Of a stretch of 64,000 nucleotides of DNA, positions 1 to 64,000 are shown piece by piece. The notes under the pieces were generated by a model. The model was given only the letters and a program-made list of their open reading frames with translations, was not told the origin of the DNA and did no database searches. The number at the start of each line of letters is the position of its first letter. The stretch's first letter is position 1. Position numbers and translations under genes: made by a program. Origin of the DNA: Solimonas soli DSM 21787 (GTDB taxonomy: Bacteria > Pseudomonadota > Gammaproteobacteria > Nevskiales > Nevskiaceae); contig NZ_AXDW01000001.1 of assembly GCF_000474945.1 (NCBI RefSeq), forward strand, positions 248,001 through 312,000. Direction: 5' to 3'.

Positions 1-1179
1 TTCGCCGACGCCGATCACCTCATCAACGCCACGCGTTCGTGGCGCTCCGCATGGCATACGCTGAAGCTGGCCGCGCGCTACGCGGCGGATCGCCTGCGCG
101 GCCATGCGCGCGGCACGCGCCTGACCATGGGCAATGCGCTGGCGGCGAGGCTGCTGGCATCCGCGGCCGACGCCGGCGTGACGCTTTGCAACCATAGCGC
201 CGCGCTCGGCTTGCTGCGCGATGGTTCGCGCGTCGACGGCGTGCTGGTGCGCGTCGCCGGCGAGACGCGGCGCGTGTCCGCCAGCCGCGGCGTGGTGCTG
301 GCCAGCGGCGGCTTCTCGGCCGACCCGGCGATGCGCGCGCAATACATTCCCTACGCCGAACATCACCAGTCGCTGATGCCGGAGGGCAACACCGGCGACG
401 GCCTGAGGATGGCGCAGGCGGTCGGCGCGGCGATGAACCCGCGCAATCCGAGCAACGCCGCCTGGAACGTGATCTCGCTGCATCGCCGCCGCGACGGCAG
501 CCTGCAGAAATTCCCGCACCTGTTCCTGGACAAGCCCAAGCCCGGCTGCATCGCCGTCAACGCGCACGGCCGGCGCTTCGGCAACGAGGCCTCGCTGATG
601 TTCACCGAGGCCATGCACGCCAGCGGCTCGGTGCCGGCCTGGCTGATCTGCGACGGCCGCTTCATCCGCCGCTACGGGCTCGGCCTGGTGTATCCCGGCG
701 GCCACGGCATCAAGCGCCTGCTGCGCGACGGCTACCTGATCGAGGCCCCGACGCTGGCCGAACTGGCGCAGCGCCTGCAGATGCCGGCCGATGCGCTGGT
801 CGCCACCGTCGCCGAGTTCAACCGTCACGCCACCCGCGGCCAGGACCCCCTGTTCGGCCGCGGCGTCAGCGGCTTCGACCTGTCGATGGGCGATCCCGCG
901 CATCGTCCCAATCCGTCGCTCGGCGTGCTGGAGCGGGCGCCGTTCTATGCCGTGAAGATCTTTCCCGGCGACGCGACGACCACGCTCGGCCTCAACGTCG
1001 ACGGCCACGGCCGCGCACTCGACGCCGGCGGCCAGCCGATCGACGGGCTCTACGCCTGCGGCCTGGACATGAACTCGCTGTGGGCCGGGCGTCCGCCGGG
1101 CAACGGCTGCAACCATTCCGTCAATCTCACTTTCGGCTACCTGATCGCACGCCATCTCGCCGGCGTGCCGGCCGGCTAG
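1..1179 (+). CDS. FAD-dependent 3-ketosteroid dehydrogenase-like flavoprotein (5' truncated by window edge)
   Basis: The reading frame is open from base 1, so the N-terminus with the dinucleotide-binding GxGxxG fold lies outside the window; about 392 residues remain. The visible part has the FAD_binding_2 pattern: a VLASGGFSAD strand-turn, the middle substrate domain, and the C-terminal GLYACGLDMNSLW and PPGNGCNHS segment that closes over the flavin in the 3-oxosteroid dehydrogenase/fumarate reductase family. Members oxidise or reduce C-C bonds next to ring ketones. Ten bases separate it from the ribosome site of the next gene, so it is probably co-transcribed with the VOC protein. The family call is firm; steroid specificity is inferred from neighbours. 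Confidence 0.8.
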   Translation, partial: FADADHLINATRSWRSAWHTLKLAARYAADRLRGHARGTRLTMGNALAARLLASAADAGVTLCNHSAALGLLRDGSRVDGVLVRVAGETRRVSASRGVVLASGGFSADPAMRAQYIPYAEHHQSLMPEGNTGDGLRMAQAVGAAMNPRNPSNAAWNVISLHRRRDGSLQKFPHLFLDKPKPGCIAVNAHGRRFGNEASLMFTEAMHASGSVPAWLICDGRFIRRYGLGLVYPGGHGIKRLLRDGYLIEAPTLAELAQRLQMPADALVATVAEFNRHATRGQDPLFGRGVSGFDLSMGDPAHRPNPSLGVLERAPFYAVKIFPGDATTTLGLNVDGHGRALDAGGQPIDGLYACGLDMNSLWAGRPPGNGCNHSVNLTFGYLIARHLAGVPAG

Positions 1180-1203
1180 CCGTCAACAATGGAGACTGCT
1201 TCG

Positions 1204-2019
1204 ATGCGCCCTACCCGCATGTGCCGCGTGGCTTACGTGACCGACGACATCGACCGCAACGTCGCGGCCTTCGAGCGCGCGTTCGGCCTGACCTTCAAAT
1301 GGCCCGACATGGGCGACATCGGCGTGCGCGTCTGCATCGGCGAGCACGGCCTGGAGCCGCTGCAGCCGCAGCGCGACCTGCCGTTCCTGCACGGCATCCC
1401 GCATCCGCTGCTCGAAGTGGCGCTCGCGGTGGACGATGCGGACACGGTGAAAGAGGCACTGGTGGCGGCCGGACATGTCGTCACCGCGCCCAGCTGGCTG
1501 CCGATACCGGCCAAGTTCGAATACCTTTTCGGGCCGAGCTTCCACGGCATTCCGCTGATGATCTGCACCGACGGCGACAACGAGGCGCAGCTGGCGCCGT
1601 TCAAGGACCTGGAGTCGGCGGCCGCGCCCAAGCTCGGCCTGGTGAGCCTGACGGTGCCGGACCTCGACGCAGCGGCTGCGGATTTCGAACGCTTCTTCGG
1701 CATGCGCTTCGGCGATGCCGATGCCGCCGGGCTGGGCCGGCGCGCCAAGACCGGCGCCCATCGCATCAAGCTGGTGGAAGGCGCGGCCGATGCGAGCCTC
1801 GCCGCCGCAGTGCGCGCGCCGCTCGCGGCCCTGGAGTTCATGGTCGACGACGTCGAGGCCACGCGTGCGCGCCTGCAGCAGCAGGGCTCGAAGATCTTGC
1901 TGAGCCATCGCCTGGCCAGCGGCCGGCACAAGCATTACCTGCAGATCGAAGGCCTGCCGCTGGCGATCTACGACGCGGCCGACGATCGCGCCGAACGCGG
2001 CCTGCCGCAGTCCGGATGA
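1204..2019 (+). CDS. VOC-family protein with two glyoxalase-fold domains
   Basis: This protein of about 271 residues contains two vicinal-oxygen-chelate modules, roughly residues 5-130 and 140-262, each opening with the typical VAYVTDDIDR or LTVPDLDAAA strand. VOC proteins are metal-dependent isomerases, epimerases or ring-cleavage dioxygenases; the residues seen do not decide which. I prefer the ATG at 1204 because GGAGA at 1191-1195 sits 8 bases upstream; an in-frame ATG at 1189 would overlap that site. It follows the flavoprotein closely and precedes the P450, so a role in the same pathway is likely. No exact reaction can be named. Confidence 0.75.
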   Translation: MRPTRMCRVAYVTDDIDRNVAAFERAFGLTFKWPDMGDIGVRVCIGEHGLEPLQPQRDLPFLHGIPHPLLEVALAVDDADTVKEALVAAGHVVTAPSWLPIPAKFEYLFGPSFHGIPLMICTDGDNEAQLAPFKDLESAAAPKLGLVSLTVPDLDAAAADFERFFGMRFGDADAAGLGRRAKTGAHRIKLVEGAADASLAAAVRAPLAALEFMVDDVEATRARLQQQGSKILLSHRLASGRHKHYLQIEGLPLAIYDAADDRAERGLPQSG

Positions 2020-2220
2020 AGAGGCCGTGGCGGCGCGCAACCTTGATCGGCTCCTGCCGATTCCCTTGGACGATCAGGCGGTAAATATGGATTTTCCGAT
2101 ATGGCTTGTTCACCAAGCCCCAAGCAAACTGACCCACCACCAGCCGCAGCCAGCAGCCTCTTTCGAGCGCCTGCCAGCCGCTGCGGACATCAGCAGCACC
2201 TTCATCCCGCGGAGGACACG

Positions 2221-3441
2221 GTGATTCCCGATCTCAAGCAGCTCGACCCGGCCAAATTCGAACATCTCGACTTCGACATGTATGGCCAGGCCATCAAGTC
2301 CGACCCGTCGAAGTATTTCCTCAAGTGGGCGCAGCAGCCGCCGCGCTACATCCGCCAGGACGGCCACATCCACGCGTTCGCCACCCGCCACAAGGACGTG
2401 AAGTTCGGCCTGATGAACCAGGAGTTCATCAGCGCCGTGCCGGTGCCCGGCACCGGACTCGACAACATCGACTACTTCAACGGCCTGCCGATCATCGTCG
2501 AAGTGGATCCGCCGCAGCACACGCGCCTGCGCCGCCTGATGCAGCCCGCGTTCACGCCGCGCCGCGTGGCCGAGGCGCAGGCCGGCCTCAATGCGCTGGC
2601 CCACCAGATGATGGACCAGCTCGAAGCGCGCGGCAGCGACATCGACGTGATGGCCGACGTCGCCATCCCGTTCGCGGTGACTGTGCTCCTGGGCCACTTC
2701 CTGGCGGTGCCGCAGCAGGACTGGCCGCTGTTCCTGCACTACTCGCACTCGATGAGCCTGGTCGGCAACCTCAAGGCCGGCGAACCCAAGCCCAAGGAAT
2801 ACATGGATGCCTACAACGCCATGTATGCCTACTGCGAGAAGCTCATCGAGCAGCGCCGCGTCGAACCCAAGGATGACCTCATCGGCAGCATCATCGACTC
2901 CGACATCACCACCGAGGAGCTGTTCGCCACGCTGATGGTGCTGCTCACCGGCGGCATCGGCACCATCTCGGCCACCATCGGCCTGGCCGCGCTGCGCTTC
3001 GGCCGCCACCCGGACCAGATGGAACTGCTGCGCAGCGATCCCTCGCTGATCAACAGCGCCATCGAGGAGGTGCTGCGCATCGACTGCCTCGGCAACTTCC
3101 GCCATCGCTGGGCCAAGAAGGATTTCGAGTTCGAAGGCCTGCAGGTCTGGAAGGGCATGCCCATCGCGCTGTCGCTGGGCGCCGCCAATTATGACCCGGA
3201 GCTGTATCCCAATCCCGAGAAGTTCGACATCCGCCGCGCGCCGACCGACGTGTCCTCGTTCGGCTACGGCATTCACTTCTGCATCGGCCAGGCCATCGCG
3301 CGGCCGTCGGTGCGCACCGCCACGCTGGCGCTGATCCAGCGCTTCCCCGCGCTGCGCCTGGCCACGCCGGACTTCGAGCCGCTGTGGGGCGGGCTGCCCA
3401 CCGAGCGCTCGCCGGTGAACGTCAACATGAAGATCAAGTGA
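2221..3441 (+). CDS. Cytochrome P450 with an atypical I-helix
   Basis: A 406-residue soluble bacterial P450. A GTG start at 2221 is chosen because GGAGG at 2211-2215 lies 5 bases upstream. The ExxR motif is present (EVLR, near residue 281) and the heme loop FGYGIHFCIG places the thiolate ligand at Cys354. The I-helix reads LLTGGIGTIS (residues 241-250): Thr248 is kept, but the acidic residue normally before it (Asp251 in P450cam) is Gly247. That acid is needed for normal proton delivery during O2 activation. The ferredoxin gene follows 10 bases later, so a class I monooxygenase system is implied. The substrate is unknown; neighbours suggest a hydrophobic alicyclic molecule. Confidence 0.93.
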   Translation: MIPDLKQLDPAKFEHLDFDMYGQAIKSDPSKYFLKWAQQPPRYIRQDGHIHAFATRHKDVKFGLMNQEFISAVPVPGTGLDNIDYFNGLPIIVEVDPPQHTRLRRLMQPAFTPRRVAEAQAGLNALAHQMMDQLEARGSDIDVMADVAIPFAVTVLLGHFLAVPQQDWPLFLHYSHSMSLVGNLKAGEPKPKEYMDAYNAMYAYCEKLIEQRRVEPKDDLIGSIIDSDITTEELFATLMVLLTGGIGTISATIGLAALRFGRHPDQMELLRSDPSLINSAIEEVLRIDCLGNFRHRWAKKDFEFEGLQVWKGMPIALSLGAANYDPELYPNPEKFDIRRAPTDVSSFGYGIHFCIGQAIARPSVRTATLALIQRFPALRLATPDFEPLWGGLPTERSPVNVNMKIK

Positions 3442-3451
3442 GCCGACGCCC

Positions 3452-3775
3452 ATGCTGACGGTCAACTTCATCCTCGCCGACGGCAGCAAGCGCGCGGTGC
3501 AGATCGCGCCGGGGCGCACGGTCAAGGAGGCGGCGGAGGACAACCTCATCCCCGGCGTGCTCGCGCTGTGCGGCGGTACCTGCACCTGCGGCACCTGCCA
3601 CGTCTACGTGGGCGATGCCTGGGTGGAGCGCTTCGCCAAGCCCTCGATCGACGAAGAAGGGCTGCTGGAAGGCACCGCCGCCGAACGCCGCGAGGGCAGC
3701 CGCCTCAGCTGCCAGCTGCCGCTGACCGAGGACATGGACGGCATCACCGTCACCGTCCCCGACCAGCAGCAATAG
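3452..3775 (+). CDS. [2Fe-2S] ferredoxin, adrenodoxin/putidaredoxin type
   Basis: A 107-residue plant/vertebrate-type ferredoxin. Cluster ligands are Cys40, Cys46, Cys49 and Cys87, in the CX5CX2CX37C spacing of adrenodoxin-like proteins; an extra Cys44 lies inside the loop. The stretch GTCHVYV after the third ligand is diagnostic of this subgroup. It is placed 10 bases after the P450 and very probably donates its two electrons. No ferredoxin reductase gene is visible in the window, so the reductase must be encoded elsewhere. Length and motifs fit the family fully. Confidence 0.93.
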   Translation: MLTVNFILADGSKRAVQIAPGRTVKEAAEDNLIPGVLALCGGTCTCGTCHVYVGDAWVERFAKPSIDEEGLLEGTAAERREGSRLSCQLPLTEDMDGITVTVPDQQQ

Positions 3776-3930
3776 AACGACTGCAGGCCGCGGCCAGTGC
3801 GGGCACCCTCGATACGACAGCGTCGAGGGCCGCGGCCAGCGAAGCCACTGGCTTCAGCGAAGACCGCCGCGGCATCGACCGCGGCGCCGCGACCGCCAAC
3901 ACCGCGTCCACCAGCCGCGACCTGCAGCGC

Positions 3931-4170
3931 ATGGAAACCTTCACCCGCGTCTACGACACGGGGCTCGAGGAGTTCGGCCGCGTCGGCGTGCGGGACGCCA
4001 AGGCGAGCGAGGTCGGCCTGCGGGCCGCGTGGCTAAGGGCACCTTCTTCTTTCACTTCCCGACCAGGGACCAGGTGCTGCTGGAGCGCCAGCGCCGTATC
4101 TCCGTGGCGGTGGCCAAGCGTATCGACACGGCGTGGCAGCCCGGGCCCGTCACGGCGGATCAGCGCCCAC
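3931..4170 (+). pseudogene. Frameshifted, truncated TetR-family regulator remnant
   Basis: Translation from the ATG at 3931 gives a TetR-like first helix (METFTRVYDTGLEEFGRVGV) and then loses similarity after about residue 32. The similarity resumes in the next frame from about 4028 with VAKGTFFFHFPTRDQVLLER, the recognition helix and following helix of a TetR domain. The DNA GCCGCGTGGCTAAG looks like GCCGGCGTGGCTAAG with one G lost near 4027-4029. The second frame runs only to about 4170, overlapping the 3' end of the convergent dehydrogenase gene, so the ligand-binding domain is missing. This is a dead regulator beside the P450-ferredoxin pair. Exact ends are uncertain. Confidence 0.72.
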
Positions 4171-5040
4171 GGTGGCCGCCACGAGCGCTTCGCTGATGTC
4201 CCACAGGCGCCGCGCGCCCTCGTCGCTGCGCGCGGCTGCGCTGGGCTGACGCAGCTTGCGGCGAGCGTAGTAGCCGCCGCTGCGACCTTCGAGCGAAGCA
4301 TCGGTGGCGAGCCAGACGATGGTGTCGGCGCCGCGCTCGGGCGTGAGCATGAAGTGGCGCGTGATGCGGTCGAGCGCGCGCATCCACGCGCTGCCATGCG
4401 TGCCGAAGCGCGAATGCACCGCGCCCGGATGCGCCGCATTGGCGGTGACGCGATCCGGCGGCAGGCGCCGCGCCAGCTCGCGCACGTGCAGGATGTTGGC
4501 GAGCTTGGCCTGGCCATAGGCGCGCAGCACCACGAAGCCCTGGCGCATCTGCAGATCGTCCCAGCTCATGTCCCTGACGAAGCCGTGCGCCACCGACGAC
4601 ACGTTGACGATGCGCGCCGGCGCCGCCCGCTCCAGCAACGGCAGCAGCCGCTGCGTGAGCAGGAAGTGGCCGAGATGATTCGCAGCGAAGGTGGACTCGA
4701 AGCCCTCGTCGGTGAGGCGATAGCCATCGGCAAGCCCGCCGGCATTGTTCACCAGCACGTCGACGCGATCGGTCAGCGCGGCGATGGCATTGCTCGCGCG
4801 GCGCACCTGCGCCAGCGAACCGAGGTCGCACAGCACCAGGTCGAGCGCGGCCGGGCCGCCGACCGCGGCGCGGATCTGCGCCAGCGCAAGCTCGCCGCGT
4901 TCACGGCTGCGCACCACCACGATCACGCGGTAGCCCTGCCTGGCCAGTGCCGTCGCGGTCACCTGGCCCAGCCCGGAACTGGCGCCGGTGACCACCGCCG
5001 TGCGGGCGCCGGCGCCCGCATGTGTCGGTCGTGCTGACAT
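4150..5040 (-). CDS. Short-chain dehydrogenase/reductase (retinol-dehydrogenase-like)
   Basis: This 296-residue protein is a complete classical SDR: cofactor motif TGASSGLG at residues 18-25, NNAG at 98-101, catalytic Ser148/149, and the YGQAK pair Tyr175/Lys179. An arginine-rich turn after the second strand (VVRSRERGE) favours NADP(H). It probably interconverts an alcohol and a ketone. The ATG at 5040 is chosen for AGGAG six bases upstream; a longer frame exists but lacks a site. It is the last gene of the minus-strand unit GST-SDR-GMC-SDR. Its 3' end overlaps the decayed TetR fragment. Confidence 0.88.
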   Translation of the reverse strand: MSARPTHAGAGARTAVVTGASSGLGQVTATALARQGYRVIVVVRSRERGELALAQIRAAVGGPAALDLVLCDLGSLAQVRRASNAIAALTDRVDVLVNNAGGLADGYRLTDEGFESTFAANHLGHFLLTQRLLPLLERAAPARIVNVSSVAHGFVRDMSWDDLQMRQGFVVLRAYGQAKLANILHVRELARRLPPDRVTANAAHPGAVHSRFGTHGSAWMRALDRITRHFMLTPERGADTIVWLATDASLEGRSGGYYARRKLRQPSAAARSDEGARRLWDISEALVAATVGADPP

Positions 5041-5089
5041 CGCTGTCTCCTGTCTTGCCGCGAGCCAAGGTGATGGCGCCGCCAAGGGT

Positions 5090-6727
5090 TCATCGGCGCA
5101 TGTCGTCCAGAATCAGGTCCGCTGCGCGCCAGGCCAGCGCCATCACCGGACCGCAGGGATTGGCGGACAGCTGCTCGGGCAATACCGACACGTCCATCAC
5201 CCGCAGGCCTTGCACGCCGCGCACGCGCAGGCGTTCGTCGAGCACCGCCATGGGATCGTCGGCACGGCCCATCTTGCAGGTGCCGCAGCCGTGGAAACTG
5301 GTGGAGCCGAAGCGGCGCCCGTAGTCGATGATCTCGTCGTCGGTATGCACGCCGGCGGTGGCGCCCACCTCGCCCTCCACGTAGGGAGCCAGCACCGGCT
5401 GCGACATCAGCCGGCGAATGAACCGGACCAGGCCGATGGTCACCTGCCGGTCGTAGTCGGTGAGCAGATAGGCCGGCGAAATCTTCGGCAGCTGCGCCAT
5501 GTCGGCGGATTGCGCGGTGACGCTGCCCTGGCTGGTACCGCGCAGCGGATAGCCGAACATGTGCATGCCCGGCTGCTTCTCCATCGCCGCGCCACCCTTG
5601 GCCATGGCCTCGAAATCCAGGCTGTAGGGCGCGAACATCAGCTGCGCGTCGGGGCGATCGAGGTCCGGGCGCGTGCGGATGAAGGCGGACATCTGCGTGG
5701 AGCCCCAGGACATCAGGCCGCGATGCGCCACCAGGTAATGCAGCACATGCCCGAGCAGACGCAGGCCGGCGTAGTCGCGGTTCTCGCTGTCCTGGGCATG
5801 GCGCAGGCGGAACTGCAGCCAGAAGTTCCAGTGCTCGCGCAGGTTGGCGCCCACGCCGGGCAAGTCCTGCAGCAGCGGAATGCCGAGCGACTGCAGCAGC
5901 GGCGCCGGGCCGATGCCGGACACCTGCAGCAGCTGCGGCGAATGGATGGCGCCGGCGCTCAGGATCACTTCTCCCTGCGCGCGATACTGCGCGGCGCTGC
6001 CGTCAGCGAGCGTGCAGGCCACGCCGACGGCGCGCCGGCCTTCGAACAGCACGCGGTCCACGCGGGTCTGCGTCAGGATCCTCAGGTTGGCCCGGGCGCG
6101 CACCTCGGGCGTGAGAAAGGCCTTGCCGGCGCTGACGCGCTCGCGCGTCTTCGGGTCGATGTTGTAGACGATGTAGCTGATGCCTTCCTGATTCGGAAGA
6201 TTGGGCTCTTCCTTGATCGGCAGGCCCATGGCCTTGCCGGCCTGCAGGATGGCCTCCGACAGGCGCGGCTTTTGCGGATGCAGCATCAGGTCCAGCGGAC
6301 CGCCGCGGCCGCGAAAATCCGTGGCCGGCAGCTCGTGGTTTTCGAGCTTGATGAAATACGGCAGCACCTCGCGCCAGCTCCAGCCCGCAAGGCCGAGTTC
6401 GGCGAGGCGGTCATAGTCCTGCGGCTGGCCGCGGTGATAGACCATGCCGTTGACCGCGCTCGATCCGCCGATGAGCTTGCCGCGCCACCATTTTTCCGGC
6501 CGTGCGCCGGGCACGCGCTCGTGGTGGTCGGTGTCGTAGAACCAGGCGCGCCTGGGATCGGTCATGAGCTTGCCGAAGCCCTTGGGCATCCTGACCATGA
6601 AGCTGTCGTCCGACGGGCCGGCTTCGATCAGCAGCACCCGGTGTGCAGGATTCTCCGACAGCTGGCGCGCCAGCACGCAGCCGGCAGTGCCGCCGCCGGC
6701 GATGATGATGTCGTAGATCTCGGCCAC
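5090..6727 (-). CDS. GMC-family FAD oxidoreductase (choline dehydrogenase-like)
   Basis: A 545-residue glucose-methanol-choline oxidoreductase that oxidises a primary or secondary alcohol with FAD. The Rossmann motif GGGTAG is at residues 11-16, GMC signature 1 is GGSSAVNGMVYHRG near 87-100, signature 2 is GAIHSPQLLQVSGIG, and the catalytic histidine lies in SFHGCGTCKMG near the C-terminus. The GTG at 6727 is preferred: GGAGA lies five to six bases upstream and the FAD motif then sits at the normal distance from the start; the longer upstream frame runs into the neighbouring gene. It lies 49 bases after the start side of the SDR below it and is probably co-transcribed. Confidence 0.92.
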   Translation of the reverse strand: MAEIYDIIIAGGGTAGCVLARQLSENPAHRVLLIEAGPSDDSFMVRMPKGFGKLMTDPRRAWFYDTDHHERVPGARPEKWWRGKLIGGSSAVNGMVYHRGQPQDYDRLAELGLAGWSWREVLPYFIKLENHELPATDFRGRGGPLDLMLHPQKPRLSEAILQAGKAMGLPIKEEPNLPNQEGISYIVYNIDPKTRERVSAGKAFLTPEVRARANLRILTQTRVDRVLFEGRRAVGVACTLADGSAAQYRAQGEVILSAGAIHSPQLLQVSGIGPAPLLQSLGIPLLQDLPGVGANLREHWNFWLQFRLRHAQDSENRDYAGLRLLGHVLHYLVAHRGLMSWGSTQMSAFIRTRPDLDRPDAQLMFAPYSLDFEAMAKGGAAMEKQPGMHMFGYPLRGTSQGSVTAQSADMAQLPKISPAYLLTDYDRQVTIGLVRFIRRLMSQPVLAPYVEGEVGATAGVHTDDEIIDYGRRFGSTSFHGCGTCKMGRADDPMAVLDERLRVRGVQGLRVMDVSVLPEQLSANPCGPVMALAWRAADLILDDMRR

Positions 6728-6776
6728 GCCGCTCTCCGTCTTGATGTCAGGTGATCCGCTCGCGAGCGGCGCGTTG

Positions 6777-7586
6777 TTACAGGGTGAAGCCGCCGTCGAG
6801 CAGGATGGTCTGGCCGGTGATGTACCGGGCCTGGTCGGATGCCAGAAAGGCGAACAGGTCGCCGGCCTCGGACGGCGTGGCGGGCCGGTCGATCCCGTTG
6901 ATGAGCTGGTTGAGCAGCACGGTGGTGCGCTCTTCCTGCGTCTGCGGGTCGGCGGGATTTTCGCGCGGGATCCAGTTGCGGAACTGCTCGCGGGTATAGG
7001 CATGCACCCAGCCGATGCCGACCGCGTTGCTGCGGATGCCGTTCTCGCGTTCCTCCTTGGCGATCTGCCGCACCAGCGCTTCCACCGAACCTTTCGACAG
7101 CGGCGAAATGCCGTCGAAGGCGACGTAGCGGCGCAGCGCCATGGTGCTGCAGGTGGTGATCGATCCGCCGCCGCCGGCCCTCATCGCGCGGATCGCGGTA
7201 TGGAACACGCGGTAGTAGCCCAGCGCATCGCCCCACATGAACTTCTCCACCTCCTCGATACTGAAATCCGCGAGGCGGTTGAAGGTGACCGGCACGCCCG
7301 CACCGCAGGCCACGGTGTGCAGGCGCCCGTGTTCGCTCACCACCTGGTCGACCACGGCCTGGATCGAGGCGATGTCGGTCATATCCATGGTCTGCGCGGT
7401 CACGGCGTGGCCGGCGTCGCGCAGCTCGGCCTGCAGCGCCTGCGCGCGTTCCTTGCTGGCGCCGCGATAGGTGAACACCACCGGCACGCCGGCGGCGGCC
7501 AGCCGGCGCACCACGCCTTCGCCGACGTTGCCGGTGCCGCCGGTGACCAGCGCGCCGCCCTCGGGATACGTCAGAGTGATCGTCAT
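6777..7586 (-). CDS. SDR-fold protein lacking the catalytic tyrosine
   Basis: This 269-residue protein keeps the SDR nucleotide motif TGGTGNVG (15-22), the C-terminal ITGQTILLDGG signature and the lysine of the active site (Lys165). However, the residue four positions before it is Ser161 instead of tyrosine (SPLSK), and NNAG is replaced by CGAG. It may bind NAD(P) without normal dehydrogenase chemistry, or use a different catalytic group. The ATG at 7586 has GAGGAG seven bases upstream. It sits between the GST and GMC genes in one minus-strand unit. The family assignment is secure; the reaction is not. Confidence 0.82.
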   Translation of the reverse strand: MTITLTYPEGGALVTGGTGNVGEGVVRRLAAAGVPVVFTYRGASKERAQALQAELRDAGHAVTAQTMDMTDIASIQAVVDQVVSEHGRLHTVACGAGVPVTFNRLADFSIEEVEKFMWGDALGYYRVFHTAIRAMRAGGGGSITTCSTMALRRYVAFDGISPLSKGSVEALVRQIAKEERENGIRSNAVGIGWVHAYTREQFRNWIPRENPADPQTQEERTTVLLNQLINGIDRPATPSEAGDLFAFLASDQARYITGQTILLDGGFTL

Positions 7587-7630
7587 GGTTTTGCTCCTCG
7601 TCGCCAAGGTGGAATTGCTGAAACGGGCCT

Positions 7631-8239
7631 TCAGCCGCCGAGCCCTTCGGCCGCCAGCGCACGCACCACACCGGGCCGCGCCGCGATGGCCGCGGCATGG
7701 CGCGCGAGGCTCGGCCATTGGGCGATGTCGATGCCAACCGACTTGCACCAGCGCGTGGTCACGTACAGGAAGGTGTCGGCCACGCTGTAGTCGTCGCCCA
7801 GCAGATACGGCTGCGCGCCCAGCACCTTCGCCGCATACGCATAGCGGTTCGACAGCTTCTGCACGGTGCCGGCGAGCACCGCCGGCGGCGCGTCGGCGAT
7901 GGTGAAGCGCATGAACACCTGGTGCAGCTCCGACGAAACGAAGTTGAGCCACTCGGCCAGGCGGTAGCGCCCGAAACTGCCGGCCGGCGGCGCCAGGCGC
8001 GCCGCAGGTGCGAGGTCGGCGATGTACTGCAGGATGGCCGCGCTCTCGGTGAGCACCTGGCCGTCGTCGAGCACCAGCGCAGGCACGCAGCCTTTCGGGT
8101 TCACCGACAGCAGGCTGTCGCCGTCGGCCGTCAGCTTGGTGGCGTGATCGATGCGCGCCAGCGTGTGCGGCAGGCCGGCCTCTTCAAGCGCGATGTGCGC
8201 GGCCAGCGCGCATGAATCGGCGGCGTAGTACAGCTTCAT
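7631..8239 (-). CDS. Glutathione S-transferase, probably beta class
   Basis: A 202-residue cytosolic GST. The N-terminal thioredoxin-like domain starts with MKLYYAADSCALAAHIALEEAG, where Cys10 matches the cysteine of bacterial beta-class enzymes. The glutathione-binding cis-proline (VPAL) and the ESAAI turn follow at about residues 52-70, then an all-helical C-domain. It could conjugate glutathione to a reactive intermediate or act in isomerisation or reductive removal of a leaving group. AGGAG lies 8 bases before the ATG at 8239. It is first in the minus-strand unit that starts at the operator-bearing divergent promoter region. Confidence 0.88.
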   Translation of the reverse strand: MKLYYAADSCALAAHIALEEAGLPHTLARIDHATKLTADGDSLLSVNPKGCVPALVLDDGQVLTESAAILQYIADLAPAARLAPPAGSFGRYRLAEWLNFVSSELHQVFMRFTIADAPPAVLAGTVQKLSNRYAYAAKVLGAQPYLLGDDYSVADTFLYVTTRWCKSVGIDIAQWPSLARHAAAIAARPGVVRALAAEGLGG

Positions 8240-8467
8240 GCGGATTCTCCTCGTCGTCTCGCTTGCGGCGCCGTTGGCTCGACGCGCCCTTGTCTTTTGG
8301 CGAACCTCTGCACCGCAAAAAAACACGCCGCTCTGGCGCGCTTTTCTCCGGGCGGTGCGGAGTTGACCTTACGATAGTAAAGCATCTTTAGGCCATGAAG
8401 CAGTTCGGCCCGAACCGCCCAGGCGCCGGGGCCTTCCAGCTTTCCTGCATTCACCGGCCGGCAATAT

Positions 8468-8497
8468 TTGTAACTGACGCTATATCAGTTTTATACT
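8468..8497 (+). promoter_or_regulatory. Candidate sigma-70 promoter overlapping the operator
   Basis: A -35-like TTGTAA (8468-8473) and a -10-like TATACT (8492-8497) are separated by 18 bases and point at the molybdopterin oxidoreductase. The spacer is almost completely occupied by the palindromic operator, which suggests control by repression. No start site is known, so this is a prediction from sequence. Confidence 0.45.
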
Positions 8498-8500
8498 GAT
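8472..8500. promoter_or_regulatory. Palindromic operator, copy A, with an extra half-site
   Basis: AACTGACGCTATATCAGTT (8472-8490) has perfect 6-base arms AACTGA/TCAGTT around 7 bases. A third half-site, ACTGAT (8495-8500), pairs with ATCAGT (8484-8489) to form a second, overlapping palindrome. The same 6-7-6 design is found near 28.4-28.6 kb beside a TetR gene, so it is a likely TetR-family binding site. It overlaps the candidate promoter. Confidence 0.6.
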
Positions 8501-8688
8501 TCCTCAAGCGCACGTCCGATGCGCCGCATACAGGAGGAGAGCAGACCAAGGCGCTCGGAGCGCTACACGCATCGCCGGCTGCCCGTTCGAGCAGGCCGCA
8601 GACGACAACGACAACAGCCGCGGCACCATCGCAATCACTGCGCTTCCCAAACTGCGCGGTCCGCGGACGCTGGTGCATTGGAGAGAAC

Positions 8689-10917
8689 ATGCCTACCGAC
8701 AAGGTCAACTTTGTCTGCAGGATCTGCCAGGCCTGCTGCAATCTGGTGGCGGTGCGCGACGACGGCCTGATCCGGGACATCCGCGGCGACAAGACCGATC
8801 CCGTGTACCACGGCTATTCCTGCATCAAGGGCCGTGAAGCGGCCACCGTGCATGCGCTGCCATCGCGCCTGCTGCATTCGATGAAGCGCCAGAGCGACGG
8901 CCGGCATGCGCCCATCGCCGCGCAGCGGGCGACAGCGGAGATCGCCGAACGGCTGCGGGCCATCGTCGCCGAGCACGGACCGCGCGCGGTGGCGCTGTAC
9001 ATCGGCACGCACGGCTACATCAACTTCCCCGCGCAGGCCCTGTCGTACTCGTTGATGAAGGCCATCGGCAGCCCGATGGTGTTCAACACCGCGACCATCG
9101 ACCAGCCCGGCAAGGGCATCGCCATGGCGCTGCACGGCATCTGGCTGGCGGGCACGCCGCCGATCGAATCCTGGGACGCGCTGCTGCTGGTCGGCGCCAA
9201 CCCGATCGTCTCGATGACCGGCGGCCTGGGCGTGAATCCCGCGCGCACGCTCAAGCAAGGGCAGTACCGCGGAATGAAGCTGATCGTGGTCGACCCGCGC
9301 GTGACCGAGACCGCGCGCCGTGCCGACGTCTTCCTGCAGTGCCGCCCGGGCGAGGACGCGGCGGTGCTCGCCGGCCTGATCCGTCAGCTGCTGGCCGACG
9401 GACACATCGACGCGGATTTCGTCGGCGCCGAGACCGAAGGCCTGGAAGCCTTGCGACAGGCGGTGGCGCCCTACACGCCCGAGCACGTCGCCGAGCGCGC
9501 CGGCATCCGCGCCGACGAACTGCTCGCCGCCGCGACGGTGCTCGGCGGCGCGCGGCGCGGCGCCGTGTTCTCGGGCACCGGCGCCAACATGTCCGGCCAG
9601 GCCAACATCGTCGAATACTTGGGCCGCGCGCTGAGCAGCCTGCGCGGCTGGTGGCTGCGTGCCGGCGAGGTCAAGGTCAACCCCGGCGTGCTGATCGACC
9701 CGCTGCCGCCGCTGGCGGCCTCGCCCGGGCCGTTCCCGGCGGCCGGCTTCGGCGAGAAGCTGCGCGTGCGCGGGCTCACCGACACCGCGGCCGGGCTGCC
9801 GACCGCCGCCTTGTCCGACGAGATCCTGTTGCCCGGCAGCGGACAGGTGAAGGCCTTGATCGTGGTCGGCGGCAATCCGATGGCGGCCTGGCCCGACCAG
9901 CTCAAGACCCAGGCGGCGATGGAGACGCTGGATCTGCTGGTCTGCCTGGACCCGCGCCTGGAGGGCACGAGCCGCTACGCGCATTACGTGCTGGCGCCGG
10001 CGCTGTCGCTGGAGGTGGAGAACACCACCGCCGTCAACGAACTGGTCAGCAGCTTCGGCCCCGGCTGGGGCTACGAGGCGCCTTACGCGCAGGTGTCGCC
10101 GCCGCTGCAGGCGCCGCCGCCCGGCGCCGATGTGCACGAGGAATGGTCGCTGCTCTACGACATCGCCCGCCACATGGGGCTGTCCTTGTCGATCAGGCCG
10201 CTGGCGATCCTCGATCCGGCACGCGCCGCGGCCCAGAGCAGCGAGGTCGACATGCAGCACAAGCCGACCACGCAGGACATCTGGCGCATGGTGCTCAAGG
10301 GTGCGCCGGTGGACTACGACAGCGTGCGCGCCGCCGGAGCCGGCGGCCATGTGTTCGAGCGCCCCCTGACGCGGGTCCAGCCGAAGCCCGAGGGCTGGAG
10401 CGGCCGCCTCCAGCTCGGCGCCGAACCGATGATGCAGGAGCTCGCGCGCATCGCCGCCGCCAGCGCCGCCCGCTCCGGCGCTGAAGAATTCCCGCTGCGA
10501 CTGCTCAGCCGCCGCATGCACGACGTGCTCAATTCCAGCTGGCACGACAACCCGCGTCAGCAGCGTCCCTGGGCCTACAACCCGGCGTTCATGAACCCCG
10601 ATGACCTGGCGCGCATCGGCGCCGGGTCCGGCGACATCGTCGAGATCCGCTCGGCGAGCGGCAGCATTCTCGGCGTGGCGCAGGCGGCGCCGGACGTGCG
10701 CCGCGGCTGCGTGTCGATGAGCCATTGCTGGGGCGGCAATCCCGATCAGCCCGACCGGCCCGAATCCGGAAGCAGCACCGCGCGGCTGCTGCGCAACGAT
10801 CAGGATTTCGACCCGTATTCCGGCATTCCGCTGATGAGCGGCGTGCCGGTGCGCGTCTCGCGCGCTGCCGGGCAGCTGCCGGCGACGCAGGCGGCGGCGC
10901 TCGCCGCCGTCCCCTAA
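8689..10917 (+). CDS. Molybdopterin-dependent oxidoreductase (DMSO reductase family)
   Basis: A 742-residue molybdopterin bis-guanine-dinucleotide enzyme. The N-terminal [4Fe-4S] motif is CX2CX3CX27C (Cys10, Cys13, Cys17, Cys45). It is followed by the molybdopterin domain and a C-terminal molydopterin-dinucleotide-binding domain (from about residue 600, with SRRMHDVLNSSWHDN). No twin-arginine signal is present, so it is probably cytoplasmic. There is no in-frame TGA; at the likely metal-ligand region the sequence reads TIDQPGK, making Asp138 a tentative ligand instead of Cys/Sec. No iron-sulfur or membrane partner subunit is encoded nearby. It heads the plus-strand unit with an SDR, an APH-fold kinase and a second SDR. 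The substrate is unknown. Confidence 0.88.
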   Translation: MPTDKVNFVCRICQACCNLVAVRDDGLIRDIRGDKTDPVYHGYSCIKGREAATVHALPSRLLHSMKRQSDGRHAPIAAQRATAEIAERLRAIVAEHGPRAVALYIGTHGYINFPAQALSYSLMKAIGSPMVFNTATIDQPGKGIAMALHGIWLAGTPPIESWDALLLVGANPIVSMTGGLGVNPARTLKQGQYRGMKLIVVDPRVTETARRADVFLQCRPGEDAAVLAGLIRQLLADGHIDADFVGAETEGLEALRQAVAPYTPEHVAERAGIRADELLAAATVLGGARRGAVFSGTGANMSGQANIVEYLGRALSSLRGWWLRAGEVKVNPGVLIDPLPPLAASPGPFPAAGFGEKLRVRGLTDTAAGLPTAALSDEILLPGSGQVKALIVVGGNPMAAWPDQLKTQAAMETLDLLVCLDPRLEGTSRYAHYVLAPALSLEVENTTAVNELVSSFGPGWGYEAPYAQVSPPLQAPPPGADVHEEWSLLYDIARHMGLSLSIRPLAILDPARAAAQSSEVDMQHKPTTQDIWRMVLKGAPVDYDSVRAAGAGGHVFERPLTRVQPKPEGWSGRLQLGAEPMMQELARIAAASAARSGAEEFPLRLLSRRMHDVLNSSWHDNPRQQRPWAYNPAFMNPDDLARIGAGSGDIVEIRSASGSILGVAQAAPDVRRGCVSMSHCWGGNPDQPDRPESGSSTARLLRNDQDFDPYSGIPLMSGVPVRVSRAAGQLPATQAAALAAVP

Positions 10918-10995
10918 GCCCGCAAACCACCCGACGACAAAGACCGCGGACCTCCGCGACGCCCTCGCCGTCCCTCTGATTCGCAAGGAACTCTC

Positions 10996-11805
10996 ATGTC
11001 TGCCAACGCGATGCTTCCCGAATCCTTCCGGCTGGACGGCCAGGTCGCCATCGTCACCGGCGGCGGCCAGGGCATCGGCCGCGCCAGCGCGCTCACGCTC
11101 GCCGCAGCCGGCGCCGCCGTGGTCTGCGTGGACCTGCCCAGCGGCAGCGGCGCCGAAACCGTTGCGCTGATCGAAAAAGCCGGCGGCCGCGGCCGGCTGG
11201 TGCTGGCCGACGTCACCCGGCCCGAGGACGTGCAGCGTCTGGCCGACGAGGCTTTCGCGACTTTCGGCGGGCGCATCGACATCCTCATGAACAATGCCGG
11301 CGGCGCGGTGTTCCGCCCCTTCCTCGACATCGACAAGGCACACTTCACGCAGCATTTCGAACTCAATGCGGCATCCGCCTTCCTGGTCACCCAGGCGGTG
11401 TCGCGGTACATGCTCGAGGCCGGCCGCGGTTCGGTGCTCAACGTCTCATCGGGCGCGGCGCGCTTCGGCATCCGCGGCATGGCTTCGTACTGCGTGGCCA
11501 AGGCCGCGGTCGAGCAGCTCACGCGCGCGATGGCGCAGGAGCTGGCCCCCAAGCTGCGTGTCAACTGCGTGTCGCTGGGCGCGGTACGCACGCCGGCGAT
11601 GGACAGCTTCTTCGTCGCCGACCCGCAAGCCAAGCGCAAGATGGAGGAGCGAACGCCGCTGGGCCGCCTGGCCGAGCCGCAGGACATCGCCAACGCGGCG
11701 CTGTTCCTGTCGTCGCCGGCGGCGGCCTACATCACCGGCGCGGTGCTGCATGTCGACGGCGGCCTGCAGGACACCAACATGCCCTCGAAGCTGCCGGACC
11801 TCTGA
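10996..11805 (+). CDS. Short-chain dehydrogenase/reductase
   Basis: A 269-residue classical SDR with every expected element: TGGGQGIG at 21-28, NNAG at 99-102, Ser151/152, Tyr165 and Lys169 in YCVAK, and the end motif ITGAVLHVDGG. An aspartate at the end of the second strand (VCVDLPSG) favours NAD over NADP. AAGGA lies before the ATG at 10996. It is the second gene of the plus-strand unit, 78 bases after the molybdoenzyme. A hydroxyl dehydrogenase role on the pathway substrate is probable. Confidence 0.9.
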   Translation: MSANAMLPESFRLDGQVAIVTGGGQGIGRASALTLAAAGAAVVCVDLPSGSGAETVALIEKAGGRGRLVLADVTRPEDVQRLADEAFATFGGRIDILMNNAGGAVFRPFLDIDKAHFTQHFELNAASAFLVTQAVSRYMLEAGRGSVLNVSSGAARFGIRGMASYCVAKAAVEQLTRAMAQELAPKLRVNCVSLGAVRTPAMDSFFVADPQAKRKMEERTPLGRLAEPQDIANAALFLSSPAAAYITGAVLHVDGGLQDTNMPSKLPDL

Positions 11806-11886
11806 GCCGGACGCACGCGCATCAACGCCGGCACTCACGGCGTCCACGGGCAGCACACCGCTTCAACCGCAACGGAGAACGCGCAG

Positions 11887-13266
11887 ATGGGCACTATCGA
11901 CACTTCCGCTTTCGACGCGCACGACCAGCGCGTGCACGCCTGGCTGGAGGGCCATCTGGGCAAGGTGCAAGCCTTCGTGCGACAGGCGCGCTGGCGTCCC
12001 GCCTGGGAAGTGGACGTGCAGACGCCCGCCGGCCTCGAATCGCTGATCGTGCGCGGACGCCGCGGCGTGGACTACGTCGGGCCGATGAGCTTGCGGCAGG
12101 AGATGGAGGTGCATCGCATCCTCGAACGCCACGGCGTGCCGGCGCCGAAAGTGCGCGGCCTCATCGAGGAGCCGCTGGCCATCGTCATGGAGCGCCTGCG
12201 CGGGCAGATCAGCCTGAGCACCGCCGTCAGCGACCAGGCGCGCGCCGCCATCCGCGAACAGTACGTGCAGGCGCTGGTGAAGCTGCACTCGATCGACATC
12301 GAGGAATTCCGCGCCGCCGGCCTGACGATTCCGGAGACGCCGCGCGAGACCACGCTGAACCTCTACAGCCTCTGTGAACGGCTGTACCGCAAGAAGAAGC
12401 GCAAGCCCTTCGCGGTGGTGGAATTCGTCTGCGAATGGGTGCGCCGCAACGTGCCCGCCCATCGCACACGCCGCGCCTTCGTCACCGGCGACTCCGGCCA
12501 GTTCCTGTTCGACGGCCACCAGCTGACCGGCCTGATCGATTTCGAGCTCGGCTACATCGGCGACCCCATCTCCGAATTCGCCGGCATGCGCATCCGCGAT
12601 CCCTCGGAGCCGATCGACAACATCGACGGCCTGGTCGAGCGCTACGCACAGCTCACCGGCGATCGCGCCGACAAGTTCTCGCTGGAATACCACACCGCCG
12701 CCTTCGCCAACTGCACGCCGCTGCTGATGTCGTCCTTCGCTCAGGATCCCGGCCCGGAAGATGATTACGTCACCTACCTGAGTTTCTGTCTCGGCACTTC
12801 GCGCTGGACCATGACCTCGATCGCCTCGGCCATCGGCATCGAACTGCCGGCGATCGCCGATCCGCTGGAACGTCCGCTGAACTACGGCGGTGGCTATGCG
12901 CGCCTGTTCCAGGGCATCGCCACGATGTCCGAATCCGGCCCGGACGATGCGCCGGGATTCAGCCGCCAGCGCATGGAATGCCTGGGGCTGTATCTGGACC
13001 GCTGGAACCGCTACGGGCCGGACATCGTCGCCGCCGATCTCGACGGCGCCTCCGAGCTGCTGGGCAAGCGCCAGACCGACAGCGAAGCCGCCGAGTGGGC
13101 ACTGGAAGCCCTCATTCCGCAGGCGAGTCCCGACCACGACGAGCGCTTCCTGCGCTACTTCCACGGCTGGCTCGAACGCCGCAATTTCCTGCTGCGCGGC
13201 TGCGGGCCGTCGGCCATGCTGGTCGACCAGAAGATGCAGCCGGTGAAGGGCCTTTCGACGATTTGA
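11887..13266 (+). CDS. APH-fold phosphotransferase-family protein with an altered catalytic loop
   Basis: A 459-residue protein of the aminoglycoside phosphotransferase/choline kinase fold. The catalytic loop reads VTGDSGQFLF (199-208): Asp202 is kept, but the usual HGDxxxxN histidine is threonine and the metal-binding asparagine appears shifted or replaced by Gln205. The metal aspartate of the DFG-like motif is present in LIDFELGYIGDP (Asp218). Such proteins are common in bacterial catabolic clusters and could phosphorylate a hydroxylated substrate. Real antibiotic kinase activity is unlikely. GGAGA precedes the start. The fold is well supported; the activity is open. Confidence 0.78.
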   Translation: MGTIDTSAFDAHDQRVHAWLEGHLGKVQAFVRQARWRPAWEVDVQTPAGLESLIVRGRRGVDYVGPMSLRQEMEVHRILERHGVPAPKVRGLIEEPLAIVMERLRGQISLSTAVSDQARAAIREQYVQALVKLHSIDIEEFRAAGLTIPETPRETTLNLYSLCERLYRKKKRKPFAVVEFVCEWVRRNVPAHRTRRAFVTGDSGQFLFDGHQLTGLIDFELGYIGDPISEFAGMRIRDPSEPIDNIDGLVERYAQLTGDRADKFSLEYHTAAFANCTPLLMSSFAQDPGPEDDYVTYLSFCLGTSRWTMTSIASAIGIELPAIADPLERPLNYGGGYARLFQGIATMSESGPDDAPGFSRQRMECLGLYLDRWNRYGPDIVAADLDGASELLGKRQTDSEAAEWALEALIPQASPDHDERFLRYFHGWLERRNFLLRGCGPSAMLVDQKMQPVKGLSTI

Positions 13267-13306
13267 GACCCCGGCAGCGGGCGCCGCTTTTTACGGAGGA
13301 GCAACG

Positions 13307-14209
13307 GTGAATCAGGATCTGAGTGGCGTGGTGGCGGTGGTCAGCGGCAGCAGCCGCGGCATCGGCAGCGGCATCGCGCGGGCGCTGGGCCGGCACGGGG
13401 CGACGGTCTACGTCACCGGCCGCACCGCGCAGGCCGGACAGTCGCCCTACAAGGGCTCGGTCGCCGAGGTGGCCGAACAGGTGGACGCCGCTGGCGGCAA
13501 GGGCATCGGCGTGATCTGCGACTTCGGCAGCGACGAGCAGATCGCCGCGCTGTTCGAGCGCGTCGCGGCCGAGCAGAACGGCCGCCTGCACATCCTGGTC
13601 AACAACGCGGCGCACCTGACCGAGGAATCCAGCCTGATCGCGCCATTCTGGGAGAAGTCGCTGGACACGATACGGCTGCTCGACGTCGGCCTGCGCTCGT
13701 CCTTCGTCGCCAGCTGGCATGCGGCCAGGCTCATGGTGCCGCAGCGCAGGGGGCTGATCGTCAACACCTCCACCTATTCGGTGCTGTCGAGCATGATCGG
13801 GCTGGGCCCGGTCTACGGCACCCAGAAAGTGGGGCAGGACCGGCTCGCCTTCGAGCTGGCGGTGGAGCTGCGTCCGCACGCGGTGGCGGCGGTTTCCTAC
13901 TGGTACGGCGCGGTGGCCACGGAGCGGCACCTAGCCGCCGCCGCCAAGGCCGGCGGCGAAGGCTATGGCGCGGGTTCGGCCGGCAGCTTCCGCGTGGTGG
14001 AATCGACGGAATTCAGCGGCCATGTGATGGCGGCCATGTACCACGATCCGAAGCTGATGGAGCGCTCCGGCCAGGCGCTGATCGTCGCCGAGCTGGCGCT
14101 CGAATACGGCATCCGCGACGCCGACGGCGTGCAGCCGCCGAGCTATCGCGAATACTTCGGCGGACCGCCAGCGCCCAATCCGCAGACTTCTCCGCCGACC
14201 GCCGCCTGA
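13307..14209 (+). CDS. Short-chain dehydrogenase/reductase (DHRS1-like)
   Basis: A 300-residue SDR starting at GTG 13307 with GGAGGA just upstream. The cofactor motif is SGSSRGIG (13-20), NNAG is NNAA (99-102), and the catalytic pair is Tyr170/Lys174 in YGTQK. Overall spacing and the region after the active site, containing SYWYGAVATE in place of the usual PG loop, resemble DHRS1-type enzymes, some of which act on steroids. It is the last plus-strand gene, convergent with the SDR starting 10 bases further on. The specific substrate is unknown. Confidence 0.87.
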   Translation: MNQDLSGVVAVVSGSSRGIGSGIARALGRHGATVYVTGRTAQAGQSPYKGSVAEVAEQVDAAGGKGIGVICDFGSDEQIAALFERVAAEQNGRLHILVNNAAHLTEESSLIAPFWEKSLDTIRLLDVGLRSSFVASWHAARLMVPQRRGLIVNTSTYSVLSSMIGLGPVYGTQKVGQDRLAFELAVELRPHAVAAVSYWYGAVATERHLAAAAKAGGEGYGAGSAGSFRVVESTEFSGHVMAAMYHDPKLMERSGQALIVAELALEYGIRDADGVQPPSYREYFGGPPAPNPQTSPPTAA

Positions 14210-14219
14210 GCCGAGCCGA

Positions 14220-15038
14220 TCAGTTGATGGCAGGCGAAATGCCGCCGTCCACGCGCAGGTTGGTGCCGTTGATGTAGCCCGACAGCGGGCTGGCGACGTA
14301 GGCGACGAGATTGGCGATGTCCTCGACCTCGCCCACGCGATCGACCGTTTGCGTCCAGAAATTGTCGAGCACGTAGCGCTCGGTGCGCCGGATGTCGTCG
14401 CCGAAGCCCAGGCCGGCGCCGACGCCGAGCATCCACTCGTCGAAGGTCGGCGTGCGCACGATGCCCGGCGACACGGTGTTGACCGTCACGCCGGTCTTGG
14501 CGAGCGCCTTGGACAGGCTCAGGGTCAGCCCGACCAGCGCGAGCTTGGCCGAGTTGTATTCGGCCACCATCGCCGGCGGCGTGGTCGCGGCGGAGCTGGC
14601 GATCTGGATCACGCGGCCCCAGCCGCGCTCGCGCATCGCCGGCACCAGCAGATGGATCAGGCGCACGGTGGCGACCACGTTCTTGTCGTACATCGGCGCC
14701 CAATGTTCCACCGGCACTTCGAAGAACGGGATATTGCCGTTCTCCGGATTGGCGCCGCCGGCATTGTTGACCAGGATGTCGATGCCGCCGAAGGCCGCCA
14801 CCGCTTCGCGTGCCACACGCCCGGCCTGCTCGGCGTCGGTGAGATCGCCGACGACGAAGGCGGCGCTGCCGCCGCCGGCGCGAATCTGCTCGGCCACTTC
14901 GCGGGCCCGCGCCTCCGAGCGGCCGTGAACGACCACCGAGGCGCCTTCGGACGCGAGCACGCGCGCAATCTGGGCGCCGATGCCGGCGCTGCTGCCGGTG
15001 ACCAAGGCGCGATGACGGCTTTCGAATTTCAGGTCCAT
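14220..15038 (-). CDS. Short-chain dehydrogenase/reductase
   Basis: A 272-residue classical SDR: TGSSAGIG at 14-21, NNAG at 91-94, Ser148/149, Tyr161 and Lys165 in YNSAK, and the C-terminal INGTNLRVDGG. The arginine after the second strand (VVVHGRSEARA) suggests NADP(H). It is the last gene of the long minus-strand unit that begins with DUF1302 at 28.1 kb, 33 bases after the COX4-like gene. It ends only 10 bases from the convergent DHRS1-like SDR. Confidence 0.89.
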   Translation of the reverse strand: MDLKFESRHRALVTGSSAGIGAQIARVLASEGASVVVHGRSEARAREVAEQIRAGGGSAAFVVGDLTDAEQAGRVAREAVAAFGGIDILVNNAGGANPENGNIPFFEVPVEHWAPMYDKNVVATVRLIHLLVPAMRERGWGRVIQIASSAATTPPAMVAEYNSAKLALVGLTLSLSKALAKTGVTVNTVSPGIVRTPTFDEWMLGVGAGLGFGDDIRRTERYVLDNFWTQTVDRVGEVEDIANLVAYVASPLSGYINGTNLRVDGGISPAIN

Positions 15039-15071
15039 ACAGTTTCTCCCTGTGCTTGCCTCAGCGGATGG

Positions 15072-15344
15072 TCAGACGGCGGGGTCGCCCTTCAACAGGT
15101 AAAAGTAAAGGATGGCGATGCACACCATCACCACCCAGGCTTCGAACAGCAGCCGCAGCGGCAGCGGCGCATGGCGCAGCTCCATGAAATCGAGGCCGAT
15201 GAAACGGACCTTGAGGAAAGCCACGACGACGACCGCGACGCTGGCCAGGTGCTGCCATGCACCGAGGGTCGTAGATTCCCAGGACAGCAGCGTGGCGGCG
15301 ATCAGCAGCAGCCAGACGCCGATGACGCGGCGCCGGGTGCTCAT
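15072..15344 (-). CDS. Cytochrome c oxidase subunit IV-like small membrane protein
   Basis: This 90-residue protein has three hydrophobic helices (about residues 9-27, 32-50 and 66-85) and the FLKVRFIGLDFMELRHAP loop between helices 2 and 3 that is typical of prokaryotic COX4-family proteins. It lies directly after a subunit III-like gene. Subunits I and II are absent here, so it is not part of a normal local oxidase operon. The start at 15344 is chosen by homology; the ribosome site is weak. Confidence 0.7.
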   Translation of the reverse strand: MSTRRRVIGVWLLLIAATLLSWESTTLGAWQHLASVAVVVVAFLKVRFIGLDFMELRHAPLPLRLLFEAWVVMVCIAILYFYLLKGDPAV

Positions 15345-15394
15345 GCCACGGGCCTTCGCCACGGAATGGCTCTTGCGAACGGGGCGATCACGGC

Positions 15395-15970
15395 TTAGCG
15401 CACCAGGTAGAACAGCGCGAACAGCACCACCCACAGCAGGTCCACCAGATGCCAGAAGGCGCCGCCGCCTTCGAGCGCGCCGATGGTGCCCGCGTCCCGC
15501 GCGTGCAGCTTGCTGAGCATGAATCCGAGCACGCCCAGGCCGATCAGCACGTGCAGCAGGTGAATGCCGGTGAAGGCGAAATAGAACATGAAGAAAGGAT
15601 TGCTGTTGAGCGTGATGCCGGCGGCGATCTTCTCTGTGTACTCGACGGCCTTCACCGCGCAGAACCCCGCGCCGCAGGCCATCGCGGCCAGGATCAGCGC
15701 GGGCGCGCGGCGGCCTGCGGCGCGCGCGTCCTGTACTGCCAGCGCGACGGCGAGCGAGCTGCTCAGCAACAGCAGGGTGTTGAACAGCCCGAAGCCGCGG
15801 TTGAGCTGGAGCTGCGAGGCCCGGTACAGCGCGGGATCGTCAGCGCGATACGCCATGTAGGTCAGAAAGAACAGGCCGAACATCAGCAGGTCGCCGAAGA
15901 TAAACACCCAGACGCCGGCCTCGCCGGGCAGGCGCCTCGCTGCGGCCGGCAATGCGGTTTCAGAGCGCAC
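15395..15970 (-). CDS. Cytochrome c oxidase subunit III family protein (NorE/CoxC-like)
   Basis: A 191-residue integral membrane protein with five predicted helices and the family landmarks GVWVFIFGDLLMFGLFF, VEYTEKI, GIHLLHVLIGLG and AFWHLVDLLWVVLF. Length and helix number fit the short NorE-like branch of heme-copper oxidase subunit III. Without subunits I and II nearby, its job is probably not proton pumping in a standard oxidase. It overlaps the upstream membrane-protein gene by 11 bases and precedes the COX4-like gene, so the three are translationally linked. Confidence 0.85.
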   Translation of the reverse strand: MRSETALPAAARRLPGEAGVWVFIFGDLLMFGLFFLTYMAYRADDPALYRASQLQLNRGFGLFNTLLLLSSSLAVALAVQDARAAGRRAPALILAAMACGAGFCAVKAVEYTEKIAAGITLNSNPFFMFYFAFTGIHLLHVLIGLGVLGFMLSKLHARDAGTIGALEGGGAFWHLVDLLWVVLFALFYLVR

Positions 15971-16667
15971 GCGCGCGCGCCGCGGTCAGCGCCGGATGCC
16001 GGGCGCCGCGCCACATCGCCCAGACGACGACGACGATCCAGATGCCGAAAACGATGGCCGGAACCCAGAAGCTGAACAGCCCGTTCCACGCGAACGGGCC
16101 GCTCTTCACGAACGGCAGGATGCAGCCGGGCGCCGACAGCGCCGCGACCCAGAAGCTCAGATAGCCGATCCACCGCGGAAAGATCGGTGCGGCATTGACG
16201 TCGCCGATCACGGCGAATCCGACGACGCCGTACAGGACCAGGGCCGGCATCGCCGGAAACACCAGCATGTAGACGCCCAGGTCGAACAGCAAGCGCACGG
16301 TGTCGTCCGAGAGCTCCGGGCGATACACCGCCTCGATGAAGAACACGGCGAGCAGGAACAGCGGCATGAAGCCGAACACCGCGACCATGACCGCCGCGTT
16401 CGACAGCGGCGAGCCTGCCGATTCCATGCGCCTGGTGCAGGCGAACAGACCGCCCAGGAAGACGAAGTACAAGGAGCCGGCCAGCGTGACGATGACGCCG
16501 CCCAGCATGATGCCGATGCGATGGTCGCGGAAGTGCTGGGCGACTTCGGCGGCCGTCAGCAGCGGCGACAGCGGCGGCAGCATCTGCCAGGCCGGCCAGA
16601 TCGCCACGAACAGCAGGAAAGTGGACAGCAGCCCGATCAGGGCACAGACGCGAATGCTCCGGTTCAT
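15960..16667 (-). CDS. Polytopic membrane protein of unknown function
   Basis: A 235-residue protein with about six predicted transmembrane helices (near 8-28, 53-75, 90-112, 127-150, 167-187 and 200-222). I do not recognise a catalytic motif. Its 3' end overlaps the COX III-like gene by 11 bases, which implies coupled translation and a shared complex. Located between the OYE gene and the oxidase-like pair in the long minus-strand unit, it may anchor or supply electrons to that pair. This is inference only. Confidence 0.65.
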   Translation of the reverse strand: MNRSIRVCALIGLLSTFLLFVAIWPAWQMLPPLSPLLTAAEVAQHFRDHRIGIMLGGVIVTLAGSLYFVFLGGLFACTRRMESAGSPLSNAAVMVAVFGFMPLFLLAVFFIEAVYRPELSDDTVRLLFDLGVYMLVFPAMPALVLYGVVGFAVIGDVNAAPIFPRWIGYLSFWVAALSAPGCILPFVKSGPFAWNGLFSFWVPAIVFGIWIVVVVWAMWRGARHPALTAARARAL

Positions 16668-16774
16668 CGACCTCTCCTCCTCTGAGCGGCTGCGATGGCA
16701 GCCGCTACTTGGTTTTCTCTTTTGCGACGGCCGGTCGAGCGGTCGCCGCGTCCCGGTAGTGCCGGGACTTCAAT

Positions 16775-17926
16775 TCAGGTCAGGCGCAGCAGATTGGCCG
16801 GGTCGAACGGCAACGGCGGCTCGCCCGCGGCGATGCGTTCGATCCAGCGCGGATCGTTGAGCGCGGCACGGCCGACGCCGATCAGGTCGAACTCGCCGGC
16901 CGCAAAGCGCTCGCGCACGCGGTCGAGATTGTTGACGCCCTCCACCAGGCTCGCGCCGCCATCGGAAGGCCGGAACGGCTTGCCCAGGCCGACGCCGCCC
17001 ACCGCCATCGTCGGCCTGGCGGTGAGCTTGCGCGCCCAGCCGGCGAGGGTGAGCGGGGAGCCCTCGAAGGCCGGCAGGTCGAACGAACGCGCGCTCGCGT
17101 CGAAGGCATCGACGCCGGCATCGGCCAGCGGGCCCAGCAAGGCTTCGAGCTCGCCCGGCGTGGTCGCCAGCCGCGCCTTGTAATCCTGCTGCTTGTGCTG
17201 CGAAAAGCGGAACATCAGCGGCCGCAGGCCCAGGCTGCCGCGCACGCTGTGCACCACCTCGGCGGCGAAGCGCGTGCGCGCGCCAATGTCGCCGCCCCAG
17301 TGATCGCTGCGGCGATTGGTGTAGCTCCACAGGAAGCTGTCGATCAGGTAACCGTGCGCGCCGTGCAGTTCGACGCCGTCGAAGCCGGCTTCGACCGCCG
17401 CGGCGGCCGCACGGCCATAGGCGGCGATGACGTCGCCGATCTCGGACTCGCTCATCGGCCGCGTTTCGGCGAGCAGGTACTCGACTTGCTCGCGCGTGAT
17501 CGAGACCACGCCATCGCCCGGCCCCCAGATGCCGGAAGGCCGCAGCCCGGCGATGTGCGGATGACGGCTGCCGCGCGGATCGCGGAACGGGCCCTGGTGC
17601 CAGAGCTGCGCCAGGATCACGCCGTCGGCCGCGTGCACGCGATCGGTCACGCGCTTCCACGCGGCGATCGACGCGGCATCGTGCAGCAGCGGGATGCCGG
17701 GCTTGTCGACCGCGGCGGCATCGTCGATACCGATGCCCTCGGTCACGATCAGGCCGAAGCCGTGCTGCGCGCGGCGTTCGTAGTAGCCGGCGACGTCGTC
17801 GCCCGGCACACCGCCCGGCGAGAATTCGCGCGTCATCGGCGACATCACGTAGCGGTTGCGCAGAGGCACGCCGGCCAGCGTGAAGCCGGTCAGCAGCGGA
17901 TCGGCAGATGTCATCGCCTCACTCAT
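16775..17926 (-). CDS. NADH:flavin oxidoreductase, Old Yellow Enzyme family
   Basis: A 383-residue TIM-barrel flavoprotein. Family features are the N-terminal PLRNRYVMSPMTRE strand, QLWHQGPF, the substrate/flavin motif HGAHGYLIDSFLW, and the phosphate-binding VGGVGLGKPF and LIGVGRAALNDP at the C-terminal end. OYE enzymes reduce alpha,beta-unsaturated carbonyls with NAD(P)H, a plausible step on ring enones. The ATG at 17926 begins one base after the stop of the DUF1214 gene, so translation is coupled; an alternative ATG lies at 17914. Confidence 0.9.
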   Translation of the reverse strand: MSEAMTSADPLLTGFTLAGVPLRNRYVMSPMTREFSPGGVPGDDVAGYYERRAQHGFGLIVTEGIGIDDAAAVDKPGIPLLHDAASIAAWKRVTDRVHAADGVILAQLWHQGPFRDPRGSRHPHIAGLRPSGIWGPGDGVVSITREQVEYLLAETRPMSESEIGDVIAAYGRAAAAAVEAGFDGVELHGAHGYLIDSFLWSYTNRRSDHWGGDIGARTRFAAEVVHSVRGSLGLRPLMFRFSQHKQQDYKARLATTPGELEALLGPLADAGVDAFDASARSFDLPAFEGSPLTLAGWARKLTARPTMAVGGVGLGKPFRPSDGGASLVEGVNNLDRVRERFAAGEFDLIGVGRAALNDPRWIERIAAGEPPLPFDPANLLRLT

Positions 17927-17927
17927 G

Positions 17928-19121
17928 TCAGATACCCGCGAAGCGCTTCGATATGCCGCGACGCCGCGCGGCGAGTTGCTGCTGCCGGCCGTGGGCATCG
18001 ATGCGCTTCACCGACGGCGGCAGTTGTGCGAACAGCTCGCTGCGCGCCACACGTCGCATCGTCGGCTGCGGCGCGGAACTCGCACCCATCCAGCGGCACA
18101 CCAGATAACCGGCGGAGTAGCCCGAGGCATCGAGCCAGTTGGGCACGCCGGGATCGTCCTGCGATACCACCAGGATCAGCTCGCCGTCGTCTTCGAGCAC
18201 GGCGTGGTGATGATTGGTACCGCTGAGGCGATGGCGGTAGTCCATCGTCTCCATCCACCAGTTGCCGAACTCGAAGTTCCAGAAGCTGTATTGCGTGGGC
18301 GGCCGCACGCGGATGATCAGCGCCTCGTCCGTTTGCAGTTGCCAGTACGCCAGGAAGGGCTCGCCGCCGGGCGTGGCGTCGATGCCGTTGTGGGTGAGCT
18401 GGCGGAACGACAGGAACTCCAAGGGCCGCTGCTGCCACAGCGTCAGCGTGTTGTGCCAGTAGCGGCTCACGTCACCGAGCCAGTCGGCGCTGCGGCGCAA
18501 GCCGGCGGTCAGGCTCTCGACGCTCAGCCCGGGCGGCGGCAGCGCGTCGCCGAGGCGTTCGATGTGCGCCGTCAGCGGCTGCTCGTTTTCCCAATCGCCG
18601 AAGAACTGGCGGATGGTGACGCGGATGGTCTTCTCGCTCGTCCTGAGCCAGTTGCCTGGCTGCGGCGTCGGGCTCAGCCGCAACTCGAAACGACCGTCGG
18701 CATCGGCCTGCAGATCCCTGGCCAGGATCGTCGCGGAAGCGGCACCGCCCCAGGGCGTGGCGCCGGCGTCGATCACGGTGAAGGCGACGAAGGCCGCGCT
18801 GCCCAGCACGCCGCTGATGCGATAGGTCTGCGCGCCGTCGATGGCGGCGCCGAGATACAGCGCATCGGCATTGTCGCCGCCCTGCTTGCGGCGCCAGTCG
18901 AAGTAATGCGTCAGCTCGGGCCGCAGCGGATCGTTGTTTTCGTACTGGATGTCGAGCGCCAGCGCGATGTTGCGCGCCAGCATGCGCAGGCCGGCGGCGC
19001 GGTCCTGCGGCGTGGCAGCTGCGTTGTCGCGGAACACCACCTCCTTGGCGGACCTGAGGCGGTCACAGAAATCGTCCCAGGCAAGTGCCAGTTCGGCATC
19101 GTGCGAATCGTTGCTCGTCAC
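17928..19121 (-). CDS. DUF1214-domain protein
   Basis: A 397-residue protein whose C-terminal half (PPTQYSFWNFEFGNWW, then DGELILVVSQDDPGVPNWLD) matches what I recall of DUF1214. No membrane helix or signal peptide is obvious in the form starting at GTG 19121, which has AAGGAG six bases upstream; a longer frame exists but lacks a site. The family has no settled function but is often found with sulfotransferase and dehydrogenase genes in lipid or steroid clusters (recollection). It lies 37 bases after the sulfotransferase. Confidence 0.72.
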   Translation of the reverse strand: MTSNDSHDAELALAWDDFCDRLRSAKEVVFRDNAAATPQDRAAGLRMLARNIALALDIQYENNDPLRPELTHYFDWRRKQGGDNADALYLGAAIDGAQTYRISGVLGSAAFVAFTVIDAGATPWGGAASATILARDLQADADGRFELRLSPTPQPGNWLRTSEKTIRVTIRQFFGDWENEQPLTAHIERLGDALPPPGLSVESLTAGLRRSADWLGDVSRYWHNTLTLWQQRPLEFLSFRQLTHNGIDATPGGEPFLAYWQLQTDEALIIRVRPPTQYSFWNFEFGNWWMETMDYRHRLSGTNHHHAVLEDDGELILVVSQDDPGVPNWLDASGYSAGYLVCRWMGASSAPQPTMRRVARSELFAQLPPSVKRIDAHGRQQQLAARRRGISKRFAGI

Positions 19122-19158
19122 CGCTTGCTCCTTGCTGCCGGCGTGTATCAGCGTTTTG

Positions 19159-20412
19159 TCAGCGCTCCGCGGGAACACCGTAGTGCCGCTGATAGCGGGC
19201 ATAGCAGGCGCGTGCGCGCCGCTCCTCTTCGCCTTCCGCCGTCTGGTAGCGGTGAGCGCCGAACTTGCCCTGCGGCTTGGCCGCGATATAAGCCTGCATG
19301 CGCTGCTCGGCCTCCGGTGCCAGCGTCAGACCCATGCGCGTGTACAGCGCCTTGAGCGCATCGAGCGGACGGTCGATCAGATCGGCGTACAGCACGTCGA
19401 ACACGCTGGAACGCGGCACGACGCCGCTTTCGATCTGGTCGATCACCATGTCCAGGCCGGCGGCGGTAGCCTCGGGCGTCAGCACCTTGTCGAAGCTCGA
19501 CATGTCGAAGGGCTTGTCGCTGCGCATCCAGCGCAGGGTGCCGAGCAGGCTGGCGTTCGAGGCATTGCAGCGCACCGGGTCGCGGTGCGTGTGCACCACG
19601 CGCGCATCCGGAAACACCTCGAGCAGATCCGGCAGATGCCACAGGTGCGGCGGGGCCTTGAGCAGCCAGTGCCGGCGCGGGTTCTTCCACTGCAGCAGCT
19701 TGAGCAGCCGGCGATGGTAACCGTACATGTATCCCCAGTCGGCCTTGGCGTAGAGCCAGTTGATGTAGCTGGGGATGTCGAGGCGTGCGGCGAGGTTGTC
19801 CGACATGAACGAGTAGATGAAGGCCTCGCTGCATTCGTTGGGAAGGCGCGCGCCCATCTCGTGCATCGCCCTGAACGACGGCGCGATGCGGTCGTACATC
19901 GTGAGGATCGCCTCGGCGCGCTCGATGCGCGGATCGCTGCGATAGGTCGCGGCTTCCGGCGGCGGGCACGGCAGCACGATCTCCCAGCTCAGCAGCGGAC
20001 CGAACTGCGGATCTTCGGCCAAGATCTCGAACAGGATGGAGGTGCCCGAGCGCGGCAGGCCGGTGATGATCACCGGCGCGTCGATCACCTCGTCGTCGAT
20101 CTCGGGATGCTGCGTATAGGCCTGTTGAATCTGCAGGCGGCCCTTGAGCGCGCGCAGCAACTCGTCGCGCGTGAACAGGCGGCCGAACAGGTTCAGCTCG
20201 GCCTCCTCGTTCAGCGCCTTCACCAGTACCGCGAACGGCTCGCGCCAGCGATCGTCGCCGAAATCGCTCAAGCCCAGGCTGTCGGACGCGGTGCGGATCA
20301 GCTCGTCGGCTTCGAGCGGCACCAGCGCCCGCGGGCTCATGTCCCAGGCTTCGCCGTTGAGCTGCTGAATCCAGGCCGGGCGTTCCGGCGCGGTCCAGCC
20401 CGACGCGCTCAT
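19159..20412 (-). CDS. PAPS-dependent sulfotransferase family protein
   Basis: A 417-residue protein with both cofactor sites of the sulfotransferase fold: the 5'-phosphosulfate loop GLPRSGTS (118-125) and the 3'-phosphate motif HTHRDPVRCNAS (274-285). It is of the longer bacterial Sulfotransfer_3 type with an N-terminal helical region. It would transfer sulfate from PAPS to a hydroxyl group, for example on a hydroxylated alicyclic compound. No desulfating sulfatase is seen nearby. It sits between the atypical SDR (4-base gap) and DUF1214 in the same unit. Confidence 0.87.
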   Translation of the reverse strand: MSASGWTAPERPAWIQQLNGEAWDMSPRALVPLEADELIRTASDSLGLSDFGDDRWREPFAVLVKALNEEAELNLFGRLFTRDELLRALKGRLQIQQAYTQHPEIDDEVIDAPVIITGLPRSGTSILFEILAEDPQFGPLLSWEIVLPCPPPEAATYRSDPRIERAEAILTMYDRIAPSFRAMHEMGARLPNECSEAFIYSFMSDNLAARLDIPSYINWLYAKADWGYMYGYHRRLLKLLQWKNPRRHWLLKAPPHLWHLPDLLEVFPDARVVHTHRDPVRCNASNASLLGTLRWMRSDKPFDMSSFDKVLTPEATAAGLDMVIDQIESGVVPRSSVFDVLYADLIDRPLDALKALYTRMGLTLAPEAEQRMQAYIAAKPQGKFGAHRYQTAEGEEERRARACYARYQRHYGVPAER

Positions 20413-20416
20413 GTTG

Positions 20417-21220
20417 TTACCAGGCCGAGCGATGCATGCCGCCGTCCACCGGGATCCAGGTCCCGGTGATGTAGCCGGCGTACTGCGAGGCCAGGAACAC
20501 GATCAGCGCGCCCTCTTCTTCGGGCTGGCCGAAGCGGTTCACCGGAATGTGGAAGGTCTTCTGGATGTAGTTCTCGATGTTCTCCTTGCCGATCTGCAGC
20601 TGGTCGGCGAACAGCTTCACCGACGGCGTGAGGATCCAGCCGGTGCCCACGGTGTTGACCGTGATGCCGAAGGGACCGAGATCGTTGGCCAGGGTCTTGT
20701 TGAGCACCACCACCGGCGCGCGCGCCACGTTGTGCAGCAGGTGCTCCATTTCCGGCGGCGGCTCCTTGGCCGCGGCCGAGCCGACGTTGATCAGGCGTCC
20801 CCATTTCTGCTGCTTCATGTGCGGGATCACCGCGCGCGTGAGATGCACCACGCTCATCGCGAGGTCGTTGAAGGCTTTCAGGTACTCCTCGTCCTTGAGC
20901 GTGTCGAAGGTGCCCTCGCCTTCGGCGCCGCCCGCACCCAGGTGCACGTTGGTCACGGCGATGTCGGGCAGCCCGAAGGTGTCGCCCGCGAACTCGACCG
21001 CGCGCTTGACCTCGGCCGGCTGCGTGAGGTTCACCGCGATGCCGGCAGCGCTGCCGCCAGCGGCCTTGATGGCGGCCACGGTTTCATCGATGCCCGCCTG
21101 GCCACGGCCGGTGACCACGACCTTGCAGCCTTCCTTGCCGAACAGTTCGGCCGCCGCGCGGCCGATGCCCTTGGTGCCGCCGGAAACGAATGCCACCTTG
21201 CCTGCGATGCCCAGATCCAT
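20417..21220 (-). CDS. Atypical SDR-fold protein (His/Arg in place of Tyr/Lys)
   Basis: This 267-residue protein keeps the SDR frame: SGGTKGIG at 13-20, Ser148 in NVGSAA, and the C-terminal ITGTWIPVDGG. At the catalytic YxxxK position it has HNVAR, so His163 and Arg167 replace tyrosine and lysine, and the NNAG element is missing. A known side branch of beta-ketoacyl-reductase-like SDRs shows similar losses (recollection). It may use another acid/base or bind substrate without turnover. The start at 21220 is supported by GGAG six bases upstream. It is flanked by the MMPL transporter and the sulfotransferase. Confidence 0.8.
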   Translation of the reverse strand: MDLGIAGKVAFVSGGTKGIGRAAAELFGKEGCKVVVTGRGQAGIDETVAAIKAAGGSAAGIAVNLTQPAEVKRAVEFAGDTFGLPDIAVTNVHLGAGGAEGEGTFDTLKDEEYLKAFNDLAMSVVHLTRAVIPHMKQQKWGRLINVGSAAAKEPPPEMEHLLHNVARAPVVVLNKTLANDLGPFGITVNTVGTGWILTPSVKLFADQLQIGKENIENYIQKTFHIPVNRFGQPEEEGALIVFLASQYAGYITGTWIPVDGGMHRSAW

Positions 21221-21255
21221 GAGTTGCTCCGTTGATTGATTGATGCTGCGGCGGA

Positions 21256-23679
21256 CTAGGCCGGCACGGCCGCCGCATGGCGCTCGCGGCCTTCGTCGCG
21301 CAGCAGGAAATACGACAGCGCCGGAATCATCACGAGCGCGCCGGCGATGTTCCAGAGGAACATGAAGGTCAGCAGCAGGCCCATGTTGGCCTGGAACTTG
21401 ATGGGCGACCACGCCCAGGTGACCACGCCCGCCGCCATCGTGAAGCCGATCAGCAGCACCACGCGCCCGGTGAAGCCCAGGGCGCGCGCGTAGGCCTCGC
21501 GCAGGCTGCCGCCGCTGCGCTGCACCTGCAGCTGGATGCTCAGCAGGTACAAGGCGTAATCCACGCCCACGCCCACGCCCAGCGCGATCACCGGCAGCGT
21601 GGCCACCTTCATGCCGATGTTGAGTTCCACCATCAGCGCCTCGCAGATCACCGAGGTGATCACCAGCGGCACGATCGCCACGATCACCGCACGCCAGCTG
21701 CGGAACGCCAGCAGGCAGAGCAGCGAGGTGGCGGTGTAGAGAAAGATCAGCATGGTGCGGTTGGAATCGTGCACCACGATGTTGGTGATGGCCTGGATGC
21801 CGGCCGAACCCGCCGCGGGCAGAAAGTGCAGGTCGTCGGTGTCGTGCTGCTTGGCGAATGCGATCACCGTGTCGGTGACGCGTTCCAGCGTGTCGGCGCG
21901 GTGATCCGACAGGTAGGCGATCAGCGGCGCGGCCGCGCATTCGCGGTTGGTGAGGTCGGGACTGTTGGCCACCATGTAGTCGCGCGCGTTGAGCAGCACG
22001 TTCTCGCGGCGGTTGATGGTGAGCCACTTGGGCGAGCCTTCGTACAGCGCGGTGGTGGTGGAGCGGATGGCGTCGGCCGCCGACACCACCACCTGCACGC
22101 CCGGCACCGCGCGCAGCGTCTGCGCGAGACGGTCCATCTCCACCAGCGTGGAAAACTTCTCGCAGCCGCCGGGCGGTGTCTTGACGATCACCGCGTACTG
22201 GTCGGACGAAAGCCCGTAGTGCTCGTTGACGTAGGCGACGTCGCGGTTGTAGCGCGAATCGGGCCACAGCTCCGGCGCACCCTTGTCGAGATCGCCCACC
22301 TTGAGATTGCGACTGATGCCGAAAGCCACCGTCGCGACCACCGCGGCGAGCACCACCGCCAGGGTAGCCCAACGGCGTTCCGTGAACGGTAGCAGAAGGC
22401 GCTGGCCCAGCGGCTCGCCGCCCGGTAACGCTTCCCTGCGCTGGATGTCCAGGCGGCGCCTGGCCGCTCGCGGGCTCACGCCGACGTAGGACAGCAGCAC
22501 GGGCAGAAGCAGCAGCACCACGAACACCAGGATGGTCACGCCGATCGACGTCATGAGCGCGAGGTCGCGGATCACCGGGATGTCGATGACCATGAGCACG
22601 GCGAAGCCCACCACGTTGCACAGAATGGCCGCCAGGCCCGCCAGGAACAGCCTGCGGAACGTGTAGCGCGCGGCCACGTAGCGATGCGTGCCGCGCGCCA
22701 CGTCCTGCATGATGCCGTTCATCTTCTGCGTGCCGTGGCTGGCGCCGATGGCGAAGATCAGGAAGGGAACAAGCACCGAGTAAGGGTCCAGCGCATAGCC
22801 CAGCAGCTGGATGATGCCGAGCAGCCACAGCACCGCGACCAGCGCGGCGGCCACCACCAGCAGCGTCGAGCGCACGCAGCGCGTGTAGAAGTACAGCACC
22901 GCGAGCACGATCAGCACCGACGCCGCGAAGAACCCCATCACCTTGTACAGGCCGTCGATGAGATCACCCGCGAGCTGCGCGAAGCCAACGACGTGGATCT
23001 TGACCTTGTCCGAACCGTAGTCGTGGCGGATCTTGGAAAGTTCGCCGGCGAAGCGCTGGTAGTCGAAAGGCGCGCCGGTGTCCGGGTCGTGGTCCAGCAG
23101 CGGCACGAACACCGTGCTCGACTTGAGATCATTGGCGACCAGGTCGCCGATGAGGCCTGCGCGGTAGACGTTGGCGCGCAGCTGGTCGATCGACGCCTTG
23201 CTGCCGTTGTAATCTTCGGGCATCACCGCACCGGCCGAAAGGCCCTCCTCGGTGATCTCGGTCCAGCGCACCAGCGGGGTCCATAGCGACTTCATCCATG
23301 GCCTGTCGACGCCCGGGATCAGGAACACGGTGTCGCTGATCTTCTGCAAGGTCTGCAGATAGTCGGGGTCGAAGATGTCGTCGCCGCTGGTTTCCACCAC
23401 GATGCGCACCGAATTGCCGAGGCCGCCCAGTGCGTCGCGGTTCTCGAAATAGTTGCGGATGTAGGGATGCGACTGCGGAGTCATCTTGTCGAAGCTGGCG
23501 TTGACGGTGAGCATCGTCGCGCGCCAGCCCAGGAACACGGTGGCCATCGCGCACAGCACGATGAGCACGCCGCGGAAGTTGAACACCGCCCGCTCGACGA
23601 AGCCGCCGGAGCGGCGGTCGAAATCCTCGACCCGCGCGATCACCGGCATGTCGTCGATCGAGTTCTTTGCAACGGCCAT
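21256..23679 (-). CDS. MMPL/RND-family transporter
   Basis: An 807-residue inner-membrane protein with the RND architecture: one helix, a large periplasmic loop (about 50-260), five to six helices (about 260-430), a second loop (about 465-660), then the final helices. Recognisable family stretches are the TASLGVTIL-like helix-4 region (MTSIGVTILVFVV), GASHGTQKMNG and VALGVGVGVDYALYL. Proteins of this type move hydrophobic molecules and lipids between the inner membrane and periplasm. It follows the YCF48-like gene by 19 bases in the DUF1302-DUF1329-YCF48-MMPL set. AGGAG is 8 bases before the ATG at 23679. Confidence 0.9.
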   Translation of the reverse strand: MAVAKNSIDDMPVIARVEDFDRRSGGFVERAVFNFRGVLIVLCAMATVFLGWRATMLTVNASFDKMTPQSHPYIRNYFENRDALGGLGNSVRIVVETSGDDIFDPDYLQTLQKISDTVFLIPGVDRPWMKSLWTPLVRWTEITEEGLSAGAVMPEDYNGSKASIDQLRANVYRAGLIGDLVANDLKSSTVFVPLLDHDPDTGAPFDYQRFAGELSKIRHDYGSDKVKIHVVGFAQLAGDLIDGLYKVMGFFAASVLIVLAVLYFYTRCVRSTLLVVAAALVAVLWLLGIIQLLGYALDPYSVLVPFLIFAIGASHGTQKMNGIMQDVARGTHRYVAARYTFRRLFLAGLAAILCNVVGFAVLMVIDIPVIRDLALMTSIGVTILVFVVLLLLPVLLSYVGVSPRAARRRLDIQRREALPGGEPLGQRLLLPFTERRWATLAVVLAAVVATVAFGISRNLKVGDLDKGAPELWPDSRYNRDVAYVNEHYGLSSDQYAVIVKTPPGGCEKFSTLVEMDRLAQTLRAVPGVQVVVSAADAIRSTTTALYEGSPKWLTINRRENVLLNARDYMVANSPDLTNRECAAAPLIAYLSDHRADTLERVTDTVIAFAKQHDTDDLHFLPAAGSAGIQAITNIVVHDSNRTMLIFLYTATSLLCLLAFRSWRAVIVAIVPLVITSVICEALMVELNIGMKVATLPVIALGVGVGVDYALYLLSIQLQVQRSGGSLREAYARALGFTGRVVLLIGFTMAAGVVTWAWSPIKFQANMGLLLTFMFLWNIAGALVMIPALSYFLLRDEGRERHAAAVPA

Positions 23680-23698
23680 CGTGAATCTCCTGAAAGCC

Positions 23699-24778
23699 CT
23701 AGCGGCCCGTGGCGAGCGACTCGACGGCCACACCGGCGGTGCCGAAGACGGCCACCGCGTCGGGCGCGATCGGGACCACGTCGGCGAAAAGCATCGGCCG
23801 CGTGACCGTGAGCGGTTTGAACTGCCGGGCCTGCGCATCGGTACTCAACAGCACCCGCGCGTTCTGCGTGACCATGATCACGCGGCCGTCGGCCAGGGTG
23901 GCGGCGGCGTTCACCGCGGCGCCCGCGTCGGTCTCTATCGCCGTCCAGGTCTCGCCGGCATCGGCGCTGGCGTATGCGGTGCCGCGCAAGCCGAAGGCGA
24001 TCAGCTTGGCGCTGTCTCCGGTAATGCCGAAGAACGTGCCCTTGTATGGCGTCTGGTGCAGCTTGAACTTCTGTTTGCCGGCATCCCACTTGAACACCAC
24101 GCCCTGTTCGGCCGCGATGTAGAGTTCGCCGTTGATGCGCGTGATCTGGTTGAGATGCAGGCCGCGGTCGTTGTCGATCCTGTGCTGCCAGGGTTCCCAG
24201 TTCGCGCCGCCGTCGGCGGTAGCCATGATGTTGCCGAAAGGCCCCACCAGGTAGCCGTTGTGCTCATCGACGAAGAGCACGTCGAGCCATGGCAAGTCAC
24301 CGGCGCCATCGCCGCAGTTGCCCTTGACCTGCATGATGTACGGCTGGACCGAGGCGTCGCCGCCGTCGAGCTTCTGCTGGTAGTAGGCGGTCATGCGCTT
24401 GCAGGCCGCGGCACCGTCGAACTGCTTGACCCAGGTGTTGCCGCCGTCCTCGGTGTGCAGCACCACGCCGTCATGGCCCGCCGCCCAGCCCTTGCCGTCG
24501 CCGACGAACGAGAGCGCCACGAGATCGGAAGACACCGGCGACGGCTGCTGCTTCCAGGTCTTGCCTTGGTCGTCGGAGGTGGCGATCACGCCGCGCAAGC
24601 CTACTGCGACGATGCGCGTGCCGGAAAGCGCACCCGCCAGCAGCGGCGCCGACGACACCGAGTTGGGCACTTCGGGAGCCGGCGTCACCGCCGGATCCTT
24701 GAATGTGTTGGCTGCAGCCGCTCCGGCACTCGCCAGGGCCAGCCCGCATATCAGCAGATACGACAAACTGTGACGCAT
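23699..24778 (-). CDS. YCF48-like beta-propeller protein, exported
   Basis: A 359-residue protein with a clear signal peptide (cleavage likely after the alanine run near residue 23). It has repeated blades carrying the BNR/Asp-box pattern, for example SDDQGKTWK, TEDGGNTWV, TADGGANWE and SADAGETWT. The fold is that of photosystem II stability factor (YCF48/Hcf136). In non-photosynthetic proteobacteria, relatives accompany MMPL transporters and DUF1302/DUF1329, where a periplasmic scaffold or assembly role is plausible. It lies 19 bases before the MMPL gene. Confidence 0.85.
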   Translation of the reverse strand: MRHSLSYLLICGLALASAGAAAANTFKDPAVTPAPEVPNSVSSAPLLAGALSGTRIVAVGLRGVIATSDDQGKTWKQQPSPVSSDLVALSFVGDGKGWAAGHDGVVLHTEDGGNTWVKQFDGAAACKRMTAYYQQKLDGGDASVQPYIMQVKGNCGDGAGDLPWLDVLFVDEHNGYLVGPFGNIMATADGGANWEPWQHRIDNDRGLHLNQITRINGELYIAAEQGVVFKWDAGKQKFKLHQTPYKGTFFGITGDSAKLIAFGLRGTAYASADAGETWTAIETDAGAAVNAAATLADGRVIMVTQNARVLLSTDAQARQFKPLTVTRPMLFADVVPIAPDAVAVFGTAGVAVESLATGR

Positions 24779-24889
24779 GAAAATCGTCTCCGGGACAGTG
24801 CGGGCTTTGGCCGGCCTTCCCTACGATAGAGCCCGTCGGCGAGCGAGCGGAACGCGAACCGCCTCGCCGTCGCCTGTCCTCGATTCGAC

Positions 24890-24919
24890 GTCGCCCCGGT
24901 CGGCCGGACCCGGGGCGAC
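24890..24919 (-). promoter_or_regulatory. Strong intercistronic hairpin after the DUF1329 gene
   Basis: GTCGCCCCGG (24890-24899) and CCGGGGCGAC (24910-24919) form a perfect 10-base stem with a 10-base loop. In the minus-strand transcript it starts 13 bases after the DUF1329 stop. No T-run follows, so it is more likely an mRNA 3'-end stabiliser or partial attenuator between the two envelope genes and the rest of the unit than a true terminator. Confidence 0.55.
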
Positions 24920-24932
24920 GCCGCCAAGGCGC

Positions 24933-26300
24933 CTAGCGCACGCCCTGCTGGAGCAGGTAGTCCGGCGAGGTGTCGTTTTCAGGACGCGGCTTTTCCAGCG
25001 AACGCATGCCGCAGCCTTCGTCGCAGCCCATGTGCGCAAGGAAAGCCACCGTGTTCCTGGAATGATCGAACACGATGTTGGCCGGCGTGTAGGCGCTGGG
25101 ATGGAAGTAGTCCTGCGTTTGCGGAGAGATCATGGTGCGGTAGTACTTGCCGCTGGCGTCCCAGCCCGACCACATCACTTCGTTCCAGGTGTCCTCGTCG
25201 AGGTAGAAACGCTTGCGCGCTACGACATGGCGCTTGCCCGGCGCGAGCGTGGCTTCCATCACCCAGACACGGCGCAGCTCCCAGCGGAACTTGTCGGTCT
25301 TGAAGCTGCCCGGCAGGGCGATATCGGCGACTTTGGTGTGGAACTGGAAATCGTAGTCGTTGGCGGGAATGTACATCTCCTGCTTGCCGATCAGCTTCCA
25401 GTTGTAACGGTCGAGCTTGCCGTAGAAAGTGTCACCCTCGTCACCGAAGTCGGCGCCGCCATAGGTGGCATTGGGCGTGTCGTAGCTGACTTCCGGTGCC
25501 AGGCGCACCCGGCGCTGGCCCGGATTGTAGATCCAGACCGACGCGTCGTTCTTGGCATAGCTGACGTAGTTCCACGTGACGACCGCCGTGCCGTTCTGAC
25601 GCGGCGGCGCGACGAGATGCAGAAGCTGCCGCGCCGTGAACGGCGTGCCGATTTTGTCCGGCGCGCTGAAGGGATGGTAGAAGTAATCTTCGGACCGATT
25701 GATGAAGTTGAGCCGGCCCGCACTGTCGACCAGGTAAGCCTCGAAGGTGAGATCCATCTGCGGCCAGCGAAAGCGCATGTTGGAATTCCACTGCACTTCG
25801 GCGCCAGTCTTGGGGATCGGGAACGGCACGCCGGGATGCGCGCCTTCCACGCCGTCGATCTCGCCCACCATCTTGGCGTGCGTGGCGTTGTAGATCATGC
25901 CCTCCTCGGCGTACTTGGGAAACGCAGCGGTCCGGCGCGTCGGGTACACGTCGATGAAGAAGGTGTCGGGATAACGCTCCATCAGGTACAGCTGGCCTTC
26001 GGACAGCTTGTCCTTGTACTTCTCCTTGTTCTTGTTGTCGATGCGGAACAGCGGCTTGTCAGCTGGGAACGGGTTGATCAGCTTCATGTCGCCAGCCTTG
26101 GCGCCGGGCGGCGGCGTGGTCAGGCCGCCGGTGTAAGCCGGGATGGTGCCTTCTGCGTTGCCGGCCTTCTCGGCGCCCCAGGGGGTGAGCGTGGTACCGA
26201 GCTGCTTGGCCTCGTCCTCGCTCACGGCAGCCGAAGCGGCGCTGGCGCCAAAAGTCGCAAGGACTGCTACGGCCAGCATCGATTTCATCTTCATTTGCAC
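24933..26300 (-). CDS. DUF1329 exported protein (LolB-like envelope factor)
   Basis: A 455-residue protein with a Sec signal peptide (cleavage near residue 25, after ASAASA) and the DUF1329 pattern: an N-terminal KQLGTTLTPWGAEKAGNAEG segment and later WVYNPGQRRVRLAPE-like and WELRRVWVMEATL strands. DUF1329 proteins partner with DUF1302 in the outer membrane/periplasm and have a LolB-like fold (recollection). They are linked to uptake or tolerance of hydrophobic substrates. Start is GTG 26300 with GGAGG 4 bases upstream, or ATG 26294. Eleven bases separate it from DUF1302, so coupling is likely. Confidence 0.9.
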   Translation of the reverse strand: MQMKMKSMLAVAVLATFGASAASAAVSEDEAKQLGTTLTPWGAEKAGNAEGTIPAYTGGLTTPPPGAKAGDMKLINPFPADKPLFRIDNKNKEKYKDKLSEGQLYLMERYPDTFFIDVYPTRRTAAFPKYAEEGMIYNATHAKMVGEIDGVEGAHPGVPFPIPKTGAEVQWNSNMRFRWPQMDLTFEAYLVDSAGRLNFINRSEDYFYHPFSAPDKIGTPFTARQLLHLVAPPRQNGTAVVTWNYVSYAKNDASVWIYNPGQRRVRLAPEVSYDTPNATYGGADFGDEGDTFYGKLDRYNWKLIGKQEMYIPANDYDFQFHTKVADIALPGSFKTDKFRWELRRVWVMEATLAPGKRHVVARKRFYLDEDTWNEVMWSGWDASGKYYRTMISPQTQDYFHPSAYTPANIVFDHSRNTVAFLAHMGCDEGCGMRSLEKPRPENDTSPDYLLQQGVR

Positions 26301-26311
26301 GGTGCCTCCAA

Positions 26312-28105
26312 TCAGAAAGTGGTCTTGGCCGTCAGCATGATGCGGCCGCGATCATTGTAGAAATAAGTGCCGGAGCCGCCCGGGTAGTAGCCCGCATCGT
26401 TGACGTCTTCATGCTTGGCATAGGAGCCCTGGTACGACAGCGTGACTTCGTAGAGCTGGCGGATGAAGGCCTTGATGCCGGCCGAATACACCATGCTGCC
26501 CTGGTTTCCACCGCCGATGCCAGCGTAGTTGCCGGTGATGCCGTAGCTGACGCTGATCGGCGCGGACAGATCGACGCCGGCAAAGGTCTGCGGCCACTGC
26601 GGCTCGACATTGACCTGTGCCGCCAGATAATTGTCGGTGGAGCAGCCGGCACGCTTGCCGCCGCTGCCCGGCGGGCAATTGGCGGTACCGTTTCCGTTGT
26701 AGAGCTCTTCGTGATCGGTGATCTTGTCGAGGTGGGTATAGGCGATTTCGGCGATGACCTGCCCCGTGGGCGCGACGAAGGTGGTGGGCAGCACGATGAT
26801 CGCGTTGACCACGGCGTTGAGCAGGTTGCCGCGCGGGCCCCTGCCATCGGCCGCGATGCCCACGTTGTTGAGCGCGCTGTCGAAGCGGTACGAGACTTCG
26901 CCCGCGTAGCTGATGCCGCCCAGCGCCTGGCTGTAGCTGGCGCCGACCAGCTGCGTGCCACGGTTATAGGCCAGGGCATAGGTGCCGGCGTTGAGGCCGC
27001 CTTCCGCACTGGGCGTCGGGCTGGTCTGAACCACCTCGGGCGCGCTGTAGGGCGTGACCTCGTCGAACTTGCGGTAATACAGGCCCAACTGGCCACCGCC
27101 CCACCAGGGCGTGGCATAGCGCATCATTGCGCCGTAGTTGCCCTCTGCGTCGGGCTCGTTCGCCGACTTGCGGGCCAGGAACACCGGCTGGTCGGTCGAC
27201 GCGCCGACGACGGCGCCGGGCAGCACGGTGCCGGTGAAGAAGCGGTCCGGCCCCTGGAACAGCCAGCCCACCGCACCCAGGTACGTGCCACCTTCGGGAT
27301 TGCGGCTCGGCTTCCAGTCGAGGAAGTACTGCACCGCCACCGACAGGTTGCCGGTCAGCTGCGCCACCGAGGAAATCTGCGCCACGGGCAGGAACACCTC
27401 CTTGGTCTCGATGCCGGGGCTGGTGATCGCCTTGAGGCCGTCGATCGGCGCCTGCGAGTACGAGATCGCCTGGTTGCCGAAGAACAGGCCTTCGCCCCAG
27501 TAGATGGTGTGCTGGCCGGCCTTGACGTTGACCGAGACGTCTCCCAACTGGAACAGTGCGAAGGCGAAGGCATCGAGCACTTCGCCGCTCGGCCCGCGGT
27601 AGTAGCGCTTGGTGTAGTTGGAATACTGGTTGCCGTAATAGCTCGACAGCTCCGAGTATGGCACGCTCACGGGTATCGCAGTCCCCGCGCCCGGGCTGCC
27701 TTCGGGGATTACGAAAGTGCTGTTGTAGGTGCCAGGATGGGTCTTGACGTCGGTGTCGTGGTAGGCCTGGTCATACCAGCCCGCGCCCGACACGCGCACG
27801 CCGTAGCGGTTCTGGTACGACAGGTCGACTTCTTCGAGCACGTCGAGACGGGCATTGATGATGTCGCCCTGGTCGAACTTGTAGTCGCTTTCGTCGTTGA
27901 AGGTGTTGCCGGCGATCTTGTCATCGCGATCCTGCACCCGCACGCCCGTGTTGAATCGCAGGGTAGTGTCGGCGTTGAGCCGCCAGTCCGGCACGCCCAG
28001 ATTGATCGGCGCCGCTTGCGCCGCGCCCATCGCGGTAAGCCCCGCCGCGACGGCGAACGGCTGTTTCATCAGCTTCAAATATCGCCAGCTTTTTCTCTTG
28101 TTCAT
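26312..28105 (-). CDS. DUF1302 outer-membrane protein
   Basis: A 597-residue protein with a signal peptide (about residues 1-31, ending AAQA) and many alternating beta strands, ending in a C-terminal phenylalanine (TAKTTF) as in outer-membrane barrels. The opening of the mature protein (NLGVPDWRLNADTTLRFN) is typical of DUF1302. It is probably a channel or receptor for a poorly soluble substrate. GGAGGAGAGAG directly precedes the ATG at 28105. It is the first gene of a roughly 14-kb minus-strand unit and faces the operator region. Confidence 0.9.
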   Translation of the reverse strand: MNKRKSWRYLKLMKQPFAVAAGLTAMGAAQAAPINLGVPDWRLNADTTLRFNTGVRVQDRDDKIAGNTFNDESDYKFDQGDIINARLDVLEEVDLSYQNRYGVRVSGAGWYDQAYHDTDVKTHPGTYNSTFVIPEGSPGAGTAIPVSVPYSELSSYYGNQYSNYTKRYYRGPSGEVLDAFAFALFQLGDVSVNVKAGQHTIYWGEGLFFGNQAISYSQAPIDGLKAITSPGIETKEVFLPVAQISSVAQLTGNLSVAVQYFLDWKPSRNPEGGTYLGAVGWLFQGPDRFFTGTVLPGAVVGASTDQPVFLARKSANEPDAEGNYGAMMRYATPWWGGGQLGLYYRKFDEVTPYSAPEVVQTSPTPSAEGGLNAGTYALAYNRGTQLVGASYSQALGGISYAGEVSYRFDSALNNVGIAADGRGPRGNLLNAVVNAIIVLPTTFVAPTGQVIAEIAYTHLDKITDHEELYNGNGTANCPPGSGGKRAGCSTDNYLAAQVNVEPQWPQTFAGVDLSAPISVSYGITGNYAGIGGGNQGSMVYSAGIKAFIRQLYEVTLSYQGSYAKHEDVNDAGYYPGGSGTYFYNDRGRIMLTAKTTF

Positions 28106-28429
28106 TCTCTCTCCTCCACCTACGTTGTAGGACGATGCCACTTACCGGAACTGACCTTCTGAACGCGGGCACGGCCTGCTTGTTCCGTCACAGCCGTGCC
28201 ATTTGCTCTTCGGGAGACGATCAAAGACGGGGAGCGGCCGATGCGTGCCGTGATGAGCGGCCCGCCACCAACGAAAGCTGCCGTCCGGCAGCTGCGCGAG
28301 CCGCCATCGAGGGACTGACCATCGACGACGCAAGGTCTTTGGGCTCCGCGACGGCGATCGGTTTCGCCTTACTCACCATTGCCGCTCTCCTCCTGCTGAC
28401 ACGCCCCCTGTCGAGACGAGGGCTTATAA

Positions 28430-28448
28430 AACTGAAATATACTCAGCT
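28430..28448. promoter_or_regulatory. Palindromic operator, copy B
   Basis: AACTGAAATATACTCAGCT has arms AACTGA and TCAGCT around 7 bases, the same 6-7-6 geometry as the copy at 8472. Its spacer contains the -10 box of the candidate minus-strand promoter for DUF1302, so binding would block transcription. Confidence 0.55.
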
Positions 28449-28464
28449 ATTGGCCGACAAGCAA
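28436..28464 (-). promoter_or_regulatory. Candidate promoter for the DUF1302 unit
   Basis: On the minus strand a -35-like TTGCTT (28464-28459) and a -10-like TATATT (28441-28436) are separated by 17 bases. Operator copies B and C cover the -10 and -35 boxes respectively. The -35 match is poor, which leaves the call tentative. Confidence 0.4.
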
Positions 28465-28477
28465 CATATCGTCAGTT
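28459..28477. promoter_or_regulatory. Operator half-site, copy C
   Basis: AAGCAACATATCGTCAGTT keeps one perfect arm (TCAGTT) and the CGATATG-like spacer on the opposite strand, but the other arm matches at only 3 of 6 positions. Its centre lies 29 bases from copy B, and it covers the -35 box of the candidate promoter. It may be a weak or cooperative site. Confidence 0.4.
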
Positions 28478-28565
28478 TTTTTTCGAGTCGGGATTCGCGA
28501 GCGGCAAGCACGAGCCGACGATCGCAGGCCGGCCTGCAGCGGCCGCGCTTGTCCACCGGCGCATC

Positions 28566-28584
28566 AGCTGATATATCGTCAACT
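28566..28584. promoter_or_regulatory. Palindromic operator, copy D
   Basis: AGCTGATATATCGTCAACT has arms AGCTGA/TCAACT (one mismatch) around 7 bases and matches the reverse strand of copy A at 15 of 19 positions. It lies about 100 bases before the tetR start, suitable for autoregulation. Confidence 0.5.
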
Positions 28585-28687
28585 CTGCCGTGCGTAAGTC
28601 CTCGCCCCGGCGCGTTATGACGGCAGCAAGATTCCACTAAAATAATGCTGTATCGCCCAGGCGGAACGTACAACCGAAGCCGAGTCC

Positions 28688-29431
28688 ATGAGCCAGACGA
28701 TCACGACCAACAAGCAGGGGCAGGAACTCGGACGCAAGGGACACAACTCCAGACTCAGGCTCATGGAAGCCGCAGAACGCCTGCTGCGGACGCAGTCGCC
28801 GGTGACCCTGACGGCAGTGTCGATCGCCAAGGAAGCCAAGATGTCGTCGGCCGCCTTCTACCTGTACTTCGAAGACGTGCGCAACGTCCTGCTCGCGCTC
28901 AGCGAAGCCGCGGCCACCGAGATGGCCGAGGCTCACCAGATCCTTCAGCAGCCCTGGGACGCCAAGGAACCGGATTTCAGGCACGCCTTCGATCTGGTTT
29001 CGGCTTTCTACAGGGTCTACGAACGTCATAGCTCGGTGTTGCGTTACTGCAACCTGGAAGCCGACCGCGGCGACGTGCGCTTCGAGCAAGTACGGCTCAG
29101 CATCGTGGTTCCATTCTTCGAACAGGTTGCCGAGCGCATCTACGCGGCGTCGGCGAAAGACGCACGGCGTTCGCGCGGTGATGCCTATGCCGAGGCGATC
29201 GTGCTGGTCTCCGCCATGGAGCGCAGTGCATCCAGCGACCCCAAGAAAGTGCAGAGCACCATCGGAACCAAGCGCCTGCAAGAGGCCACGGCGCGGCTGC
29301 TCGCCTGGCGCCTGAGCCCGTCTGCGGCCCATTCCATGTCACTCGGAACCGCAGACCCGCCGGCCAAGCCGGCCAAGCCTGGCCCGGCGAAAGCAACGAG
29401 GAAAAAAGCCAAGGCGGTTCGAGCCGGCTGA
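28688..29431 (+). CDS. TetR/AcrR-family transcriptional regulator
   Basis: A 247-residue regulator. The N-terminal DNA-binding domain occupies about residues 20-70 with recognition-helix text SSAAFYLYFEDVRNVL. The helical ligand-binding domain follows, and the last ~25 residues are rich in Lys, Ala and Pro, a basic tail that is unusual for the family. It is divergent from the DUF1302 unit and has three copies of the palindrome in its upstream region. A repressor that responds to the pathway substrate and controls both its own gene and the cluster is the simplest reading. The Shine-Dalgarno match is weak. Confidence 0.87.
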   Translation: MSQTITTNKQGQELGRKGHNSRLRLMEAAERLLRTQSPVTLTAVSIAKEAKMSSAAFYLYFEDVRNVLLALSEAAATEMAEAHQILQQPWDAKEPDFRHAFDLVSAFYRVYERHSSVLRYCNLEADRGDVRFEQVRLSIVVPFFEQVAERIYAASAKDARRSRGDAYAEAIVLVSAMERSASSDPKKVQSTIGTKRLQEATARLLAWRLSPSAAHSMSLGTADPPAKPAKPGPAKATRKKAKAVRAG

Positions 29432-29636
29432 GGCCGGCGTCATCGACGCGCAGACCATGTGACTCGGCTCCTTGCCCGTCTCCCAGATGCTGCTGGTCGG
29501 ACAGCGCATCCTCTTCGGAGGAAACCCTGGACCGTCGAGGCCATCGATGAGGAGCAGAAGACGATCGATGTGGCCGAGCGCGCAGCGGGGCCTGGCCCGT
29601 CGAAAAAAGGCACTGCGGAACCCCATAAACAACAAC

Positions 29637-29657
29637 GCCGGCCCAACTGCGGCCGGC
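29637..29657 (-). terminator. Terminator-like hairpin after tRNA-Leu
   Basis: GCCGGCC (29637-29643) and GGCCGGC (29651-29657) form a 7-base stem with a 7-base loop, directly 3' of the tRNA on the minus strand. It is followed by GTTGTTGTTT, a poor but T-rich tail. It probably ends the secG-tRNA transcript. No gene is visible in the 232 bases between tetR and the tRNA. Confidence 0.5.
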
Positions 29658-29663
29658 TTGCTT

Positions 29664-29748
29664 TGGTGCCCACGGAGAGACTCGAACTCCCATGACTTTC
29701 GCCGCTACCACCTCAAGGTAGTGTGTCTACCAATTCCACCACGTGGGC
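29664..29748 (-). tRNA. tRNA-Leu(GAG)
   Basis: The minus strand starts GCCCACGTGGTGGAATTGG and ends TCTCCGTGGGCACCA, giving a 7-base acceptor stem, a leucine-type long variable arm, the GTTCGAGTC T-loop and an encoded CCA. The anticodon stem-loop CTACC-TTGAGGT-GGTAG gives anticodon GAG. The position next to secG equals leuU-secG of E. coli. Confidence 0.97.
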
Positions 29749-29806
29749 AAGAACGCGGGGTACCGCAACGGGGCGCGAATTCTAGCGCCTCGTTTTCGAT
29801 TTGTCT

Positions 29807-30178
29807 CTATTCGGGAACGACGGGCGCCTTCTTTTCATCGGTCGTCGCCGGCGCTGCGGGAGCCGCAGGCGTTGCCGGCGCGGTCTCGGCCGCCTTGGCG
29901 GCTTCGGTCGAGACGCGATCGACGATCGAGCCGCTGCTCGTGTCGCGCTGACCATGCACGAGGTAGGCAAGCGCGAGGCTGACGGCGAAGAACACCGTCG
30001 CCAGATAGGCCGTCGAGCGCGACAGGAAGTTCGCCGAACCGCGCGAACCGAACACCGTGCCCGACGCACCGCTGCCGAACGCCGCGCCGGCGTCGGCGCC
30101 CTTGCCGTGCTGAATGAGGATCAGGCCGACCAGCGCCACCGCGACCAGCACCTGAACAACCACCAGAATCGTGTACAT
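29807..30178 (-). CDS. secG: Preprotein translocase subunit SecG
   Basis: A 123-residue inner-membrane protein of the SecYEG channel. The first helix is ILVVVQVLVAVALVGLILIQ, followed by the conserved HGKGADAGAAFGSG and FGSRGSANFLSR loop and the second helix (about 56-74). The C-terminal tail is a long Ala/Pro/Glu-rich extension, making it slightly longer than the ~110-residue E. coli protein. It lies 8 bases after tpiA and 58 bases before the tRNA-Leu, the usual gammaproteobacterial arrangement. Confidence 0.97.
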   Translation of the reverse strand: MYTILVVVQVLVAVALVGLILIQHGKGADAGAAFGSGASGTVFGSRGSANFLSRSTAYLATVFFAVSLALAYLVHGQRDTSSGSIVDRVSTEAAKAAETAPATPAAPAAPATTDEKKAPVVPE

Positions 30179-30186
30179 GCCTTAGC

Positions 30187-30957
30187 TCACTGACAGAGCG
30201 ACTGCGCCAAGGCGCAGATCGCCAGGAATTCCGCTGCCTTCAGCGATGCGCCGCCGATCAGGCCGCCATCGACATCGGCATTGGCAAACAGGGTCGCGGC
30301 GTTGTCCGCCTTGACGCTGCCGCCATAGAGAATGCGGGTCGAATTGGCGATTTTAGCATTCGTCTTGGCAAGCTGACCACGGATAAAGGCGTGCGCGGCC
30401 TGCGCCTGTTCCGGACTCGCCGTGCGGCCGGTGCCGATCGCCCATACCGGCTCGTAAGCGATGACGGCCGACTTGAACGCCGCCGCCCCCGTCAGATCGA
30501 CGACCGCGCCGAGTTGTCGCGCCAGCACGCTCTCCGTCTGCCCGTCCTCGCGTTCGGCGAGCGTCTCGCCGAGGCAGAGCACCGGCACGAGACCGCAGGC
30601 CTGCGCGGTCTTGAACTTGTGCGCGACCAGCGCATCGCTCTCGCCGTACAGCGAGCGGCGCTCGGAATGGCCGACCAGGACGTACGAGCAGCCGACGTCC
30701 TTGAGCATGCCGCCGTGAATCTCGCCGGTGAAGGCGCCGGGTTTTTCCTGTTCGCTGAGCGTCTGTGCGCCGAGCTGCACGCTGCTGCCGTTCAGCGCCG
30801 CGCCCACGGACTCGATGTACACCGCCGGCGGGCAAACGACGATGTCGATGCCGGGGAAACGCTTCGAATCGAAGACCACGTCGTGCACGAGGCTCGCGTT
30901 CGCGTCACGTGCGCCGTTCATCTTCCAGTTACCCGCCACCATCTTGCGCCGCGCCAT
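30187..30957 (-). CDS. tpiA: Triosephosphate isomerase
   Basis: A 256-residue TIM barrel that interconverts dihydroxyacetone phosphate and glyceraldehyde 3-phosphate in glycolysis. Catalytic residues are visible as Lys12 (GNWKMNG), His97 (VGHSERR) and Glu169 (AYEPVWAIGTG); the phosphate loop GGSVKADN follows near the C-terminus. Length and motifs match the family exactly. It is placed between glmM and secG. Confidence 0.98.
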   Translation of the reverse strand: MARRKMVAGNWKMNGARDANASLVHDVVFDSKRFPGIDIVVCPPAVYIESVGAALNGSSVQLGAQTLSEQEKPGAFTGEIHGGMLKDVGCSYVLVGHSERRSLYGESDALVAHKFKTAQACGLVPVLCLGETLAEREDGQTESVLARQLGAVVDLTGAAAFKSAVIAYEPVWAIGTGRTASPEQAQAAHAFIRGQLAKTNAKIANSTRILYGGSVKADNAATLFANADVDGGLIGGASLKAAEFLAICALAQSLCQ

Positions 30958-30999
30958 CTCTGCACTCCGTTATCGCGTTTCGTGGAATCCTGGAAAAAC

Positions 31000-32337
31000 T
31001 CAAGCCCGGGCCGCGTCGACGGCCGCGGCGAGCGACTGCGCGCTGCTCTGCGCGAGCGCCTCGTCGTCGGCTTCGACCATCACCCGGATCAGCGGCTCGG
31101 TGCCGGATGCGCGCAGCAGCACGCGGCCGCGCGCGCCGAGGGCGGCGACGGTGGCCGCTTCCGCATCGCGCACCGCGCTGCTGGCCAGCACATCGGCGGC
31201 CCTGCCCCGCACCGGCAGGTTGATCAGCACCTGAGGAAATCGGTGCATGCCGGCCGCAAGCTCCTGCAGGCCGCGCCCCTGGCCGACCGCGGCGGCCAGC
31301 ACCTGGAGCGCGGTGACGATGCCGTCGCCGGTCGTGGTGCGGTCGAGACAGATCGTGTGGCCGGAGCCTTCGCCGCCGAGCATGCCGCCCGTCTCGCGCA
31401 GCAACTCCATCACGTAGCGGTCGCCGACCTTGGCGCGCCGGAATTCCACCTTCAGCGCTTCCAGCCCGCGCTCGAGCCCGAGGTTCGACATCTGCGTGCC
31501 GACCACCGGACCGCGCAATTCGCCGGCGGCCAGACGCGCGCGGGCGATGATGTAGAGAATCTGGTCGCCGTCGATCTCGTTGCCGGCCGCATCGACCATC
31601 AGGCAACGGTCGGCGTCGCCGTCGAGCGCAATGCCGAGATCGGCGCCCCACTGGTGCACCGCGGCCTTGACCGCGCCGAGATGCGTGGAGCCGCAACCGG
31701 CATTGATGTTGAGGCCGTTCGGGTGATCGCCGATCGCCACGACCTTCGCGCCGAGCTCCTCGAAGACCGCAGGCCCGACCCGGTACGCCGCACCGTTCGC
31801 GCAGTCGACGACCAGTTTCAGGCCCTTGAGATTCTTCTCGCCGAAAGTGCCCTTGCAGAATTCGATGTAGCGGCCCGCGGCATCGTCGATGCGCTTTGCG
31901 CGGCCGAGCTGGTCGGGCGCGACGCAATCGAGCGGCGCGTCGATCATGCGTTCGATCTCGAGCTCGATGTCGTCGCTGAGCTTGCCGCCGTCAGGACCGA
32001 AGAACTTCACGCCATTGTCGTGATGCGGGTTGTGCGAGGCGGAGATGACGACGCCGGCCTGCGCGCGCAAGGCGCGCGTGAGATACGCGACGCCCGGCGT
32101 CGGCAGCGGCCCGAGCAGATCGGTCTCGACGCCGGCCGCCGCGAACCCGGCCTCCAGCGCGGATTCGAGCATGTAGCCGGAGCGGCGCGTGTCCTTGCCG
32201 ACCACCACCCGCGCACCGCTGCCATTCGCCAGCACGCGCCCGGCCGCCCAGCCCAGCTTGAGCGCGAACTCCGGCGTCATCGGCGACTCGCCGACCCGCC
32301 CGCGCACCCCATCGGTTCCGAAATACTGCCGGCTCAC
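31000..32337 (-). CDS. glmM: Phosphoglucosamine mutase
   Basis: A 445-residue enzyme converting glucosamine 6-phosphate to glucosamine 1-phosphate for UDP-GlcNAc, peptidoglycan and LPS synthesis. The activating phosphoserine is Ser101 in ISASHNP, the magnesium loop is LDGDADR, the sugar-binding loop is GGEGSGH, and the C-terminal phosphate-binding loop is [12 protein letters not shown]. Its first codon overlaps the end of folP by four bases, so the two are coupled. Confidence 0.98.
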
Positions 32338-33170
32338 GTTTCCCTGGCTCTCCGCAGCGCGTGCGCGACGCGAATCGCGTCGGCCGTCGCCTGCACATCG
32401 TGGACGCGCACTATAGCGGCCCCCTGCCAGACGGCAATGGCCGCGATGGCGAGGCCGCCTGGCAGACGCTCGCCGACGGCGCGCCCGAGCAGCTGGCCGA
32501 GCATCGACTTGCGCGAGGCGCCGATCAGCAGCGGCACGCCGAGCGCGCGCAGCGCCTCGCCGTGCGCCAGCAAGGCGAGGTTATGTTCCAGCGTCTTGCC
32601 GAAACCGATGCCGGGGTCGACGCAGATGCTGGCGCGCGCGATGCCGGCCGACTCGCAGGCGGCGATGCGCGCGGCGAGGAACGCGCACACCTCGGCAACG
32701 ACGTCGTCGTACCGCGGCGCGTGCTGCATGGTCTTCGGTTCGCCCTGCATGTGCATCAGGCAAACCGCGGCGCCGGTGTCGCGCACGGCCTCCATCGCGC
32801 CCGGCGTCCGCAGGGCATGGACATCGTTGACGAGTTCCGCGCCCGCGGCGCAGGCAGCGCGCATGACGGCGGGCTTCATGGTGTCGACGGAGACGACGAC
32901 GTCGAGCTCGCGGCGGATCGCCTCGATCACCGGCACGACACGATCGATCTCCTCCGCCTCATCGACCGGCGCCGACCCCGGTCGCGTCGATTCGCCGCCA
33001 ACGTCGATGATGCGCGCGCCCTCGCCGGCCATCTCGCGCGCGCGCCGCAGGGCCGCCGCCGGATCGACGTGCCGTCCGCCGTCCGAGAACGAGTCCGGCG
33101 TGACGTTGAGGATGCCCATGACCGCCGGCGCGTCGAGCGGCAGCGTGCGGCGCGGCAACTGGAGCTGCAT
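32334..33170 (-). CDS. folP: Dihydropteroate synthase
   Basis: A 278-residue TIM-barrel enzyme that joins p-aminobenzoate to dihydropterin pyrophosphate in folate synthesis. Both family signatures are present: [14 protein letters not shown] (about 19-32) and [13 protein letters not shown] (about 55-67). Lys and Arg residues of the pterin/phosphate site are seen in [11 protein letters not shown] and the final VRVHDV. It sits between ftsH and glmM as in E. coli. Confidence 0.98.
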
Positions 33171-33206
33171 GGCGGAGCGGACGCGGGGTGCCGGCGCAAA
33201 CGACGA

Positions 33207-33224
33207 GGCCGGCTCGCGCCGGCC
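33207..33224 (-). promoter_or_regulatory. Intercistronic hairpin between ftsH and folP
   Basis: GGCCGGC and GCCGGCC form a 7-base perfect stem with a 4-base TCGC loop, starting 9 bases after the ftsH stop in the transcript. No T-run follows. It may protect the ftsH message or lower read-through into folP. Confidence 0.35.
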
Positions 33225-33232
33225 CCGGGACT

Positions 33233-35173
<1,941 letters not shown>

Positions 35174-35209
35174 CGTCGGGGGCCTGTCTGGAACACGTAC
35201 GATGGCACC

Positions 35210-35839
35210 TTACACCGCACGGAAGTTGCGCGCCAGCAAATAAACTTCACTAGAGCGGGCACGGGATGCCTTGGGTTTGCGGATGGTCACGGTCTCGAAA
35301 GCGTCGCGCATCGCCTTGACGTAGGCGTCGAAGCCCTCGCCCTGGAACGCCTTGACCAGCAGCGTGCCTTTCGGCTTCAGATGCGCCTTGGCGAACTCGA
35401 GTGCCAGCTCGCCGAGATAGATGCTGCTCGCCTGGTCGGCGATGTCGACGCCGGACAGGTTCGGCGCCATGTCGCTGAGCACGACGTCGACCAGCTGGTC
35501 GCCGACCTTCGCCTCCAGCTGGTGCAGGACCGCGTCCTCGCGAAAGTCGCCGACGATGATGTCGACGCCCGGCACCGGATCGAAAGGCAGGATGTCGAGC
35601 GCGAACAGCTGGCCCTTGCTGCCGAGCAGCGGCCGGGCGTACTGGCTCCAGCCGCCCGGCGCGGCGCCGAGGTCGACGACGATCTGGCCCGGACGCAGGA
35701 GCTTGTCCTTCTCCTGGATTTCCTTGAGCTTGAACACCGCCCGCGAGCGATAGCCGAGCCGCCGCGCTTCCTGGACGTAAGGATCGGCTTCGTGTTCGGC
35801 AATCCAGCGTGCGGAGCTGGGACGACGTTTCTGGGTCAT
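35210..35839 (-). CDS. rlmE: 23S rRNA 2'-O-methyltransferase RlmE
   Basis: This enzyme methylates U2552 of 23S rRNA. With the start at 35839 (MTQKRRPSSARW) it is 209 residues, the same as the E. coli protein; an in-frame ATG at 35854 is possible. The SAM motif DLGAAPGGWSQ is present, and the catalytic K-D-K-E set can be read from FKLKEIQ, LSDMAPN, LLVKAFQGEG and SSEVYLLAR. It is adjacent to ftsH as expected. The yhbY gene that often lies between greA and rlmE is absent. Confidence 0.97.
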   Translation of the reverse strand: MTQKRRPSSARWIAEHEADPYVQEARRLGYRSRAVFKLKEIQEKDKLLRPGQIVVDLGAAPGGWSQYARPLLGSKGQLFALDILPFDPVPGVDIIVGDFREDAVLHQLEAKVGDQLVDVVLSDMAPNLSGVDIADQASSIYLGELALEFAKAHLKPKGTLLVKAFQGEGFDAYVKAMRDAFETVTIRKPKASRARSSEVYLLARNFRAV

Positions 35840-35902
35840 GGAGGCAACCGGCATGCCGGCTATCTGCGGGCGTTCAGGCGGACTTCAAGTCCGCCGCGCC
35901 CC

Positions 35903-36379
35903 TCAGAGGTAGCGGACCGCGACGACCTCGAGTTCGCGCACGCCGTTCGGCGTCGAAACCTGCACCACGTCGCCTTCGGTCTTGCCGATCAAGGCCTTGG
36001 CGATGGGGCTGTTGAACGACAGCAGGCCTGCCTTCACGTCCGCCTCGTCCTCGCCGACGATCTGGTACGTCGTCTCCTCGCCGCTGTCGGCGTCGGCCAG
36101 CTGCACCGTCGCGCCGAAGATGATCTTGCCGTTCGCCGACACCGCCGTCGGATCGATGATCTGCGCGTTCGACAGCTTGGCCTCGATTTCCTGGATACGG
36201 CCCTCGTTGAAGCCGTGCTGCTCGCGCGCGGCGTGGTATTCGGCGTTCTCCTTGAGATCACCGTGCGAGCGCGCCTCCTCCACCGCGGCAATGATTTGCG
36301 GGCGCAGCACGCTCTTGCGGTGGCGCAGTTCCTCACGCAGCCGGTCGGCGCCGCGTAGCGTCATCGGGGTCTTGCTCAT
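35903..36379 (-). CDS. greA: Transcription elongation factor GreA
   Basis: A 158-residue protein, the usual GreA length. The N-terminal coiled coil carries the acidic tip ([14 protein letters not shown]) that reaches through the RNA polymerase secondary channel and triggers cleavage of backtracked RNA. The C-terminal FKBP-like domain ends in [12 protein letters not shown]. Start at 36379 gives [14 protein letters not shown], aligning with known GreA N-termini. It follows carB on the minus strand. Confidence 0.97.
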
Positions 36380-36404
36380 CTCGATACCAGGCTGGGCAAA
36401 GGGC

Positions 36405-36425
36405 AAAAAGGACGCCGGCCGGCGT
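36405..36425 (-). terminator. Weak terminator-like palindrome between carB and greA
   Basis: The palindrome ACGCCGGCCGGCGT (36412-36425) can fold into a short stem with a GGCC loop and is followed on the minus strand by CCTTTTTG. It could end the carAB transcript before greA. The stem is short, so support is modest. Confidence 0.4.
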
Positions 36426-36520
36426 TGAGCCGACCCTGCGTCCGTCTGGGAATGACCAAAGATACCATCCCCTCCCCGCCGCGCCCACCCCTCGGGCGAC
36501 GCGGCAGGGCGGGATCCGGC

Positions 36521-39754
<3,234 letters not shown>

Positions 39755-39774
39755 CGTGCGAACTCTTCTGAAAG

Positions 39775-40422
39775 CTAATTGGCCACGGCCGTTGCCAGCC
39801 GTGCACTGAAACCGAGGAACAGCGCCCCCACTCCGCCGGTCGCGCCCGCGCTCAGGCGGCGGCGCGCACGGAACGCCGCGGCAAGGCGGTGCCCGGAGAA
39901 AATCAGGGTGCTGAGATAGGCGAAGCTGGCGGCCTGCGCGATCGCGCCGAGCACGGCGAACGACAGCGCCGGATGGGCATAGCTGCGATCGACGAACTGG
40001 ATGAAGAAGGACATGAAGAACAGGATGGCCTTCGGATTGAGCAGGCTGATCGCCAGCGCGCGGCGAAATGGATGCGGCGCCGGCGGCGGCAGATACGGCG
40101 TCGCCTCGCTCGCCGGAGCGCGGCGCCACAGGCGCCAGGCGCTGCGCAGCATGCCGAGGCCGAGCCAGGCGAGGTAGGCGGCGCCGGCCCACTTCAGGGC
40201 GAAGAACAGCTGCGGATAGGCACGCAGCAGCGAGGCGACGCCGGCCGCCGCCAGCACCATCAGCACGAGGTCGCCGACGAATACCCCGCAGGCGGCGCGG
40301 TAGCCGGTGCGCACGCCGTCGCGTGCCGCGACGCTCAGCACGAACATCGAATTCGGGCCGGGCAGCAGAACGATGATCACCACCCCGATCACGTAAGTGG
40401 CGATGTCGGTGATTCCCAGCAT
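39775..40422 (-). CDS. LysE/RhtB-family amino-acid exporter
   Basis: A 215-residue inner-membrane protein with about six helices. The family signature [21 protein letters not shown] is at residues 20-40 and the [17 protein letters not shown] element is in the second half. Members export amino acids such as threonine, homoserine, leucine or arginine. The gene lies between carA (3-base gap) and carB (20-base gap), suggesting a link with arginine or pyrimidine precursor balance. I recall a similar LysE gene between carA and carB in Pseudomonas, so the arrangement is not unique. The substrate is unknown. Confidence 0.9.
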
Positions 40423-40425
40423 GGC

Positions 40426-41562
40426 TTACCGCCGCTCGGCCATCGAACGCACGAAGCGGTCGAACAGCTCGGCGACGTCGTGCGGGCCGGGGCTGGCCTC
40501 GGGATGGCCCTGGAAGCTGAAGGCCGGCGCGTCGAGCACGCGCAGGCCCTGGTTCGAACCGTCGAACAGCGAGCGGTGGGTGGCCACCACGTTGTTCGGC
40601 AGCGTGGCCTCGTCGACGGCGAAGCCGTGGTTCTGGCTGGTGATCATCACGCGGCCGGTCTCGATGTCCTGCACCGGGTGATTGGCGCCATGGTGGCCGA
40701 GCTTCATCTTCACGGTGCGGGCGCCGAGCGCCAGGCCGAGAATCTGGTGGCCGAGGCAGATGCCGAACAGCGGGATCATCTTCGCCAGGAACTCGCGCGC
40801 GGCGGCGATCGCGTAGTCGCAGGGCTCCGGATCGCCGGGGCCGTTGGCGAGCAGCACGCCGTCCGGCTTGAGCCTGAGCACCTCCGCGGCCGGCGTCTGC
40901 GCGGGCACGACGGTCACGCGGCAGTCGCGGTCGACGAGCAGGCGCAGGATGTTGCGCTTGACGCCGAAATCGTAGACGACCACGTGGTAGCTGCCGTCGG
41001 TCTTCTCGACCTCGCGGTTGGTCTCCAGCGTCCACGAACCGCGCGTCCAGGCGTAAGGCGCCTTGACCGACACGACCTTCGCGAGGTCCATGCCCTTCAG
41101 GCCCGGGAACGCCCGCGCCGCGTCAAGCGCCTTCTTCTCGCTGATGCGGCTGCCGGCCAGGATGCAGCCGTTCTGCGCACCCTTGTCGCGCAGGAGGCGG
41201 GTCAGGCGGCGGGTGTCGATGCCGGCGATGGCGACCGTCTTGTTCGCCTTCAGGTAGTCCCGGAAGTCCTGCGTCGAGCGGAAATTGCTGTGCCGACGCG
41301 GCGCTTCGCGCAGGACGAGGCCGGCGATGTGCACGCGGTCGGCCTCCATGTCCTCGGCATTGGTGCCGACGTTGCCGATGTGCGGGTACGTGAGGGTGAC
41401 GATCTGCTCGCGGTACGAGGGATCGGTGAGGATCTCCTGGTAGCCGGTCATGGCCGTATTGAAAACGACTTCGCCGACCGTCTGTCCGTCACTGCCAATG
41501 GAAACGCCCTTGAAAACGGAACCATCGGCGAGGGCGAGCAGGGCCGGTTTGAAGTCGGTCAT
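40426..41562 (-). CDS. carA: Carbamoyl-phosphate synthase small (glutaminase) subunit
   Basis: A 378-residue protein with the N-terminal CPSase_sm_chain domain ([20 protein letters not shown]) and a C-terminal class I glutamine amidotransferase domain. The nucleophile is Cys in FGICLGHQ and the His/Glu pair lies in [12 protein letters not shown]. It hydrolyses glutamine and channels ammonia to CarB. It follows a clear terminator that separates it from the TrpB-like gene, so it probably has its own promoter. Confidence 0.98.
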
Positions 41563-41591
41563 AAGCGTTCGGTTTCCAGGTGACGGATACG

Positions 41592-41614
41592 AAAACGGGG
41601 GCGATGAGCCCCCG
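41592..41614 (-). terminator. Rho-independent terminator after the TrpB-like gene
   Basis: On the minus strand CGGGGGC-TCATC-GCCCCCG (41614-41596) forms a 7-base G+C stem with a 5-base loop, directly followed by TTTT. It lies about 65 bases past the stop of the TrpB-like gene and about 30 bases before carA. Confidence 0.7.
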
Positions 41615-41679
41615 CTTCGAATCTGGGCGCGAATTCTATACGAACTTGCCGCGCCGCAACACCTGTCACGCGATTTTCA

Positions 41680-43125
41680 TCACAGCGGCACGCCCATCGC
41701 CTTGCCGATCTCCCAGATGTTCTTGTCGACGTTCTCGGCCATCACCACGATCACCGTCTGCTCCGCGCTCATGCGGGCCGCTTCCTGGCAGGCCCAGCCC
41801 AGCGCATACGAGGTCTGGATCGCCGGGATCACGCCCTCGTGCTTGCTGAGGTCGTAGACCGCGCGCTTGGCCGCCGTCGCCGAGCCCTTGACGTATTCCA
41901 CACGGCCGCTGGCCTTCAGCCAGGCGTGTTCGCGGGTCGTGCGCGGATAGTCCATGCCCTCCATGATGGTCGCCGCGCGCTGCTGCTCGCGCATCGACAG
42001 CGCATGCGGCCCGGTCGGCTGCTGGGTCGGCGCCTCGAGGTAGTCCTGGCCTTCGACGCAGACCATGCGCGTGCCGGCGGCCTTGAGGAACGGCGGGAAC
42101 AGGCCGACGGCGTCGGCATTGTCGCCGGCGCGCGCCACCAGGAGGTCCGGCGCCTTCTTGTTGATGCCGTACAGCTGGCGGCGGCACTCGCGCCCGGCGA
42201 CTGCCGCGAATTCGAGGGTCAGCATCGGATACGGGTGCGGCGCCGCGTCGAGGCCCATGACCAGGAAGGTGTCGGCGCTGTTGGAACCCCAGTGATCCCA
42301 GGCTTCCTTGCGGACATCGCCGCTCTTCTTGCGGCCCATGCCCGATTCGGTGACGTTGGCGCCCATCAGCCACATGCGGAACACGTTGCCGGCGTGCAGC
42401 TGCATCTGGTCGCTGTCCATATAAATGATGGCGTTCAGACCCAGGCGGGCGGCGATCGCCGCCACCACCACGCCGCTGCGCCCGGTCGGGCTGAACGACA
42501 CCAGTGTTTTCTTGCCCATGCGGCGGGCCAGCATGGCCTGGCCGAGCACGGCGGCGAGAAGATGCGAGGGCTGCGTATTGAGGTCCTCGCGCTTCAGATA
42601 GATGCGCGCGCCGCCGACCTGCTGCGAAAGGCGCGCGGCGAACTGCAGGGACGACGGATGGCCGGCGCTCTGGATCAGCTCGAGATCCAGCTCGGCGATG
42701 AAACGCGGGTCCCTGCGCACCGCCTCGTAGGCCTCGGCCACTTCGGCGAGCGGCTTGCGGAAGCGTTCCTCCTCGCCGATGCGGGTGTAGGCGGTGACCG
42801 GCGTGATCGCCTTGGCGCCGATGAACTCGATCTTGTCGCCCGCCGGCGCTTCCGCGAACAGCGGGTCGCCGGCCGCGAGCATGCGTCCCATGCTGACGAT
42901 CTTGCGCCACTCCTCCGAGCGCAGGCTGCCGGGAATCTGGGCGTGCACGAAGCGGGCCTGCTCCAGGAACGCATCGACCTTGCGCGTTTCGTAGTACAGC
43001 TCGGCGAGACGCAGGCGCAGGTCGAGCAGCTGTGGCCGCTTGGCGACCTGCTGCTGCAACAGTTTTTCGAGATCGTCGTAGAACGCCCCTGCGTCCTGAC
43101 TTCCCGCATCCTTGCTGGCGGTCAC
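41680..43125 (-). CDS. TrpB-fold protein without PLP lysine, with helical N-terminal extension
   Basis: A 481-residue protein; the GTG at 43125 is chosen for GAGGAG upstream. Residues ~100-481 align along their length with tryptophan synthase beta chain (YLKREDLN, NVFRMWLMGANV, GPHPYP-like APHPYPMLT, EGVIPAIQTSYAL). The PLP region reads KREDLNTQPSHLL where TrpB has HK: Leu189 replaces the Schiff-base lysine. The catalytic-glutamate region ETGAGQHG is SPTGRSG, GGGSN is AGDNAD, and SGRGDKD is AENVDKN. Residues ~12-65 look like TPR-type helices. It therefore cannot work as a tryptophan synthase and is probably a binding or scaffold protein. It lies upstream of carA but is separated from it by a terminator. 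Confidence 0.82.
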   Translation of the reverse strand: MTASKDAGSQDAGAFYDDLEKLLQQQVAKRPQLLDLRLRLAELYYETRKVDAFLEQARFVHAQIPGSLRSEEWRKIVSMGRMLAAGDPLFAEAPAGDKIEFIGAKAITPVTAYTRIGEEERFRKPLAEVAEAYEAVRRDPRFIAELDLELIQSAGHPSSLQFAARLSQQVGGARIYLKREDLNTQPSHLLAAVLGQAMLARRMGKKTLVSFSPTGRSGVVVAAIAARLGLNAIIYMDSDQMQLHAGNVFRMWLMGANVTESGMGRKKSGDVRKEAWDHWGSNSADTFLVMGLDAAPHPYPMLTLEFAAVAGRECRRQLYGINKKAPDLLVARAGDNADAVGLFPPFLKAAGTRMVCVEGQDYLEAPTQQPTGPHALSMREQQRAATIMEGMDYPRTTREHAWLKASGRVEYVKGSATAAKRAVYDLSKHEGVIPAIQTSYALGWACQEAARMSAEQTVIVVMAENVDKNIWEIGKAMGVPL

Positions 43126-43172
43126 TGTTGCTCCTCGAATTGGTCTGCCGCCCAGTATAGGGGCCGCTCCGA

Positions 43173-44276
43173 TCAGAGCGCCAAGGCGAGCTGATGGCCG
43201 CTCGTTTCCGGCACCCGAAAGGCGTCGCAGCGCAGCGACGGCAGGCCGCGGCCGGCATAGCCGAGGCGCCGGCAGGCGATGCGGAAACGCTGCTCGATGA
43301 CCTGCACGTAGGCGCCCTCGCCCTTCATGCGCGTGCCGAAGCGCGGATCGTTGAGACGGCCGCCGCGCATCTGCTCGACCAGGCTCAGCACATGCGCCGC
43401 CTTCAGCGGCACGTGCGTGTCCAGCCATTCCCGGAACAGGTCCTTCACCTCGTGCGGCAGCCTCAGCATGCCGTAAGAGGCCTGCCGCGCGCCGGCCTCG
43501 CGGGCGGCGCCGAGAATGGCCTCGAGCTCGGCATCGTTGACGAACGGAATCACCGGCGAATACAGGACCGTGGTCGGCACGCCCGCGTCCGCCAGCATCT
43601 TCAGCGCGCGCAGGCGCGACGCGCCGGAGGCCGCACGCGGCTCCAGCGTGCGCTTCAGCTCCGGCCGCAGCGTGGTGATCGACAGCGCGACGTTGACGAG
43701 ACCGTCGCGGGCCAGATCGCCGAGCAGGTCGAGGTCGCGTTCGAGCAGCGCCGCGCCCTTGGTGACGATGCCGACGGGATGGCGGAAGCGCACCATGACC
43801 TCGAGCAGGCTGCGCGTGATCTTCAGCTCGCGCTCGACCGGCTGATAGGGATCGGTGTTGGCGCCGAGCGAAATCGTCTCGCAGCGATAGCCCGGCTTGC
43901 GCAGCTCCGCTTCGAGCAGCGCCGCGGCGTCCGGCTTGTAGAACAGCCGGGTCTCGAAATCGAGGCCCGGCGAGAGGTTCAGGTAGGCATGGCTCGGCCG
44001 CGCGAAGCAGTAGATGCAGCCGTGTTCGCAGCCGCGGTAGGGATTGATCGTCTGCGTGAACGGCAGGTCCGGCGACTGGTTGCGCGAGATGATGCTGCGC
44101 GCCTGATCGACCTGCAGCGTGGTCTTCGGCGACGGCGTGGACTCCTCGTCGAGCAGCCAGCCGTCGTCGAATCGCTCGCGCCGCGCCGCTTCGAAGCGCC
44201 CTTCGGGTCGCGATGCCGTACCGCGGCCCTTGAGTTTTCGTTCTTCGTGGCGATCGCCCATGGTCGCTTGCCTCAT
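43173..44276 (-). CDS. Radical SAM protein (PA0069/SplB-like family)
   Basis: A 367-residue protein with the radical SAM cluster motif CEHGCIYC (Cys83, Cys87, Cys90) in the context INPYRGCEHGCIYCFARPSHAY. This context is characteristic of a widespread family of uncharacterised proteins related to spore photoproduct lyase. A downstream TTLRPELKRTLEPRAAS segment also fits. The substrate is unknown; a role in nucleic-acid repair or modification is only a guess from family resemblance. Start may be ATG 44276 or 44261. Confidence 0.88.
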   Translation of the reverse strand: MRQATMGDRHEERKLKGRGTASRPEGRFEAARRERFDDGWLLDEESTPSPKTTLQVDQARSIISRNQSPDLPFTQTINPYRGCEHGCIYCFARPSHAYLNLSPGLDFETRLFYKPDAAALLEAELRKPGYRCETISLGANTDPYQPVERELKITRSLLEVMVRFRHPVGIVTKGAALLERDLDLLGDLARDGLVNVALSITTLRPELKRTLEPRAASGASRLRALKMLADAGVPTTVLYSPVIPFVNDAELEAILGAAREAGARQASYGMLRLPHEVKDLFREWLDTHVPLKAAHVLSLVEQMRGGRLNDPRFGTRMKGEGAYVQVIEQRFRIACRRLGYAGRGLPSLRCDAFRVPETSGHQLALAL

Positions 44277-44333
44277 CGCGCGCAGAGGGCCGGGATTGTC
44301 GCGAGGGCCGGGCTCAGGTGCCGAGCCACGCGC

Positions 44334-45635
44334 TCACCGGCCGTGCAGATAGTCCCAGCTGAGGCGCGTCAGCGCCTCGACGCCGGTCTGCAGGGCCGCC
44401 TCGTCCATGGAGAAACGCGGCGAATGATTGGCGCCGACGCTGTCCGGATCGGCGCCTTTCGGACGCACGCCGACGAACAGGAACAGGCCGGGAATCTCGC
44501 GCGCGAAGAACGAGAAATCCTCGGCGCCGAGCATCGGCCGCGCCTCGAACAGACGCTCGCCGAAGGCGCGGCACAGGGTCGGCAGCATCTTCTGGGTCAG
44601 CTGCGCATCGTTGACGGTGACCGGGTAGGCGTGGCGCTCGCTGATGTGGACCTCGGCGCTGGCGCCGGAGGCCTGCGCGATGTCCTGCGCCGTGCGCGTC
44701 ACGCGCTCGTGCAGCTGGCGGCGCATGTCCTCGTCGAGCGCGCGCAGCGTGCCCTTCATCTGGACCTGGTCGGGAATGATGTTGTCGCGCACGCCACCCT
44801 CGATCTTGCCGATCGTGACGATGGTCGGCGCCCTGGTGACGTCCATCTGCCGGCTGGGAATCGTCTGCAGGCCGAGTACGATCTGGCTCGCCACGACGAT
44901 CGGATCGATGCCCTGCCACGGCGCTGCACCGTGCGTCTGCCTGCCCTTGACGACGATGCGCAGGTCGTCGGCGCTGGCCATGACGCCGCCGGCCCGGTAG
45001 CCGACCGTGCCGACCTCGTACTGCGAGAACAGATGCAGGCCGAAGATCGCCTCGGGCTTCGGGTCCCTGGCGAGCACGCCTTCCTTGACCATCAGCTGCG
45101 CACCGCCTTCCTCGCCGAGCGGCGCACTCTCCTCGGCCGGCTGGAAGATGAACTTCACCGTGCCCGGCAGTTCCTCGCGCTTGGCCGCGAGCACCGCGGC
45201 GACGCCGAGCAGGATCGCCATGTGCCCGTCGTGGCCGCAGGCGTGCATGACGCCGACCTCGCGGCCGTCGTAGTTGCCGCGCACCGTCGACCTGAAGGGC
45301 ACGTCGACCTCCTCGGTGACGGGCAGCGCGTCCATGTCGGCGCGCAAGGCGATCACCGGCCCCGGCCGGCCGCCGCGCAGCACCGCGACGACGCCGGTAT
45401 GCGCGACGCCGGTCTGCACCTCGAGCTTGAGCGCGCGCAGCTTCCCGGCCAGGTACTTGGCCGTCGCGAACTCGCGGTTCGACAGCTCCGGATGCTGGTG
45501 CAGGTAGCGCCGGTCGGCGATCACCGCCGGCGCGACGCCGTCGATCAGCGGCGTCAGCTCGTCGGCGGCGTGCGCCGGCGCCAGCGGCCCGGCCGCGGCG
45601 AGTAACAGGAACAACGAGGCGCGGGGCAGACGCAT
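44334..45635 (-). CDS. M20-family amidohydrolase, exported
   Basis: A 433-residue di-metal hydrolase with a signal peptide (about residues 1-23, ending APAHA), so it acts in the periplasm. Metal ligands appear in RADMDALPV, HACGHDGHMA and FQPAEESAPLGEEGG, and a C-terminal LGAEDFSFFARE. This is the hippurate/indole-acetyl-amino-acid hydrolase (AmhX/HipO) pattern, which cleaves N-acylated amino acids or small amides. It lies 43 bases after the GNAT gene. Confidence 0.9.
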   Translation of the reverse strand: MRLPRASLFLLLAAAGPLAPAHAADELTPLIDGVAPAVIADRRYLHQHPELSNREFATAKYLAGKLRALKLEVQTGVAHTGVVAVLRGGRPGPVIALRADMDALPVTEEVDVPFRSTVRGNYDGREVGVMHACGHDGHMAILLGVAAVLAAKREELPGTVKFIFQPAEESAPLGEEGGAQLMVKEGVLARDPKPEAIFGLHLFSQYEVGTVGYRAGGVMASADDLRIVVKGRQTHGAAPWQGIDPIVVASQIVLGLQTIPSRQMDVTRAPTIVTIGKIEGGVRDNIIPDQVQMKGTLRALDEDMRRQLHERVTRTAQDIAQASGASAEVHISERHAYPVTVNDAQLTQKMLPTLCRAFGERLFEARPMLGAEDFSFFAREIPGLFLFVGVRPKGADPDSVGANHSPRFSMDEAALQTGVEALTRLSWDYLHGR

Positions 45636-45678
45636 GGCGGGCGGCCGGTCGAGCCGCCACGGCGGCGGCCCGCCCGTT

Positions 45679-46173
45679 CTACCGCGACTCGGCGGTCCGC
45701 GCCAGACGCTGCAAGGCTGCGCCGCTGACGCGGTTGATGATCCATTCGCGCTTCAGCTCGGCACCGAGACTGTCGTAGAAACGGATCGCCGGCTCGTTCC
45801 AGTCGAGCACCGTCCATTCGTAGCGGCCGCAGCCACGCTCGACGCCGATGCGGGCGACTTCCGCGAGCAGCCGCTTGCCGATGCCGAAGCCGCGAAACGC
45901 CGGCTGCACGAACAGGTCTTCGAGCCAGATGCCCGGCTTGCCGACGAAGGTCGAATAGTGGTGGAAGAACAGCGCGAAACCGGCCGCCTCGCCGCCGGCC
46001 TCGGCGATGATCGCCTCGGCGTAGGGCCGCGGCCCGAACAGGTGCTCGCGCAGCGCCGCCTCGGTCGCCACGCATTCGTGCTCGAGCTTCTCGTACTGCG
46101 CGAGGGCGCGGATCAGCGACAGCAGCAGCGCGCAGTCTTCGACCGCCGCCGCGCGCAGACGAACGTCGGCCAT
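45679..46173 (-). CDS. GNAT N-acetyltransferase (SSAT/thialysine-type)
   Basis: A 164-residue acetyltransferase. The acetyl-CoA loop is VQPAFRGFGIGKRLL (near 88-102), preceded by LEDLFV, and the C-terminal part has the NEPAIRFYDSLGAE motif. The N-terminal LIRALAQYEKLEHECVAT text matches spermidine/spermine or thialysine acetyltransferases. It acetylates a small amine, identity not determined. It starts 3 bases after the dapB stop, indicating one transcript. Confidence 0.88.
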   Translation of the reverse strand: MADVRLRAAAVEDCALLLSLIRALAQYEKLEHECVATEAALREHLFGPRPYAEAIIAEAGGEAAGFALFFHHYSTFVGKPGIWLEDLFVQPAFRGFGIGKRLLAEVARIGVERGCGRYEWTVLDWNEPAIRFYDSLGAELKREWIINRVSGAALQRLARTAESR

Positions 46174-46176
46174 CGA

Positions 46177-47022
<846 letters not shown>

Positions 47023-47057
47023 TTAGCGATGCCCGCCGACGCGCGCAGCCCGCGCGC

Positions 47058-48005
47058 TCAGACTTCGATCTCGTGCGGCTCGGACGCGAAGCCGATGCCG
47101 AGAGCGCCTTCGCCGACGTTGATGCCGCCGGTCACGCTCATCATGCTCTCCAGCACTTCGACGCCGTGCTCGTGGCAGATCCGCACCAGCTCGGCGTAGC
47201 CCGGCAGCGCGCGCATCTCGCGCAGATCGCCGCCGTAGCTCAGCACCAGCGTCGGCGTCAGCAGGCCGCCGCTGCGGATGCGCTGGCCGACGAAGCCGAG
47301 CACCTTGGCGCTGGCATCGTCGAAGTGACGCAGCTTGGCGACCGGCCGCGTGTCGTTGCGATAGCCGCGCAGCACCGGCTTGATGTCGAGCACCGTGCCG
47401 AGCGCGGCGCCGACCCAACCGACGCTGCGGTCGCCCTTCTTCTGGCCGCGCACCCGCAGGTAGTGCAGGTCGCGCGGAATCATGTAGCCGTAAGTGTTCT
47501 GCACGATGTACTCGACGCGCTCGCGGATCTTGTTCGGATTGCGCTGGCCTGACTCGATCAGGCGCACCACTTCGACCGCGCTGACCGCCTGCGCCGAAAA
47601 CAGGTTCTGCGTGTCGATCACGCGCAGGGCGAACGGGCCGGGCACGCCGGCCTGGGCGCGGATCGGCTTGTAGTCGTTGAGGATCGCGAACGAGGCGCGC
47701 GTGGCGTTGGCGTGGATCGGGCTGCGGCTGCTGGCGATCGTCAGGCAGAACACGAAGTCGTAGTCGATCACCAGCTTCTGCAGGAACACGTCGCGGATCT
47801 GCTCGACGCTGAACGGCGACGAGCCGGCGTCGCCGTCGGCGCCGAGATGCTCGTTGTAGAAGTGCAGCGTCGTTTCCGGATCGCGCTGATCGACCAGATC
47901 GTGGCCACCGAGATGAATCGTGATCGGCAGGATCTGGATGTGGTGCTTTTCGATGAACTCCGGCGGCAGATCGCACGCCGAATCGACCACTACGCCGATG
48001 CGCAT
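47058..48005 (-). CDS. DegV-family fatty-acid-binding protein
   Basis: A 315-residue protein starting at ATG 48005 with GGAGGAG five bases upstream. It shows the DegV pattern: VVDSACDLP at the N-terminus, the fatty-acid carboxylate-binding IASSRSPIHANA segment (in place of the usual SSxLSGTYQ), and the C-terminal GALGIGFAS with a preceding GGINVGEG. FakB-like proteins present fatty acids to a kinase for phospholipid synthesis; no FakA-like kinase is seen nearby. It sits between the MazG-like gene and dapB. Confidence 0.83.
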   Translation of the reverse strand: MRIGVVVDSACDLPPEFIEKHHIQILPITIHLGGHDLVDQRDPETTLHFYNEHLGADGDAGSSPFSVEQIRDVFLQKLVIDYDFVFCLTIASSRSPIHANATRASFAILNDYKPIRAQAGVPGPFALRVIDTQNLFSAQAVSAVEVVRLIESGQRNPNKIRERVEYIVQNTYGYMIPRDLHYLRVRGQKKGDRSVGWVGAALGTVLDIKPVLRGYRNDTRPVAKLRHFDDASAKVLGFVGQRIRSGGLLTPTLVLSYGGDLREMRALPGYAELVRICHEHGVEVLESMMSVTGGINVGEGALGIGFASEPHEIEV

Positions 48006-48030
48006 GGCGTCTCCTCCCTGATGTACGGCC

Positions 48031-48408
48031 TTAAGGTTGGCCTTGTTTTTCCATGCGCTTGGCTTCTTGCCAGCGCGCTTCCATCTGCTCCAGGCGTCGA
48101 GGATCGCCCATCGGCGGCAGCGCTTCAAGGCCGGCCCGCACGTGCGCGAAGCGGCGCGCGAACTTGTCGTTGGCGCCGGCGAGCGCGGCCGGCGCGTCGA
48201 CGCCGAGATGGCGCGCGAGGTTGACCGCCATGAACAGCAGATCGCCGAGCTCGTCCGCGGCGCGCAGAGGGCCTTGCGCCGCGGCTTCGCGCAGCTCGGC
48301 CGATTCCTCGGCCAGCTTGTCGAACAGCTCCTCGAGATGGCGCCAGTCGAAGCCGAGCGCCGCCGCTTCCCGCTGCAGGCGCAAGGCCTCGCGCAGCGGG
48401 TCAGCCAT
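48031..48408 (-). CDS. Single-domain MazG-like nucleotide pyrophosphohydrolase
   Basis: A 125-residue all-helical protein with the EExxE...ExxD metal motif of MazG (EESAELREAA, then ADELGDLLFMAVN). Full MazG is about 260-280 residues with two such domains; this has only one and resembles the C-terminal half. The family hydrolyses nucleoside triphosphates to monophosphates and pyrophosphate. It overlaps the end of the NUDIX gene by eight bases. Confidence 0.85.
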   Translation of the reverse strand: MADPLREALRLQREAAALGFDWRHLEELFDKLAEESAELREAAAQGPLRAADELGDLLFMAVNLARHLGVDAPAALAGANDKFARRFAHVRAGLEALPPMGDPRRLEQMEARWQEAKRMEKQGQP

Positions 48409-49051
48409 GACGCATGCGGCCGGCCAGATCCCAGAGCATGCCGGCGGTCGCGCCCCAGACGCGGTACTGCCGCCAGTTCAGCTCGTAGAACGGCACGTTG
48501 ATGCCGTCGCGGCTGAGCAGCTTGCGTTCGAAGTTCTCGCGCCGCGCGATGTGCGCGAACGGCACTTCGAAGACTTCCGCGACTTCGTTGTCGTCGACGC
48601 GCAGCTCCGGCGCGCCGTCGATCAGCCCGACGACCGGCGTGACGAGAAAGCGGCTCAGCGTCGGATAGTCATCGAGATAGCCGAGCACCTCGACGCGGTG
48701 CGGATCGATGCCGACCTCCTCCTGTGCCTCGCGCAGCGCATTGTCGACCGCGGTGACGTCGCCCGCGTCCCTGGCGCCGCCGGGAAAGGCGATCTGGCCG
48801 CTGTGCGAACGCAGGTTCGCCGAGCGCACGGTGAGCAGCACGGCCAGCTCCGCGCCGCGGCGGATCACCGGAATCAGCACCGCCGCCGGCCGCAGGCTGG
48901 CGCGCAGCGTGGCGGTCCACAGCTTGTCGAGCGCGGCCGGCATTTCCATGGTCGCCACCGGCCGCGGCGTCTCGAGGGAGGTGTCGCGCAGCGCGTCGCG
49001 CAGGCGACGCTCGAGCTCGAGCGCGGACGGCAGGGTTTCGGCGGAAGTCAT
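48401..49051 (-). CDS. NUDIX CoA pyrophosphatase-like hydrolase
   Basis: A 216-residue protein with the CoA pyrophosphatase signature LLTVRSANLRSHSGQIAFPGG leading into the Nudix box (GGARDAGD, then ALREAQEEVGI). In the box, aspartate stands where the first glutamate is usual. NudL-type enzymes cleave CoA or related dinucleotides. It is first in the minus-strand series and divergent from the thioesterase pair across a 45-base gap that must hold both promoters. Confidence 0.9.
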   Translation of the reverse strand: MTSAETLPSALELERRLRDALRDTSLETPRPVATMEMPAALDKLWTATLRASLRPAAVLIPVIRRGAELAVLLTVRSANLRSHSGQIAFPGGARDAGDVTAVDNALREAQEEVGIDPHRVEVLGYLDDYPTLSRFLVTPVVGLIDGAPELRVDDNEVAEVFEVPFAHIARRENFERKLLSRDGINVPFYELNWRQYRVWGATAGMLWDLAGRMRHG

Positions 49052-49096
49052 GCGGGCATTTTAACGAAGATGCCGGCACATCCCTAAAATGCGCGG

Positions 49097-49552
49097 ATGA
49101 ACCCCACGCCATTCCACGAACTGCTGCGCCGCGACTTTCTCGAGCTTTCGCCGCACATGCGCGAATGCGGGCTGCGGGCCACGGCGGTCGACGCGCACGG
49201 TGCGCTGGTCACGCTGCCCTATCGCGAGGACTGGCTCGGCGACAGCGAAAGCGGCCGCCTCAATCCCGGCATCATCACCGTGCTGGTCGACAGCTGCGCC
49301 GGTCTCGCCGTGCTGGCCAGCATCGGCGCGCGCGAACCGGTCGCCACGCTCGACCTGCGCATGGACTACCTGCGTCCCGCGTTCCGCGGCGGCGACGTGC
49401 AATGCCGCGCCAGCTGTCTGCGTCTCACCGCCAGCATCGCCTTCGTGCGCGCCACGGTCTGGCAGGAGCGCGAGGACGAGCCCTTCGCCACCGCGCAGCT
49501 GGTCTTCATGCGCACGGCGGCGGCGCGTCCGCCGACCGGAGCCGCGGCATGA
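49097..49552 (+). CDS. Hotdog-fold thioesterase (PaaI type), first of a pair
   Basis: A 151-residue single hotdog domain. The helix with the catalytic acid region reads NPGIITVLVDSCAGLAVLAS, and the strand TLDLRMDYLRPA follows, both typical of PaaI/YdiI acyl-CoA thioesterases. Its stop overlaps the start of the next hotdog gene (ATGA), so the two are translated together, possibly as a heteromer. The acyl substrate is unknown. Confidence 0.86.
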   Translation: MNPTPFHELLRRDFLELSPHMRECGLRATAVDAHGALVTLPYREDWLGDSESGRLNPGIITVLVDSCAGLAVLASIGAREPVATLDLRMDYLRPAFRGGDVQCRASCLRLTASIAFVRATVWQEREDEPFATAQLVFMRTAAARPPTGAAA

Positions 49553-50004
49553 CGACGGTCAGCAGCGCCTGGTCCGAGGCGCGGCGCAGCGCCCGCGAGC
49601 ACGGCGACTACCGGCCGCTGGTGGCGCTGATTCCCTACGCGCGCTTCCTCGGCATGCGCGCCGAGACGCACGAAGGCCGGCTGCGCCTGCGCCTGCCCTT
49701 CCGCACCGCGCTGGTCGGCAATCCGAACCTGCCGGCCTGGCACGGCGGCGTCACCGCGGCGTTCATGGAAAACACGGCGCTGCTGCACCTGCTGCTGCAG
49801 CTCGACGAGCATCGCGTGCCGAAAAGCATCGACTTCGCGATCGACTACCTGCTGTCCGGCCGCCCGCAGGATCTCTACGCCGACTGCAGCATCTCGCGCC
49901 TCGGCAGCCGCGTCGCGCAGACCCAGATCCGCTGCTGGCAGAGCGATCCGGCCAAGCCGATCGCCGTGGCGCGCGCGCATTTCCTGCTCTCGGTCAGCGC
50001 GTGA
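49549..50004 (+). CDS. Hotdog-fold thioesterase (PaaI type), second of a pair
   Basis: A 151-residue hotdog protein starting at the ATGA overlap with the preceding gene. The central helix is WHGGVTAAFMENTALLHLL, the HGG being the usual thioesterase element, followed by SIDFAIDYLLSGRP. It is clearly divergent from its neighbour, which argues against a recent tandem copy. It is also coupled to the small downstream gene by GTGA. Confidence 0.86.
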   Translation: MTTVSSAWSEARRSAREHGDYRPLVALIPYARFLGMRAETHEGRLRLRLPFRTALVGNPNLPAWHGGVTAAFMENTALLHLLLQLDEHRVPKSIDFAIDYLLSGRPQDLYADCSISRLGSRVAQTQIRCWQSDPAKPIAVARAHFLLSVSA

Positions 50005-50270
50005 ACCGGGCCGGCTGGCACAGCTTCCGCGAACTGGACGCCGCCGCCGGCCGCGACAAGGGTGCGGCGTTCCGCGTCTTCAAGGCCCTGCGCCCGCACT
50101 ATCGGGAGGGCGTCGACTACGTCGTGCTGGAGCACGCGGCGGACGCCGCGGCGATCGCCGCCCTGCGCCAGGCGGGTCGCATCTACGCGAGCAGCGTCAA
50201 CGTCGTGCTCGCGGGTCCGGCGCTGGCGGCCGCCATCGCCGGCGCGCTGCGCGCCGCTGCTGCGCGTTAA
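50001..50270 (+). CDS. Small protein of unknown function coupled to the thioesterases
   Basis: An 89-residue protein read from GTG 50001, which overlaps the stop of the preceding gene. It begins with WHSFRELDAAAGRDKGAAFRVFKAL, has a central DYVVLEHAADAAAI, and ends in an alanine-rich helix. I do not recognise the family. It has no membrane helix or signal. Codon-phase GC use looks like a real gene and the coupling supports expression. Confidence 0.55.
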   Translation: MNRAGWHSFRELDAAAGRDKGAAFRVFKALRPHYREGVDYVVLEHAADAAAIAALRQAGRIYASSVNVVLAGPALAAAIAGALRAAAAR

Positions 50271-50374
50271 CAAGCCCTGGTCGAAGCGGCGCTTCCCGCC
50301 TCCTCCGTTTTCGGGTTGTGCCGGGCGGGCGCCACGCTTACGATCGGGCCTCCTCACACTTTCTGGAGCGTTTC

Positions 50375-50692
50375 ATGTCTGCCGCCGCCGATCTGCTGAA
50401 GAAGCTGCCCGCCGCCTTCAACGCCAGCGAGGCGGGCGGTACCGATTGCACGATCCAGTTCAACTGCTCGCAGCCGGTCCATGCCGTCATCAAGAACAGC
50501 GGCTGCCAGGTCGTCGACGGCACCTCGAACGCCGCCGACGTCACCATCACCATGGAAGACGACGATCTCGTCGCGCTCATGAAGGGCGAGCTCAACGGCA
50601 TGACGGCGTTCATGACCGGCAAGCTGCAGGTCGAAGGCGACCTGATGCTGGCGCAGCGCCTGCCGGCGCTGTTCGACTCCAGCAAGCTCTAA
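50375..50692 (+). CDS. SCP2 sterol-carrier domain protein
   Basis: A 105-residue protein that consists of one SCP2 domain: DCTIQFNCSQPVHAVIKNSGC, DVTITMEDDDLVALMKGELNG and MTGKLQVEGDLMLAQRLPALF are family-typical. SCP2 proteins bind lipids or acyl-CoA in a hydrophobic groove. GGAG lies six bases before the ATG at 50375. It follows the thioesterase group by about 100 bases and precedes rsmJ by one base. Confidence 0.92.
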   Translation: MSAAADLLKKLPAAFNASEAGGTDCTIQFNCSQPVHAVIKNSGCQVVDGTSNAADVTITMEDDDLVALMKGELNGMTAFMTGKLQVEGDLMLAQRLPALFDSSKL

Positions 50693-50693
50693 G

Positions 50694-51389
50694 TTGTCCG
50701 CCGCGCAGGACCCCGCCCCGGACGATGCCGTCCGGGGCTTTTCATTTGCGCTGGAGAACGGCGCGGACGGTCTGCAGCTGCACGCCCGCCATCATCCCGA
50801 CTTCAAGCCGCTGCGCTGCGACTGGACGGCCGCGGAGACGACACGGCGCATCGCCGCCGGAAAAAAACAATTGCTGGCGCGCGCCGTCGGCCTGCACAAG
50901 CGCGCCGATCTCAGCGTGCTCGATGCCACCGCCGGCCTCGGTCGCGACGGTTTCACCCTCGCCGCACTCGGCGCGCGGGTGACGATGATCGAGCGCCAGC
51001 CGCTGTTCGCCGCCCTGCTGCGCGACGCCCGCGAACGCGCGCTCGGCGATGCGCGCTGGCACGACGCCGCGGCGCGCACCGAACTGGTCGCCGACGATGC
51101 CCTGCACGTACTGCGCGGCGAACGGTACTGGGACGTCGTCCACCTCGATCCGATGTACCCGCACCGCGGCAAGCAGGCCCTGCCGCAGAAGGAAATGCAG
51201 CTGCTGCGCGAGCTGACGTCCGGCGACCCGGACGCCGATGCCCTGCTCGAGCCGGCGCTGCGCCGTGCGCGCCAGCGCGTGGTCGTCAAGCGGCCCTCGC
51301 ACGCGCCCTTTCTCGCCGGCCGCGCGCCGAGCTTCCAGCTCGACGGCACGCAGGCGCGCTACGACGTCTATCTCGTCACTGCCGCGTAG
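50694..51389 (+). CDS. rsmJ: 16S rRNA m2G1516 methyltransferase
   Basis: A 231-residue SAM-dependent enzyme. The SAM-binding motif is LDATAGLGRDGFTLAALGARV and the catalytic motif is HLDPMYPHRGKQALPQKEM, both diagnostic for RsmJ (YhiQ). It modifies G1516 of 16S rRNA. A TTG start at 50694 follows the SCP2 stop by one base, so the two are probably coupled. It is convergent with the TonB receptor. Confidence 0.95.
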   Translation: MSAAQDPAPDDAVRGFSFALENGADGLQLHARHHPDFKPLRCDWTAAETTRRIAAGKKQLLARAVGLHKRADLSVLDATAGLGRDGFTLAALGARVTMIERQPLFAALLRDARERALGDARWHDAAARTELVADDALHVLRGERYWDVVHLDPMYPHRGKQALPQKEMQLLRELTSGDPDADALLEPALRRARQRVVVKRPSHAPFLAGRAPSFQLDGTQARYDVYLVTAA

Positions 51390-51414
51390 CGCCCGCGCGG
51401 GAATGCGCGGCGCT
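51388..51414. terminator. Hairpin between convergent rsmJ and TonB receptor
   Basis: AGCGCC (51388-51393) and GGCGCT (51409-51414) pair, and GCGC repeats inside extend the stem with one bulged base. It overlaps both stop regions, so it may act as a shared terminator, but no T-run follows on either side. Confidence 0.35.
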
Positions 51415-53570
51415 CAGAATTTCCAGTCGAAGCCGGCCACGATATTGCGCGGCGCGCCGTAATAGCCGATCTGGTACAGGCTGGTGATGTACTTCTCGTC
51501 GGTGAGGTTGTTGACGTTCAGCCGCAGCGTCAGTTCGTCGAACAGCACGTAGCGGACGAAGGCGTTGAGGACAACATAATCGCCCTGGCGGATCTTGGCG
51601 CCGCCGTTGTATTCGTCGACGTGGCTGATGTCGCTCTGCCAGCGGCCGCCGAGGCCGAGCGTCAGCGCGGTGGCCCCCGGCACCTTGCTCGACAGCTGCA
51701 GGTTCACCGTGCGGCGCGGCACCCAGTCGTAGGTGTTCCGGCCATCGTCGCCATGCAGCTGCAGGGCCGTGAAGCCGAGCACCAGATCGACGTACTCGTG
51801 CGGCTTGCCGTCGATCTCCAGCTCGAAGCCCTTCGATTCGACGTCGACGCCGCCATAGTACGAAGTGCCCGTATCGTCGACGCCGATGTAGGTCGCCAGA
51901 TTGTCCTGCCGGGCCACGAACCAGGCCAGCGTCGTCAGCAGGCGCCTGTCGAGCAGATCGGCCTTGAGGCCGGCTTCGTAGTTCACGCCCTTCGACGGAT
52001 CGAGATAGTGATGCTCGATATCCGTCTGGTCCTGCGGCTGCTCGATGTCCGAATAGCTGGCATAGGCGAGCAGCTGCCGGGTCAGCTGATAGCTCAGGCC
52101 GGCGTAGGGCGACAGTTTCTCCTCGGTCTGGTCGAACGGTCCGCCATAGACGTTGTTGCCGTCGCGGTGGTACTGCGCCCAGTTGAAGCCGAGCACCGCC
52201 TTGAGATCCGGCGTCAGGCCGATGCGCGCGGCGCCGTAGGCTCGCGTCAGGCGCTGCTTGGTCGTGCTGTAGAAGCTGCGCGGGCCCCACGCCGGCTCGG
52301 GGAATGTGTTGCCGGCGTAGGGGAAGGCCGGCAGCGGTCCCCAGTTGGGGTCGCTCAGCGGCACCGCCATGTTGTCCATGTCGGCCTTGCTGTACGACTC
52401 GCCGAGGCCGACGATCAGCTGCTGTTCGAGCCCGAAGAGTTCGAATCCGCCGGCGAGGTTCAGATCGGCGAGGTGGGCGCGACTGTCGTTGGGATAGCGC
52501 CCGGGATTGCCCAAAAGCCCGGTGTTGTCCGCATTGAGCCCGCCTCGGGTGAACACGTAGAACAGCTTGGCGTCCTCGCCGAAGTCGCGGAAGTTGTAGC
52601 TGAGCTTGAGTTCCCAGCGCTCGGCGAGCGCATAGCTGTATTCGGCGAAAGCGGTCTGGTTGGTGTCGTCCCAGGTCGTCCAGTCGAGCGCGGTCGAAGC
52701 GCTGCGCGGGAATTCCGCCTGCGTGCCGTCGCGGTAGGCCAGCACCAGCGCGCCCCACATCGCCCCGTCGCTGTTGGCCTGCTGGTGCGAGTATCCGAAG
52801 GTCAGCGTCGAGCGCTCGCCGATCTGCCCGTCGATCACGCCATACAGGAACGTGCGGCGGTTGCTGAGCCCGCGCAGGTACGAGTCCTCGTCCTCGGCGG
52901 CGGCGGCGACGCGGCCGGCCCAGCGGCCATCGGCGCTCAGCGGTGTCGAACCGTCGATTTCGGCGCGCTTGAAATCCCAGGAGCCCAGCGATTCGCCGAT
53001 GCTGAAGCGCGCGTCGTTGGTCGGCCGCTTGCGCACATAGTTGATCGTGCCGGCGGCGTTGCCGACGCCGGTCAGCAGACCGTTGGCGCCGCGAATCACT
53101 TCGAGCTTCTCGTAGCCGAACGCATCCATCGCGCCGGACACGATGCCCCAGTCGTTCGGCATGCCGACGCCGTCGATCTGCGTGCTCTTGATCTCGAAGC
53201 CGCGCGCCAGGTAGTTGGTGCGGTTGGTTTCCCATTCCTCGACATTGATGCCAGTCGCGAGGCGCAGCGCGTCATTGAGGTTGTTTGCGCCGAAGTCCTC
53301 CATCTGCCGCCGGTCGACGACACTGATTGACTGCGGCGTCTCGGCGACGTCGAGAGCGAGGCCAGTGGCGCCCTTGCTGGTACGGTCGGCGCGTTTGCCG
53401 ACGATGAGAATCGTCGCCACGGTCCCCTCGTCGGTCGCGACCTGAGCGCCGCCGCCGGCCGCGGCCGCATCGGCCGCGGCGCCGTCGCTCGCCGCGATTT
53501 CCTGGGCCTGCGCAATGCCGCCGAGGCCAAGGCCGAGCACCGCCAACGCGCTCCTGAGTACGCAACGCAT
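51414..53570 (-). CDS. TonB-dependent siderophore receptor
   Basis: A 718-residue outer-membrane receptor with a signal peptide (ending AQAQ near residue 23), a plug domain (ETPQSISVVDRRQMEDFGANNLNDAL, then ARGFEIKSTQIDGV), a 22-strand barrel and the terminal aromatic residue in GFDWKF. The plug pattern and length match FhuA/FpvA-like ferric-siderophore transporters (TIGR01783 type). A good Fur box lies about 60 bases upstream, supporting iron-regulated expression. No siderophore synthesis or TonB genes are seen nearby. Confidence 0.93.
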   Translation of the reverse strand: MRCVLRSALAVLGLGLGGIAQAQEIAASDGAAADAAAAGGGAQVATDEGTVATILIVGKRADRTSKGATGLALDVAETPQSISVVDRRQMEDFGANNLNDALRLATGINVEEWETNRTNYLARGFEIKSTQIDGVGMPNDWGIVSGAMDAFGYEKLEVIRGANGLLTGVGNAAGTINYVRKRPTNDARFSIGESLGSWDFKRAEIDGSTPLSADGRWAGRVAAAAEDEDSYLRGLSNRRTFLYGVIDGQIGERSTLTFGYSHQQANSDGAMWGALVLAYRDGTQAEFPRSASTALDWTTWDDTNQTAFAEYSYALAERWELKLSYNFRDFGEDAKLFYVFTRGGLNADNTGLLGNPGRYPNDSRAHLADLNLAGGFELFGLEQQLIVGLGESYSKADMDNMAVPLSDPNWGPLPAFPYAGNTFPEPAWGPRSFYSTTKQRLTRAYGAARIGLTPDLKAVLGFNWAQYHRDGNNVYGGPFDQTEEKLSPYAGLSYQLTRQLLAYASYSDIEQPQDQTDIEHHYLDPSKGVNYEAGLKADLLDRRLLTTLAWFVARQDNLATYIGVDDTGTSYYGGVDVESKGFELEIDGKPHEYVDLVLGFTALQLHGDDGRNTYDWVPRRTVNLQLSSKVPGATALTLGLGGRWQSDISHVDEYNGGAKIRQGDYVVLNAFVRYVLFDELTLRLNVNNLTDEKYITSLYQIGYYGAPRNIVAGFDWKF

Positions 53571-53627
53571 GACTTCGCCATCTCCCGCGGTCGTGAACCG
53601 GCCGCGCGAGCGCAGCCGATCAGATGT

Positions 53628-53648
53628 TAATGAGATATATTATCATTA
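53628..53648. promoter_or_regulatory. Fur box upstream of the TonB receptor
   Basis: TAATGA and TCATTA (53628-53633 and 53643-53648) flank GATATATTA, giving a 21-base palindrome close to the Fur consensus of interlocked GATAAT hexamers. It lies in an A+T-rich island between the divergent receptor and sixA genes. Confidence 0.7.
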
Positions 53649-53780
53649 ATATTATTGAATATCGCAATAGCCCGCCGCATCCGCCGTGCCGCGCTGCGGA
53701 GGTCATCGTGGTCGGCACGACGCCGCCGACGCGGCGCGTGTCACTGGAACGGCTGCCGGCGGATGCGGAATACTCGCGCC

Positions 53781-54278
53781 ATGCGCCAGCTCACCGTCGT
53801 CCGTCATGCCAAGTCGTCCTGGGACGATCCAGGACTCAGTGATTTCGAAAGGCCGCTCAATGATCGCGGGCAGCGCGATGCGCCGCGCATGGCCGTGTGG
53901 ACGCGTCAGGCGGTCGGCGTGCCGGATGCGATCGTCAGCAGCCCGGCGCTGCGGGCGCTCACGACGGCACGCCTGTTTGCCGTCACGCTCGGCATCGACG
54001 TCGATCATCTGCTGATCCAGAACCGCGTCTACGAGGCTTCGCTGCCGACGCTGCTGCGCATGGTGCGGGGCTTCGACGATCGGTACCGGCACATCATGCT
54101 GTTCGGCCACAACCCGGGACTCAGCGAACTGGTGCATGCCCTCGCCCGCTGCCCGTTCGACCAGCTGCCGACCTGCGCGGTCGTGCAGATCGAGTTCGGC
54201 ATCAAGCAATGGTCCGAGGCGGCCGAACACGACGGCCACTTGCTTCGCTATCAGTTTCCGAAACAGCTGCGCGATTGA
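53781..54278 (+). CDS. sixA: Phosphohistidine phosphatase SixA-like
   Basis: A 165-residue histidine phosphatase. The phosphate-binding signature is VVRHAKSSWDDPGLSDFERPLN, with His in RHAK as the phospho-acceptor, and the second catalytic His is in LFGHNPGLSELV. Length and the absence of extra domains fit SixA, which removes phosphate from HPt domains such as ArcB. The start at 53781 (MRQLTVVRHAK) follows from the family N-terminus; upstream extension is unsupported. Confidence 0.9.
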   Translation: MRQLTVVRHAKSSWDDPGLSDFERPLNDRGQRDAPRMAVWTRQAVGVPDAIVSSPALRALTTARLFAVTLGIDVDHLLIQNRVYEASLPTLLRMVRGFDDRYRHIMLFGHNPGLSELVHALARCPFDQLPTCAVVQIEFGIKQWSEAAEHDGHLLRYQFPKQLRD

Positions 54279-54290
54279 AGCGCCGCGCCT

Positions 54291-54773
54291 TCAGGCCGGC
54301 GTCGCTTCCAGTGCCGGCGTCACGCCGAAGCGGTGGCCGCGGTCGAGCAGGTAGCTGAGCCATTTGTGCAGCAGCAGATTGCGCTTCCACTGCGCGGAGA
54401 GAAAGGCGTGCGCGGCGGGATCGGCATCGTCCTCCGCCTGCCAGGGCGGGCGCTGGCTGCATTCGAGCGCCTCGGCGACCATCGCGTCGCGGTACAGACG
54501 CACCCACAGGTCGGGCTGGCGGCGCACGCCCTCCTCGTCGGTGAATTCGTAGGTGAGCCGCACCGTCTGCGTGTAGCGATCGCGCTCGACCAGCTGCAGG
54601 TGCAAGGGACAGTCGTGCTCGCTGTGCGAAACGACGCTCTGCTTCGGCTCGTGCGTGTCCAGTTGCGGCAGCAGGCGCTGCAGCATGCGGTAATTCCGCT
54701 CGTAGAGCTCGAGCAGATGAGCAATGCGCCGCGGCTTGCCGCAGCAGGGACATAGGTGCGTAGTAGCCTGCAT
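54291..54773 (-). CDS. DUF1249 family protein (YqiB-like)
   Basis: A 160-residue protein with an N-terminal cysteine cluster LCPCCGKP, then ERNYRMLQRLLPQL, a DCPLHLQLVERDRYTQTVRLTYEF strand region and a C-terminal LNKWLGYLLDRGH-like helix. This is the DUF1249/YqiB pattern of gammaproteobacteria, whose function is unknown. The ATG at 54773 is chosen by that N-terminus. It is convergent with sixA and divergent from pgm. Confidence 0.85.
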   Translation of the reverse strand: MQATTHLCPCCGKPRRIAHLLELYERNYRMLQRLLPQLDTHEPKQSVVSHSEHDCPLHLQLVERDRYTQTVRLTYEFTDEEGVRRQPDLWVRLYRDAMVAEALECSQRPPWQAEDDADPAAHAFLSAQWKRNLLLHKWLSYLLDRGHRFGVTPALEATPA

Positions 54774-54820
54774 GGCGGAACTATAAGATACGAACACAGC
54801 ACAGACCAGAACCAACAGTC

Positions 54821-56448
54821 ATGCCGATTCGCGACATCCAGACCAAGCCGTATCTCGATCAGAAGGCCGGCACCGCGGGTCTGCGCAAGAAGGTCGCGGT
54901 GTTTCAGCAGCCGCATTACCTGGAGAACTACCTGCAGTCGATCTTCGACTGCGTACCGGAACTCAAGGACGGCATCCTCGTCATTGGGGGCGACGGGCGG
55001 TATCACAACCGCGATGCGATCCAGACCACGGCGGCGATCGCGGCGGCGAACGGCATCGCCCGCCTGATCATCGGTCAGGGCGGCCTGCTCTCGACGCCCG
55101 CCGCCTCGATGCTGATCCGCAACCGCCGCGCCGCCGGCGGCTTCCTGCTCACGGCGAGTCACAACCCGGCGGGCCCCGACGGCGACTTCGGCATCAAGTT
55201 CAACGTCGCCGGCGGCGGCCAGGCCAGCGAAAGCCTGACCTCGCGCATCTTCGAGCACAGCAAGACGATCGCGCGCTATCGCCGGCTCGACGGCGGCACC
55301 ATCGACATCGACCGGCGCGGCGAACAGCACCTCGGCTCGACCGTCGTCGAGATCGTCGACTGCGTCGAGGATTACGCGGCGCTGATGCAGCAGCTGTTCG
55401 ATTTCGAGCGCATCCGCGACTGGCTCAAGCGCGGCGCGCGCCTGCGTTTCGATGCGATGCACGCGGTCACCGGTCCGTACGCACGGCGCATCTTCGTCGA
55501 ACAGCTCGGCGCGCCGCCGGACAGCGTGATGAACGCGGTGCCGCTCGAGGACTTCGGCGGCGGCCATCCGGATCCGAACCTGATACACGCCAAGCACCTT
55601 GCCGAGCTCGCCCACGGCGACGATGCCCCGGACCTCATTGCCGCCAGCGACGGCGACGGCGATCGCAACATGATTCTCGGCCGCGGCATCTTCATCTCGC
55701 CCGGCGATTCGCTGGCGATGCTCGCCGCCAATCTGCCTCTGCTGCCGGGCTATCGTGACGGCCTGCGCGGCATCGCCCGTTCGATGCCGACCTGCCGCGC
55801 GGCCGATCAGGTCGCCAAGGCGCTGAAAGTGCCGCTGCACGAGACGCCGACCGGCTGGAAGTTCTTCTGCAACCTGCTCGACGCCGGCCAGGTCACGATC
55901 TGCGGCGAGGAAAGTTTCGGCACCAGCTCCTCGCACACGCGCGAGAAGGACGGCCTGTGGGCGGTGCTCGCCTGGGCCAACGTGCTGGCGGCGACCGGCA
56001 AGTCGATGCAGGAAATCGCCGACACGCACTGGACGCGCTTCGGCCGCCATTACTTCGCGCGCCACGACTACGAGGAGCTGGCTGCACCGCAGGCCGAGGC
56101 CGTGATGCAGGCCGTCGCTGCTGAACTGGCGACGCTGCCGGGCCGAGCGTTCGCCGATCTGCCGGTAACCCTGGCCGACGAATTCTCGTATCGCGATCCG
56201 ACCGACGGCAGCATCGCCAGCGGCCAGGGCCTGCGTATCGTCTGCGGCGACGAGGCCCGCGTCGTCCTGCGCCTGTCCGGGACCGGCACCAGGGGCGCGA
56301 CGCTGCGCGTCTATCTCGAACGCTATGTGCGCGAAGCGGCCAGCCTGCACTGGAAGACCGCCGACGCCGTCGCGCCGCTCGCCGGCGCGATCGACCGGCT
56401 CGCGCGCATCGCTGAACTCACCGGGCGCCGCGTGCCGGACGTCGTCAC

Positions 56449-56452
<4 letters not shown>
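54821..56452 (+). CDS. pgm: Phosphoglucomutase (alpha-D-glucose type)
   Basis: A 543-residue enzyme interconverting glucose 1- and 6-phosphate. The phosphoserine is Ser113 in TASHNPAGPDGDFGIKF, the metal loop is SDGDGDRNMILG, the sugar loop is CGEESFG, and the C-terminal phosphate loop is RLSGTGTRGATLRVY. Sequence and length fit the eukaryote-like alpha-PGM group. Its stop overlaps the TTG start of the sensor kinase gene, which is unusual coupling of metabolism and signalling. Confidence 0.95.
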
Positions 56453-60114
<3,662 letters not shown>

Positions 60115-60115
60115 A

Positions 60116-60964
60116 GTGGCGAGCGTGAACGAGAGCGAACTGCAGGATATCGAGCTGGAGCTCTTTGTCCGCGCGCTGCAGCGGCGCCACGGCTACGACT
60201 TCTCGGAATACGCCGAGGCCTCGTTCCGCCGCCGCGTGCAGAACCTGCTCATGCATTTCAAGCTGCGCAACATCAGCCAGCTCACCGAGCGCGTGCTGCA
60301 TGACGACGCGTCGATCGGCGAAATCGTCGCGCGCCTGTCGGTGCCTGTTTCCGAGATGTTCCGCGATCCGGACGTCTTCGCGCTCCTGCGCACCGAGGTG
60401 CTGCCGGTGCTCGCCAGCTACCCGCACATCAGCGTCTGGCAGGCTGGTTGCGCGCACGGCGAGGAGGTCTATTCGCTCGCCATCCTGCTCAGCGAAGCGG
60501 GTCTCTACGATCGCACGCAGATCTATGCGACCGACATCAGCGCGCAGGCGCTCGCCGTGGCGCGCGAGGGCATCTACGCCGCGCGCGAACTGCGCACCTG
60601 GGCCGCCAATTATCTGCGCGCCGGCGGCGCGCACACCTTGTCCGACTACTTCCACTCGCGCTACGGGCACATCAAGCTCGACGAGAGCCTGCGCCGCAAC
60701 GTCGTGTTCGCGACCCACAACCTGGTCAGCGACGCGGCGTTCTGCGAGGCGCAGCTGATCCTCTGCCGCAACGTGCTCATCTATTTCCGCCAGCCGCTGC
60801 AGCATCGCGCCATCGGGCTGTTCCACGACAGCCTGGTGCGCGGCGGCTATCTGTGCCTGGGCACCAAGGAATCGCTGAGCTTCACCGGCCACGCCGATGC
60901 ATTCACCGCGGTCGATGCCAGGGCGGCGCTCTATCGACGCAAGGATTACAGCCATGCAGCCTGA
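60116..60964 (+). CDS. CheR-type protein-glutamate methyltransferase
   Basis: A 282-residue SAM-dependent methyltransferase with the N-terminal CheR helical domain (FRRRVQNLLMHFKLRNISQL) and the catalytic domain: SVWQAGCAHGEEVYSLAI binds SAM, and LILCRNVLIYFRQP is the conserved late motif. It lacks the usual paired CheB esterase gene nearby, and no chemoreceptor gene is visible, so its target may be the adjacent kinase. GTG at 60116 starts one base after the kinase stop. Confidence 0.92.
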   Translation: MASVNESELQDIELELFVRALQRRHGYDFSEYAEASFRRRVQNLLMHFKLRNISQLTERVLHDDASIGEIVARLSVPVSEMFRDPDVFALLRTEVLPVLASYPHISVWQAGCAHGEEVYSLAILLSEAGLYDRTQIYATDISAQALAVAREGIYAARELRTWAANYLRAGGAHTLSDYFHSRYGHIKLDESLRRNVVFATHNLVSDAAFCEAQLILCRNVLIYFRQPLQHRAIGLFHDSLVRGGYLCLGTKESLSFTGHADAFTAVDARAALYRRKDYSHAA

Positions 60965-61030
60965 AGCTTCGGCATCCGCCGGGCGACGCCGCGCCGCGCC
61001 CGCCGCGCTCATCCTCATGGAGTTCCCGTC

Positions 61031-61972
61031 ATGCCGGTAAACCCGCCATTGCCGAAGCCCAAGGTCCTCGTCGTCGACGATACGCCGGCCAACCTCGTTG
61101 CGATGCGCCGGCTGCTGGCCAGAATGGATTGCGAAGTCGTCGAAGCCGGCAGCGGCAATGCGGCGCTGGCGGCCTGCCTCGAAGACGAGTTCGCCCTGAT
61201 CCTGCTCGATGTGCAGATGCCGGACATGGACGGCTTCGAGGTCGCCACCCTGCTCGCCGACAATGCCGACACCCACGGCGCGCCGGTGATCTTCGTCACC
61301 GCCGCGTACAAGGATGATCTGGCGCGCATGACGGGCTACGAGGTCGGCGCGGTCGACTACATCGCCAAGCCGGTGAACGAATTCATCCTGCTGTCGAAGG
61401 TCAAGGTCTTTCTCGACCTGTATCGCACCCGGGCCGCGCTGAAGCTCGCCGAGCGCGCCGCGCGACACCAGGCGACGCACGATCCGCTCACCGACCTGCC
61501 GAACCGGATCCTTTTCCAGGATCGCCTGCAGAGCGGCGTCGCCCGCGCGCAACGCGAGAATCGTTCGCTGGCACTGGTCTACATCGACATCGACCGCTTC
61601 AAGCCGGTCAACGACCGCTACGGCCATCTGGCCGGCGACCTGCTGCTGAAGGCGATCGCCGAACGTCTGCTCGCCATGTTCCGCGCCACCGACACCATCG
61701 CCCGGCTCGGCGGCGACGAGTTCGCCGCGATCTTCGAGCATGTCGACGGTGCGGCGGCCACGGACGTCCTGATCGCGGCCATCCGCAATGCCCTGCAGCA
61801 GCCGTTCACCCTGAAGATGCCGGCGCAGAGCGTGACCGTCGAAGTCGGTGCCAGTCTCGGCAGCGCCCTCTACCCGGAGGACGGCCGCAGCGCGGAAGAG
61901 TTGATCGCCCGCGCGGACGCGCGAATGTACGAGATCAAGCGGACCCATCAACGCGACGGCGGGCGCAGCTGA
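61031..61972 (+). CDS. Response regulator diguanylate cyclase (REC-GGDEF)
   Basis: A 313-residue protein with a receiver domain (Asp60 in LLDVQMPDMDG, signalling Lys in YIAKPVN) and a GGDEF domain with an intact active site GGDEF at 227-231. The inhibitory site RATD is at 218-221, five residues before it. It should make cyclic di-GMP on phosphorylation and be feedback-inhibited. It most likely takes phosphate from the hybrid kinase two genes upstream. GGAG lies eight bases before the ATG. Confidence 0.94.
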   Translation: MPVNPPLPKPKVLVVDDTPANLVAMRRLLARMDCEVVEAGSGNAALAACLEDEFALILLDVQMPDMDGFEVATLLADNADTHGAPVIFVTAAYKDDLARMTGYEVGAVDYIAKPVNEFILLSKVKVFLDLYRTRAALKLAERAARHQATHDPLTDLPNRILFQDRLQSGVARAQRENRSLALVYIDIDRFKPVNDRYGHLAGDLLLKAIAERLLAMFRATDTIARLGGDEFAAIFEHVDGAAATDVLIAAIRNALQQPFTLKMPAQSVTVEVGASLGSALYPEDGRSAEELIARADARMYEIKRTHQRDGGRS

Positions 61973-61982
61973 AGCCGCCGCC

Positions 61983-62105
61983 TCAGTGGAACAGCTCGGC
62001 CCCCAGCAGCATGCCGAGCAGCAGCGCACCGCTGCCGCTCCAGATCGCCCACAGGTAACGGCGCTTCCAGCGCCACCGGTTCTCAACTGGATCGTAGTAA
62101 CGCAT
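61983..62105 (-). CDS. Possible 40-residue single-helix membrane protein
   Basis: The minus strand encodes a 40-residue peptide starting MRYYDPVENRWRWKRR, then one hydrophobic helix (about residues 18-37, YLWAIWSGSGALLLGMLLGA) and a short tail. A charged, aromatic N-terminus followed by one helix is a common small-membrane-protein design. The ribosome site is weak and no homologue is known to me. It is convergent with the diguanylate cyclase. Confidence 0.35.
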   Translation of the reverse strand: MRYYDPVENRWRWKRRYLWAIWSGSGALLLGMLLGAELFH

Positions 62106-62570
62106 GGCCTGACAGCCTTCGAAGAAACACATCAAGAGCGAATCGCTCATCCCACCCCGGCAAAAATTGTAAGGGCGAGCGAGGTACGCGTCACTATGAA
62201 TTTCTTATTTTCTGTCACACTTTTTTTGGATTCTTCCGGCACGGCTGCAACAGTCACCGCCACGATCTGATCGATCGCTGTATCAAGAGGCGCGCCGCGC
62301 ACTGCAATGCTCGCGAACGCCCGGCGCCGGTGCGGATTTTCGCAGATGGCGGCGTCAATCAGCGCGAAGGCGGCGCCGCGTCAATATTTTGACGTTTTTC
62401 CGTTTTCATCCGCGGCGCGGACCGCGCCGCGGCCGGCTTCACGCGCCGCCGCCGTTGCCGTCGCGTTTCTTCGCCTGTCGAAATCGATGCGGCTCGTTCG
62501 ACGTGTCCATAGAGCGCCCGACCGGCGCCTCGGCGACGTGCCGTCATCGAACCTTGAACAGGAGAAGCGC
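62106..62570. other. Intergenic region before the ECF cassette
   Basis: These 465 bases show no supported gene. The part at 62170-62240 is unusually A/T-rich for this genome, with a T7 run at 62221. A perfect palindrome lies at 62379-62394. The region probably contains the promoter of the downstream cassette. Confidence 0.5.
62379..62394. promoter_or_regulatory. Palindrome CGTCAA-TATT-TTGACG followed by T5
   Basis: Six-base perfect arms surround four bases, and TTTTT follows on the plus strand. It may be an operator or an ECF promoter element for the cassette 180 bases downstream. A terminator is less likely since no plus-strand gene ends nearby. Another GCGTCAAT occurs 28 bases upstream. 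Confidence 0.3.
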
Positions 62571-62669
62571 ATGAACATCCAGCCTTACCTCTTCTTCGAC
62601 GGCGTCTGCGAAGAGGCCTTTGAGTTCTATCGCAGCGCGCCACCGCGTGCTGAAGACATGGACAGATGA
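62571..62669 (+). pseudogene. Truncated PhnB-like VOC gene (N-terminal fragment)
   Basis: AGGAG precedes an ATG that starts MNIQPYLFFDGVCEEAFEFY, the characteristic N-terminus of PhnB/3-demethylubiquinone-9-methyltransferase-like VOC proteins, normally about 140 residues. Similarity stops after about 23 residues and the frame closes after 32 codons. No remainder of the domain is visible before the next gene. It looks like a deletion remnant within an ECF-sigma cassette, where PhnB-type genes are frequent companions. Confidence 0.7.
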
Positions 62670-62738
62670 TCGGGCGCCGCGCCGGGGCCACCGCCGCTCG
62701 ATCGCCTGCTGCATCCCCTCACGACCGGAGTACCGACC

Positions 62739-63164
62739 ATGCGTTTCATGATGCTGATGATTCCCAAGGGCTACGAAAGCGCCGCGCCGGGCACGATGCC
62801 GTCGGCCGAAGCCGTCGCGGCGATGATGAAATACAACGAAGCCCTGCATAAGGCAGGCGTGCTGCTCGCGCTCGACGGCCTGCAGCCGCCCTCGACCGGC
62901 GCGCGCGTGTCGTTCAGCAACGGCGTGCCGAAGATCGTCGACGGCCCGTTCGCCGAAGCCAAGGAAGTGCTCGGCGGCTACTGGATGATCCAGGTGAGCT
63001 CGCGCGAGGAAGCGATCGCCTGGGCCTGCCGCTGCCCGGCCGGCGACCACGAGATCATCGAAATCCGCCGCGTGCAGGAGGTGGACGATTTCCCGGACGA
63101 TGTGCGCGCCGCCGCGACCGGCTTCGACGATATGCAGGCGGCGGGTCGCCGGGTGCCGGCATGA
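62739..63164 (+). CDS. YCII-related DGPF-domain protein
   Basis: A 141-residue protein with the signature DGPF at residues 68-71 (VDGPFAEAKEVLGGYWMIQ) and the N-terminal MRFMMLMIPKGYES strand. DGPF proteins are dimeric ferredoxin-like folds of unknown chemistry that are coupled genetically to ECF42-type sigma factors (established association). Its stop overlaps the start of the DHFR-like gene by four bases. A PhnB remnant lies upstream and the sigma gene follows two genes later. Confidence 0.92.
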   Translation: MRFMMLMIPKGYESAAPGTMPSAEAVAAMMKYNEALHKAGVLLALDGLQPPSTGARVSFSNGVPKIVDGPFAEAKEVLGGYWMIQVSSREEAIAWACRCPAGDHEIIEIRRVQEVDDFPDDVRAAATGFDDMQAAGRRVPA

Positions 63165-63805
63165 GCCGCGTGCGCGTCGCCGCCCTGTCGATGTCGATCG
63201 ACGGCTTCTGCGCCGGTCCGCGCCAGAGCCTCGAAGCTCCGCTCGGCGGCGGCGGGCTCGCCCTGCACGAGTGGGCGCTCGCCACCGCAACCTTCCGGCG
63301 CATGTTCGGCGAGAGCGGCGGCGCGACCGATGTCGACGACCACTACGCCGCGCGCAGCTTCGACAACGTCGGCGCCTGGATTCTCGGCCGCAACATGTTC
63401 GGCCCGGTGCGCGGTCCCTGGTCCGAGCCGGCCTGGAACGGCTGGTGGGGCGAGGAGCCGCCGTACCACGTGCCGGTGTTTGTGCTCACGCATCACGCCC
63501 GCGCGCCGCTGGCGATGCGCGGCGGCACGACGTTCCATTTCGTCACCGACGGCATCGACGCGGCGCTCGCGCGCGCCCGCCAAGCAGCCGGCGGCCGCGA
63601 TGTGCGCATCGGCGGCGGCGTGGCGAGCGTCCGCCAGTATCTGCAGCGGCGGCTGATCGACGAAATGCATCTGGCGGTCACGCCGGTCGTGCTCGGCGCG
63701 GGCGAGTCGCTGTTCGGCGGCTTGGATCTTCTCGCGCTCGGCTATCGCTGCGTCGAACATCAGGCGACCGGGCGTGCCACGCACGTCGTCCTGCAACGCG
63801 CATGA
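63161..63805 (+). CDS. Dihydrofolate reductase-family protein (RibD C-terminal-like)
   Basis: A 214-residue protein of the RibD_C/DHFR-like fold. It has the N-terminal ALSMSIDGFCAGP strand-turn, WILGRNMFGPVRGPW, the nucleotide-binding IGGGVASVRQYLQRRLIDEMHL and VTPVVLGAGESLF. Such stand-alone proteins are NADPH-binding reductases of unknown substrate, not true folate enzymes. It overlaps both neighbours by four bases, giving a tight YCII-DHFR-sigma operon. Confidence 0.9.
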   Translation: MSRVRVAALSMSIDGFCAGPRQSLEAPLGGGGLALHEWALATATFRRMFGESGGATDVDDHYAARSFDNVGAWILGRNMFGPVRGPWSEPAWNGWWGEEPPYHVPVFVLTHHARAPLAMRGGTTFHFVTDGIDAALARARQAAGGRDVRIGGGVASVRQYLQRRLIDEMHLAVTPVVLGAGESLFGGLDLLALGYRCVEHQATGRATHVVLQRA

Positions 63806-64000
63806 CGGCGACGGCCCGCGCGCCGGCGCGACGCCGGCGCCGCGGCTTGCGCGACGTCGCCGGCAATGCTCAGATCGCCGTCGTGAGCACCCGTCAAATC
63901 GCCACCGCCGCCGAGATTCGCCGCACGATCGACGCCGTCTGGCGCATGGAGTCGGCGAAGCTCATCGCCGGCCTCGCGCGCATCCTGCATGACGTCGGCA
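63802..64000 (+). CDS. ECF-type RNA polymerase sigma factor, N-terminal part (cut by window edge)
   Basis: Sixty-six codons are visible from the ATG at 63802, which overlaps the previous stop. After a basic leader, AAEIRRTIDAVWRMESAKLIAGLARILHDVG matches the start of sigma region 2 in the ECF42/SigJ-like group that carries an extra C-terminal domain. Neighbouring YCII/DGPF and PhnB-type genes strongly support this. A GTG at 63889 could be the true start. The rest lies outside the window. Confidence 0.75.
   Translation, partial: MTATARAPARRRRRGLRDVAGNAQIAVVSTRQIATAAEIRRTIDAVWRMESAKLIAGLARILHDVG

Follow-up and report, generated by a model that had tools for sequence, protein, structure and literature searches.

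A conserved palindrome as the predicted operator of a TetR-family regulator in a catabolic island of Solimonas soli

We consider it likely that a TetR-family repressor uses the palindrome AACTGAC-N5-GTCAGTT as its operator; this repressor would control about 19 sites in a catabolic island of Solimonas soli DSM 21787 and would be released from them by a pathway intermediate. The sites, their intergenic placement in the island, their conservation and their pairing with one family of TetR proteins can be read directly in the genome sequences. The gene of the proposed repressor lies in the window, by which we mean the whole 64-kb stretch of DNA that was analyzed (C1:248001-312000 of the 4.19-Mb genome G000); numbers without the C1 prefix are window positions (Table 1). 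The sequence-only reading had suggested, from four sites, that an undescribed regulon and its regulator might be present here. This suggestion is supported and now extends to about 19 sites over 131 kb.

Table 1. Features of the window and borders of the island
Feature	Position	Strand	Remarks
tRNA-Met(cat)	C1:146624-146700		left island border
GST-like gene	7631..8239	-	predicted regulon member; named from sequence reading only
Operator, AACTGACGCTATATCAGTT	8472..8490	.	exact match; between GST-like gene (minus) and molybdopterin oxidoreductase gene (plus)
Molybdopterin oxidoreductase gene	8689..10917	+	predicted regulon member; operator 8472 upstream
MMPL/HAE3-like RND transporter gene, AmeD-like	21256..23679	-	family search; own start call
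Ycf48/BNR-like gene, AmeC-like	23699..24778	-	family search
DUF1329 gene, AmeB-like	24933..26225	-	343 bits (longer ORF to 26300); own start call
DUF1302 gene, first of leftward unit, AmeA-like	26312..28105	-	331 bits (longer ORF to 28141); own start call
Operator 1, AACTGAAATATACTCAGCT	28430..28448	.	exact match; score 23.5
Predicted DUF1302-unit promoter	28436..28464	-	-35 TTGCTT 28464-28459, 17 bp, -10 TATATT 28441-28436
Half operator	28459..28477	.	conserved in its right arm, degenerate in its left; score 13.9
Operator 2, AGCTGATATATCGTCAACT	28566..28584	.	exact match; score 21.8
TetR-family regulator gene, proposed operator reader	28688..29431	+	247 aa; TetR_N, TetR_C_38
tRNA-Leu(gag)	29664..29748	-	right island border

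Distribution and conservation of the motif

In a set of 92 sites (84 distinct) the two arms of the palindrome are nearly fixed while the five bases in the middle are free, which is the arrangement expected for a TetR dimer. The exact pattern A[AG]CTGA-N7-TCA[AG][CT]T occurs in the 64-kb window only at 8472-8490, 28430-28448 and 28566-28584. When up to two mismatches were allowed, both strands together gave 30 matches, versus 10.85 expected from shuffled sequences (standard deviation 4.30, largest 27). Two good copies and a half-conserved third copy had been described beside the tetR gene, with a recurrence some 20 kb away; all three copies were confirmed, and the recurrence is the exact copy at 8472. 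Operator 1 is identical in the homologous locus L127 and differs by one base in the Hydrocarboniphaga locus L126, which is the same DNA as genome G008, and its arms are mostly invariant in an alignment of seven loci. Operator 2 lies about 104 bp upstream of the start codon of the window TetR and has a counterpart in L126 at 9853 (score 20.4), where a counterpart of the half operator is also present. The position in G008 that is equivalent to operator 8472 likewise carries a site.

The complete genome was covered by pattern searches, whereas matrix scans were applied to 214 kb (C1:118000-331999) and to eight other stretches (~121 kb). A looser pattern was found at 18 distinct places in the whole genome, compared with 5 for a reversed-pattern control. 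Nine of the 18 fit the original exact pattern and seven of these nine lie inside the island, which makes up 3.1% of the genome; the other two are C1:512543, within a gene, and C5:1809. The first matrix was trained on 10 sites, and every one of its top 20 matches in the 214 kb fell in intergenic DNA of the island, 10 of them being sites on which it had not been trained. With the second matrix (16 training sites, all from G000) and a hit threshold of 17, which was fixed after the G000 scores were known, the 214 kb yielded 19 matches, 16 of them the matrix's own training sites. The centers of all 19 are intergenic and in the island, although intergenic DNA accounts for only 8.3% of this piece by our own gene calls, from which the G000 gene starts and intergenic status were also taken.

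Markov shuffles of the same 214 kb gave a mean of 0.15 matches (20 shuffles, largest 1), shuffles of its intergenic DNA alone a mean of 0.04 (100 shuffles, largest 1), and the eight other stretches contained a single match of at least 17, located within a gene. The control pattern, the shuffles and the restriction of intergenic matches to the island show that the motif is not randomly placed. To avoid circularity, a third matrix was built solely from distant loci, using their five distinct TetR-side sites (originally located with a G000 matrix); it placed its best 16 matches in the 214 kb in intergenic DNA of the island, with chance matches mixing in lower down the list. A matrix made from the three window sites put 18 of its best 20 matches in intergenic DNA and 19 in the island.

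The motif is conserved upstream of orthologous genes, including those of two genera other than that of the window, represented by G008 and G021. Orthologues were paired as reciprocal best hits, and the counts that follow are of genes, so that a divergent pair shares one site. In G008, which belongs to the same family as the window genome, 20 of the 21 site-bearing G000 genes keep the site and 63 genes have it in neither genome; the single miss is a gene whose start is 143 bp away from the edge of its contig. All 12 site-bearing genes with counterparts in G021 keep theirs, 37 genes lack it in both genomes and one has it in G021 but not in G000. G004 is more distant, and there the site is retained at four of seven genes and lacking at three, with eight genes having it in neither. 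Between loci, the sites are 58-100% identical while their 40-bp flanks are 10-47% identical, two close pairs excepted. Genome G055 was found to be motif-rich (13/10 versus 4/1 in the control), with the window-type TetR not above background.

The island and its predicted promoters

The 19 sites all lie in an island of about 131 kb (C1:146700-277664, window 1-29664) bordered by two tRNA genes. In Escherichia coli K-12 the corresponding order is compact: pnp-rpsO-truB-rbfA-infB-nusA-rimP-tRNA-Met-argG-yhbX-tRNA-Leu(GAG)-secG-glmM-folP-ftsH. The genes flanking the island, which we take to be the same by length and sequence alone, are rimP-nusA-infB beside tRNA-Met and secG beside tRNA-Leu. The shared flanking genes therefore appear to place the mostly catabolic 131 kb in a conserved housekeeping neighborhood. 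A search for a repeat of the tRNA-Leu end at the opposite border of the island gave nothing convincing.

We called 117 genes of at least 80 aa in the island, among them at least six TetR genes and one AraC gene as regulators. Searches that covered part of these genes returned a Rieske oxygenase, P450s, an acyl-CoA dehydrogenase, an acyl-CoA synthetase, MaoC hydratases, a ferredoxin, an amidohydrolase, APH, SnoaL, GST, a ChsH2 OB-fold, a TonB receptor, an FAD-binding protein, an OYE-type reductase, a thiolase, SDR, a CaiB-type CoA-transferase, an enoyl-CoA hydratase, a lipid-transfer/thiolase protein and an aldehyde dehydrogenase. For one acyl-CoA dehydrogenase, the nearest relatives of known structure are Tcur3483 and 4x28, both steroid side-chain enzymes. 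The amidohydrolase is closest to 4dzi, then to PtmU3 and more weakly to DitZ, and one P450 matches many others, including CYP125 and P450terp. These findings point to a steroid- or terpenoid-like substrate, and no more than that. The MMPL gene of the leftward unit scored 149 bits with the HAE3 model TIGR00921, below its cut-off of 351.9, and its assignment is at the family level only.

A plausible promoter had been proposed under two of the copies, and it was recovered under those at 28430 (-10) and 28459 (-35) as a weak match to the consensus (8/12), which a stock scan with a 9-of-12 rule omitted. The -10 of this leftward promoter falls within operator 1, and its -35 is overlapped by the left arm of the half operator. 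The same pair of elements, TTG-17 bp-TATATT, overlaps the TetR-side operator in 9 of 12 loci, the window included, and is absent from L132, L135 and L137; in six of the nine the promoter is displaced along the operator by two bases, its spacer length unchanged. Operator 8472 occupies the spacer between a -35 TTGTAA and a -10 TATACT. As predicted from sequence, the promoter overlap at 28430 and 8472 puts both operators in the usual positions for a repressor. Promoter-like matches of at least 8 accompany 34 of 75 site-gene arrangements (9 of 26 in G000 alone) versus 15 of 109 control windows, a count to be given little weight, because the A+T richness of the operator biases it and orthologous sites enter it repeatedly.

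Pairing of the operator with the window TetR

The window TetR matches TetR_N with 24.2 bits (E 2.9e-5), only 0.2 bits above the cut-off of 24, and TetR_C_38 with 41.3 bits (cut-off 23.9). Its AlphaFold2 model (mean pLDDT 82.6, pTM 0.71) has the all-helical TetR fold with helices 2-3 as the HTH. The top structural match is EthR (TM-score up to 0.82 by the EthR chain and 0.60-0.67 by the model, 20% identity), with FasR and FadR, both solved with acyl-CoA, lower in the list. A profile of 15 homologues also ranks EthR best among solved structures (E 6.5e-10). In the N-terminal arm (residues 8-18), N8, G11, Q12, G15, K17 and G18 are invariant in the 15 aligned homologues, and this arm may contact the DNA minor groove.

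Homologues were sought in the genome_contigs collection (84,980 species) with two short peptide patterns, a non-exhaustive search; three window-type TetRs served as queries. In a class-wide draw of 369 genomes, only the window's own genome matched at E 1e-15. The collection gave 14 homologous loci, of which 12 encode proteins at least 45% identical to the window TetR. These come from Hydrocarboniphaga, a Verrucomicrobiaceae-labelled MAG, Fulvimonas, Aestuariicella, Zhongshania (two loci), Pseudomonas M47T1, Spongiibacter, Pseudomaricurvus and three MAGs. At loci of lower G+C, tblastn (E 1e-12) with island proteins replaced gene calling. Adding the window and G004 to the 12 makes 14 loci, with Zhongshania counted twice. 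In 13 of these 14, the 300 bp upstream of the TetR gene contain a site scoring at least 18.6; with remote homologues included, the count is 13 of 16. When each of the 13 upstream stretches was shuffled 1000 times, the observed score was never reached, except once for L130. The exception among the 14 is Fulvimonas (L128), where the best score directly upstream is 7.4, although the gene row that includes the TetR is preceded by a site of 17.5. For the remote homologues L138 (32%) and L139 (28%), the 300 bp upstream of the TetR gene contain no site.

In the Verrucomicrobiaceae-labelled MAG (L127, RYN_599), genes sharing about 50-80% identity with those of the island occur together with operators, and the contig may be misbinned or transferred. 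L138, from Sphingobium sp. TCM1, holds two sites (3304 and 7592, scores 18.9 and 20.0) preceding catabolic genes. As these copies lie near a 32%-identical TetR, the operator may reach into Alphaproteobacteria.

A different island TetR could read the operator, mainly the PsrA-like protein encoded at C1:205537-206262 or the 211-aa protein encoded at C1:187722-188357, the window TetR being merely regulated. The best site of the island (25.5) is 132 bp upstream of where the 205537 gene starts, but only 42 bp separate it from the divergent SDR gene. Close orthologous loci of this gene in G008 (85%) and G021 (72%) also hold sites, which makes three of three with G000, and a site precedes both the 187722 gene and its G008 orthologue (83%). 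The G021 assembly has sites and a 205537-type TetR, whereas a window-type TetR was not found in it. The latter may be missing by chance, because the contig expected to carry it has its first base 1,250 bp ahead of the transporter gene. In genomes that have both the operator and the window-type TetR, the best hits of the 205537 protein are weak: E 3.6e-6 in G004, 29% identity in Fulvimonas (G058), 32% in Pseudomonas M47T1 (G061) and 33-40% in G059, G060, G062, G063 and G064. Over the 4-21 kb covered at each of the 14 homologous loci, the matches listed by tblastn with island proteins (E 1e-12) included neither the 205537 nor the 187722 protein, nor any other island regulator. Around relatives of the 205537 protein that are not close orthologues (27-40%), a site of at least 17 within about 1.5 kb on either side was found at 0 of 13 loci, as opposed to 13 of 14 for the window-type family, a difference that indirectly supports the regulator originally proposed. 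With the NCBIfam PsrA model NF053516 the 205537 protein scores 70.3 bits, below the cut-off of 300. We regard a reader other than the window TetR as unlikely.

It also seems improbable to us that two regulators, the window TetR and a second TetR, both bind the motif, in competition or in a cascade. Three island TetR genes are indeed preceded by sites, but the C-terminal families of two such proteins differ (TetR_C_38 versus TetR_C_30), and the sequences give no sign that both recognition helices read the same DNA. That the palindromes are chance occurrences or a structural repeat without a regulator (terminator stems or a mobile palindrome) was rejected as barely credible. One copy does belong to a minus-strand terminator-like match, but the intergenic placement, the conservation against diverged flanks, the promoter overlap and the combination of a variable middle with fixed arms all oppose it.

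Proposed regulation and comparison with known systems

The preferred reading is that the window TetR acts as a repressor at the palindrome. As the class of TetR repressors requires, palindromic candidate operators are predicted both at the regulator's own promoter and at target promoters. In the absence of substrate, a TetR dimer would bind the ~19 operators across the 131-kb island and block the promoters there, including that of the leftward DUF1302-DUF1329-BNR-MMPL unit, and it would repress its own gene through the sites at 28430 and 28566. Once the ligand pocket was filled by a hydrophobic intermediate of the pathway, or by the CoA thioester of that intermediate, the repressor would be released and the pathway would be made. 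A ligand of this hydrophobic or CoA-bound kind is likely from the fold comparison, because EthR is nearest and the acyl-CoA-binding FasR and FadR are among the matches. That the protein binds the motif, acts as a repressor and not as an activator and regulates its own gene is inferred, as are the inducer and the steroid- or terpenoid-like nature of the substrate.

Since the repressor and the site recur together in distantly related bacteria, one repressor probably controls the whole degradation pathway. A broader proposal, which we put forward tentatively and hold to be somewhat short of probable, is that an undescribed TetR is the master switch of an undescribed pathway for a large hydrophobic compound, with regulator and operator kept together across Gammaproteobacteria and perhaps as far as Sphingobium. 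If true, the regulon would reveal which genes make up the pathway and could serve directly as a biosensor for the substrate. Many island genes with only loose annotation are tied by the present results to one predicted switch, and the operator offers an annotation-free way of searching for the pathway in other genomes.

The kind of system is familiar, a TetR repressor regulon; what looks new is the regulator together with its operator, and perhaps also the pathway. Among the literature matches listed, from a search that most subscription papers lay beyond, there was no publication on the window TetR or the motif. EthR of Mycobacterium tuberculosis is closest by profile and structure, yet its identity to the window TetR is only about 20%. 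The motifs of KstR and PsrA are not known to resemble AACTGAC-N5-GTCAGTT. KstR, KstR2, PsrA, FadP and EdcR share with the system proposed here a TetR-type repressor whose operators lie at the promoters of a single catabolic pathway and also before the repressor gene itself (EdcR and KstR/HsdR autoregulation, PMC8700777; KstR2 repressor, PMC4810484; PsrA and FadP regulons, PMC5343134). The proposed operator of EdcR, TnnCnnTACnAnTnGTAnnGnnA (PMC8700777), is unlike the present motif when the two are compared by eye.

The leftward unit has the same four-part make-up and order, compared by family, as AmeABCD of Castellaniella defragrans, described as a monoterpene efflux cassette of a DUF1302 outer-membrane protein, a DUF1329 periplasmic protein, a Ycf48-related periplasmic protein and an HAE3-type RND transporter (PMC6394551). 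The word 'regulator' is absent from the main text of that paper (PMC6394551). The DUF1302-DUF1329-Ycf48-MMPL cassette (21256-28105) and the window TetR gene have a common promoter region.
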